Source: Lachnospiraceae bacterium
GTDB lineage: Bacteria > Bacillota > Clostridia > Lachnospirales > Lachnospiraceae
DNA length: 36,307 nucleotides
Assembly (NCBI GenBank): GCA_017558205.1
Contig: JAFYWD010000095.1
Location: 1 to 36,307 of the forward strand
Reading direction: 5' to 3'
Shown: positions 1 to 36,307 of the stretch, one piece after another
How positions within the stretch are numbered: the first letter of the stretch is position 1
Layout: the number at the start of each line of letters is the position of its first letter
Notes under the pieces: generated by a model
What the model was told of the DNA's origin: nothing
Seen by the model: the letters and a program-made list of their open reading frames with translations, nothing else
Database searches by the model: none
Program-made: the position numbers and the translations under genes

Positions 1-2
1 GG

Positions 3-431
3 AATAAGGCTAAAAATATTATTGCCTGCTGTAAGGAGCTGGTGGAAAAGTACGGGGGAGAGGTTCCCAATGATTTGGATGCACTAACCAATCTGGCGGG
101 AGTGGGAAGGAAAACAGCCAATGTGGTAAGAGGCCATATTTTTCATGAACCCAGTGTGGTAGTTGATACTCATGTGAAAAGAATTTCAAAAAAATTGGGA
201 TTAACAAAAAATGAGGATCCCGTAAAGGTAGAGTTCGATTTGATGAAGGAGCTACCTAAGGAATACTGGATTGTGTGGAATACCCATATTATCCGTTTGG
301 GACGTACCATCTGTAAGGCTCCTACTCCTAAATGTGAGGAATGTTTTTTACAGCATTTGTGCCCCGAATATAAAAAGAACAGTAAAGCAGTGAAAAAAGC
401 TTCGGTGGCAAAGAAAAAGAAAGAGAATTAG
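3..431 (+). CDS. nth: Endonuclease III (DNA glycosylase/AP lyase), 5' end missing
   Basis: Base-excision repair enzyme that removes oxidised pyrimidines and cleaves at the abasic site. The reading frame is open from the window edge, so the N-terminus lies outside. Visible are the helix-hairpin-helix LAGVGRKTANVV with the catalytic Lys, the catalytic Asp in VVDTHVKR, and the C-terminal [4Fe-4S] loop with C-X6-C-X2-C-X5-C spacing (CKAPTPKCEECFLQHLC). The protein ends in a Lys-rich tail. The exonuclease gene follows after 12 bases, so the two are probably cotranscribed. MutY is less likely because the HhH and cluster spacing match Nth and the sequence ends right after the cluster. Confidence 0.95.
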   Translation, partial: NKAKNIIACCKELVEKYGGEVPNDLDALTNLAGVGRKTANVVRGHIFHEPSVVVDTHVKRISKKLGLTKNEDPVKVEFDLMKELPKEYWIVWNTHIIRLGRTICKAPTPKCEECFLQHLCPEYKKNSKAVKKASVAKKKKEN

Positions 432-443
432 AAAGGCTTTTTC

Positions 444-1145
444 ATGAAAGGATTGCAAAATTATGTATGCCTGGATCTGGAAACTACAGGCTTAAATCCT
501 AAGAGAGACAGAATCATAGAAGTAGGAATGGTTAAGGTAAGGGAAGGAAAGGTAAAGGAGCATTTTTCCTGTCTGTTGGATCCGGAACAAAAGCTGGAGG
601 AAAGAGTCCGGGAAATCACAGGGATTCGGGAAGAAGAGCTGAAGGGACAGCCTTGTCTCAAGGAGATGCTGCCTACCATTTTGGAATTTTTGGAAGATGA
701 TGTGCTGCTGGGACACAGCATACTTTTTGATTATTCCTTCCTAAAAAGAGCTTTTACCAATGAAAAAATCCCTTTTGAAAGAAAGGGAATAGATACCTTA
801 AAGATAGCAAGAAGGGTGGTAGAGGATTGTGAAAGTAAAAGTCTGGAAAGTCTTTGCAGTCATTACAAGATCCAATACCGGGCTCACCGTGCACTGTCAG
901 ATGCCTGTGCTACCATAGATTTATATAATATTTTATGTGAGAAGTATTATGAAGAGGAATTATTTGCACCAAAGCCTCTTGTATTTAGAGTAAAAAAAGA
1001 GAGCCCTATTAACAGGGCTCAGACAGAACGATTAACAGCTCTATGTGAGAAGCATCAGCTTGTACTTCCCTTTGAAATAGCATCCCTTACACGGAATGAG
1101 GCAAGTCGACAGATAGACCGGATTCTTTCAACTTACGGAAGATAA
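444..1145 (+). CDS. DnaQ-like DEDDh 3'-5' exonuclease
   Basis: A 233-residue exonuclease of the DNA polymerase III epsilon / PolC-exo family. Exo I is DLETTG near residue 11, Exo II is the stretch around LLGHSILFDYSFL, and Exo III is HRALSDA, giving the DEDDh set. The core fills about residues 1-170. A C-terminal helical extension of about 60 residues (SPINRAQTERLTALCEKH and on) is of unknown function. It is a stand-alone nuclease, not part of a polymerase, so a repair or RNA-processing role is possible. Its last 59 bases overlap the convergent gene on the other strand. Confidence 0.88.
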   Translation: MKGLQNYVCLDLETTGLNPKRDRIIEVGMVKVREGKVKEHFSCLLDPEQKLEERVREITGIREEELKGQPCLKEMLPTILEFLEDDVLLGHSILFDYSFLKRAFTNEKIPFERKGIDTLKIARRVVEDCESKSLESLCSHYKIQYRAHRALSDACATIDLYNILCEKYYEEELFAPKPLVFRVKKESPINRAQTERLTALCEKHQLVLPFEIASLTRNEASRQIDRILSTYGR

Positions 1146-1749
1146 CAGAACTGCGTTTTGCGGGAAGAGAGGAAGCCTTCTGTAAAACCTCATTCAGTGC
1201 GTCTTTGTCGTTAGCCTGCTGAAGGAGCTGTATAGCCAAAAGGTAGGTCTCTGTCACATCGCTGCCAATGGAGATGGCATAAGTAAGTACCCTGAGAGCA
1301 GCGTCAGCATAGCCTGCTTCAAAAAGACAGTGGCCGTATTGCTGAAGCAGGGAAACCAGTGAAATATAATTTTCATCATATTCAGATAAAAGATTAAAAT
1401 TGGCAACCCCATATTTAAATTTCAAATCTGTATTGGTGTAGCAGCTTAAATCCACAATTTTTGCCTCTGACAGCTGTAAAAAACGGGGAAGTATAGCTTT
1501 CACCTGAGGATAAGCCGAAATAAATTCGCTTACCTTGTCAGCAGGCAGTAAGGACAGGGGAAAAAATTCTTCGGCAGAAAAGCTGATAAAAACAAGGTCA
1601 TTCATAGGCTGTTTTCTGGTAGTATTAGCCTCCTGTTCCTTTTTCCAAAAGGAATCCTCCTGTTTTTTTCCTATTTTAGTGCCTTTTCTCAGATTGTGAT
1701 GCAGTACTAACAGAAAGATGACCACGCTTGCCAAAAAAGGGAATTTCAT
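1087..1749 (-). CDS. Membrane-anchored protein of unknown function with TPR-like helices
   Basis: A 220-residue protein that I do not recognise. Residues 4-17 form a short hydrophobic N-terminal anchor followed by a basic stretch. The C-terminal half is helical and reads like one or two degenerate tetratricopeptide repeats (YGHCLFEAGYADAALRVLTYAI, then VTETYLLAIQLLQQANDKDAL). The putative ribosome site AGGAGG lies just upstream of the ATG. It converges on the exonuclease gene and overlaps its 3' end. Codon use fits a real gene. A cytoplasmic-facing scaffold role is only inference. Confidence 0.7.
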   Translation of the reverse strand: MKFPFLASVVIFLLVLHHNLRKGTKIGKKQEDSFWKKEQEANTTRKQPMNDLVFISFSAEEFFPLSLLPADKVSEFISAYPQVKAILPRFLQLSEAKIVDLSCYTNTDLKFKYGVANFNLLSEYDENYISLVSLLQQYGHCLFEAGYADAALRVLTYAISIGSDVTETYLLAIQLLQQANDKDALNEVLQKASSLPAKRSSVIFRKLKESGLSVDLPHSV

Positions 1750-1794
1750 ATATAATATCCTCCTAAGAACGTTAATTTTGAAAGGCAGAAGAAG

Positions 1795-1905
1795 ATGTTT
1801 AATTTTTATAATAAAAAATCAAGAAAAATCCTATCTTCCATTATTATCATTATTTTAGTAGCAGCCATGATTATTCCAACACTGGCTTCCTTAGTAATGT
1901 ACTAA
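1795..1905 (+). CDS. Small single-span membrane peptide (36 aa)
   Basis: A short ORF starting MFNFYNKKSRKIL, followed by one hydrophobic helix (SSIIIIILVAAMIIPTLASL) and ending VMY. The layout of a basic N-terminus, one transmembrane helix and an almost absent C-terminus resembles Prli42/DUF4044-type mini-proteins of Firmicutes. That family link is inference. The ribosome site is weak (GGCAGAAGAAG). It lies alone between divergently oriented genes. Confidence 0.5.
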   Translation: MFNFYNKKSRKILSSIIIIILVAAMIIPTLASLVMY

Positions 1906-1934
1906 GATATTGAAACTTTAGCATATTTTAAGGA

Positions 1935-1992
1935 CCTTCGCAAGAAGGGAAAGAAAAGAGGTAACAGCCATGGACAATTGTCTTGCTGGCTG
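1935..1992 (+). other. Two hairpins in the leader of the HypE-like gene
   Basis: CCTTC-GCAA-GAAGG (1935-1948) is a 5-bp stem with a GNRA tetraloop. Then CAGCCA (1965-1970) pairs with TGGCTG (1987-1992) around the palindrome GACAATTGTC (1973-1982). Neither hairpin is followed by a T-run, so they are not obvious terminators. They may be a leader structure or chance. Confidence 0.35.
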
Positions 1993-2034
1993 ATTATATG
2001 AGAAGGTGTAAAAATAGATTAAAGGAGATATGGG

Positions 2035-3027
2035 ATGAGACCGGGAAAAATTTCCGAAAGCGTATTGAAGAGATCTGTACTAAAACAGATTAAGACAAAA
2101 AGAGAAGAGATCAGGGCAGGAGCAGGCGTAGGAACAGACTGTTCCTTTTTTGTATGTAATAAAGAGGAGGGCTGTCTTTTGGCAACAGGGGCTGTTGTAA
2201 TAGAAGATAGAGAGAGCCTTACCATGGGGATTGTGGCTATCGTAAATAATGTGGCAGCAGCAGGAGGAGAGCCGGTAGGTATTCTGTCTTCCTTAGTGCT
2301 TCCGGATAAAATCCTGGAGTCAGAGCTGCAGAAGTATACCGCTGAGATTGAAAGAAGCTGTAAAAATCTGGACTTACAGGTTGCGGGAGGTAATACCTGT
2401 ATTACAGGGGCGGTAAATAAGCCTATTTTAAATCTGACAGTTTTTGGGAAAAAGGAAATAAATTCTCATAAGGGATATAATACCTACCAGGGAGAAGAGG
2501 ATATTATTCTGACAAAATGGATAGGCTTGGCAGGAACAGCAATTCTCTCGGAAAAAAGAGAACAGATATTACAGGAAAGGCTTCCCATGCACTTGATTGA
2601 GGAAGCAAAAAGGATGAAAGAAAAAATCAGTGTATTGCCGGAAAGCAGGATCGGGACAAGACTGGGAGCTCAGGGAATGCACGATGTTTCCAGGGGAGGG
2701 ATTTTTGCTGCTCTCTGGGAATTAGTGGAGGATAAGAATGTAGGACTGGAGGTAGATTTAAGAAAGCTGACAGTCCGTCAGGAAACCATAGAAATTTGTG
2801 AGATACTGGAGATTAATCCTTATGAATTATACGGAGCAGGAGCTCTTCTGATGGTAACTAAAAATGGAGGAAGCCTTTTAAGAGAATTAGAAAAGGAAGG
2901 AATTCCGGCTGTGATTATCGGTAAAATCACAAAAGATTGCTCAAAGGTAATTTATAACGGGGAAGAAAAGCGTTATTTGGAACGTCCGGGAAAAGAAGCC
3001 CTGGAGGTTTTAAGGCAGAAAGGATAA
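2035..3027 (+). CDS. AIR-synthase-related / HypE-like ATP-binding protein
   Basis: A 330-residue member of the PurM/HypE/SelD superfamily. The N-terminal half has the nucleotide-binding features (GVGTDCSFF, MGIVAIVNNVAAAGGEPVGI, GGNTC). The C-terminal half has HDVSRGGIFAALWELVE, typical of the PurM C-terminal domain. True HypE ends in a conserved Cys that carries the carbamoyl group, but this protein ends RQKG, and no hydrogenase genes are near, so a role in NiFe hydrogenase maturation is unlikely. The substrate is unknown. The start is set by AAAGGAGA about 7 bases upstream. trmL follows after 20 bases, probably in the same operon. Confidence 0.8.
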   Translation: MRPGKISESVLKRSVLKQIKTKREEIRAGAGVGTDCSFFVCNKEEGCLLATGAVVIEDRESLTMGIVAIVNNVAAAGGEPVGILSSLVLPDKILESELQKYTAEIERSCKNLDLQVAGGNTCITGAVNKPILNLTVFGKKEINSHKGYNTYQGEEDIILTKWIGLAGTAILSEKREQILQERLPMHLIEEAKRMKEKISVLPESRIGTRLGAQGMHDVSRGGIFAALWELVEDKNVGLEVDLRKLTVRQETIEICEILEINPYELYGAGALLMVTKNGGSLLRELEKEGIPAVIIGKITKDCSKVIYNGEEKRYLERPGKEALEVLRQKG

Positions 3028-3047
3028 AATAAAGGAGCTAAGTAGAT

Positions 3048-3551
3048 ATGAACATTATTTTACATCAGCCGGAAATCCCGGCCAATACAGGAAATATCGG
3101 AAGGACATGTGTAGCCACGGGAACCTCCCTTCATTTAATTGAACCACTGGGCTTTCGTCTTAATGAAAAGGAAGTAAAAAGAGCGGGAATGGATTATTGG
3201 GAGCATCTGGAGGTGAAGCGGTATATAAACTTTCAGGATTTTCTGGAAAAAAATCCGGGAGCCAAAATCTGGATGGCCACAACTAAGGCGAAATATAATT
3301 ATACAGAGGTAGAATTTGGTCCCGATGATTTTATTATGTTTGGAAAGGAAAGTGCAGGGATTCCGGAGGAGATTTTAGTGGACTATGAGGAGACCTGTAT
3401 CAGAATTCCCATGCTGGATAAAATCAGATCATTAAATCTGTCTAATTCAGCAGCCATTATCCTATATGAGGCCTTACGCCAAAACGGCTTTCATGAAATG
3501 CAGACTCAGGGACAGCTTCATCATTTAGAGTGGAAGGGACAAAATACTTAG
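3048..3551 (+). CDS. trmL: tRNA (cytidine/uridine-34-2'-O)-methyltransferase TrmL
   Basis: A SPOUT-class methyltransferase that modifies the wobble ribose of leucine tRNAs. Motifs are NTGNIGRTCVATG (residues 13-25), FGKESAGIPEEI in the knot region, and IPMLDKIRSLNLSNSAAIILYEALRQ near the C-terminus, which forms the trefoil knot and SAM site. At 167 residues it has the usual TrmL length with no added RNA-binding domain. GGAGCT precedes the ATG. Its stop overlaps the convergent histidine kinase stop by 4 bases. Confidence 0.93.
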   Translation: MNIILHQPEIPANTGNIGRTCVATGTSLHLIEPLGFRLNEKEVKRAGMDYWEHLEVKRYINFQDFLEKNPGAKIWMATTKAKYNYTEVEFGPDDFIMFGKESAGIPEEILVDYEETCIRIPMLDKIRSLNLSNSAAIILYEALRQNGFHEMQTQGQLHHLEWKGQNT

Positions 3552-4975
3552 ATTTCATCCTCTTCCATATCCACCAGGGGAAGTGAAAAGAGAAATTCTG
3601 TTCCCACTCCTTCCGTACTGACTACGTTAATATTTTCATTATGGGACCGGATAATTTCCTTTACAATGGAAAGACCTAAGCCGGTTCCTTTTTTATCCTT
3701 ACCTCTGGAAAGGTCTGTTTTATAGAAACGACTCCATATCTGATTAATATTTTCTTTAGGAATACCGATTCCGTAATCCTTTACGGAGGTAAAAATCTTA
3801 TGGTGCTTTTCGTAGGTTTCTATTTTAATGGTAGAATCCGGGTGTGAAAATTTAATGGCATTATCTAAAAGATTATATAAAACTTGTTGAATTTTACCCA
3901 TATCAGCTTCCACCATCATTTTTTCATCGGTAAGAATAAGTTCTATGGCTATTCTTTTTGAACGGCAGGAGGGTTCAAAGGAAAGGACCGTATCATGGAT
4001 TACCTGATTAAGATCAAATACTGTTTTTTCCAAAAGCATACCCTTGGTATTAAGATTATTCAGGGTTAACAAAGAATTGGTAAGCTTAATCAGTCGGTCT
4101 GTTTCGTTTAATACAATATCTATGTATTTAGGATACATTTCCTGAGGGATGGTTCCATCCTGCATGGCCTCTAAAAAGCCCTTGATAGAGGTCAGAGGAG
4201 AGCGGAAGTCGTGGGAAACATTGGCTACCAGCTTTTTCTGATTATCTTCACTTTTAGCAATTTCTCCGGCCATATAGGAAAGGATAGCGGCAAGATACCC
4301 CATTTCATCACTGCTGTCTACCTTAAGTTCATAATGCATATTTCCACAGGCATAATGCTCCGTTGCTGTGGTAATTTTACGAAGAGGAATATAAACAGAT
4401 TCCGTAAAAAAAATAAGAATAATCAGGGACAGCATAAATAATATCAATAAGGTAAGATAGGAAATTTTTAAAAATCCTTCCTTGGAAGCCTCCAATGCCT
4501 GCAGATCTGTGTGAATTACTACATATCCCTTTACCGTATAATCAGAAGTAATAGGAACAAGAACAGTAAGCATTTCTTTATCAAAGTAATTAAAAAAAGT
4601 ACCTGTAGTATAATAGGAGCCTGCGGTGATGGTAGGATCAAAATTTTCTACAATGATTTCAGTCTGTATATCTACCGGATGGTCGGAATCCAGTACCATT
4701 CTGCCGGAAGGGTTGATAATCCAGATAGTGGCAGACAGGTAGGTGGACAATGCATCCAGCTGTTTTTTTACAGAATCCAGAGAAATGGCACTTTTATAGA
4801 GATCGGAAGCATAGGTATTAGCAATTAAGGTAGCCTCCTTATAAAGGGCACCGGATTTTTCCCGACGCAAATGCTCCAAAGTAAGATCGGAGATAAAGGT
4901 TGCAATAATGAAAAAGCTGAAAACCGCAAAAATAAGATAAGCCAGACAGAGCTTTAAATATAAGGTTTTTTTCAT
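3548..4975 (-). CDS. Sensor histidine kinase
   Basis: A 475-residue membrane kinase. Transmembrane helices lie at about 7-29 and 171-191, flanking a 140-residue extracytoplasmic sensor. Then come a HAMP linker (about 192-245), an H-box with the phosphorylated H255 (NVSHDFRSPLTS), an N-box (LLDNAIKFSH), and ATP-lid G boxes (DYGIGIP, GTGLGLSIV). The sensor contains INPSGRMVLDS, like the dCACHE/PAS-type folds of Firmicute kinases. It lies 72 bases downstream of the PhoB-type regulator on the same strand and is surely its partner. The stimulus cannot be read from sequence. Confidence 0.93.
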   Translation of the reverse strand: MKKTLYLKLCLAYLIFAVFSFFIIATFISDLTLEHLRREKSGALYKEATLIANTYASDLYKSAISLDSVKKQLDALSTYLSATIWIINPSGRMVLDSDHPVDIQTEIIVENFDPTITAGSYYTTGTFFNYFDKEMLTVLVPITSDYTVKGYVVIHTDLQALEASKEGFLKISYLTLLILFMLSLIILIFFTESVYIPLRKITTATEHYACGNMHYELKVDSSDEMGYLAAILSYMAGEIAKSEDNQKKLVANVSHDFRSPLTSIKGFLEAMQDGTIPQEMYPKYIDIVLNETDRLIKLTNSLLTLNNLNTKGMLLEKTVFDLNQVIHDTVLSFEPSCRSKRIAIELILTDEKMMVEADMGKIQQVLYNLLDNAIKFSHPDSTIKIETYEKHHKIFTSVKDYGIGIPKENINQIWSRFYKTDLSRGKDKKGTGLGLSIVKEIIRSHNENINVVSTEGVGTEFLFSLPLVDMEEDEI

Positions 4976-4998
4976 AAGTCACTCCCATTTGACAGAAT

Positions 4999-5036
4999 AA
5001 ATGGGCAGAAGGAATTAGAAAGTAATCTGCCCATTT
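4999..5036 (-). other. Intercistronic hairpin between response regulator and kinase
   Basis: Perfect 11-bp inverted repeat, AAATGGGCAGA (4999-5009) and TCTGCCCATTT (5026-5036), with a 16-nt loop, in the 72-base gap of the two-component operon. No run of U follows on the minus strand. It may stabilise the upstream mRNA or reduce kinase expression relative to the regulator. Confidence 0.55.
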
Positions 5037-5047
5037 TATATGATAAA

Positions 5048-5749
5048 TTAGGTTCTGGCTTCAAATTTATATCCGATACCCCAGATGGTAGCAATTCTCC
5101 AGGAGGAATGATCCTTGATCTTTTCTCTCAGTCGTTTGATATGTACATCTACGGTACGGGTATCTCCGATATATTCATAGCCCCAAATCTGATCCAAAAG
5201 CTGTTCTCTGGTAAAGACGTGATTAGGACTGGCGGCCAGAAAATATAATAATTCCAGCTCCTTTGGAGGCATATCAATAATATTTCCCATATAAATTACG
5301 GAATAATTGGTGAGATTAACGGAAAGCTCCGGGTATTCCACACATTTGACGTGAGCTTTTTCTTCTATGGAAGGAGCAGCTTTATAACGTCTGAGAACAG
5401 CCTTTACCCTAGCTACCAGTTCTTTGGTATCAAAAGGCTTTTCCATATAATCATCAGCCCCCAGCTCTAAGCCAAGTACCTTATCAAAAACCTCTCCCTT
5501 GGCAGAAAGCATAATGATGGGGGTAGAGGATTTGGCACGCACCTCACGACATACCTGGTATCCGTCAATTCCGGGAAGCATAAGATCTAATAAGATCAGC
5601 CCGGGTTGAAAGCTTTGAAGAGCAGACAGAGCAGATTCACCATCATTAACGATCATGGTTTCAAAGCATTCCTTAGTCAGGTAAAGCGAAATCAGCTCTG
5701 CAATATTATTATCATCATCTACAATGAGAATTTTTTGTCTGTTTACCAT
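5048..5749 (-). CDS. OmpR/PhoB-family response regulator
   Basis: A 233-residue regulator. The receiver domain (residues 5-120) has the acidic pair in IVDDD, the phosphoacceptor D55 in LILLDLMLPG and the switch Lys K104 in MEKPFD. The C-terminal winged-helix DNA-binding domain ends in WGYEYIGDTRTVDVHIKRLREKI, the usual PhoB/WalR recognition helix. The start has GAAAGGA upstream. mutS2 ends 18 bases upstream on the same strand, so mutS2, the regulator and the kinase form an operon. Target genes are not evident. Confidence 0.93.
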   Translation of the reverse strand: MVNRQKILIVDDDNNIAELISLYLTKECFETMIVNDGESALSALQSFQPGLILLDLMLPGIDGYQVCREVRAKSSTPIIMLSAKGEVFDKVLGLELGADDYMEKPFDTKELVARVKAVLRRYKAAPSIEEKAHVKCVEYPELSVNLTNYSVIYMGNIIDMPPKELELLYFLAASPNHVFTREQLLDQIWGYEYIGDTRTVDVHIKRLREKIKDHSSWRIATIWGIGYKFEART

Positions 5750-5767
5750 AATGAAAAGAGTTCCTTT

Positions 5768-8140
5768 CTATTTGAATTCTGCAATTGTCACACCGGCATC
5801 ACCTTCTCCGAATTCACCCAGTCGATAGCTTTTAATATATCGGGCCCGGCGAAGATGGTTTTGTACAGCTTTTCTAAGAGCTCCGGTACCTTTTCCGTGT
5901 ACAATTCGTACACTGGGAAGATGAGCCAGATATGCATCGTCAAGATATTTATCAAGCTCTGCCAAAGCCTCATCAACAGTCTTACCAAGCAGATTAATTT
6001 CAGTGGAGACAGAAAAGGATTTGGACATTTTAATTTTACCGGTACCGGTACGCTGTAAAGCAGGTGTGGTAATGGTATCCTCATCAATTAAAACTAAATC
6101 CTTAATATTTGCCTGGGAGCGGATAATACCACACTGAACATAAAGATTTCCTTTGGCATCAGGCAGGGAGTTTACAGTTCCCTTTAAGCCCATGGAAAGA
6201 ATTTTCACCGTATCACCCAGCTTCAGCTGTTCCGGCTTCAGAGCTTTTCCCTGAGGTTTTTCAGCCTTCATGGTGAGAGAGGAATTTTTCTGATTAATTT
6301 TATCCCTCAGTCCGGCTCTTGCTTTTTCCAGATCCTTCATGGAAGCTCCGGGACCGGCTTTTTGGAAGATACGAATGGTTTCATCTGCAGTTGCCTTGGC
6401 CTCCTGAAGAATTTCTCTTGCCTGTTCATTGGCCTCTCTGAGAATTCTTTCTTTATTGGATTCTATTTTATCTGTTTTTTTCTGCAGTTTTTCTTTTAAT
6501 TCCCGGATTTCCTGCTTATAAGCTTCTATCTGCCGCTGTTCCTTTTCAATGGTCACGCGGCTTTCTTCTAGGGAAGACAGCAAATCTTCAAAGCTTTCAG
6601 CTTCTTCACTAATCTGTTCTTTTGCAGTCTGAATAATATCAGAAGGCAGCCCCAGCTTGGAAGAGATGGCAAAGGCATTACTTTTTCCGGGAATACCTAT
6701 TAATAAACGATAGGTGGGACTTAAGGTTTCCACACTAAACTCGCAGCAGGCATTTTCGACCATGGGAGTGGATAAAGCAAAGATTTTTAATTCGCTGTAA
6801 TGAGTAGTTGCCATGGTGCGGATTCCTTTTTTATGAAGCTCACCAAGAATGGCAATGGCCAGAGCAGCTCCCTCCGTAGGATCGGTACCTGCACATAGTT
6901 CATCGAAAAGGCAGAGAGAGTTTTCATCAGCCTTGTTTAATATAGTAACAATATTCTTCATATGGGAAGAAAAGGTACTTAAATTCTGTTCAATGCTTTG
7001 TTCATCACCGATATCAGCAAAAACCTGTTGGAAAATACAAAGACGGGATCTGTCGGCAGCAGGAATATGAAGACCTGCCTGACCCATTAAGGTAAATAAG
7101 CCTACAGTTTTTAGGGAGACAGTTTTTCCTCCCGTATTGGGACCAGTAATAATTAACAGATGAAAGTTTTCCCCCAGGGAAATATCAATGGGAACTACCT
7201 TTTTTTTATCCAGTAAGGGATGGCGTCCCTTACGGATTTGTATCATACGATCATTATTAAAAACAGGCTCGGTAGCATTTTGCTCTAACGCCAGGGCACC
7301 CTTGGCAAAGATGAAATCCAGCTCAGTCATAATTTTCTGATTAGAGGAAATGGCAGGAATATATTCAGAAACAGAGGCGCTGAGAGTGGCCAGGATTTTT
7401 TCGATTTCTTCCTGCTCCTGAAGCTCCATTTCCTTTAGCTGGTTATTTAAATTTACAATAGCGGAGGGTTCAATAAACAGGGTGGAGCCTGAAGAGGACT
7501 GGTCGTGGATCATACCGGGGACCTGCCCCTTGTATTCGGACTTAACCGGGATACAGTAACGATGATTTCTCATGGTAATTACGGCATCCTGCAAATAGGT
7601 TCGAAGGGAGCCGTTTACCATTTGATTCAGCTGGGAATGAATTTTTTCGTTAATTAAAATTTTAGAGCGGCGGATATGCTTTAAGGTACTGCTGGCATCA
7701 TCGGCAAATTCATTTTCTCCCAGAATACAGCGGCGGATTTCCTCTGACACATATGTCAACGGTTCCAGCTGTTCAAAAAAAGAGTCCAGGCTGTCAGCAG
7801 GCTGGTCATCTCTTTCCTTACGGCCATAGGCCTTAATTCTATTGACATTCTCTAAAAAAGCAGCAATGGTCAGAAGCTCTACGGAAGAGAGACAGCTGCC
7901 GATTTCCAGGGAGCTGAGAGAACGCCCCAGAGGCTTATTACCTCCAAAGGAGAGAACCCCCTTTTTAAAGATTCTGTTAAGAGCATCCCGGGTATACTTC
8001 TGTTGTTCCTGTATAGATTCTAAATCAGTCATAGGCAACAGATTTTTACAAAGCTCTTTTCCCGGTAAGGAAGAGGCTTTGTCAGTTAATTGATTGATAA
8101 TCTTGTTATATTCTAAAATATGAAGAGCTTTTTCATTCAT
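5768..8140 (-). CDS. mutS2: Endonuclease MutS2 / ribosome-collision ATPase
   Basis: A 790-residue protein, the normal MutS2 length. It has MutS core and clamp helices, Walker A GPNTGGKT (around residue 335), Walker B LFDELCAGTDP, a long charged coiled coil (about 510-620) and a C-terminal Smr nuclease domain with HGKGTG near residue 749. Family members suppress homologous recombination or split collided ribosomes. The ATG at 8140 is preferred over one 48 bases upstream because AGGAGT lies just before it and the protein then begins MNEKALHILEYNKI, like relatives. It is the first gene of the operon with the two-component pair. Confidence 0.94.
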   Translation of the reverse strand: MNEKALHILEYNKIINQLTDKASSLPGKELCKNLLPMTDLESIQEQQKYTRDALNRIFKKGVLSFGGNKPLGRSLSSLEIGSCLSSVELLTIAAFLENVNRIKAYGRKERDDQPADSLDSFFEQLEPLTYVSEEIRRCILGENEFADDASSTLKHIRRSKILINEKIHSQLNQMVNGSLRTYLQDAVITMRNHRYCIPVKSEYKGQVPGMIHDQSSSGSTLFIEPSAIVNLNNQLKEMELQEQEEIEKILATLSASVSEYIPAISSNQKIMTELDFIFAKGALALEQNATEPVFNNDRMIQIRKGRHPLLDKKKVVPIDISLGENFHLLIITGPNTGGKTVSLKTVGLFTLMGQAGLHIPAADRSRLCIFQQVFADIGDEQSIEQNLSTFSSHMKNIVTILNKADENSLCLFDELCAGTDPTEGAALAIAILGELHKKGIRTMATTHYSELKIFALSTPMVENACCEFSVETLSPTYRLLIGIPGKSNAFAISSKLGLPSDIIQTAKEQISEEAESFEDLLSSLEESRVTIEKEQRQIEAYKQEIRELKEKLQKKTDKIESNKERILREANEQAREILQEAKATADETIRIFQKAGPGASMKDLEKARAGLRDKINQKNSSLTMKAEKPQGKALKPEQLKLGDTVKILSMGLKGTVNSLPDAKGNLYVQCGIIRSQANIKDLVLIDEDTITTPALQRTGTGKIKMSKSFSVSTEINLLGKTVDEALAELDKYLDDAYLAHLPSVRIVHGKGTGALRKAVQNHLRRARYIKSYRLGEFGEGDAGVTIAEFK

Positions 8141-8175
8141 AATGTTACTCCTGTATTTTGTAAATTGATAATAGG

Positions 8176-8240
8176 AGTTGCCCGACAAAGGGGTATTTTA
8201 CACAATGAAACTATCTAAATTACCCATTTGTCGGCCAACT
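8176..8240. repeat. Near-perfect 25-bp inverted repeat in the mutS2 leader
   Basis: The arms 8176-8200 and 8216-8240 match at 22 of 25 positions around a 15-base spacer. The arm core reads CCGACAAA. It lies between the likely minus-strand promoter (8250-8258) and the mutS2 start, so it would be transcribed as a long stem-loop. No U-run follows. It could be a regulatory leader, an operator, or a small palindromic insertion. Confidence 0.65.
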
Positions 8241-8249
8241 TATTTTAAT

Positions 8250-8258
8250 AGTATAGCA
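8250..8258 (-). promoter_or_regulatory. Extended -10 promoter for mutS2
   Basis: On the minus strand the sequence reads TGCTATACT, an extended -10 box. The -35 region is weak. Transcription would start near 8243 and give a leader of about 100 bases that contains the 25-bp inverted repeat. Confidence 0.5.
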
Positions 8259-8332
8259 TATTTTGGGGGAAATTACTATGTACATCAGCATGACCATAGG
8301 ATATACTTGAAACTAAGTAAGGAAGAGGTAAG

Positions 8333-8378
8333 AGCTCCGCCATAACCAGTCACATGGCTGATTTGTCATGGCGGGACT
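8333..8378 (+). other. Hairpin in the leader of the HtrA-like gene
   Basis: AGCTCCGCCATAAC (8333-8346) and GTCATGGCGGGACT (8365-8378) can pair with a few mismatches or wobbles. This is 16 bases ahead of the HtrA-like start codon. No T-run follows. Its role is unknown. Confidence 0.35.
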
Positions 8379-8393
8379 GTCACGGGAAGGGAA

Positions 8394-9692
8394 ATGGTTA
8401 TAGAAGGAATGGATCAGCAGGAGAAATTTGATTTTATAACACAAAAGGTAAAAGAACGGCCGTTAAATAAAAGAAAGCTTATGAGAAAGGCTTTAATTAC
8501 TGCATCTATGGCCGTAGTATTTGGTTTGATAGCTTGTTTTACATTTATAATCCTTCAGCCGGTGATTAACAACTGGCTGCATCCCAGGGAAGAGGTGGAA
8601 CGAATAGAGATTCCGGTAGCTGAGGAAGAGATTTCGCCGGAAGAAATGGTAGTTCATGAAGAGGAAATGCTGGAGCCCAGTCAGGAGGTTATAGAATCCT
8701 TAAAGGATGAGTTTCGTCTGGGAATAAGTGATTATCAGGAATTTTATCATAATGTATATGATGTTGTTCATAATATGAAAGCAGCCATGGTGACGGTAGA
8801 GGGTGTCAGTGAGCAGATGGACTGGTTTAACAGTACGTATGAGTCTTCGGATCAATGTACAGGATTTATTTTTGCCCAGAATAATCTGGAAATTCTGATT
8901 CTTTTAAATATTCATACCATTAGGGAAGAGGAAAAAATTGAGGTAACCTTTGTAGACGGAAGAACGGCTACGGCCTACCTTAAGGGAAAGGATTATAATA
9001 CTGATTTAACAGTGGTGGCAGTAGCTAAAAATGCCCTTCCGAAAAGTACACTGGATGCACTGGGAACTCTGATTTTAGGAAGCTCCAAAAGAGAGGATTT
9101 ACTGGCTACTCCCATAATTGCGGTGGGAGATCCCTTGGGGAAGCCTTCGGTAATATACGGTATGATTACCTCAGTAGGCAATATGGCCAATATGATTGAT
9201 GCCAATTATGAAATATTGACTACAGATATTTACGGAAGTACGGCAGCAGAGGGACTTTTGGTAGATTATAACGGCAAGGTTCTTGGCATTATTTATCAAA
9301 GGCAGAATGATCAGGACAGTAAAAATCTTGTTTCAGCCATAGGAATTACGGAATTAAAGCCGGTACTTCAAAGGATGGGAAATGGACTGCCTAATACTTA
9401 TATCGGACTTCGGGTAACAGAGGTACCGAGGGAAATTCATGAAAGAAAAGAAATTCCGCTGGGAGTCTATGTTACCGGTGTCGAGATGGATTCGCCGGCA
9501 ATGGTTTCCGGAATACAAAATGGGGATATTATTATCCAGATTGGAAAAAACGGTATTACGACGCTTTCTGATTATAAGCAGGTAATTGTGGAAAGTAAGC
9601 CCGGTGAAATAAAGGAAATGATTATTATGAGACAGGGGCCGGATGGTTATAAAACAGCCACGATAGAAATTACCATGGGAGAATTACAATAA
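8394..9692 (+). CDS. Membrane-anchored HtrA-like (S1C) protein with PDZ domain, probably proteolytically inactive
   Basis: A 432-residue protein. A cytoplasmic N-terminus is followed by one transmembrane helix (about 35-56), an acidic linker (65-105), a trypsin-like domain (about 120-310) and a C-terminal PDZ domain (about 335-430). Alignment by eye to HtrA/DegP places the catalytic His at H174 (NIHTI, normally NNHVV) and Asp at D204 (NTDLTVVAV). The usual GNSGGP serine motif is replaced by GSTAAEG (281-287), so the nucleophile seems lost. It may be a pseudoprotease that senses or holds misfolded envelope proteins. yhaM follows after 24 bases. Confidence 0.8.
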   Translation: MVIEGMDQQEKFDFITQKVKERPLNKRKLMRKALITASMAVVFGLIACFTFIILQPVINNWLHPREEVERIEIPVAEEEISPEEMVVHEEEMLEPSQEVIESLKDEFRLGISDYQEFYHNVYDVVHNMKAAMVTVEGVSEQMDWFNSTYESSDQCTGFIFAQNNLEILILLNIHTIREEEKIEVTFVDGRTATAYLKGKDYNTDLTVVAVAKNALPKSTLDALGTLILGSSKREDLLATPIIAVGDPLGKPSVIYGMITSVGNMANMIDANYEILTTDIYGSTAAEGLLVDYNGKVLGIIYQRQNDQDSKNLVSAIGITELKPVLQRMGNGLPNTYIGLRVTEVPREIHERKEIPLGVYVTGVEMDSPAMVSGIQNGDIIIQIGKNGITTLSDYKQVIVESKPGEIKEMIIMRQGPDGYKTATIEITMGELQ

Positions 9693-9716
9693 TAAATTAG
9701 AATGAGAGGAATTTAA

Positions 9717-10664
9717 ATGAAGTTTATTAAGGATTATCGGGATGGAGACAGAGTTTTTGATATTTATCTTTGTAAGCACAGACAGTCAGCAGTAACAAAA
9801 AACGGAAAGCCCTACGATAATGTTATTTTACAGGATAAGACAGGAACAATTGATGCAAAAATCTGGGATCCCAACAGTGCAGGGATTGCAGAATTTGATG
9901 CTTTGGATTATGTAGAAATCTACGGAGAAGTGAATGCCTTTCAGGGAGCTTTGCAAATCAGTGTAAAGCGTGCCAGAAAGTGTAGTGAAGGAGATTATAA
10001 TCCGGCAGACTATCTTCCCGTATCTTCAAAAAATATTGAGCTGATGTACACGGAACTGATGGAATACATATCCTCTGTAAAAAATAAATATCTTCGTAGC
10101 TTTTTAGAGCTTACCTTTATCAAGGATGAAGAATTTGCTTCTGTTTTCAAAAAGTCCTCCGCAGCTAAAAGTGTTCATCACGGCTTTATCGGCGGCTTAT
10201 TGGAGCATACTCTCAGTGTGGTAAAGCTTTGTGATTATTATTGTAAGTCTTACCCGGTACTGAATAGGGATCTTTTACTGGCAGCGGCCATGTGCCATGA
10301 TATCGGAAAAACGAAGGAGCTCTCCCCTTTTCCGGCCAATGATTACACAGATGACGGACAGTTTCTGGGGCATATTGTAATAGGAGTGGAGATGATTGGA
10401 AGAAAGATTGATCAGATTCCCGGCTTTCCTGCGATCCTGGCATCTCAGTTAAAGCATTGTATTCTGGCTCATCACGGGGAGTATGAGTATGGTTCTCCCA
10501 AGAAGCCGGCTATTATAGAGGCACTGGCACTAAATTTTGCAGACAATACGGATGCCAAGATGCAGACATTTTTAGAGGTACTTCAATCCACGAAGGAAAC
10601 GGGCTGGCTGGGCTATAACCGTCTCTTTGAATCCAATCTGGCCACAACCAAGGTAGAGGGCTAA
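9717..10664 (+). CDS. yhaM: 3'-5' exoribonuclease YhaM family
   Basis: A 315-residue protein with an N-terminal OB-fold (about 10-95) and a C-terminal HD domain. Metal-ligand motifs are GGLLEHTLSV, MCHDIGKTKE, LGHIVIG and HCILAHHGEYEYGSPK, in the order seen in YhaM/CBF1. These enzymes trim RNA 3' ends. The length equals that of B. subtilis YhaM. The rlmD start lies 4 bases after its stop, indicating tight operon structure. Confidence 0.92.
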   Translation: MKFIKDYRDGDRVFDIYLCKHRQSAVTKNGKPYDNVILQDKTGTIDAKIWDPNSAGIAEFDALDYVEIYGEVNAFQGALQISVKRARKCSEGDYNPADYLPVSSKNIELMYTELMEYISSVKNKYLRSFLELTFIKDEEFASVFKKSSAAKSVHHGFIGGLLEHTLSVVKLCDYYCKSYPVLNRDLLLAAAMCHDIGKTKELSPFPANDYTDDGQFLGHIVIGVEMIGRKIDQIPGFPAILASQLKHCILAHHGEYEYGSPKKPAIIEALALNFADNTDAKMQTFLEVLQSTKETGWLGYNRLFESNLATTKVEG

Positions 10665-10668
10665 AAGT

Positions 10669-12384
10669 ATGGAAAGCAGCAGAGCATATAAAAAAAATGA
10701 CCTTTGTACTGTGACCATAGAGGATATGGGTACGGATGGAGAAGGAATCGGAAAAATAGATGGCTATACCCTGTTTATTAAGGATGCCGTAATTGGAGAC
10801 AGGGTAGAGGCAAAGATTATGAAAGCTAAAAAGAATTATGCTTATGCCAGATTAGAGAAGGTGTTATCACCTTCTCCTTTTCGCATTGAGGCAAAATGCA
10901 GATTCCACAGACAATGCGGAGGCTGTCAGATTCAGCCCCTGCAATATGAGAAGCAATTACAGTTTAAGCATAATAAGGTACGGAACAATTTGATCCGTAT
11001 CGGCGGGATAAAAGAAGAGCTGATAGATGAAATTATGGAGGAGCCGGTAGGCATGGAGACTCCCTTTTTTTACCGTAACAAAGCCCAATTTCCCTTTGGC
11101 AAAAATAAGGAGGGAAAAACCATTACCGGTTTTTATGCCGGAAGAACCCATAGTATTATAGAAAATACGGAATGTGCATTGGGAGTAGAGGAAAATCGGT
11201 ATATTTTAGAGATTATTCTTTCTTATATGGAAGAATATGGTGTTCAGCCCTACGAAGAGGTAACCCATGAAGGACTTTTAAGACATGTGCTGATACGAAA
11301 AGGCTTTGCCACCGGGCAAATTATGGTATGTCTTGTAATTAACGGAAGCTCTCTTCCCGGAGAAGAAAAGCTGGTAGAAAAACTTTTACATATTCAGGGC
11401 ATGAGCTCCATCAGTATTAGTATTAATCAGGAAAAGACAAATGTGATTATGGGAACCAGGCTTCGTCTGTTATATGGTAAAAGGCAGATTGAAGATAATA
11501 TAGGAGATATCAGCTTTAAGATTTCTCCCCTGTCCTTTTATCAGGTTAATCCCGTACAGACGGAAAGGATTTATTCACGTGCTTTGGAATATGCCAATCT
11601 GACGGGAGAAGAAACGGTTTGGGACCTTTACTGCGGTATCGGAACTATTTCCCTGTTTTTAGCAGGCAAGGCAAAGCAGGTGTACGGGGTGGAAATTGTA
11701 CCGGAGGCTATTGAGGATGCCAAGGAAAATGCGGCCTGCAACAAAATTACCAACGTGGAATTTTATGTGGGAAAAGCAGAAGAGGTACTGCCGGAAAAAT
11801 TTGAAAAGGAAGGAATCTATGCAGATGTAATGGTGGTAGATCCGCCCAGAAAGGGATGTGATGAGGCCTGCCTTTCTACCATGGTGCAGATGAAGCCGGA
11901 GAGAATCGTATATGTCAGCTGTGATTCTGCTACCCTGGCCAGAGATGTAAAATATTTGCGAGAGCATGGGTATGAGCTGAAGAGGGCAGGAATTTTTGAT
12001 AATTTTCCTCAGACTACTCATGTGGAGACGGTAGTTCTGTTGTCCCAACAAAAACCGGATGATGTAATCGAGGTTGAAATAGAGTTAGATGAGCTGGATT
12101 TGACTTCAGCAGAGAGTAAGGCGACTTATAAGGAAATTCAGGAATATGTTCTGAAGGAGCATGGGTTGAAGGTGTCTAATCTTTATATTTCACAGGTAAA
12201 AAGAAAGTGTGGAATAGAGGTTGGGGAGAATTATAACTTGCCTAAGTCAGAAGGCGCAAGAGGTCCGGTGGACCTCTGTTCTGCGCGGACCGGAGCGGGA
12301 GCGGAGACAGCTAGACAGCCTCAGTGTCCGGTGGAGAAGGAAAAAGCGATAAGAGATGCACTGGAGCATTTTGGGATGATTTAG
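10669..12384 (+). CDS. rlmD: 23S rRNA (uracil-1939-C5)-methyltransferase with mobile-element-encoded C-terminal tail
   Basis: Residues 1-459 are a standard RlmD/RumA. They contain a TRAM domain (about 5-65), Fe-S ligands C77, C83, C86 and a fourth near residue 168 (NTECALG), SAM motif VWDLYCGIGTISLF, substrate motif VVDPPRKG, and the catalytic Cys in IVYVSCDSATLARD. The family normally ends near here (ETVVLLS). This ORF continues another 112 residues (KPDDVIEVEIELDELDL, then YISQVKRKCGIEVGENYNLPK). The join falls on a short core repeated at 22061 and 22181. I infer that the tail comes from an element integrated at the 3' end. The tail also contains a GC-rich palindromic insertion. Confidence 0.9.
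   Translation: MESSRAYKKNDLCTVTIEDMGTDGEGIGKIDGYTLFIKDAVIGDRVEAKIMKAKKNYAYARLEKVLSPSPFRIEAKCRFHRQCGGCQIQPLQYEKQLQFKHNKVRNNLIRIGGIKEELIDEIMEEPVGMETPFFYRNKAQFPFGKNKEGKTITGFYAGRTHSIIENTECALGVEENRYILEIILSYMEEYGVQPYEEVTHEGLLRHVLIRKGFATGQIMVCLVINGSSLPGEEKLVEKLLHIQGMSSISISINQEKTNVIMGTRLRLLYGKRQIEDNIGDISFKISPLSFYQVNPVQTERIYSRALEYANLTGEETVWDLYCGIGTISLFLAGKAKQVYGVEIVPEAIEDAKENAACNKITNVEFYVGKAEEVLPEKFEKEGIYADVMVVDPPRKGCDEACLSTMVQMKPERIVYVSCDSATLARDVKYLREHGYELKRAGIFDNFPQTTHVETVVLLSQQKPDDVIEVEIELDELDLTSAESKATYKEIQEYVLKEHGLKVSNLYISQVKRKCGIEVGENYNLPKSEGARGPVDLCSARTGAGAETARQPQCPVEKEKAIRDALEHFGMI
12031..12044 (+). other. Putative left attachment core (attL)
   Basis: GTAGTTCTGTTGTC in rlmD encodes VVLLS at residues 455-459. 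It recurs with one difference at 22061-22074 and 22181-22194. All three copies sit in a context reading E-[ST]-VVLLS. Confidence 0.6.
12254..12286 (+). repeat. GC-rich palindrome inside the rlmD tail
   Basis: GCGCA (12254-12258), AGAGGTCC (12259-12266), loop GGT, GGACCTCT (12270-12277), then TGCGC (12282-12286). The stem is 8 perfect base pairs plus 5 outer pairs. The stretch encodes about 20 residues rich in Gly, Ala and Arg that interrupt an otherwise smooth sequence between NLPKSE and ARQPQCP, and it stays in frame. It resembles a small palindromic element inserted in a permissive site. Confidence 0.6.
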
Positions 12385-12396
12385 AGAGGTGAGCAC

Positions 12397-12642
12397 ATGG
12401 CATTAAACTATACAGTATATCAGTATGATGGCAGCAGGAATGCAGTTGTTATGACAGATATGGATGGCAAGGAACTTGTGATTGACTGTGATAAGGCAGA
12501 GGAGCAGGTTGTATTTGATGAGCCGGAGGATGCAGGGATTCTTGCCAGACTTGCAAGGAAAGAGCCTGCAAGTTATGTGAGTATTGCAATGCGTCCGGGC
12601 GGATTGCAGGATTATGTGGATGTTTGGAATGAGTTGAATTAG
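12397..12642 (+). CDS. Small acidic protein of the island (unknown)
   Basis: An 81-residue protein that I cannot assign to a family. It begins MALNYTVYQYDGSRNAVVMTD and contains GKELVIDCDKAEEQVVFDEPEDAG. It is acidic, with no membrane segment or signal peptide, and reads as a compact beta-rich domain. GAGGTGAGCAC gives a good ribosome site, and the gene starts 12 bases after the rlmD stop, so it is cotranscribed with rlmD and probably belongs to the left end of the element. Confidence 0.65.
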   Translation: MALNYTVYQYDGSRNAVVMTDMDGKELVIDCDKAEEQVVFDEPEDAGILARLARKEPASYVSIAMRPGGLQDYVDVWNELN

Positions 12643-12692
12643 ATAGTCCACAATTCATTTGTCAATATAATATGTACGAAAAGAGGATGTTA

Positions 12693-13772
12693 ATGATGGA
12701 AATACTAAGTTTAGAAAGTTTGGGAATTGATTACGATTTTCCAGATGAAATAAGAATATTTGCAAATGAACATAAAAGTCCTGGCTCAATACCACCAAAT
12801 TACAAATCAGTGTATGATTATATCGCTATACTATTCTATTATCATTTTGTAGAAAAATTGGAAAACAGAGAAATCGCAGAGTTGCTGAATGTAGCACCAA
12901 ATAACTTAATTCAAAGGATGTACAATTATGGCTGGCATTACAGTAAAGATTATGACATTAATAAGGAATTGCGTGAAGCAGAGTTGAAAAAATTATTCAA
13001 AAAACTAGAGGATGCTAAAAGGGCAATACACACTATTAATTTTGAAGAATTTGATTTGTACAAAAAAATGAAGCAATGCGACTATTATCAGAAGATGAGG
13101 AAAAAAACTTGGCAAATTGGTGAATTCAAAAACAAAGAAGAATATTTGAAGTCTATATTTTACTTTACTCAAATTAGTGAAGAGAAATGGTCGTCTAGAG
13201 AGATGGCTACAGTATTTAATGTGCGAGTAAATACAATGCAATTGAGATTAGAGAATTTAGGGATTAGTTATACTCTTGAAGAAGCATTAGAGCATAAAAA
13301 AACAAAAAATGCACAGAATTACGGAGCCACCGTGCGTGCAGGAAAAGTTACACGTATGAAAGCATTGCGAGCAAGTGCAACAAGTGGAAGTATGACAGAA
13401 TGTAATTTTAGAGATGAGTTGTCACTGGTAATTTATGATTATTTTTACGAAGATTTTTATGAGGTGATTGTTGGAACTAATACTGTTGGAATCATAGATG
13501 GTAAGGAAATAGATATTCCTGTTATTGTTATTAATAATTTGCAAGGAACTTATGTGAAAATTGCCATTGAATATAATGGAGAGACATATCACCAAAAGGA
13601 AGATACCAAAAAGAAGAAACTATTAAAGAAAAATGATTGGATATATTATGAGGTTATAGAAAAGAATAATGACGGTAGCCACAGAGGTATAAAGTATATA
13701 AAGGAGAAAGCGCGAAATACTGCAATGGAATTGAAAGAAATTGTTAAGAAAGAGCTTTGTTTAGATACATAA
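12693..13772 (+). CDS. Double-HTH protein with C-terminal Vsr-like nuclease domain
   Basis: A 359-residue protein. Two helix-turn-helix-like segments are visible: ENREIAELLNVAPNNLIQRM and SSREMATVFNVRVNTMQLRL, each followed by a Tyr-rich wing (YGWHYS, LGISYT). The C-terminal about 110 residues resemble the Vsr/DUF559 PD-(D/E)XK fold: a conserved Asp in GKEIDIPVI (D274), IAIEYNGETYH with E293 and H300, and then DTKKKKLLKKNDWIYYEVIE. This plan recalls Vsr-like homing endonucleases, or a sequence-specific defence nuclease. The start at 12693 is chosen for AAGAGG 6 bases upstream. The gene is AT-rich and ends before a strong terminator. Confidence 0.7.
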   Translation: MMEILSLESLGIDYDFPDEIRIFANEHKSPGSIPPNYKSVYDYIAILFYYHFVEKLENREIAELLNVAPNNLIQRMYNYGWHYSKDYDINKELREAELKKLFKKLEDAKRAIHTINFEEFDLYKKMKQCDYYQKMRKKTWQIGEFKNKEEYLKSIFYFTQISEEKWSSREMATVFNVRVNTMQLRLENLGISYTLEEALEHKKTKNAQNYGATVRAGKVTRMKALRASATSGSMTECNFRDELSLVIYDYFYEDFYEVIVGTNTVGIIDGKEIDIPVIVINNLQGTYVKIAIEYNGETYHQKEDTKKKKLLKKNDWIYYEVIEKNNDGSHRGIKYIKEKARNTAMELKEIVKKELCLDT

Positions 13773-13815
13773 CAAATGGTAATTAGTTCACTTTTATGTG
13801 GTTGTAACAATGGAT

Positions 13816-13864
13816 AAAATGTGAAGGAACCAGCGTAATTGATGCAGGTGACTTCACATTTTTT
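13816..13864 (+). terminator. Rho-independent terminator after the Vsr-like nuclease gene
   Basis: AAAATGTGAAG (13816-13826) pairs with CTTCACATTTT (13852-13862) and a T-run follows. The 25-base loop holds a smaller ACC/GGT helix. It separates the two nuclease genes into different transcripts. Confidence 0.75.
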
Positions 13865-13898
13865 GGTGTGTGAAATGGTTTATTTACAGATAGGAGGT

Positions 13899-14027
13899 AT
13901 GAGTGATACAATAAAAGAACTAGTAAATAGACTTATGAATGAAATTAAGGAGGGACTTTATGAGAGTAAATTTTTCAGATTATCCCAAGTCATTATCTTG
14001 GGAAATGAAATCGTTTTCAATGCCTAA
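13899..14027 (+). CDS. Possible short leader peptide overlapping the nuclease start
   Basis: A 42-residue ORF (MSDTIKELVNRLMNEIKEGLYESK and on) that overlaps the start of the next gene in another frame. AGGAGG lies only one base before its ATG, which is too close for normal initiation. It may be a leader that couples translation, or the remnant of an N-terminus. Confidence 0.25.
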   Translation: MSDTIKELVNRLMNEIKEGLYESKFFRLSQVIILGNEIVFNA

Positions 14028-15969
14028 TATTCCAAGAGGAACATTGGGGATGAAAGAAAACCTTAAAACTATTTTAGAGATGGTACGAAATAATGTCTCT
14101 CCATCTCAAAAATTAAATATAGAGGGAAGCGAAAGTCAGATAGATTTAGGAACGGCGTGTGTTCGTTTAAGACCGATGAAATTACTGTTGAAAACTCAGG
14201 CGGGATGGACACTTTCTGATGAGGCAAGAAAATGGCTGGATACAGAAGATGAATTGTATTTGGCAGCATTTTTATGTGCTCGCATAAAATTTTTGGCAGA
14301 AATATTGTATTATTTGGATGAACCTAAGACAGCAGCAGAACTACAAAATATAGCAAATAACGAATATGCTTTGACTTGGAAAACAACAAGTGATATTAAT
14401 GCACGACTTGTGTGGTTGCGACAATTAGGGCTCGTAGAATTTCAGGATTTTTCTCTTTTGTATTTCTTAACAGATTTGGGGAAGGAATTTGTAAAGAATA
14501 TTGAAGTTGTTGAGCCGATAAAACAGGATTTTTCATTTGACGAGACATTAAACGAAGGAAAGGTGGAAGTTTCAGAATGGGCAATTGATTTTTGCTCTAA
14601 TTTACCTAGTGATAGAAAATCTACTATAGGATATATTATCGGAGATATGAAGCAATTTCAAACAACGATTGCAGAATTTATTCAATTGATTAGTGGAGGA
14701 AAATCTTCTGATCAGGTAATGGAATATGCTGAGGAGAATTATGCTATTGCACCTTCCTCTTTGAAATCTTTCTTTTCCACCCTAACTAATATGGGAATCG
14801 TTGAAAGAAAGACATCTACAATCTATGATGTGACAGATACAGCAAGATTATGGAGTGAGAAAGAACTGATAATTGACTTGCTTTGTATAATGCATAGACA
14901 GTTTGGTTTTATGTTTGAAATGTTAGGTGTCTTAGAAGAGAGAAGCATGTCCAATAAAGAATTGGCGGCAATAGCAAAAGTTTCATATGGTTTTGAAAGA
15001 GAGAATGTAGATGAAATACGTAGAAGAGTGGCTATATTTCAGACGGCAAAACTAATAAGGAACGATTCTATAGATAAATACACTATTACAAGTAGGGGGA
15101 GAAAACTTTTAGGGCTTATCAAGGTAGAAAAACCGGTTTTAGCAGAAAACAATGAGAAATGTGCAGACGAATTCGAGAATGCTCAGGATTTACAGTTCTT
15201 TACGGAGTTACGTTTGGCGGCAAAAGATTCTAGTAATTTTGAAAGACTTGAAAAACAAGTTAAGGTAGCATTTGAAAAACTTGGGTTTGAAGCGCAATGG
15301 CTTGGCGGTGCCGGAAAAACAGATGTGTTAGTGCGAGCGGCGGGTAATTCTTTGACAACGTATACAGTTACCGTTGATGCAAAGTCGACGATGAGTGGAA
15401 ATGTGACGGATGGTCTTGTAGATTTTGATACATTGGAGGAACATAGGCGCAAACATAAGGCTGATTTTTCAGCAGTTGTAGGTGGCAATTTCCAAAATGA
15501 GAGATTGATCAAGAGAGCGATTGAACATAATGTGGTTCTAATCGATATAGACACATTAGAAAATTTAATTAGAAATCATTTGGAAGTACCAATTCAAGTA
15601 ACGTCATACAAGAAGTTATTTGAAACGCCGGGTATAGCTGATGTTAAATGTCTAGAAGAGGAACGCGAAAAAATTACAAGATACGGAAATCTTCTTCATG
15701 CGGTGATGGATTGTTTGATTGCTGAAAGAGATGATGAAGTAACAGGTGGCATATTACAAGAAAGAGATATTTATCGTTCTTTGAGAATGAATGATAGTTT
15801 TTCTTCTGTTCCTAATATTGATGAAATATCTGCTATGCTTCAGTTTCTTGCTTCGCCTTTGATTGGTTGCGTAGAAAAGTCGAAGGATGGATATTCAGCA
15901 GTTGGAACATTAGATGATGCAGCGCAGAAATTTGATTTCTATTCAAGGATGTGTAAAAGTCAGAAATAG
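13960..15969 (+). CDS. Winged-helix PD-(D/E)XK restriction-like endonuclease, no methylase partner
   Basis: A 669-residue protein. Residues 1-420 look like repeated winged-helix modules (for example LVWLRQLGLVEFQ then YFLTDLGKEFVK, and YTITSRGRKLL). A nuclease core follows at about 430-550: KQVKVAFEKLGFEAQWLGGAGKTDVLV with D455, then TVTVDAKST with D473 and K475, the PD-(D/E)XK signature also seen in Mrr and FokI-like enzymes. GGNFQNERLIKRAIEHNVVLIDIDTLENL resembles the last core element of Mrr-type nucleases. The start at 13960 has AAGGAGGG 5 bases upstream. No DNA methyltransferase is nearby, so it may act on modified DNA or as a stand-alone defence protein. Confidence 0.75.
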   Translation: MRVNFSDYPKSLSWEMKSFSMPNIPRGTLGMKENLKTILEMVRNNVSPSQKLNIEGSESQIDLGTACVRLRPMKLLLKTQAGWTLSDEARKWLDTEDELYLAAFLCARIKFLAEILYYLDEPKTAAELQNIANNEYALTWKTTSDINARLVWLRQLGLVEFQDFSLLYFLTDLGKEFVKNIEVVEPIKQDFSFDETLNEGKVEVSEWAIDFCSNLPSDRKSTIGYIIGDMKQFQTTIAEFIQLISGGKSSDQVMEYAEENYAIAPSSLKSFFSTLTNMGIVERKTSTIYDVTDTARLWSEKELIIDLLCIMHRQFGFMFEMLGVLEERSMSNKELAAIAKVSYGFERENVDEIRRRVAIFQTAKLIRNDSIDKYTITSRGRKLLGLIKVEKPVLAENNEKCADEFENAQDLQFFTELRLAAKDSSNFERLEKQVKVAFEKLGFEAQWLGGAGKTDVLVRAAGNSLTTYTVTVDAKSTMSGNVTDGLVDFDTLEEHRRKHKADFSAVVGGNFQNERLIKRAIEHNVVLIDIDTLENLIRNHLEVPIQVTSYKKLFETPGIADVKCLEEEREKITRYGNLLHAVMDCLIAERDDEVTGGILQERDIYRSLRMNDSFSSVPNIDEISAMLQFLASPLIGCVEKSKDGYSAVGTLDDAAQKFDFYSRMCKSQK

Positions 15970-16048
15970 GTTAAGGGTAATGCAATAAATATATGAGGAA
16001 TTGCTGGAGCTGAAGTTTCAAAAGATAAAATTGAAATAGAGTTATGAA

Positions 16049-16105
16049 AGGTGTGTCAAAAAGTGGCGTACTTTTTCAAAAAGTGCGTCAAGAAGTGACA
16101 CACCT
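16049..16105. repeat. Inverted repeat enclosing three direct repeats
   Basis: The outer arms AGGTGTGTCA (16049-16058) and TGACACACCT (16096-16105) are perfect. Inside, TCAAAAAGTG occurs at 16056 and 16076, and TCAAGAAGTG at 16088. ACTTTTT can also pair with AAAAAGT. A protein-binding or origin function is inferred. Confidence 0.6.
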
Positions 16106-16143
16106 ATAAGAATATCAGGGGTTTTAGGGGATTTTGCCCCTAA

Positions 16144-16184
16144 CTAGATGCATTTTGTGATGGATATACAAAATGCGTATCTAG
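16144..16184. repeat. Long stem-loop
   Basis: CTAGAT then GCATTTTGT pairs with ACAAAATGC, bulge GT, ATCTAG, around a 9-base loop. Fifteen base pairs with a 2-base bulge and no T-tail. This could be an oriT-type stem-loop. Confidence 0.55.
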
Positions 16185-16259
16185 CGAAGGACACCCGGAG
16201 AACTTTTTCGGGCATCGGAAAAGGTGCTATTTTTATTAATTTTTTGCTAGAAATGTAGG

Positions 16260-16378
16260 TATGTCGGAATTTCCAACATAGAAAATAAAAAGTATGTCAA
16301 TTTTTCCAACATAAAAAATGGGAAGTATGTCGGTGATTCCAACATAAAAATACGATTCCGACATGGATTTCCAACATA
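16260..16378. repeat. Four phased palindromic repeats (iteron-like)
   Basis: Units of 21 bp begin at 16260, 16293, 16326 and 16358, so the period is 33, 33 and 32 bp, about three helical turns. Each ends in TTCCAACATA. Units 1-3 begin TATGTC, giving half-sites ATGTYGGAA facing TTCCAACAT. In unit 4 the left half-site is reversed (ATTCCGACAT). The phasing suggests cooperative binding of a dimeric protein, as at iteron origins. Confidence 0.7.
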
Positions 16379-16507
16379 GTAGCAGAGAAAATTTTTTCTC
16401 ATTGGAATCATTGCTTTTTCCAATCCACAGTTGTATCATTAAGACAAGAAGTCATAGATGACTTATCGGACGAAAAGATGCAGAGCGATTATGGAAGGAG
16501 GGAAGCT

Positions 16508-16702
16508 TTGAACAAGGAATTTGAACGCTGCTGCACATTCCTGGCCGAGATGATGGAGAAATACGGAGCATTGGTTTTGCGAGACATCGCCGTAGAGATT
16601 CAGTATGAACTGGAAACTTGGTGTGATGATGCAGAGGGAAAAAGACTTCGGTATGAGGCTTATGCAAGAAGATTTATGAAGCGGTTTGAGAAGGCGGCAT
16701 AA
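16508..16702 (+). CDS. Small charged helical protein of the island (unknown)
   Basis: A 64-residue helical protein (LNKEFERCCTFLAEMMEKYG and on, ending RRFMKRFEKAA). I do not recognise a family. A TTG start at 16508 is preferred because AAGGAGGG sits 6-7 bases upstream. An in-frame ATG 30 bases earlier lacks such a site. It lies directly after the phased palindromes, so a role in replication, partition or transfer control is possible but unproven. Confidence 0.55.
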   Translation: MNKEFERCCTFLAEMMEKYGALVLRDIAVEIQYELETWCDDAEGKRLRYEAYARRFMKRFEKAA

Positions 16703-16859
16703 GGATTACCGGCATCCTGCGAGAGTGGGATGTATACATATGATAGAGCGTTCAAAATAGTAGGATTGAAAGTGTTATTTCACATATTGAGTATAATAAT
16801 AGATTTGTAGTAAGCTTCGGTAAATTTTTTGCTGAGGTTTATTTTTTTGCAACAAGTTG

Positions 16860-16888
16860 TTGACCGTGTGAATGATTGGATATATAAT
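16860..16888 (+). promoter_or_regulatory. Strong sigma-A promoter for the first mini-HTH gene
   Basis: TTGACC (16860-16865), a 17-base spacer, TATAAT (16883-16888). Right after the -10 is the 17-bp odd palindrome TTTATGCAATGCATAAA, which would block transcription when bound. Confidence 0.75.
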
Positions 16889-16891
16889 AAA

Positions 16892-16908
16892 TTTATGCAA
16901 TGCATAAA
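16892..16908. promoter_or_regulatory. Palindromic operator for the mini-HTH regulator
   Basis: TTTATGCAATGCATAAA has 8-bp arms around one central base. It lies between the -10 box and the ribosome site. The core GCAATGC recurs twice at the second mini-HTH gene (20703-20748). Confidence 0.6.
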
Positions 16909-16919
16909 GAGGTGAACTT

Positions 16920-17147
16920 ATGGAAGCAAGAGACGAATTAAGAAAATTAAGAGAAAGTACCGGTATGAACCGGAAAGAATTTTGTGAGTATTTTGAAATC
17001 CCATATATGACGGAAACAGATTGGGAATTAGGTAATAGAAGGGTTCCACAGTATCTTTTACGATTGATGGCATATAAGATTGAAATAGAGAAGTTGGCTA
17101 ATAAGAAAAAAGAGAGTGCTCAGGAAGATGAAGCGACTAAAGAATAA
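16920..17147 (+). CDS. Mini helix-turn-helix regulator (XRE-like), copy 1
   Basis: A 75-residue DNA-binding protein. The HTH covers about residues 10-45 (RESTGMNRKEFCEYFEIPYMTETDWELGNRRVP). It is followed by a helical segment and a charged tail. It is clearly paralogous to the protein at 20757-21011 (same RELRES, RKEF, DWE.G.RR.P.Y..RL positions). GAGGTG precedes the ATG. With its promoter-proximal palindrome it probably represses itself, and perhaps the toxin gene 52 bases downstream. Confidence 0.75.
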   Translation: MEARDELRKLRESTGMNRKEFCEYFEIPYMTETDWELGNRRVPQYLLRLMAYKIEIEKLANKKKESAQEDEATKE

Positions 17148-17163
17148 TGTATAGGTAATTGTG

Positions 17164-17176
17164 CCACAGCCTGTGG
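17164..17176. promoter_or_regulatory. Short palindrome ahead of the toxin gene
   Basis: CCACAG-C-CTGTGG, a perfect 13-bp odd palindrome in the 52-base gap between the mini-HTH gene and the PemK/MazF-like gene. It may be an operator. Confidence 0.4.
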
Positions 17177-17199
17177 TATAAATTGGAGGTATTGACAAT

Positions 17200-17733
17200 A
17201 TGACACCAGAAGAAAAAGTAATAATGACGAAAGCTCAGCGTATCAGTAGATGGAATGCGCAAAAGTTGTATTATTCTACAGGTAAACAGTATCAGAGAAA
17301 ATGGACTGTGAAGAGAGGAGAAGTTTATTTTGTGGATTTAGGGGAGAATGTCGGTAGTGAGGAAAATAAACTTCGTCCGGTTGTTGTATTACAATCGGAT
17401 GCATATAATTTCAAGTCACCGGTATTTACATGCGCTATTATTTCATCTAGTGCTTTGACGATTCCGGATATTCAAGTCTCGATTACTGGAACGTACCCAT
17501 ATAAAGATGAGAATGGTGTGAATAAATTTTTAGTCGGAAGCGTGGATTTAGGGCAGATAAAGACCGTAGGTAAGGAAAGAATAGTAAATAGTAAGGTTTG
17601 TATGCTTAAGCAGGAGATACAAGAAATAGATAGAAAACTCTTGAATGCGCTTGGTTTATCTAGTATAATTAAGTCAAAGGAAAACACCATTAAATCATTG
17701 CAAGGTAAAATAGAATATATGAAAAAGCAATAG
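17200..17733 (+). CDS. PemK/MazF-family toxin-like endoribonuclease
   Basis: A 177-residue protein. The MazF fold is at about residues 40-140: WTVKRGEVYFVDLGENVGSE, then KLRPVVVLQSDAYN and VFTCAIIS, and LVGSVDLGQIKTVGKERI. Members are mRNA-cleaving toxins. It is longer than classic MazF (about 110 residues), with a 38-residue basic N-terminal extension and a coiled C-terminus. No usual MazE antitoxin is adjacent. The upstream mini-HTH protein and the downstream RNA are the only neighbours that could neutralise it. TGGAGGT is 9 bases before the ATG. Confidence 0.8.
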   Translation: MTPEEKVIMTKAQRISRWNAQKLYYSTGKQYQRKWTVKRGEVYFVDLGENVGSEENKLRPVVVLQSDAYNFKSPVFTCAIISSSALTIPDIQVSITGTYPYKDENGVNKFLVGSVDLGQIKTVGKERIVNSKVCMLKQEIQEIDRKLLNALGLSSIIKSKENTIKSLQGKIEYMKKQ

Positions 17734-17743
17734 ATATTTTTCG

Positions 17744-17772
17744 TTGACTTTTCATATAATATAATGTAGAAT
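17744..17772 (+). promoter_or_regulatory. Promoter of the tandem-hairpin small RNA
   Basis: TTGACT (17744-17749), a 17-base spacer and TAGAAT (17767-17772). The predicted start is near 17779. It lies 10 bases after the toxin stop codon, and the transcript has no ORF before the terminator. Confidence 0.65.
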
Positions 17773-17778
17773 CTTATC

Positions 17779-17879
17779 TACAGATGTGGTCAATCTGGCG
17801 ATTGATCGGTAAAATTGATTCAGTTATGGTGGATTTGGCGATCCATCGGTAGCTCCCACTTCGGTGGGAGTTTCTTTTT
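17779..17879 (+). ncRNA. Small RNA of two 40-nt hairpin units plus terminator
   Basis: Hairpin 1: GGTCAATC-TGGC-GATTGATC (17788-17807). Hairpin 2: GGTGGATT-TGGC-GATCCATC (17828-17847). They are exactly 40 bases apart, share the loop TGGC and the 3' CGGTA, and differ in the stem by changes that keep pairing. Then CTCCCAC-TTCG-GTGGGAG and a T-run end the RNA. The region is not coding. The family is unknown; it resembles the repeat-plus-terminator plan of type III antitoxin RNAs, but no ToxN-like protein is recognised nearby. Confidence 0.65.
17853..17879 (+). terminator. Strong intrinsic terminator with a TTCG tetraloop
   Basis: CTCCCAC (17853-17859), loop TTCG, GTGGGAG (17864-17870), then TTTCTTTTT. 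It ends the tandem-hairpin RNA. Confidence 0.85.
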
Positions 17880-17881
17880 GT

Positions 17882-17966
17882 GATGGCCGTAGAGAGGCAT
17901 GGGTAATGCCCGAATCCAAATATCTCATTAGCGGGTAGGCAGTCAGAGTGATGGCTGTCTATTTTT
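17882..17966 (+). ncRNA. Second structured segment with its own terminator
   Basis: GGCAT-GGGTA-ATGCC (17896-17910) forms a hairpin, and CCCG (17909-17912) could pair with CGGG (17932-17935). AGGCAGTC (17937-17944) pairs with GGCTGTCT (17953-17960) using two wobbles, followed by ATTTTTATG. No separate promoter was found, so it may be a read-through product or a leader. Confidence 0.4.
17937..17966 (+). terminator. Intrinsic terminator of the second structured segment
   Basis: An 8-bp stem with two G-U pairs, an 8-base loop, then an A-T5 tail. It lies directly before the promoter of the next gene. Confidence 0.55.
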
Positions 17967-17969
17967 ATG

Positions 17970-17998
17970 TTGAAATACGGTTGGAACAGATATATAAT
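17970..17998 (+). promoter_or_regulatory. Promoter for the 104-aa protein and the DUF6933-like gene
   Basis: TTGAAA (17970-17975), a 17-base spacer and TATAAT (17993-17998). It is about 57 bases before the chosen start codon. Confidence 0.7.
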
Positions 17999-18054
17999 TT
18001 TGTTGGGACAATAAAACGTATGTAAGTTACGACATGGATTGGAGGATGTTTACC

Positions 18055-18369
18055 ATGGAAGTTTCAAAAAGCGATTGGAAATTATTTAGGACACGCATTG
18101 GTGATTGGCAAGAAGCGTATATGGAACGCTTGGTTAAGGGATATATGGATTTATTAGAAGGTAAAGAGAATGCTTCAGATAAATTCTGGAAGCTGGAAGA
18201 AAGAATAAAAAAGGATAAGAAACATCCGGGAGTAATGCTTGAATTAAGCAAAGGGAATATGATTTTCGATATTGTGGCATTGATTAATAGTGGAGTAGTT
18301 ACAGTTGACGATTTAGCAGATTTCAGTGATGAATTAAAGGAAAGTGTAGCATATTTTACGAATAGATAA
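18055..18369 (+). CDS. Small helical protein of the island (unknown)
   Basis: A 104-residue, mainly helical, charged protein (MEVSKSDWKLFRTRIGDWQE and on). It contains KDKKHPGVMLELSKGNMIFDIVALI and ends with DDLADFSDELKESVAYF. The start at 18055 is chosen because TGGAGG lies 8 bases before it; an in-frame ATG 21 bases upstream lacks that spacing. I do not know its function. It is followed after 13 bases by the DUF6933-like gene on the same transcript. Small proteins of this look recur in clostridial elements, from memory only. Confidence 0.6.
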   Translation: MEVSKSDWKLFRTRIGDWQEAYMERLVKGYMDLLEGKENASDKFWKLEERIKKDKKHPGVMLELSKGNMIFDIVALINSGVVTVDDLADFSDELKESVAYFTNR

Positions 18370-18382
18370 GGAGTTGATTTGT

Positions 18383-18901
18383 ATGGTGATTTACTGTTCT
18401 AAGGCATTGCAAACGGCTTTAAAACTAACAAAATCTGATATGGTTAAGCCTGAAGATTTACAACAAAATGACTTTTATTCGTGGCACGGGCATATTGCAA
18501 AAGTGGATGGAAGAAATGTAATTGTACTTATGAACGATAAAACTATGTATTGTATGTTATTTCGGAACAAATTGCCGAGAACAGCAAGTAAGTTTTCAGA
18601 ACTTGTAAAAGAAGCAATTCCATACACTTTTGAGGTTGGGAATGTTAATTTAGAAGAAATTGAAAATTATATGTCTGGGTTGGGGGATATAGTTTTTTCA
18701 GAAAAATCAGACAGGCAGATGACAGGGAATATTAGTCGTATGATTTTGGATATGTCTTATCAATGGAATTTTGCTTGGAATGATAATGAAACAATTCAGG
18801 CATATGAAGCGTGGGAGCAAAATCGTAGATTGAGGAAAATAGCTAAGGATTATATAGTTCCGTTTGAAGAAATGCTAAAAGCATTGTGTGGAATTGAATG
18901 A
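18383..18901 (+). CDS. DUF6933-like protein
   Basis: A 172-residue protein starting MVIYCSKALQTALKL. The N-terminal pattern (CSKALQTALKL, DFYSWHGHIAKVDGRNVIVLMNDKTMYCMLF) matches what I recall of the DUF6933 family, whose function is unknown. The C-terminal part is helical (YEAWEQNRRLRKIAKDYIVPF). The ATG at 18383 has AAGGAG 9 bases upstream. It is cotranscribed with the 104-aa protein and ends 18 bases before the recombinase gene. Confidence 0.65.
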   Translation: MVIYCSKALQTALKLTKSDMVKPEDLQQNDFYSWHGHIAKVDGRNVIVLMNDKTMYCMLFRNKLPRTASKFSELVKEAIPYTFEVGNVNLEEIENYMSGLGDIVFSEKSDRQMTGNISRMILDMSYQWNFAWNDNETIQAYEAWEQNRRLRKIAKDYIVPFEEMLKALCGIE

Positions 18902-18919
18902 CAGAAAGGTTGTGATCTC

Positions 18920-20668
18920 ATGAAAAAACAACTCAAATGCTACATTTACACCCGTGTATCCACCTCCGTGCAGGTAGATGGTTATAGTTTAGATGCGCAA
19001 AAGGATAAATTGCATAAATATGCTGATTACCAGGATATGATTATCGCCGGTGAATACTCCGACGAGGGCAAATCCGGTAAAAGTGTGGAAGGTAGACCAC
19101 AATTCCAACAAATGCTTCAGGACATCGAAAACGGCAAGGACAATATCGATTTTGTGCTTGTATTCAAATTATCCCGTTTTGGTCGTAACGCAGCAGATGT
19201 ATTATCATCCCTTCAGAGAATGCAGGATTTTGGGGTTAATCTTATCTGTGTGGAAGATGGTATCGATAGTTCTAAGGATGCTGGTAAACTTATGATTTCT
19301 GTTTTATCTGCGGTGGCTGAAATTGAGCGTGAGAATATATTGGTACAGACTATGGAAGGACGCAGACAGAAAGCCAGAGAAGGTAAATGGAACGGTGGTT
19401 TTGCACCTTACGGTTATCAGCTAATCAACGGTGAACTGCACATAGCCGAGGATGAAGCGGAGATTATTAGAATTATTTACGATAAGTTTGCCAATACCAC
19501 TATGGGAATTGCAGCCATTGCTACATTCCTAAACAACAGCGGATACAAGAAAAAGCTTCGGCAGAACAATACCATAGAAGGTTTCTCCACATCCTTTGTA
19601 AAAGGTGTTTTGGATAATCCGGTGTACTGTGGCAAGCTTGCTTTTGGCAGAAGAAAGAATGAGAAAATACCGGGTACAAGGAATGAGTACCACATTGTGA
19701 AGCAGGACAAGTATATGCTTAACGATGGTATCCATGAGGCAATTGTATCGGAAGAACTGTGGAATCAGGTGCATAAAAAGAGGCAGGAAACCGGTGTTGC
19801 CAATATCAAAACTCATAGCTTGGATCACGAGCATATTCTGTCTGGTATTATTAAATGCCCTATCTGCGGAAGTGGTATGTATGGAAATGTAAATCGTAAA
19901 AAGCATCCCGACGGCGGACACTACAAAGATTATTTTTACTATGCCTGCAAGCACAGAACTTTTGTAAATGGTCATAAGTGTAATTATCGTAAGCAGTGGA
20001 GCGAGGATAAAATCAATGCAGCAGTGGAAGAAGTAATTCGTAAGCTGGTGAATAATCCAAAGTTTAAAACGGAGATTCAGAAGCACATCGGTCAAAGCAT
20101 TGATACACAGGAGCTGGACAGAGAGCATACAGGCTTACAGGAGCGATTAAAGCAGGTAACCGGAGCTAAGAACAAGCTGGCAAATCAGATGGATAACTTA
20201 TCTGTATCAGACAAGCATTATGACAAGAAGTATGAGGATATGCAGGTGCGTCTGGACAAGTTCTATGACGAGATAGAAGAAATTGAAACTCTGATTGAAG
20301 AAGTGGAAACCAGACTGTATAATATTAGGCAGGAGAAAATATCCGCAAATAATGTATATCAGTTCTTATTATTCTTTGATAAGCTGTATGACAGGTTTAC
20401 GGATATTGAGAAGAAAACCTTTATGAAGAGCTTCCTTGCGGATGTGAATATTTACGAGGAAGAGCAGGCAGACGGAAGGATACTTCGTAGTCTGAAATTC
20501 CGATTCCCTGTGTTTTTCAATGGGAAAGAGATATACGAATTGGATTGGGACAACGAAAGTACCGTCGAGACGGTTTGCCTTTTGAATCGTATGAGCAACC
20601 GAAAACCGGATTCTTATGTGAATTTATCTGTTAATATGGATGAGTATAGAGAGATTACGGGCAAGTAG
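18920..20668 (+). CDS. Large serine recombinase (site-specific integrase)
   Basis: A 582-residue serine integrase that probably mediates insertion of the island. The catalytic domain is residues 1-150, with the nucleophilic Ser in YTRVSTSVQ, SRFGRN and the conserved EIERENI helix. The recombinase domain follows (about 160-290, NGGFAPYGYQ and VYCGKLAFGRR). The zinc ribbon uses CPICGSGMYG and a second Cys pair (YACKHRTFVNGHKC). A long coiled coil spans about 390-480. It is complete. Large serine recombinases act on short, unrelated att sites sharing a 2-bp crossover, so the repeats at rlmD are candidate targets. Confidence 0.95.
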   Translation: MKKQLKCYIYTRVSTSVQVDGYSLDAQKDKLHKYADYQDMIIAGEYSDEGKSGKSVEGRPQFQQMLQDIENGKDNIDFVLVFKLSRFGRNAADVLSSLQRMQDFGVNLICVEDGIDSSKDAGKLMISVLSAVAEIERENILVQTMEGRRQKAREGKWNGGFAPYGYQLINGELHIAEDEAEIIRIIYDKFANTTMGIAAIATFLNNSGYKKKLRQNNTIEGFSTSFVKGVLDNPVYCGKLAFGRRKNEKIPGTRNEYHIVKQDKYMLNDGIHEAIVSEELWNQVHKKRQETGVANIKTHSLDHEHILSGIIKCPICGSGMYGNVNRKKHPDGGHYKDYFYYACKHRTFVNGHKCNYRKQWSEDKINAAVEEVIRKLVNNPKFKTEIQKHIGQSIDTQELDREHTGLQERLKQVTGAKNKLANQMDNLSVSDKHYDKKYEDMQVRLDKFYDEIEEIETLIEEVETRLYNIRQEKISANNVYQFLLFFDKLYDRFTDIEKKTFMKSFLADVNIYEEEQADGRILRSLKFRFPVFFNGKEIYELDWDNESTVETVCLLNRMSNRKPDSYVNLSVNMDEYREITGK

Positions 20669-20702
20669 TTGCAATGAATTGATATTTAAAATAAAAGGAT
20701 GA

Positions 20703-20748
20703 CCTCGCATTGCGTTATATGTTATTATAATAAAAACGCATTGCGAGG
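20703..20748. promoter_or_regulatory. Twin operators flanking the -10 box of the second mini-HTH gene
   Basis: A perfect 14-bp inverted repeat, CCTCGCATTGCGTT (20703-20716) and AACGCATTGCGAGG (20735-20748). Each arm itself contains the palindrome CGCATTGCG. TATAAT (20726-20731) lies in the 18-base gap. Repressor on both sites would cover the promoter. The core equals that at 16892-16908. Confidence 0.7.
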
Positions 20749-20756
20749 TTTGTTGT

Positions 20757-21011
20757 ATGGAAAGAGCAAAGAGAATAAGAGAATTAAGGGAAAGTATCAG
20801 TTTGACCCGTAAAGAGTTTTCAGAGCATATAGGTATCCCTGTGAGAACTCTGGAAGATTGGGAGGCTGGTAGAAGAACTCCACCAGAGTATATTCCGAGA
20901 TTGATTTCATATCAGCTTAAGTATGAGGAACTGCTTCAAAAAGTATCTGGACAAAAAGTGAATGATGATGAAGCGGAGAGAGGAGAGAATGCACTTGAAA
21001 GATTACAATAA
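20757..21011 (+). CDS. Mini helix-turn-helix regulator (XRE-like), copy 2
   Basis: An 84-residue paralogue of the protein at 16920. The HTH is at about residues 9-44 (RELRESISLTRKEFSEHIGIPVRTLEDWEAGRRTPP), followed by YIPRLISYQLKYEELL and an acidic tail. The ATG lies 8 bases after the downstream operator arm; the leader has no strong AGGAGG, so the mRNA may be near-leaderless. The rhuM remnant overlaps its 3' end. It probably controls its own promoter through the twin CGCATTGCG sites. Confidence 0.75.
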   Translation: MERAKRIRELRESISLTRKEFSEHIGIPVRTLEDWEAGRRTPPEYIPRLISYQLKYEELLQKVSGQKVNDDEAERGENALERLQ

Positions 21012-21721
21012 TAGTGAAATTTTGATTTACCAGTCAGAAAATGGAATGACTAAGATTGATGTAAAGATAGTAGATGAAACAGTTTGGTTAACGCAAGCAC
21101 AACTATGTGAATTATATCAGACGAGTAAGTCAAATGTTAGTGAACATATAAAACATATCTTTGAAGAAGGAGAATTAGATCAAGAATCAGTTGTTCGGAA
21201 ATTCCGAACAACTGGAACAGACGGGAAAAATTACAATGTGATTCATTATAATTTAGATATGATTATTTCTCTCGGATATAGGATAAAGTCTATCATAGCT
21301 ACAAATTTTAGACGATGGGCAACAGAGCGTTTAAAGGAGTACATGATAAAAGGCTTTACAATAGATGATGAACGCCTGAAAAAACTTGGTGGAGGTAATT
21401 AGTATTGCAAAAAATTATTTAGATGAAAAAGAATTGAAAGTTTTAAACAATATTGTTTCTGGATATTTTGATTTTGCAGAAATACAGGCTATGCGCCATA
21501 ATCCGATGTATATGAGTGATTATGTGGAGCATTTGGATAATGTTCTTATAGCCACTGGTGAGAAAGTGTTAGAGGGAGCAGGCAGTATTAGTCATGCACA
21601 GGCAATGGCTAAAGCAAATGAGGAATACCAGAAATATCAGATACAAAATCTTTCTCCAGTGGAGGAAGAATATCTTTTGACAATTAAGGACATTGAAAAA
21701 CAAGCTAAATCGTGTCAATAG
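20989..21721 (+). pseudogene. rhuM-family gene broken by an internal deletion
   Basis: The first frame (20989-21402) encodes the RhuM N-terminus (TVWLTQAQLCELYQTSKSN, HIKHIFEEGEL, YNLDMIISLGYRI, FRRWATERLKEYMIKGF, DDERLKKLGG) and then stops. The second frame (from about 21391) carries the C-terminus (SIAKNYLDEKELKVLNNIVSGYFDFAE). The family has a central region of over 100 residues between these parts that is missing, and the frames do not match. The start with GAGGAG upstream overlaps the mini-HTH gene. RhuM proteins are of uncertain function, often in mobile islands. Confidence 0.8.
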
Positions 21722-22053
21722 TTGTAAGCTTATGGAGAAAAATTTGTATCTTAGCACTTAAAATGCAAATGCAAATATGTACGGATATGTTAATTCGGAA
21801 TTTACGCCTATGGAGAGTAGAAGAACTTGTGAGTAGATAGATACTTGTATCATCAAAAGCATACTCAGTGAAGTAGGAATGAAACATAAGAGTGTTTATA
21901 ACTTTTTATGGAAAAGATTAATGAGATTAAGGAAAATGCGGTTAATGTTGTAGCGTAAGGAGAAAGGGTTGGAATATCCGGAAAGTATGCATCAAGTAAA
22001 GAAACAAAAAATTGAAATGGATGGTGTATGAAGACAGATAAAAGAACATACCT

Positions 22054-22080
22054 TGAGTCCGTAGTTCTGCTGTCACGAGC
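22054..22080 (+). repeat. Putative attachment repeat, copy 1
   Basis: A 27-bp sequence identical to 22174-22200, 120 bp apart. Read in the rlmD frame it encodes ESVVLLSRA followed by a stop, which would be a natural RlmD C-terminus. Confidence 0.6.
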
Positions 22081-22173
22081 GTAAGCGAAGTGAGAGTAGA
22101 TTACGAAGGACCATGCAAGGCACGCCCAAGAAGTCGAGCTGAAAGCGATGAGTGATTGGATGCGGGCTACTGC

Positions 22174-22200
22174 TGAGTCCGTAGTTCTGCTGTCACGAGC
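22174..22200 (+). repeat. Putative attachment repeat, copy 2
   Basis: A 27-bp sequence identical to copy 1. Here the same frame runs on without a stop into the alkD-like gene. Two copies suggest a tandem or earlier insertion event. Confidence 0.6.
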
Positions 22201-22228
22201 TAAGTCTTGTAAAGGAAGTGAAAAAAAG

Positions 22229-22939
22229 ATGGAGAGAATTACACAGGAAATACAAGAGCTTTTGTTTCAATTAAGGGATGAGAAGTATCAAAAATTTCAA
22301 AGTAGCCTGATTCCTACGATAGAAAAAGAAACTATGATAGGGGTAAGAACGCCCTATTTGAAAAAGGAAGCAAAAAAGCTGGCTAAAAGAAAAGAGGCAG
22401 AGGATTTTTTAAAAAATCTTCCTCATGCTTATTTTGAAGAAAATCAGCTTCATGCTTTTCTGATTGCAGGAATTTGTGATATGGAAGAATGTTTACATCG
22501 GGTAAATGCTTTTCTTCCTTTTATTAATAACTGGGCTACCTGTGATCAGCTGAATCCTGTAATTTTTAAAAGCCATAAAGTCCGATTGTTGGCAAGCTGC
22601 AGAGAATGGCTGCAGGCGAAAGAGGAATATACAGTTAGATTCGGTATCAAAATGATGATGGATCATTTTTTAGAGGAAGAGTTTTTAAAGGAATATGCCG
22701 GGATGATAGCAGGGATTACCAGGCAGGAGTACTATATCAAAATGATGATAGCCTGGTATTTTGCTACTGCCCTGGCAAAACAGTATGAACATATTCTTCC
22801 TTATTTTGAAGAAAATAAGTTGGAACTGTGGGTTCATAATAAAGCGATTCAAAAGGCGTTAGAAAGTCATCGTATAACAGATGAAAAAAAGGAATATTTA
22901 AAAACTTTAAGAAGACAGGGGTGTCGGAAAAAAGTATGA
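22229..22939 (+). CDS. AlkD-like DNA alkylation repair protein
   Basis: A 236-residue HEAT-repeat DNA glycosylase of the AlkD family, which excises 3- and 7-alkylpurines. Typical segments are MIGVRTPYLKKEAKKLAK, NAFLPFINNWATCDQLNP, LLASCREWL and YYIKMMIAWYFATALAK. The frame is open upstream to 22148, but those residues derive from the attachment repeat, so MERITQEI at 22229 (AAAGGAAG upstream) is the likely start. Its stop overlaps the PRD gene start as ATGA, so translation is probably coupled. It may have been cotranscribed with rlmD before the island inserted. Confidence 0.88.
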   Translation: MERITQEIQELLFQLRDEKYQKFQSSLIPTIEKETMIGVRTPYLKKEAKKLAKRKEAEDFLKNLPHAYFEENQLHAFLIAGICDMEECLHRVNAFLPFINNWATCDQLNPVIFKSHKVRLLASCREWLQAKEEYTVRFGIKMMMDHFLEEEFLKEYAGMIAGITRQEYYIKMMIAWYFATALAKQYEHILPYFEENKLELWVHNKAIQKALESHRITDEKKEYLKTLRRQGCRKKV

Positions 22940-23301
22940 GAGAAGTAAAAAGGGAAGAGATAGGAAAGAAAAAGCCGGAAAATTTAATAAACGAATGTAT
23001 TTTGATGATAGAAAAGCAGCTGGGCTGTAAAATACCGGATACCCTATTATCTTGTCAGCGGTTAAGGAATCACATTCATGATATGATTCTCAGGTGTATG
23101 CAAGAAGAAAAATTAAAAATCAGTATTAACGAGGAAATTATAGAGCAATATAGACCTTCCTATAAAATAGCATGTTATCTATATGAAGAAGTGGAAAAAC
23201 AGCTACAGAAAAAACCGGATATTAAGGAAATAGGCTATCTTGCCATTCATATCCAAAGATGTATGGAAGAAATGATGGCAGAAAAGGAGGAAACAGAATG
23301 A
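22936..23301 (+). CDS. Single-PRD-domain protein
   Basis: A 121-residue protein made of one PTS-regulation domain. Both expected His positions are present (LRNHIHDMI, and YLAIHIQRCMEE) in the order of BglG/LicT-type PRDs. It has no RNA-binding CAT domain, no DNA-binding domain and only one PRD, unlike antiterminators. The start overlaps the alkD-like stop (ATGA) and its own stop overlaps the sirtuin start in the same way. It could be a sensor or partner protein, or the remnant of a larger regulator. No PTS genes are nearby. Confidence 0.7.
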   Translation: MREVKREEIGKKKPENLINECILMIEKQLGCKIPDTLLSCQRLRNHIHDMILRCMQEEKLKISINEEIIEQYRPSYKIACYLYEEVEKQLQKKPDIKEIGYLAIHIQRCMEEMMAEKEETE

Positions 23302-24005
23302 TAGAAAAGGTAAGGAAAATCATAGAAGAAACCAATAATCTTGTATTTTTCGGAGGAGCAGGAGTTTCTACGGAAAGCGGAATTCCTGATTTCAGAAGTG
23401 TAGACGGACTTTATAACCAGAAATATGACTATCCTCCGGAAACCATATTAAGCCATACCTTTTACAGAAGAAAAACAGAGGAGTTTTATCGTTTTTATAA
23501 GGATAAAATGATTTTTCAGGGAGCAAAGCCTAATGCGGCCCATGAAAAGCTGGCTTTATGGGAAAAGGAAGGAAAATGTAAGGCTGTTATTACACAGAAT
23601 ATTGATGGGCTTCACCAGCTGGCAGGAAGTAAAAATGTTCTGGAGCTTCACGGCAGCGTGCTGAGAAACTACTGTGAGGAGTGTGGTAAGTTTTATACGG
23701 AAGATTTTATTTTAAAATCAGAAGGAGTTCCCCGCTGTGAATGTGGAGGAGGTATTAAGCCGGATGTGGTATTATATGAGGAGGGCCTGGATCATAATAT
23801 TTTACAAAAATCCATAGCAGCTATTGCAAATGCGGATGTTTTGATTGTAGGGGGAACCTCTCTGGCAGTTTATCCGGCAGCAGGATTATTGGATTATTAT
23901 CAGGGGAATAAGCTGATTTTAATTAATAAGACTCCTACCTCTAAGGATCATATAGCGGATTATATTATCAGTGACAGTATAGGAAAAGTTTTTTCTGTGC
24001 TGTAA
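23298..24005 (+). CDS. NAD-dependent protein deacylase, sirtuin family
   Basis: A 235-residue Sir2/CobB-type enzyme. The NAD site is FFGGAGVSTESGIPDFRS. TQNIDGLH and the catalytic His in LHGS follow. The zinc ligands are C-X2-C (YCEECGK) and C-X-C (RCECGGG). GGTSLAVYPAAGL and LINKTPT close the Rossmann fold. AAGGAGG lies upstream of the ATG at 23298. It is the last gene of the alkD-like / PRD / sirtuin unit and a strong terminator follows. Confidence 0.93.
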   Translation: MIEKVRKIIEETNNLVFFGGAGVSTESGIPDFRSVDGLYNQKYDYPPETILSHTFYRRKTEEFYRFYKDKMIFQGAKPNAAHEKLALWEKEGKCKAVITQNIDGLHQLAGSKNVLELHGSVLRNYCEECGKFYTEDFILKSEGVPRCECGGGIKPDVVLYEEGLDHNILQKSIAAIANADVLIVGGTSLAVYPAAGLLDYYQGNKLILINKTPTSKDHIADYIISDSIGKVFSVL

Positions 24006-24024
24006 ATAGAAAATCACAAATAAA

Positions 24025-24083
24025 GGCTGAAAGCAGATACCATTTTTATGAAAGGAATGGATCTGCCTTCAGTCTTTTTCTTT
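24025..24083 (+). terminator. Terminator after the sirtuin gene
   Basis: GGCTGAAAGCAGAT (24025-24038) pairs with ATCTGCCTTCAGTC (24061-24074) with one mismatch and one wobble; a TTTTTCTTT tail follows. Confidence 0.8.
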
Positions 24084-24153
24084 ATGGTAAGAGAATAAAA
24101 AAATAAGAGAGAATATAAAAAATGTATTAAGAAAATTATCTGATAATTTATAA

Positions 24154-24202
24154 AATAGTAATAATTACTATTATTGACAAATATAATATTCTGTGTAATA
24201 AT
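24154..24202 (+). promoter_or_regulatory. dps promoter with PerR/Fur-like palindrome
   Basis: AATAGTAATAATTACTATT (24154-24172) is a perfect 19-bp palindrome one base before TTGACA (24174-24179). The -10 is TAATAA(T) from 24196 after 16-17 bases. The palindrome resembles the PerR box (TTATAAT-N-ATTATAA type) and is shared with ahpC. Confidence 0.7.
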
Positions 24203-24283
24203 AAGCACATAGAAAACAAGAGAGATAAAATCTCTTATCTATAGATAATATTAAATACAATTTAGAGAAAAGGAGATAATTAT

Positions 24284-24724
24284 ATGAAAAAACAAATTAG
24301 TATTGAATTAAACAAATATTTAGCAAATGTAGGAGTATCCTATATCAAATTACATAATTTACATTGGAATGTAGCCGGAAAGGATTTCAAAGCCGTACAT
24401 GAATATTTAGAATCCTTGTACAATGCCTTTGCAGATGTTCTTGATGAGGTGGCTGAGCTGTTAAAAATCAATGGTTATTATCCGGCAGCATCCTTAAAGG
24501 AATATTTGGAGCTGGCAGAGATTAAGGAATTATCCTCAGAAGAAAGAAACAGCAGAGATGTGATAGCTATTGTATTAGAGGATATGAAGCTTTTAAAGGC
24601 TTTGGCTGAAAAAATCAGAAAAGAAGCAAATGAAGAAGATGATTATGCAGTAGTAAGTGCAATGGAGGATGATTTAAAGCAGTATAGTAAAAATATCTGG
24701 TTCTTAGAATCCATGTTAAAATAA
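24284..24724 (+). CDS. dps: Dps-family ferritin-like DNA-protection protein
   Basis: A 146-residue protein that oxidises and stores iron using peroxide and can bind DNA as a dodecamer. Ferroxidase-site residues appear with family spacing: H27, H39, E43, D54, E58 (LHNLHWNVAGKDF, HEYLESLYNAF, DEVAE). AAAGGAG lies upstream of the ATG. It is monocistronic between a peroxide-type operator and a terminator. Oxidative-stress neighbours (ahpC, AhpF-like) lie downstream. Confidence 0.9.
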   Translation: MKKQISIELNKYLANVGVSYIKLHNLHWNVAGKDFKAVHEYLESLYNAFADVLDEVAELLKINGYYPAASLKEYLELAEIKELSSEERNSRDVIAIVLEDMKLLKALAEKIRKEANEEDDYAVVSAMEDDLKQYSKNIWFLESMLK

Positions 24725-24772
24725 AAAATAGAATATAGTATTATAGTAGTTGTTGGTATACTGACTATAGGA

Positions 24773-24811
24773 AAAAGCCATTCTCAGGAGGGAGTGGCTT
24801 TTGGCGTTTTT
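24773..24811 (+). terminator. Terminator after dps
   Basis: AAAAGCCA (24773-24780) pairs with TGGCTTTT (24795-24802), with further wobble pairing inward; GGCGTTTTT follows. Confidence 0.65.
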
Positions 24812-24886
24812 AGAAACTATGACCGAAAATCCTTTTTTGAATTGTATCTATTTTTCAAAGAAAATGTAATGAAAATATTTTTGAAT

Positions 24887-24917
24887 TTGACATCATTTTA
24901 TTAAAGTATGTTAGAAT
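24887..24917 (+). promoter_or_regulatory. Extended -10 promoter for the DUF951 gene
   Basis: TTGACA (24887-24892), a long 19-base spacer, and TAGAAT (24912-24917) preceded by TGT, an extended -10. Confidence 0.55.
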
Positions 24918-25007
24918 GGAAGTAAATATCAGAATATGTATCAGAATATCGGATGGTTAAGAATAAGAAAAGAAAAAAATGACATAATGATAAGAAGGAG
25001 ATTTTTC

Positions 25008-25217
25008 ATGGATATTCAGGTAGGTGATATTATTACCTTGAAAAAACAGCATCCCTGCGGAAGCAAAGACTGGAAGGTACTACGGATCGGAGCAGACTTT
25101 CGTTTAAAGTGTATGGGTTGTGAACACCAGATCATGATTTCCCGTCCTCAGACAGAAAAAAATATAAGGAATTTAAAAAGAGGAGAAGAAACAATAGGAA
25201 AAAGCCCTAAAAACTAA
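25008..25217 (+). CDS. DUF951 family protein
   Basis: A 69-residue protein of the DUF951 family: VGDIITLKKQHPCGSKDWKVLRIGADFRLKCMGCEHQIMISR is the conserved core, with a Cys in HPCGS and a C-X2-C pair that may bind metal. The family is widespread in Firmicutes, often near rpsF-ssb, and its function is not known. The ATG at 25008 follows AAGGAG by 7 bases; the longer in-frame ORF upstream has no ribosome site. Confidence 0.85.
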   Translation: MDIQVGDIITLKKQHPCGSKDWKVLRIGADFRLKCMGCEHQIMISRPQTEKNIRNLKRGEETIGKSPKN

Positions 25218-25238
25218 GGAAAATTAACTAAAAATAAA

Positions 25239-25293
25239 AATAGTAATAATTATTATTTTTATTATTGACAAGTACTCCACGATGAGATATAAT
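25239..25293 (+). promoter_or_regulatory. ahpC promoter with PerR/Fur-like palindrome
   Basis: AATAGTAATAATTATTATT (25239-25257) differs at one of 19 positions from the dps operator. TTGACA (25265-25270), a 17-base spacer and TATAAT (25288-25293) form a near-consensus promoter. Confidence 0.75.
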
Positions 25294-25359
25294 GAACTCA
25301 AGTTAGAGATAACTAATAAACAAACAACAAAATTTATTATATTATAGGAGGACAAAAAT

Positions 25360-25923
25360 ATGTCATTAATTAACAAGGAAATCGCAGATTTTAAAGTACA
25401 GGCTTTCGTTGGAGGCGAATTTAAAACAGTAACTAAGGCAGACGTTTTAGGAAAGTGGAGTGTATTCTTCTTCTATCCTGCAGACTTTACATTCGTTTGC
25501 CCTACAGAATTAGAAGACTTAGCTAACAAATACGAAGATTTCAAAGCAGCTAACTGTGAAATCTACAGCGTATCTTGTGATACACACTTCGTACACAAGG
25601 CATGGCATGATGCTTCTAAAACAATTAAGAAAATTAACTATCCTATGTTAGCAGATCCTACAGGAGCTTTGGCAAGAGATTTCGATGTAATGATCGAAGA
25701 AGACGGTTTAGCTGAAAGAGGAAGCTTTATCGTTAACCCTGAAGGAAAGATCGTTGCTTACGAAGTAATTGCAGGCAACGTAGGTAGAAATGCAGACGAA
25801 TTATTCCGTCGTGTACAGGCTTCCCAGTTCGTAGCAGAACATGGTGATGAAGTATGTCCTGCAAAATGGCAGCCCGGTGCAGACACATTAAAACCCAGCT
25901 TAGACCTAGTAGGTTTAATCTAA
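25360..25923 (+). CDS. ahpC: Alkyl hydroperoxide reductase subunit C (2-Cys peroxiredoxin)
   Basis: A 187-residue typical 2-Cys peroxiredoxin that reduces H2O2 and organic peroxides. The peroxidatic Cys is C47 (FTFVCPTEL) and the resolving Cys is C166 (GDEVCPAKW), as in AhpC. It has a strong ribosome site (AGGAGG) and more C-ending codons than its neighbours, a sign of high expression. Its electron donor is probably the AhpF-like flavoprotein next door, separated by a hairpin. Confidence 0.97.
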   Translation: MSLINKEIADFKVQAFVGGEFKTVTKADVLGKWSVFFFYPADFTFVCPTELEDLANKYEDFKAANCEIYSVSCDTHFVHKAWHDASKTIKKINYPMLADPTGALARDFDVMIEEDGLAERGSFIVNPEGKIVAYEVIAGNVGRNADELFRRVQASQFVAEHGDEVCPAKWQPGADTLKPSLDLVGLI

Positions 25924-25976
25924 TTTCACAGGATATCAATTTAGGTCAAGATACCTGATTGATTTGCATTATCATC

Positions 25977-26007
25977 ATCCCCGCTTTCCTAAGTAAAGCG
26001 GGGATTT
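25977..26007 (+). terminator. Partial terminator/attenuator between ahpC and the AhpF-like gene
   Basis: ATCCCCGCTTT (25977-25987) and AAAGCGGGGAT (25995-26005) form a perfect 11-bp stem with a 7-base loop but only a short T-tail. No promoter was seen for the downstream gene, so read-through is likely. Confidence 0.6.
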
Positions 26008-26035
26008 GTAAATTAACTATAGGAGATATAACAAT

Positions 26036-27685
26036 ATGAGTGATTTAATAAATATAGATAAAAATTTTTATGATTTAATTATTGTTGGTGCAGGACCGGC
26101 AGGGTTATCTGCAGCAATTTATATGGCAAGAGCAAAGTATAAAGTATTAGTGCTGGAAAAAGATAAAATCGGAGGTCAGATTACAATTACGGAAGAAGTT
26201 GTGAATTACCCCGGGGTAGAAAGAACCAGCGGAAAGAAACTTACAGAAACCATGAGAGTTCAGGCAGATTATTTCGGAGCAGAATTTAAGCTTGCTACGG
26301 TAGGAGAAATGGAGCTTGAAGGAAAAATTAAAAGAATCCATACAGATAAAGGCGTATTTTCCTCTCTTGGAGTAGTGCTGGCAACCGGTGCAAATCCAAG
26401 AAAATTAGGTTTTACAGGAGAAAAAGAATTCCAGGGACGTGGAGTTGCTTACTGTGCAACCTGTGACGGAGAATTCTTTACAGATATGAATATTTTTGTG
26501 GTAGGAGGAGGCTTCGCAGCAGTAGAGGAAGGTCTTTTCTTAACAAAGTATGCTAAAAAGGTAACCTTTATTGTACGTGAAGAAGATTTTACCTGTGCAA
26601 AAACAGTGGCTGATAAGGTAAAAGATCATCCTCAGATTGATATTCATTTCCAAACCCAGGTAGTGGAAGTGGGAGGAGAATCTCTTCCAAGCTATGCGAT
26701 CTTTAGAAATGATAAAACAGGGGAAGAATGGAGATATGAGCCGGGAGAGAACTTCGGAGTATTCGTTTTCGCCGGTTACGTACCAAATACTTCCTGGTAT
26801 CCCAAATCTGTTGAAGTAAATGAAATGGGATATTTAGTAACAGATATGAATAAGAAGACAAATATCGATGGTGTTTACGGAGCCGGAGACGTATGTGTAA
26901 AGAATCTGCGTCAGGTAGTTACAGCAGTATCTGATGGTGCTATTGCTGCTACCTCTTTAGAAAAGCATGTATCGGCTTTACATGAAGAATTACAAATTCC
27001 TGAGTTAAGGGGAGAAGAGGAAGGAGTAAAGGAAAGACCGGAGCCGGTAGAAGAAGACAAAAAAGAAGAGGATGGCAGTTTTATCAGTGGCGAAATCCGC
27101 AGTCAGTTAAAAGGACTGTTCAAAAAGTTTGCTAACCCGGTAAAAATTAAAGCAGTATTGGATAATAGTAAGCTGGCAAAAGAAATGGAAGGCTTCTTAG
27201 AAGAATTAATGGAGTTAGAAGGACCTTTAAGCTGGGAAAAGCAGTCAGCATCAGGAGAAGAACAGGCTCCTTATATGGAATTATTTAACCATAAGGGAGA
27301 AGAAACAGGAGTAAGATTCTATGCAGTACCGGGTGGACATGAATTTAATTCCTTTATTGTAGCATTATACAATGTGGCAGGTCCCGGTCAGGAGGTAGAC
27401 CCGTCCTTAGCAGAAAGCATTCAGGCAGTAGAGAAAAAGACAAATTTAAAAATTTTAATTTCTCTTTCCTGTACCATGTGTCCGGAAACAGTAATGAGTG
27501 CCCAGAGAAGTGCTGTTTTATCAGAGAATATAGAGGCCCATATGTTTGATTTGGCACATTTCCCGGAATTAAAGGAAAAGTACAATGTAATGAGTGTTCC
27601 CTGTCTTGTTGTAAATGACAGTAAGGTATATTTTGGTAAGAAAAACCTGGAAGAAATGACAAAAATTATTGCTGAAAACCAGTAA
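26036..27685 (+). CDS. AhpF-like flavoprotein with permuted domain order
   Basis: A 549-residue protein. Residues 10-315 are a thioredoxin-reductase module: FAD motif VGAGPAGLSAA, redox pair C140-ATC-C143 in AYCATCDGEFF, NADPH motif VVGGGFAAVE and GAGDVCVKN. An acidic linker (about 320-350) leads to a C-terminal tandem thioredoxin-fold region with C479-TM-C482 (SLSCTMCPE) and VPCLVV. E. coli AhpF carries the equivalent tandem fold at its N-terminus, so the order here is swapped. It should pass electrons from NAD(P)H to AhpC. AGGAGAT precedes the ATG. Confidence 0.88.
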   Translation: MSDLINIDKNFYDLIIVGAGPAGLSAAIYMARAKYKVLVLEKDKIGGQITITEEVVNYPGVERTSGKKLTETMRVQADYFGAEFKLATVGEMELEGKIKRIHTDKGVFSSLGVVLATGANPRKLGFTGEKEFQGRGVAYCATCDGEFFTDMNIFVVGGGFAAVEEGLFLTKYAKKVTFIVREEDFTCAKTVADKVKDHPQIDIHFQTQVVEVGGESLPSYAIFRNDKTGEEWRYEPGENFGVFVFAGYVPNTSWYPKSVEVNEMGYLVTDMNKKTNIDGVYGAGDVCVKNLRQVVTAVSDGAIAATSLEKHVSALHEELQIPELRGEEEGVKERPEPVEEDKKEEDGSFISGEIRSQLKGLFKKFANPVKIKAVLDNSKLAKEMEGFLEELMELEGPLSWEKQSASGEEQAPYMELFNHKGEETGVRFYAVPGGHEFNSFIVALYNVAGPGQEVDPSLAESIQAVEKKTNLKILISLSCTMCPETVMSAQRSAVLSENIEAHMFDLAHFPELKEKYNVMSVPCLVVNDSKVYFGKKNLEEMTKIIAENQ

Positions 27686-27706
27686 TTATTCCATAGAAAC
27701 TTTCAT

Positions 27707-27738
27707 AAAAAGGAGGCGGAATTGTCTGCTTCCTTTTT
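27707..27738 (+). terminator. Terminator of the ahp operon
   Basis: AAAAAGGAGGC (27707-27717) pairs with GCTTCCTTTTT (27728-27738) with one G-U pair; the right arm supplies the T-run. Confidence 0.75.
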
Positions 27739-28157
27739 GTGTGTACTGAATATGAAAATAGGTAAAAGTTCAGCCTCCTGTTAGTAATTTGTGGAGCTTA
27801 TTTACATAAAATATTGAAAAACATCCAAATTTTTAATAAAAATAATAGGATTTGAAATTAAAAACTTAAATTTGGATGTTATAAGAAAAATCTTAAAAAA
27901 AGCTCCAGAAAAATCGATTAAATTTGGAGCTTTACTAAGAATAAGATATGATTTACTCCAATTTCTCACAGGAATTATAAATTGTACCGGAATATTTTAC
28001 AATCTTGAAAAGATAATTGGATGTATTTCTTTGAATTATAAAATTAACATCCAAAAACTTAGGACTTGTAGAAAGCATTTTAACCCCGGGGGATGCCAGT
28101 AACAGGAAGCCGGAGGCTGAACTGTTACAAAAATAGAATGAAAATAAAGAAAAACTC
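27739..28157. other. Structured, gene-free AT-rich segment
   Basis: About 420 bases with no credible gene. Reading frames here have odd composition and cross the hairpins. The content is a MITE-like block of nested inverted repeats (27767-28123) and CCCCGGGG near 28084. Confidence 0.55.
27767..28123. repeat. MITE-like segment with terminal and internal inverted repeats
   Basis: Terminal arms AGTTCAGCCTCC (27767-27778) and GGAGGCTGAACT (28112-28123) are perfect. Inside are AACATCCAAATTT/AAATTTGGATGTT (27820-27832, 27868-27880), AAAGCTCCA/TGGAGCTTT (27898-27906, 27925-27933), and TTGGATGT/ACATCCAA (28017-28024, 28047-28054). It has no transposase and could instead be a structured RNA. Confidence 0.5.
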
Positions 28158-28186
28158 TTGAAAATCCTGAAGAAATATGGTAATAT
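28158..28186 (+). promoter_or_regulatory. Promoter of rpsF-ssb-rpsR
   Basis: TTGAAA (28158-28163), a 17-base spacer and TAATAT (28181-28186). The start of transcription is near 28193, giving a leader of about 65 bases. Confidence 0.65.
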
Positions 28187-28258
28187 ACCATCCTGTGATA
28201 TATTAATTCCTTGCTCCATTGTAAGAATGGGGCCAGAGACCAAAAGGAGGTAACAAGC

Positions 28259-28546
28259 ATGAACAAATATGAATTAGCATTAGTTGTAAGTGCGAAAATC
28301 GAAGATGAAGAAAGAGCTGCAACAGTAGAAAAAGCGAAAGCTTACATCGAAAGATTCGGTGGACAGATTACAAATGTTGACGACTGGGGCAAAAGAAAAA
28401 CAGCTTACGAAATTCAGAAAATGAAAGAAGCTTTCTACTACTTCATCCAGTTCGAAGCTGAAGGAACTGCACCTGCAGAGCTTGAAGCTCGTGTTCGCAT
28501 TATGGACAACGTTCTTAGATATTTAGTTGTTAGACAGGACGCGTAG
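28259..28546 (+). CDS. rpsF: 30S ribosomal protein S6
   Basis: A 95-residue S6: NKYELALVV, VDDWGKRKTAYEI and YYFIQFEAEG are conserved. It binds the 30S platform with S18. AAGGAGGT lies 8 bases before the ATG at 28259, so the longer in-frame upstream ORF is not used. The order rpsF-ssb-rpsR is the standard Firmicute operon. Confidence 0.97.
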   Translation: MNKYELALVVSAKIEDEERAATVEKAKAYIERFGGQITNVDDWGKRKTAYEIQKMKEAFYYFIQFEAEGTAPAELEARVRIMDNVLRYLVVRQDA

Positions 28547-28587
28547 TATAAGGTGTACCTTCCGGTATGCCGGAAAGGGAGAATAAC

Positions 28588-29040
28588 ATGAACAAAGTAA
28601 TTCTTATGGGACGCTTAACCAGAGATCCTGAGGTAAGATATTCTCAGAATGGAGAAGCGCCAATGGCCATTGCCAGATTTTCATTGGCAGTAGACAGACG
28701 AGGCAGCCGTAACAGTGCAGATGGACAGACAGCAGACTTTATAAATATTGTAGCCTTCGGAAAAAACGGTGAATTTGCAGAAAAATACCTTCGTAAGGGT
28801 ACCAAGATTGCAATGACAGGTCGTATTCAGACAGGAAGCTATACCAATAAGGATGGTGCAAAGGTTTATACCACTGATATTGTAGCTGAGGAATTTGAAT
28901 TTGCGGAAAGCAAAAACGCAGGTTCTAACAACGGGGACTTCGCAGGATTTGGCGGACAGAGTCGTCCGGAGCCTGTAGCCGCTGGTGATGGATTTTTAAA
29001 TATTCCTGATGGAATAGATGAGGAATTACCATTTAACTAA
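28588..29040 (+). CDS. ssb: Single-stranded DNA-binding protein
   Basis: A 150-residue SSB. The N-terminal OB-fold begins MNKVILMGRLTRDPEVRY and includes FINIVAFGKNGEFAEKYLRKGTKI. A Gly/Asn-rich linker leads to the acidic tip DEELPFN, which recruits partner proteins. The start at 28588 has AAAGGGAGA just upstream. It lies between the genes for S6 and S18, as in most Firmicutes. Confidence 0.97.
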   Translation: MNKVILMGRLTRDPEVRYSQNGEAPMAIARFSLAVDRRGSRNSADGQTADFINIVAFGKNGEFAEKYLRKGTKIAMTGRIQTGSYTNKDGAKVYTTDIVAEEFEFAESKNAGSNNGDFAGFGGQSRPEPVAAGDGFLNIPDGIDEELPFN

Positions 29041-29071
29041 CCAGTAATTTTTAAAAAGGAGGCAACTTACC

Positions 29072-29335
29072 ATGGCTTTTAATAAAACTGACAAAGCTGA
29101 TTCTCCAATGAAGAGAAGAGGCGGAATTCGCAGAAGAAAAAAAGTTTGCGTTTTCTGTGGAAAAGATAACGTTATTGATTACAAAGATACAAATAAATTA
29201 AAAAGATACGTTTCTGAGAGAGGAAAGATCCTTCCCAGAAGAATCACAGGAAACTGTGCAAAACATCAGAGAGCTCTTACTGTAGCAATCAAAAGAGCAA
29301 GACACGTAAGCTTAATGCCTTACGTTCAGGATTAA
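29072..29335 (+). CDS. rpsR: 30S ribosomal protein S18 (Cys-containing form)
   Basis: An 87-residue S18: [38 protein letters not shown], and [20 protein letters not shown]. It contains C-X2-C plus C-X2-H (NCAKH), so it appears to be the zinc-binding C+ form. AAAAAGGAGG precedes the ATG. It is the last gene of its operon, followed by a terminator shared with nrdB. Confidence 0.97.
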
Positions 29336-29346
29336 TATAAAAGATG

Positions 29347-29382
29347 AACCCAATGGAGTTACTAGATTCCATTGGGTTTTTT
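29347..29382. terminator. Terminator between rpsR and nrdB
   Basis: AACCCAATGGA (29347-29357) and TCCATTGGGTT (29368-29378) form an 11-bp perfect stem, with a T-run on the plus strand (29377-29382). It can also help stop minus-strand transcripts. Confidence 0.85.
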
Positions 29383-29403
29383 AGTATCGTGAAAAGCTTT
29401 ATT

Positions 29404-30447
29404 TTAAAGATCATCCACAAGAGCACTGCTTTTGGCATAGGCAGTACTTCGTGCTTCGAAAAAGTCTGTTTTAATCTGATTAGCATTGGAGTACTGGGAA
29501 ACCCAGCGCATGCTTTCCGGTTCCCGTTCATGGCCCTCGTATATGGGCTCTAAGCCAATACTCCTGCAGCGCAGATTACCAAGATATTGTACATAATCAG
29601 TTATCATATCCTTATTGAGACCGGGAACATTATCTCCTATGGCGTAATGGCCCCATTTAATCTCCTGTTCACAGCCTTCTTTGATCATATCTCTGTAAAT
29701 CTGCAGCTTGTCTTCAGTAAATAAATCAGGATTTTCTTTTTTTAATTCCAGTAAAATATTGTTAAAAAGCCATAAGTGGGTATTTTCATCACGGTTAATA
29801 TAACGGATTTCCTGAACGGATCCGGGCATTTTATTATTTCTTCCCAGATTATAGAAAAACATAAAGCCACTGTAGAAGTAAATGCCTTCCAGAATATAGT
29901 TGGCAATAATAGTTTTCACCAGAGTATCAGTGCTTTTATCCTTCTGAAATTCATTATAAAGATTACCGATAAATTCATTTCTGGCAAGAAGATGCTGATC
30001 CTCCTTCCATTGGTAAAGGACCTCATTACGTTCCTGAGGCTCACAAATTGTGTCCAGCATATAGCTGTAGCTTTGACTGTGTACGGCCTCCTGAAAGGCC
30101 TGGATAGAAAGACAGAGGTTTACTTCGTTGGCAGTAATATAATCACTGATATTGGGAAGGTTGGCAGTCTGGATACTGTCCAGGAAGATCAGGAAGGACA
30201 GGATCTTATCATAGGCTCTTCTTTCGGAAGGCAGAAGATTTTTATAATCCTTTACATCAGTTCCCAGATTGATTTCTTCCGGAATCCAGAAGTTATTCAT
30301 GGCCTGACGGTACCATTCGCTTACCCAGGTATATTTCATATTATTAAAATCATTCAGATTGGTAGTATTTCCGCCCACCATTCTGCGGACAAGAACCTCT
30401 GTATCACCATTAGGATTAAAGAGAGGCTTTTTTGTTAATTGACTCAT
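29404..30447 (-). CDS. nrdB: Class I ribonucleotide reductase, small (radical) subunit
   Basis: A 347-residue R2 protein. Metal-site motifs are LIFLDSIQ (Asp ligand), QEAVHSQSY (Glu, His and the radical Tyr), ILEGIYFYSG and NRDENTHLWLF (Glu and His). It forms the dimetal cofactor that starts deoxyribonucleotide synthesis with NrdA. It lies 56 bases downstream of nrdA on the minus strand. GGAGCTCT precedes the ATG. The presence of the Tyr argues against a class Ic type. Confidence 0.95.
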   Translation of the reverse strand: MSQLTKKPLFNPNGDTEVLVRRMVGGNTTNLNDFNNMKYTWVSEWYRQAMNNFWIPEEINLGTDVKDYKNLLPSERRAYDKILSFLIFLDSIQTANLPNISDYITANEVNLCLSIQAFQEAVHSQSYSYMLDTICEPQERNEVLYQWKEDQHLLARNEFIGNLYNEFQKDKSTDTLVKTIIANYILEGIYFYSGFMFFYNLGRNNKMPGSVQEIRYINRDENTHLWLFNNILLELKKENPDLFTEDKLQIYRDMIKEGCEQEIKWGHYAIGDNVPGLNKDMITDYVQYLGNLRCRSIGLEPIYEGHEREPESMRWVSQYSNANQIKTDFFEARSTAYAKSSALVDDL

Positions 30448-30503
30448 AGAGCTCCTTTCAGAGAAAATTTATTTGAAAGCTATATATTTTTGAAGCAGAA
30501 GGC

Positions 30504-33038
30504 TTAGGAAGAGCAAACCTCACATTCTCCTACTTCAAGACTTTTGGAACGGATATAATAAATAGTTTTTACTCCTTCCTCCCAGGCTAAAAGATAAAGA
30601 TTTAAAACCTTACGGAAGGTATATTCATTGGTAATATAAAGATTCATGCTCTGGGCCTGATCAATATGACGCTGACGGATACCGCAGGCCTTTACAGACC
30701 AGGTCTGATCAATCTGATGAGCATTCTTATAGTACCAGAAGGTCTCCATGGAAAGATCGGGGGCTACCCTGGGAACAAGACCATTTCTTTTTTCCTCCAG
30801 GAAATAACGGTTCATAATAGGATCGATTCCTGCCGTAGTACCGGAAATAATACTGGTACTTCCCGTAGGTGCTATGGCCAGAAGATAGGCATTTCTCATA
30901 CCGTAACGGGCTACTCTTTCCCTTAAAGCATCCCAGCTGCGTCCTGTCAGCTTTCTTTTTTCAAAGTAAGCACCGGTCTGCCAGTCACTGCCTTCAAAGT
31001 AGGCATAAGCCCCTTTTTCTTTTGCATTATCACAGCTGGCTAAGATGGCAGCATAGTGAATTTGGGAAAATACCTTTTCTGTAAAGGCCAAATGGTCCTC
31101 GCTTTCCCAGTTAATCTTGTGTTTAGCCAGCATATGATGATAACCGCTGACACCCAGTCCCACAGGACGATAGGACTGATTATTTATTTTAGCATAGGGA
31201 ATGGGGAAGAAATTAAGATCAATTACATTATCCAGGGCTCTCATGGCGGAGCAGGTAATTTCATTGATTTCTTCAGGATCTTCCACATTAATGTTACCAA
31301 GAGATAGACTGGCCAGGTTACAAACTACAAATTCTCCGGGCTTTGTGGTACTTACCACAACAGTATCTCCCTCTTTTGTTACGATTTCTTCGCTGATATG
31401 TTCAATTTCTGCCATATTCTGGGCAATTTCCGTACATAGATTACTGCAGTAAATCATACCCTTATGGGGATTGGGATTGGCACGGTTAACATGATCTCTG
31501 TTAAAGGTAAAAGGTGTACCTGTTTCCACTACACTTTTAATAATGAGACGTACTAAAGATTTTATAGGAATGACACGTTTCTGGATTCTGAAATCATTGA
31601 TACAGTCCAGATATCGTTCCTTCCATAGATCACCAAAGCAATCCTCCAGTCCATAGCCCTTAACGGTACGGAGTTGATGAGGACACATCAAGTACCAATC
31701 TCCTTCCAGATTATCACGAACCTGCTCCCAGAAATAGTCGGGATAGCAAACGGCAGGAAAAACATCATGAGCCTTCATACGGTCATCACCGTTATTTGTT
31801 CTTAAATTTAAAAATTCCGGAAGGTCGCGATGCCATACATCCAGATAAACGGCAACAGAACCCTGACGCATACCCAGCTGATCTACGGCAACAGCAGTAT
31901 CATTAGCAAGGCGAATCCAACGGATTACACCTCCCGCGGCACCTTCAAAGCCTCGGATAGTACTGCCGCTGGCACGCACCTTACCAAAATACATTCCCAT
32001 ACCACCGCCAAATTTACTTACCTTGGCAAAATTATCCAATGAGCGGTAGATTCCATCCAGGCTGTCCGGAACGGTATCAATAAAGCAGCTGGATAACTGG
32101 TGATAAGGCTTTCTGGCATTGGAAAGAGTAGGTGTTGCTACCGTGACCTGAAGCTTACTTAACATATCGTAAAAGCGTTTCACCCACAGAGTGCGGTTAT
32201 TGGTTTCCTTCATGGCCAGGTGCATGGCTACCCCTAAAAATATTTCCTGGGGAGTTTCCAGAGGAATATTTTTCCTGGTACGGACAACATAACGGCTGAT
32301 TAAAAGATCCAGTCCGGAATATGTCATTAAATAATTACGTTTTTCATCAATAAAGCAGGAAAATTCCTCAATTTCCTCTTTCGTATAATGTTCTAAAATA
32401 TATTCCCCATATAATCCCTCCTTGGTCAGATAAGTTAATTTATCATAAAAGGATGAGATTCTATAGTCTGCTAAAATATTTTTCAGATGAAGAGAAAAGT
32501 CAAGGTGAAGGAGACGGGCTGCTATCATTTCCCATTTGGGAGCTTCCTGGGAAGTTAATTCTACAGCAGATTTTATTAAAACAGCACGTTTTTCCTTTTC
32601 GGAAAGAGTTTCCTTTGTCATTCCCTGATATTTCATAGTCAGATGATCCAGAGAGTATTCCTCCGGAGAAAAATCTTCCTGTATGGTGCATAAAATTTCT
32701 TCCAGTCCCTCTGTATCGGGAAAAAGAGATAAAAGCTGAAGACGGGATTTTCTCATTTTAGCCCGTTCTACACGGTAAAGAATATAGCTTTTCATTACCT
32801 TATAATGCTGCTCTTCCATCAGAGTAAGCTCCACCAGATCCTGGATTTCTTCAACAGTAAGAAGATGATCGGAGGTGTCATTGGGGAATTTTTCTTCTAC
32901 TTTTTTTACAATATGATCTAAAACTTCAGAAGAAGCAGTTTCATTTACACTGATAAAAGCCTTTGCGACAGCCTGCTTAATTTTATTGGACTGATATTCC
33001 TGGCTGCCGGAATTTCTTTTTTTAATGAACATATTCAT
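30504..33038 (-). CDS. nrdA: Class I ribonucleotide reductase, large (catalytic) subunit
   Basis: An 844-residue R1 protein. An N-terminal ATP cone (KRNSGSQEYQSNKIKQAVAKAF, about residues 5-95) gives overall allosteric control. The catalytic barrel has LSSCFIDT, the radical-Cys segment CSNLCTEI with its Glu, and APTGSTSIISGTTAGIDP. The C-terminus ends GECEVCSS, the swinging Cys pair. The ATG at 33038 has AGAGGT upstream. The gene is expressed from a promoter at 33116-33145 and its leader holds a NrdR-like box and a hairpin. Confidence 0.95.
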   Translation of the reverse strand: MNMFIKKRNSGSQEYQSNKIKQAVAKAFISVNETASSEVLDHIVKKVEEKFPNDTSDHLLTVEEIQDLVELTLMEEQHYKVMKSYILYRVERAKMRKSRLQLLSLFPDTEGLEEILCTIQEDFSPEEYSLDHLTMKYQGMTKETLSEKEKRAVLIKSAVELTSQEAPKWEMIAARLLHLDFSLHLKNILADYRISSFYDKLTYLTKEGLYGEYILEHYTKEEIEEFSCFIDEKRNYLMTYSGLDLLISRYVVRTRKNIPLETPQEIFLGVAMHLAMKETNNRTLWVKRFYDMLSKLQVTVATPTLSNARKPYHQLSSCFIDTVPDSLDGIYRSLDNFAKVSKFGGGMGMYFGKVRASGSTIRGFEGAAGGVIRWIRLANDTAVAVDQLGMRQGSVAVYLDVWHRDLPEFLNLRTNNGDDRMKAHDVFPAVCYPDYFWEQVRDNLEGDWYLMCPHQLRTVKGYGLEDCFGDLWKERYLDCINDFRIQKRVIPIKSLVRLIIKSVVETGTPFTFNRDHVNRANPNPHKGMIYCSNLCTEIAQNMAEIEHISEEIVTKEGDTVVVSTTKPGEFVVCNLASLSLGNINVEDPEEINEITCSAMRALDNVIDLNFFPIPYAKINNQSYRPVGLGVSGYHHMLAKHKINWESEDHLAFTEKVFSQIHYAAILASCDNAKEKGAYAYFEGSDWQTGAYFEKRKLTGRSWDALRERVARYGMRNAYLLAIAPTGSTSIISGTTAGIDPIMNRYFLEEKRNGLVPRVAPDLSMETFWYYKNAHQIDQTWSVKACGIRQRHIDQAQSMNLYITNEYTFRKVLNLYLLAWEEGVKTIYYIRSKSLEVGECEVCSS

Positions 33039-33063
33039 GTGGGTACCTCTTTTAAAAAATAAT

Positions 33064-33090
33064 AACAGTCCAGCAAAGTGCTGAACTGTT
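33064..33090 (-). terminator. Terminator-like hairpin in the nrdA leader
   Basis: Read on the minus strand, AACAGTTCAGC and GCTGGACTGTT pair around ACTTT (10 bp with one mismatch). ATTATTTTTTAAAAG follows just ahead of the ribosome site. It could attenuate nrdAB transcription. Confidence 0.6.
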
Positions 33091-33106
33091 ATACAAAATA
33101 TTGTAT
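33091..33106. promoter_or_regulatory. NrdR-box-like palindrome
   Basis: ATACAAAATATTGTAT is a palindrome of the NrdR type (consensus close to ACACWATATWGTGT). It lies a few bases downstream of the predicted nrdA transcription start. Only one box is apparent, whereas NrdR sites usually come in pairs. Confidence 0.5.
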
Positions 33107-33115
33107 CTGTAGCCC

Positions 33116-33145
33116 ATCATACCACAAGCAAAAGTATAATTTCAA
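33116..33145 (-). promoter_or_regulatory. nrdAB promoter
   Basis: On the minus strand TTGAAA (33145-33140), an 18-base spacer and TATGAT (33121-33116). Confidence 0.6.
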
Positions 33146-33155
33146 TAGAAAAGGA

Positions 33156-33788
33156 TTAAAATAGACTAAAAAAGTCCAAATTCAGCAAATCGCCAAATTT
33201 TTCTATGCTTATGTCACAATCTTTGGGAGTTCCGAATCCGTATTTACAATAGATAAAAGGAACATCTGCATGAAGGCAGGCCTCGTAATCACCCTGGGTA
33301 TCTCCCACGTATACAACTTTTTTATAATGATTTCGTTCCATTACCCTGAGAATATTTTCTCCCTTGGAAAGGCCGGAATAACCGGGACATTCGAAATCAG
33401 TAATACAATCAGTAATTCCCAGCATTTTTGTTACCAGTTCAATGTAGCCGGCTTCACAATTGCTGACAATGCAGACAGGATATTTGCAGGAAAGACTGCG
33501 TATGGTTTCCACCACGCCTTCAAAAATAATTCCCGGCTCCTGCTCCAGTAGCTCATGCTCGTTCTTGCAGCAATCATCAATCAGCTGCAGCTGCATTTCC
33601 TTTGGAAAATCCGGAAACAGATTAGCTGCAATTTCGGCCAAAGGCTTACCGAAAAGCTGTTTTAGTCTTTCGGGAGTAACCCGCAGGTCTAAATTTGGCT
33701 TGGTTTCCAAAACCTTATTCCATGCCTTGGCAACAGTATAGGTGGAATCCCATAAGGTACCGTCAATATCTAAAAAAATAGCATCCAT
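33156..33788 (-). CDS. HAD-superfamily hydrolase (phosphoglycolate-phosphatase-like)
   Basis: A 210-residue HAD phosphatase. Motif I is FLDIDGTLWDST with both Asp. A helical cap follows. Motif II is the Ser in CIVSNCEAG, motif III is the Lys in GLSKGEN, and motif IV is YVGDTQGDYEA. The substrate is not readable; relatives act on phosphoglycolate, nucleotides or sugar phosphates. It is upstream of nrdA on the same strand, but nrdA has its own promoter in between. Confidence 0.85.
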   Translation of the reverse strand: MDAIFLDIDGTLWDSTYTVAKAWNKVLETKPNLDLRVTPERLKQLFGKPLAEIAANLFPDFPKEMQLQLIDDCCKNEHELLEQEPGIIFEGVVETIRSLSCKYPVCIVSNCEAGYIELVTKMLGITDCITDFECPGYSGLSKGENILRVMERNHYKKVVYVGDTQGDYEACLHADVPFIYCKYGFGTPKDCDISIEKFGDLLNLDFFSLF

Positions 33789-33922
33789 TTTAAAAATTCT
33801 CCTTATTTAAGCAATCGATGAAAGTAATAAAAGGGCTTTCGACCATGTTGTTACCGTACTTTCTTATCATAACATGAAGGAAGTGAAGAAAGAAGAAATT
33901 TATTTCCACAAAAGTGAAAATA

Positions 33923-33931
33923 TGATATAAT
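33923..33931 (+). promoter_or_regulatory. Extended -10 promoter of gdpP
   Basis: TGATATAAT is an extended -10 (TG-N-TATAAT). The -35 is weak. It gives a leader of about 95 bases. CATGTT/AACATG lies upstream, between the divergent genes. Confidence 0.55.
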
Positions 33932-34034
33932 GATAGCCGTATAATTGGCGAAAACTATCACTAATGTAAGTTGTAGTAAACAAAAAAATGATAAACAGTG
34001 GCTTATATTAAAAATTATTAGAAAGTGAAAACAT

Positions 34035-36086
34035 ATGAAAGCAAAAAATAAGATACGAATTAAGGGAAGTATGAAGCTTTATCTGCAAACCTCTCTTTAC
34101 ATGGGAGTTTTGCTTTTGGCCTTAAACCTTGGAATCTATTTATTGGACCTTGTGTCCGGACTGATGCTGTCTGTATTTATTTTACTTTATTTTGTTCTGA
34201 ATCTGTATTTATATTTTAAGAATAAGACAGTAGTATTAAACGAGCTGGTAAGCTTTGCTACGGAATACGGTCAGATTCAGAGGCAACTGTTAAAGGAGCT
34301 GGAATTGCCCTACGCCCTATTGGATGATGGTGGCCGGATTATATGGACTAACCGGATGTTTGAAGAAAAGATTCACAAGGTTAAGGGATTATCCAAGCCT
34401 ATTTCCAACTTGTTTCCTCAGATTAATGTGGACAAATTATTGGAGGAGCAGGAGGAAGCATCCGTTGAGTTATCCTTGGAAACAGGAGAATTTACAGCCA
34501 AGCTGAAGAAAATTTCTTTGAAGGAAATGGCAGAAAACAGCGATATTATCAGTCCGGAGGGCTATAACGGCTTTCTCATTGCTTTCTATCTTTTCGATGA
34601 AACAGCTCTGAGAATTGCCTTAAAGGAAAATGATAATCAGTCTCTGGCAGTAGGAATGATTTATCTTGATAATTATGAAGAGGCTTTGGAGACAACGGAA
34701 GAGGTGCGCCGCTCCCTGTTGGTTGCCCTGATAGACCGAAAGGTAAATAAGTATATTTCTGCAGTAGACGGTATCTGTAAAAAGCTGGAAAAGGACAAAT
34801 TCCTTGTTATTTTACGAAAGGAAGCGGTAACCCAGCTTCAGAATTCCAAGTTTGAATTGTTAGAGGATGTAAAAACAGTTAATATCGGTAATGAAATGGC
34901 GGTAACCGTCAGTATCGGAATAGGGCTGGGAGGTCTGACCTATTCCCAGAATTATGAATTTGCCAGAACCTCTATTGACCTAGCCTTAGGACGAGGAGGA
35001 GATCAGGCAGTTGTAAAAACTCCGGAAAAGATTAGCTATTATGGCGGTAAGAGTCAGACTGTAGAAAAAAATACCAGGGTGAAGGCAAGGGTGAAGGCTC
35101 ATGCTTTAAGAGAAATTATTACAGCTAAGGATTCCGTAATTATTATGGGTCACCGTATGGCTGATGTGGACAGTTTTGGTGCGGCAGTAGGCTTGTATCG
35201 TATTGCCAGGAGCCTGGACCGTAAGGCTCATATTGTAATCAATCAGGTAACAACTTCAGTAAAGCCTTTGGTGGATTTGTTTATAGACAACCATGATTAT
35301 GAAGCTGATATGATAGTAAATACCTCTCAGGCCTTGGAGCTTCCTACCAATAATGCAGTGTTGGTAGTAGTGGATGTTAATAAACCAAGTATTACAGAAT
35401 GTCCCGAACTTTTAAAGCTATGTAAATCCATTGTGGTACTGGATCATCATAGGCAGGGAACGGAAACCATTGAAAATGCAACTCTTTCCTATGTGGAAAG
35501 CTACGCTTCCTCTACCAGTGAAATGGTATCTGAGATTTTACAGTATATTAATGACGGAGTGAAGGTACGTCCTTATGAAGCTGACTGTATGTATTCCGGC
35601 ATCATGATAGATACCAATAATTTTATGAGTAAAACAGGAGTAAGAACCTTTGAGGCGGCAGCATTTCTTCGCAGATGCGGAGCCGATGTTACAAGAGTTC
35701 GAAAGCTTTTCAGAGAAGATGCCCTGGAATATAAGGCAAAAGCAGATGCTGTAAGCCAGGCGGAAATTTACAGAGAAGATTATGCTATTTCCGTATGTAA
35801 GAGTCAGGGACTGGAAAGTCCTACTATTGTAGGAGCACAGGCTGCCAATGAGTTGCTGAATATTATTGGTATTAAGGCCAGCTTTGTACTGACAGAATAT
35901 CAGGGTACTATCTATTTTAGTGCCAGATCTATCGATGAAGTAAATGTACAGCTTATTATGGAGAAGATGGGCGGTGGAGGACATATGACCATTGCCGGAT
36001 GTCAGTTTACAGGTATTACCATTGAAGAAGGAATCAGCAAACTGAAGGAATGTCTTGACCTTATGCTGAAAGAAGGAGAATTATAA
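34035..36086 (+). CDS. gdpP: Cyclic-di-AMP phosphodiesterase GdpP
   Basis: A 683-residue membrane protein. Two transmembrane helices (about 13-60) are followed by a PAS-like domain (about 80-180), a degenerate GGDEF domain (about 200-335, no GGDEF motif) and a DHH/DHHA1 phosphodiesterase. Catalytic signs are MGHRMADVDSFGAA, VVVDVNKP, LDHHRQGTE and GGGGHMTIAGCQF. It hydrolyses c-di-AMP, which controls potassium and wall homeostasis. The order gdpP then rplI is conserved in Firmicutes. Confidence 0.95.
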   Translation: MKAKNKIRIKGSMKLYLQTSLYMGVLLLALNLGIYLLDLVSGLMLSVFILLYFVLNLYLYFKNKTVVLNELVSFATEYGQIQRQLLKELELPYALLDDGGRIIWTNRMFEEKIHKVKGLSKPISNLFPQINVDKLLEEQEEASVELSLETGEFTAKLKKISLKEMAENSDIISPEGYNGFLIAFYLFDETALRIALKENDNQSLAVGMIYLDNYEEALETTEEVRRSLLVALIDRKVNKYISAVDGICKKLEKDKFLVILRKEAVTQLQNSKFELLEDVKTVNIGNEMAVTVSIGIGLGGLTYSQNYEFARTSIDLALGRGGDQAVVKTPEKISYYGGKSQTVEKNTRVKARVKAHALREIITAKDSVIIMGHRMADVDSFGAAVGLYRIARSLDRKAHIVINQVTTSVKPLVDLFIDNHDYEADMIVNTSQALELPTNNAVLVVVDVNKPSITECPELLKLCKSIVVLDHHRQGTETIENATLSYVESYASSTSEMVSEILQYINDGVKVRPYEADCMYSGIMIDTNNFMSKTGVRTFEAAAFLRRCGADVTRVRKLFREDALEYKAKADAVSQAEIYREDYAISVCKSQGLESPTIVGAQAANELLNIIGIKASFVLTEYQGTIYFSARSIDEVNVQLIMEKMGGGGHMTIAGCQFTGITIEEGISKLKECLDLMLKEGEL

Positions 36087-36110
36087 TAGAAAAGAAAGGA
36101 AGCAGTTATT

Positions 36111-36307
36111 ATGAAAATTATTTTATTACAGGATGTAAAAACTCTTGGAAAAAAAGGAGATATTATTGAGGCTAATGACGGATATGCCAGAAATTATATT
36201 TTGCCTAAAAAAATTGGAGTAGAGGCAAATTCTAAAAATCTTAATGATTTAAAGCTTCAGAAATCCAATGAAGTTAAGGTTGCCCAGGAGCAGCTGGAGG
36301 CAGCTCA
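36111..36307 (+). CDS. rplI: 50S ribosomal protein L9, 3' end missing
   Basis: The N-terminal 65 residues of L9 are present before the window ends: [19 protein letters not shown], then [12 protein letters not shown], the typical rRNA-binding N-domain, and the start of the long connecting helix. GAAAGGAAG precedes the ATG. It lies 24 bases after gdpP, in the same operon. Confidence 0.95.

Follow-up and report, generated by a model that had tools for sequence, protein, structure and literature searches.

A covarying two-hairpin RNA behind a PemK/MazF-like gene of a Lachnospiraceae bacterium: a candidate type III-like toxin-antitoxin module

The window analysed here is a stretch of 36,307 nucleotides from a Lachnospiraceae bacterium (contig JAFYWD010000095.1 of assembly GCA_017558205.1, an incomplete assembly at 89% completeness in 295 contigs). 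On its forward strand lies a gene for a PemK/MazF-like RNase of 177 amino acids (pemK, 17200..17733), a proposed toxin with an N-terminal extension and a C-terminal tail. Behind it stands RNA1 (17779..17879, +), a proposed antitoxin small RNA composed of two hairpin units and a terminator, which starts 45 nt past the pemK stop codon. Upstream of pemK, and outside the minimal module, is an open reading frame (ORF) for a helix-turn-helix (HTH)-like protein of 75 aa (16920..17147, +).

The PemK protein matched PF02452 (E=1.5e-18, residues 38-149), the sole Pfam match at E up to 0.01. It belongs to a long subfamily, whose members have the N-terminal extension and usually also a C-terminal tail. 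A profile built from five long-subfamily proteins aligned with PDB MazF chains across roughly positions 32-155 of 192. This profile found 27 PDB sequences at E up to 0.01, of MazF/PemK/Kid type wherever they were named and with MazF chains, EndoA included, as the best matches; no ToxN- or CptN-named entry was among the 27. AlphaFold modelled the toxin poorly (pLDDT 52.2, 8 rows). Judged from its sequence, pemK is conserved as a protein, with dN of 0.21-0.40 against three relatives (dS could not be estimated). Where the close relatives are named, they come mostly from Lachnospiraceae assemblies.

RNA1 is a real small RNA. A first-pass annotation of the window had described two hairpin units 40 nt apart with a common loop and flank, and the sequence confirms this. 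Unit 1 (17781..17811, +; stem 17788-17795/17800-17807, loop TGGC at 17796-17799, flank CGGTA) and unit 2 (17821..17851, +; stem 17828-17835/17840-17847, loop TGGC at 17836-17839, flank CGGTA) are 31 nt each (CAG..CGGTA) and spaced exactly 40 nt. As annotated, the 8-bp stems differ while pairing is kept: 3 of the 8 pairs are changed, C-G to G-C and A-U to G-C by substitution of both bases and C-G to U-G by substitution of a single base, and every pair still forms. The RNA at 17775-17879 has a predicted folding energy of -35.3 kcal/mol (z = -3.39), and none of 200 shuffles was equally stable. Among 12 distinct units of this kind, taken from the window and its relatives and referred to as A-type, 96.9% of 96 stem cells are paired, compared with at most 47.9% in slid controls. 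Both-sided changes occur at 6 of the 8 pairs, and the covariation score was reached by 0 of 500 shuffles. Together the fold and the covariation bear out the earlier argument that the internal covariation reflects a selected structure.

The RNA is bounded, as had also been claimed, by a promoter-like site in front and a strong terminator behind. The promoter-like site, TTGACT-17-TAGAAT (17744..17772, +), lies just behind the pemK stop codon, and the intrinsic terminator (17851..17879, +) consists of a stem at 17851-17872 followed by a T tail. Between 17690 and 17990 we counted 3 promoter-like sites (1.0 expected) and 2 terminators (0.1 expected). All 9 terminator pairs are kept in each of the 8 aligned sequences (alignment A1), two of them with both-sided change. 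No Rfam family matched RNA1 at curated thresholds and matches below threshold were at chance level, which agrees with the statement that the RNA belongs to no recognised class. One such candidate, isrB, was rejected (20.6 bits and E=1 against a gathering threshold of 35; it aligns best at the terminator). Coding potential was also considered. By eye, a 22-codon frame runs through RNA1 in the window, the loci L145 and L177 have 8 codons and then a stop, and the 25-codon frame through the RNA of locus L191 is unrelated to that of the window. Five of 8 A-type units can be read as [A/G]TG followed by 7 codons and a stop (window 2, L145 1, L177 2, L191 0). It seems improbable that these 8-codon frames are coding, since the stop is missing in three units, no ribosome-binding site is evident and the frames are absent from the other RNA types described below.

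The layout of the 5′ end recurs between loci. In the window, UACA (17779..17782, +) stands 6 nt past the -10 box and is the probable 5′ end of RNA1. Among 16 loci, 14 (the window and 13 of 15 others) have a 17-nt spacer in their top-scoring sigma-70-like site, and L145 has one of 18 nt; the scan picked a different site at L146, where TTGACA-17-TAACCT can be seen by eye to overlap the stop codon. In 12 of the 16 loci UACA stands 5-6 nt past the -10 box, its background density in these regions being 0.0067 per position. At the exceptions it lies 23 nt (L191), 12 nt (L180) or 21 nt (L197) past the box, and at L146 the scan found none behind it. Because transcription should start 5-6 nt past the -10 box, the RNA would begin with (U)ACA. 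RNA1 thus probably starts at or beside (U)ACA, a motif cut by some Gram-positive MazF enzymes: U^ACAU is given as the cleavage site of B. subtilis and S. aureus MazF in the part of the source available to us (PMC5408214).

Seven loci on genome contigs encode the window PemK protein or part of it. In six of these (L137-L142, protein 96-98% identical) the RNA lies directly behind the gene; the seventh, L143, is a decayed pemK fragment (residues 142-177) and is without the RNA. The DNA blocks common to the window and the six close loci all span pemK and the RNA, with edges that vary by locus. Stem conservation holds at these homologous loci. Most substitutions leave the pair intact (C-G to U-G in L137 and L140, G-U to G-C in L142, U-G to U-A in L139) and one, in L140, disrupts a pair. 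At L145, where the protein is 73% identical, the stretch shared with the window by blastn is 17174-17849 alone, that is, pemK and the two units. A covariance-model search, which the first-pass annotation had suggested, was run with a model (R1) built from eight sequences. R1 matched 4 of 397 genomes of the family at E<=0.1, namely the window's own, apparently that of L139, that of L145 and that of a new locus, L177 (89.3 bits), whose RNA lies behind a gene for a PemK protein 65% identical; the RNAs of L145 and L177 are both behind pemK. Within the genus, R1 matched 2 of 7 genomes, the window's own and one with a poor match (20.5 bits) that adjoins no pemK ORF. The pair of pemK and RNA is also present on a prophage contig (L191), where PemK is 52-53% identical and both units keep the flanks CAGTT.TG and GTCGGCA while the loop TTCCAT replaces TGGC. 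Both L177 and L191 retain pemK and the RNA in differing surroundings. By eye, the pemK and RNA of L191 and of L195/L224 lie between apparent terminase and portal genes on two prophage contigs. A unit pattern of 14 fixed bases matched at least 120 stretches in viral contigs, and a second two-unit element was found in none of the loci checked. DNA similarity in plasmids and phages was at chance level alone (1 record at E 0.7 and 8 records at E 0.8).

For wider searches we used a profile (A4) built from five long PemK proteins. It matched 7 of 299 genomes of the phylum at E<=1e-25: the window's own, L185, L186, L187, a partial match at L188 (G928, E=7e-32) that we excluded from counts, and L189 and L190, where no hairpin pair lies behind the gene. 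Among 381 genomes of the class it matched 5 at E<=1e-35, the window's own and L194-L197, with an RNA in all four of the latter. Of the near relatives of three carriers, 1 of 13, 1 of 22, 1 of 22 and 1 of 5 genomes matched, always the carrier itself. Since near relatives are mostly without the module, these genome searches indicate that it is rare and scattered across the phylum.

Behind long PemK genes of other families and classes of the phylum, and on a B. velezensis plasmid, we found RNAs unrelated in sequence to RNA1 that have the same design and place. The B-type RNAs (L185, L186, L194, L146 and L170) have three to four hairpins with the loop ACGAGUG or a variant of it, there being one variant loop, and their stems differ throughout; at L196, where the gene is truncated, there are two B-type hairpins. 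In 21 B-type units, 69 of 168 cells carry both-sided changes against 18.5 in shuffles; the units were chosen for at least 6 inner pairs, and their percentage paired is therefore biased upward. A third type (L187, L195, L149, L200 and L201) mostly has GGA in the loop and ACAAAG ahead, with GGA alone common to the loops, and ACAAAG recurs before an inner hairpin in several B- and third-type RNAs. L180, on the 8.1-kb B. velezensis plasmid, has units with CGAWGW loops and one stem with a mismatch, L197 has CCTAAT-AAAG-ATTAGG and CCTAGC-AGAG-GCTAGG with equal flanks, and L179, on an F. nucleatum plasmid, has one clear hairpin. Unit number, which the first-pass annotation had suggested might vary between elements, indeed ranges from 2 to 4 hairpins across the wider locus set. 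Hairpins of one locus resemble each other in loop and flanks, and these change from locus to locus (TGGC; TTCCAT at L191; ACGAGTG; CGAWGW at L180), a pattern that would be expected if a protein-binding determinant tracks its toxin. The linkage of pemK and RNA holds down to 28-35% toxin identity and across changes of RNA sequence, host family and element type. In viral contigs the B-type RNA pattern had 2 matches, neither with an adjoining long pemK and one inside a coding repeat, and yielded no further module. L174 (apparently the genome of L139), L184, L193, L223 and L224 repeat other loci and were left uncounted.

To measure specificity for the long subfamily, we looked in the 330 nt past each stop codon for two hairpins that resemble each other in loop and flanks and differ in their stems, and scored the best such pair. 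Several loci had already been read when this score was designed. Its G-U limit was later raised from 2 to 4, for all sets including controls, after low scores at L145, L187 and L201 (3.37, 1.77 and 3.35 in the stricter version). All 24 long-subfamily downstream regions, 7 of them window-type, score 4.50-7.58; the lowest is that of L179 (4.50), which has one clear hairpin and whose class is undecided. The stretch behind pemK in the window scores 4.76, above all 40 of its shuffles (maximum 3.17). In contrast, all 29 downstream regions of other PemK/MazF genes score 3.25 or less. These controls comprise 26 proteins aligned mainly over the MazF core together with L181, L198 and L199, which have an N-terminal extension. 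The regions upstream of the 29 control genes reach at most 3.55, 110 tiles of the window at most 3.81, and the regions upstream of 14 long-subfamily genes a best pair of 2.44. L149 (5.69) and L170 (5.23) were moved from the controls to the long subfamily on the basis of alignment span, length and hairpins, while L147, L164 and L168 were dropped from the controls for want of a recognised ORF, and L182 and L183 were folded and stand outside the scored set. In a forward test based on protein coverage, L200 and L201 had the RNA and the core-only L202 and L203 did not. The RNA is thus co-inherited with the long subfamily and absent behind the other MazF genes examined. The border of the subfamily is not sharp, since L181, L198 and L199 have no hairpin pair despite their N-terminal extension (for L199, which has two tandem pemK genes, behind the first), while L197 has the pair and its protein is without the C-terminal tail.

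The gene at 18920-20668, downstream of the cassette, encodes resolvase, recombinase and zinc-ribbon domains, which suggests that pemK and the RNA probably belong to an integrative element. Several other features of the region were observed. RNA1 is followed by a second structured RNA (17887-17970, +) with its own terminator-like site, in which an inner hairpin GGCATGGGTAATGCC is set within an outer stem alongside a constant AATCCAAATA strand; it matches nothing in Rfam. By eye, its outer stem varies with pairing kept (GAGA/UCUC, GGAA/UUCC, AGAA/UUCU), and its motif lies upstream of an Abi_2/AbiF-like gene in a viral contig (L227), downstream of one in L005 and near an AbiE-like gene in L003. 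In L225 and L226 the motif is without such a gene and occupies, again by eye, the same terminase/portal-like region as the pemK and RNA of L191 and L195/L224. This second RNA may be an orphan AbiF-type antitoxin RNA. The long pemK of L186 has an abiF RNA-like motif immediately upstream (2107-2143, -; RF03085, 33.9 bits where the cut-off is 37). A DUF6933 protein (18374-18901, +) matches the PADLOC candidate defence family PDC-S63 (E 1.7e-13), and the element may carry a small defence island. Further downstream is a RAGATH-18 RNA (RF03064, 68.8 bits; 21807-21879, +), a scaffold of IS607 TnpB guide RNAs. It follows a RhuM-like gene that is divided between two ORFs, and no TnpB was found among the proteins scanned; 64% of RAGATH-18 RNAs adjoin an IS607 TnpB, according to the portion of PMC11061315 consulted. 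Finally, a stretch of about 58 nt in the region 16047-16105 occurs once in the window and in several copies in L138 and L140.

The first-pass annotation was right about the structured RNA and overlooked the neighbouring PemK/MazF-like gene, which points to the likely function. Because RNA1 lies directly behind a PemK/MazF-type toxin gene, it is most likely an RNA antidote. A multi-site RNA with locus-specific loops, in the fixed company of one RNase subfamily, with its own promoter-like site and no common protein partner, is what would be expected of an RNA antitoxin that binds the RNase; no protein gene is common to the surroundings of 19 loci (ORFs of at least 50 aa, by eye), and no MazE- or PemI-like partner was recognised. 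Thus we consider it likely, from comparative sequence evidence, that the locus is a two-part toxin-antitoxin module of a type III-like kind, made of a PemK/MazF-like RNase toxin and a downstream antitoxin RNA. The PemK/MazF-like protein would cut RNA, and the RNA transcribed from the promoter behind the pemK stop codon would bind and block it. Each hairpin, with its loop and single-stranded flanks, would serve as a docking site, so that a single transcript could neutralise two or more toxin molecules. Since the RNA would start at or near (U)ACA, this end may lie in the RNA groove of the enzyme as a substrate or product mimic; hypothetically, the 5′ ACA would act as the product mimic. The module might contribute to element maintenance or to phage defence.

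Type III systems (ToxIN, CptIN and TenpIN), found on plasmids, chromosomes and a prophage, are described in the part of PMC5086642 available to us as pairing an RNase of MazF/Kid-like fold with a tandem-repeat antitoxin RNA and a terminator; the RNA lies ahead of the toxin gene under a common promoter, with the terminator between. The antitoxin repeats are 34-36 nt in the ToxIN family and longer in CptI, as far as the accessible text of PMC12373285 states. Like these, RNA1 is a tandem-repeat RNA, with two 40-nt units in the window and 2-4 hairpins elsewhere. By sequence the toxin belongs to the MazF family, and its fold and activity may match those of type III toxins. In contrast, the RNA here has another sequence, is downstream and has its own promoter-like site, the window toxin matches MazF-type rather than ToxN or CptN entries in Pfam and the PDB, and the stems vary between units while loops and flanks are alike. 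Type III RNA units are pseudoknotted in solved structures; the hairpins here are predicted from sequence.

The AbiF system of C. difficile (RCd22) is comparable in another respect. Its antitoxin RNA comprises a terminator and two hairpin motifs, one of 33 nt and the other of 35 nt, and binds and neutralises the AbiF toxin, according to the accessible part of the report (PMC12373285). The two hairpin motifs and terminator resemble RNA1; unlike in the window, the AbiF toxin is a HEPN-type Abi_2 protein whose antitoxin RNA is encoded upstream. The abiF RNA model (RF03085), searched at E up to 10, matched nothing within 15900-18400, and no Abi_2 was found among 20 window proteins scanned. The Rfam pemK RNA (RF02913) is a single 61-nt RNA of cis-regulatory type, unlike the multi-hairpin RNA1. 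It exceeded its cut-off in 4 of 22 genomes or records, most of which carry long PemK genes. At L208 and L209 it precedes short pemK genes, and at L210 and L211 no adjoining pemK ORF was seen. Neither RNA1 nor any further long-PemK locus scanned gave a match, and none of the 15 matches listed falls at such a locus. A 2017 paper in NAR reportedly described the pemK and abiF motifs. MazF and PemK are textbook members of protein-protein toxin-antitoxin pairs. The present toxin shares the family PF02452 with MazEF/PemIK type II systems and differs in its N- and C-terminal parts beyond the MazF core and in having an RNA instead of a recognised protein partner. In the titles and abstract beginnings searched, mostly of non-subscription literature, we found no description of a MazF/PemK with a downstream RNA antitoxin, and priority is not established.

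Other explanations of the locus were weighed. It is unlikely that RNA1 is a structured 3′ UTR that protects or matures the pemK mRNA 3′ end or tunes read-through without binding the toxin. The position of the RNA directly behind pemK, with a terminator at its end, would fit; against this, a promoter-like site lies between, or across, the stop codon and the RNA, the hairpins are repeated with common loops, the downstream genes differ between loci and no such pair occurs behind the 29 other PemK/MazF genes scored. Type I-like control, in which the RNA would pair with the pemK mRNA and block its translation or stability, is more doubtful still even though a small RNA does adjoin a toxin gene. The RNA is on the same strand as pemK and downstream of it, and its complementarity to the mRNA is within shuffle range at three loci: -34.1 kcal/mol against a shuffled mean of -35.4 in the window, -32.2 against -36.5 at L177 and -46.7 against -42.3 at L191 (sd 3.9, best shuffle -55.1). 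Moreover, constant loops and flanks with covarying stems are the reverse of an antisense pairing site.

Protein sponges are typically multi-hairpin RNAs with a common loop, and RNA1 could on that ground sponge another protein, CsrA-like or other, with its link to pemK a matter of hitch-hiking. We give this slightly less credence than type I-like control, as the link outlasts divergence of the toxin to 28-35% identity and change of RNA sequence, host family and element type, and no such RNA lies behind the 29 other PemK/MazF genes scored. Least probable of all is an ordinary type II module in which the 75-aa HTH protein would serve as antitoxin and the RNA would play no part. Its ORF lies 53 nt upstream of pemK in the window and 53-56 nt upstream in L138, L139 and L142, and falls within the block common to all six close loci; its product weakly resembles the MqsA-type antitoxin model TIGR03830 (16.4 bits where the cut-off is 61.8; E=0.006), and L170 has a different HTH gene upstream of pemK, so that at window-type loci and at L170 a protein antitoxin may yet take part. 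However, the 75-aa HTH ORF is absent at L145, L177 and L191, where pemK and the RNA persist.

We therefore favour a PemK/MazF-like toxin held in check by the RNA behind it, and this module has a fair chance of deserving its own class. In its fullest form the idea is tentative and goes further than we would assert. It would set apart MazF/PemK proteins with N-terminal and usually C-terminal extensions, sparse yet widespread in the phylum, that are controlled by a downstream hairpin array with its own promoter, a 5′ (U)ACA product mimic and a loop that coevolves with the toxin, and would place a share of the "orphan PemK/MazF toxins" under RNA control. If the RNA antitoxin reading is true, one RNase fold took RNA antitoxins more than once, with opposite gene order. 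It would also explain PemK genes annotated as partnerless on plasmids, prophages and integrative elements, and would provide toxin-RNA pairs whose specificity is possibly legible from the loop.
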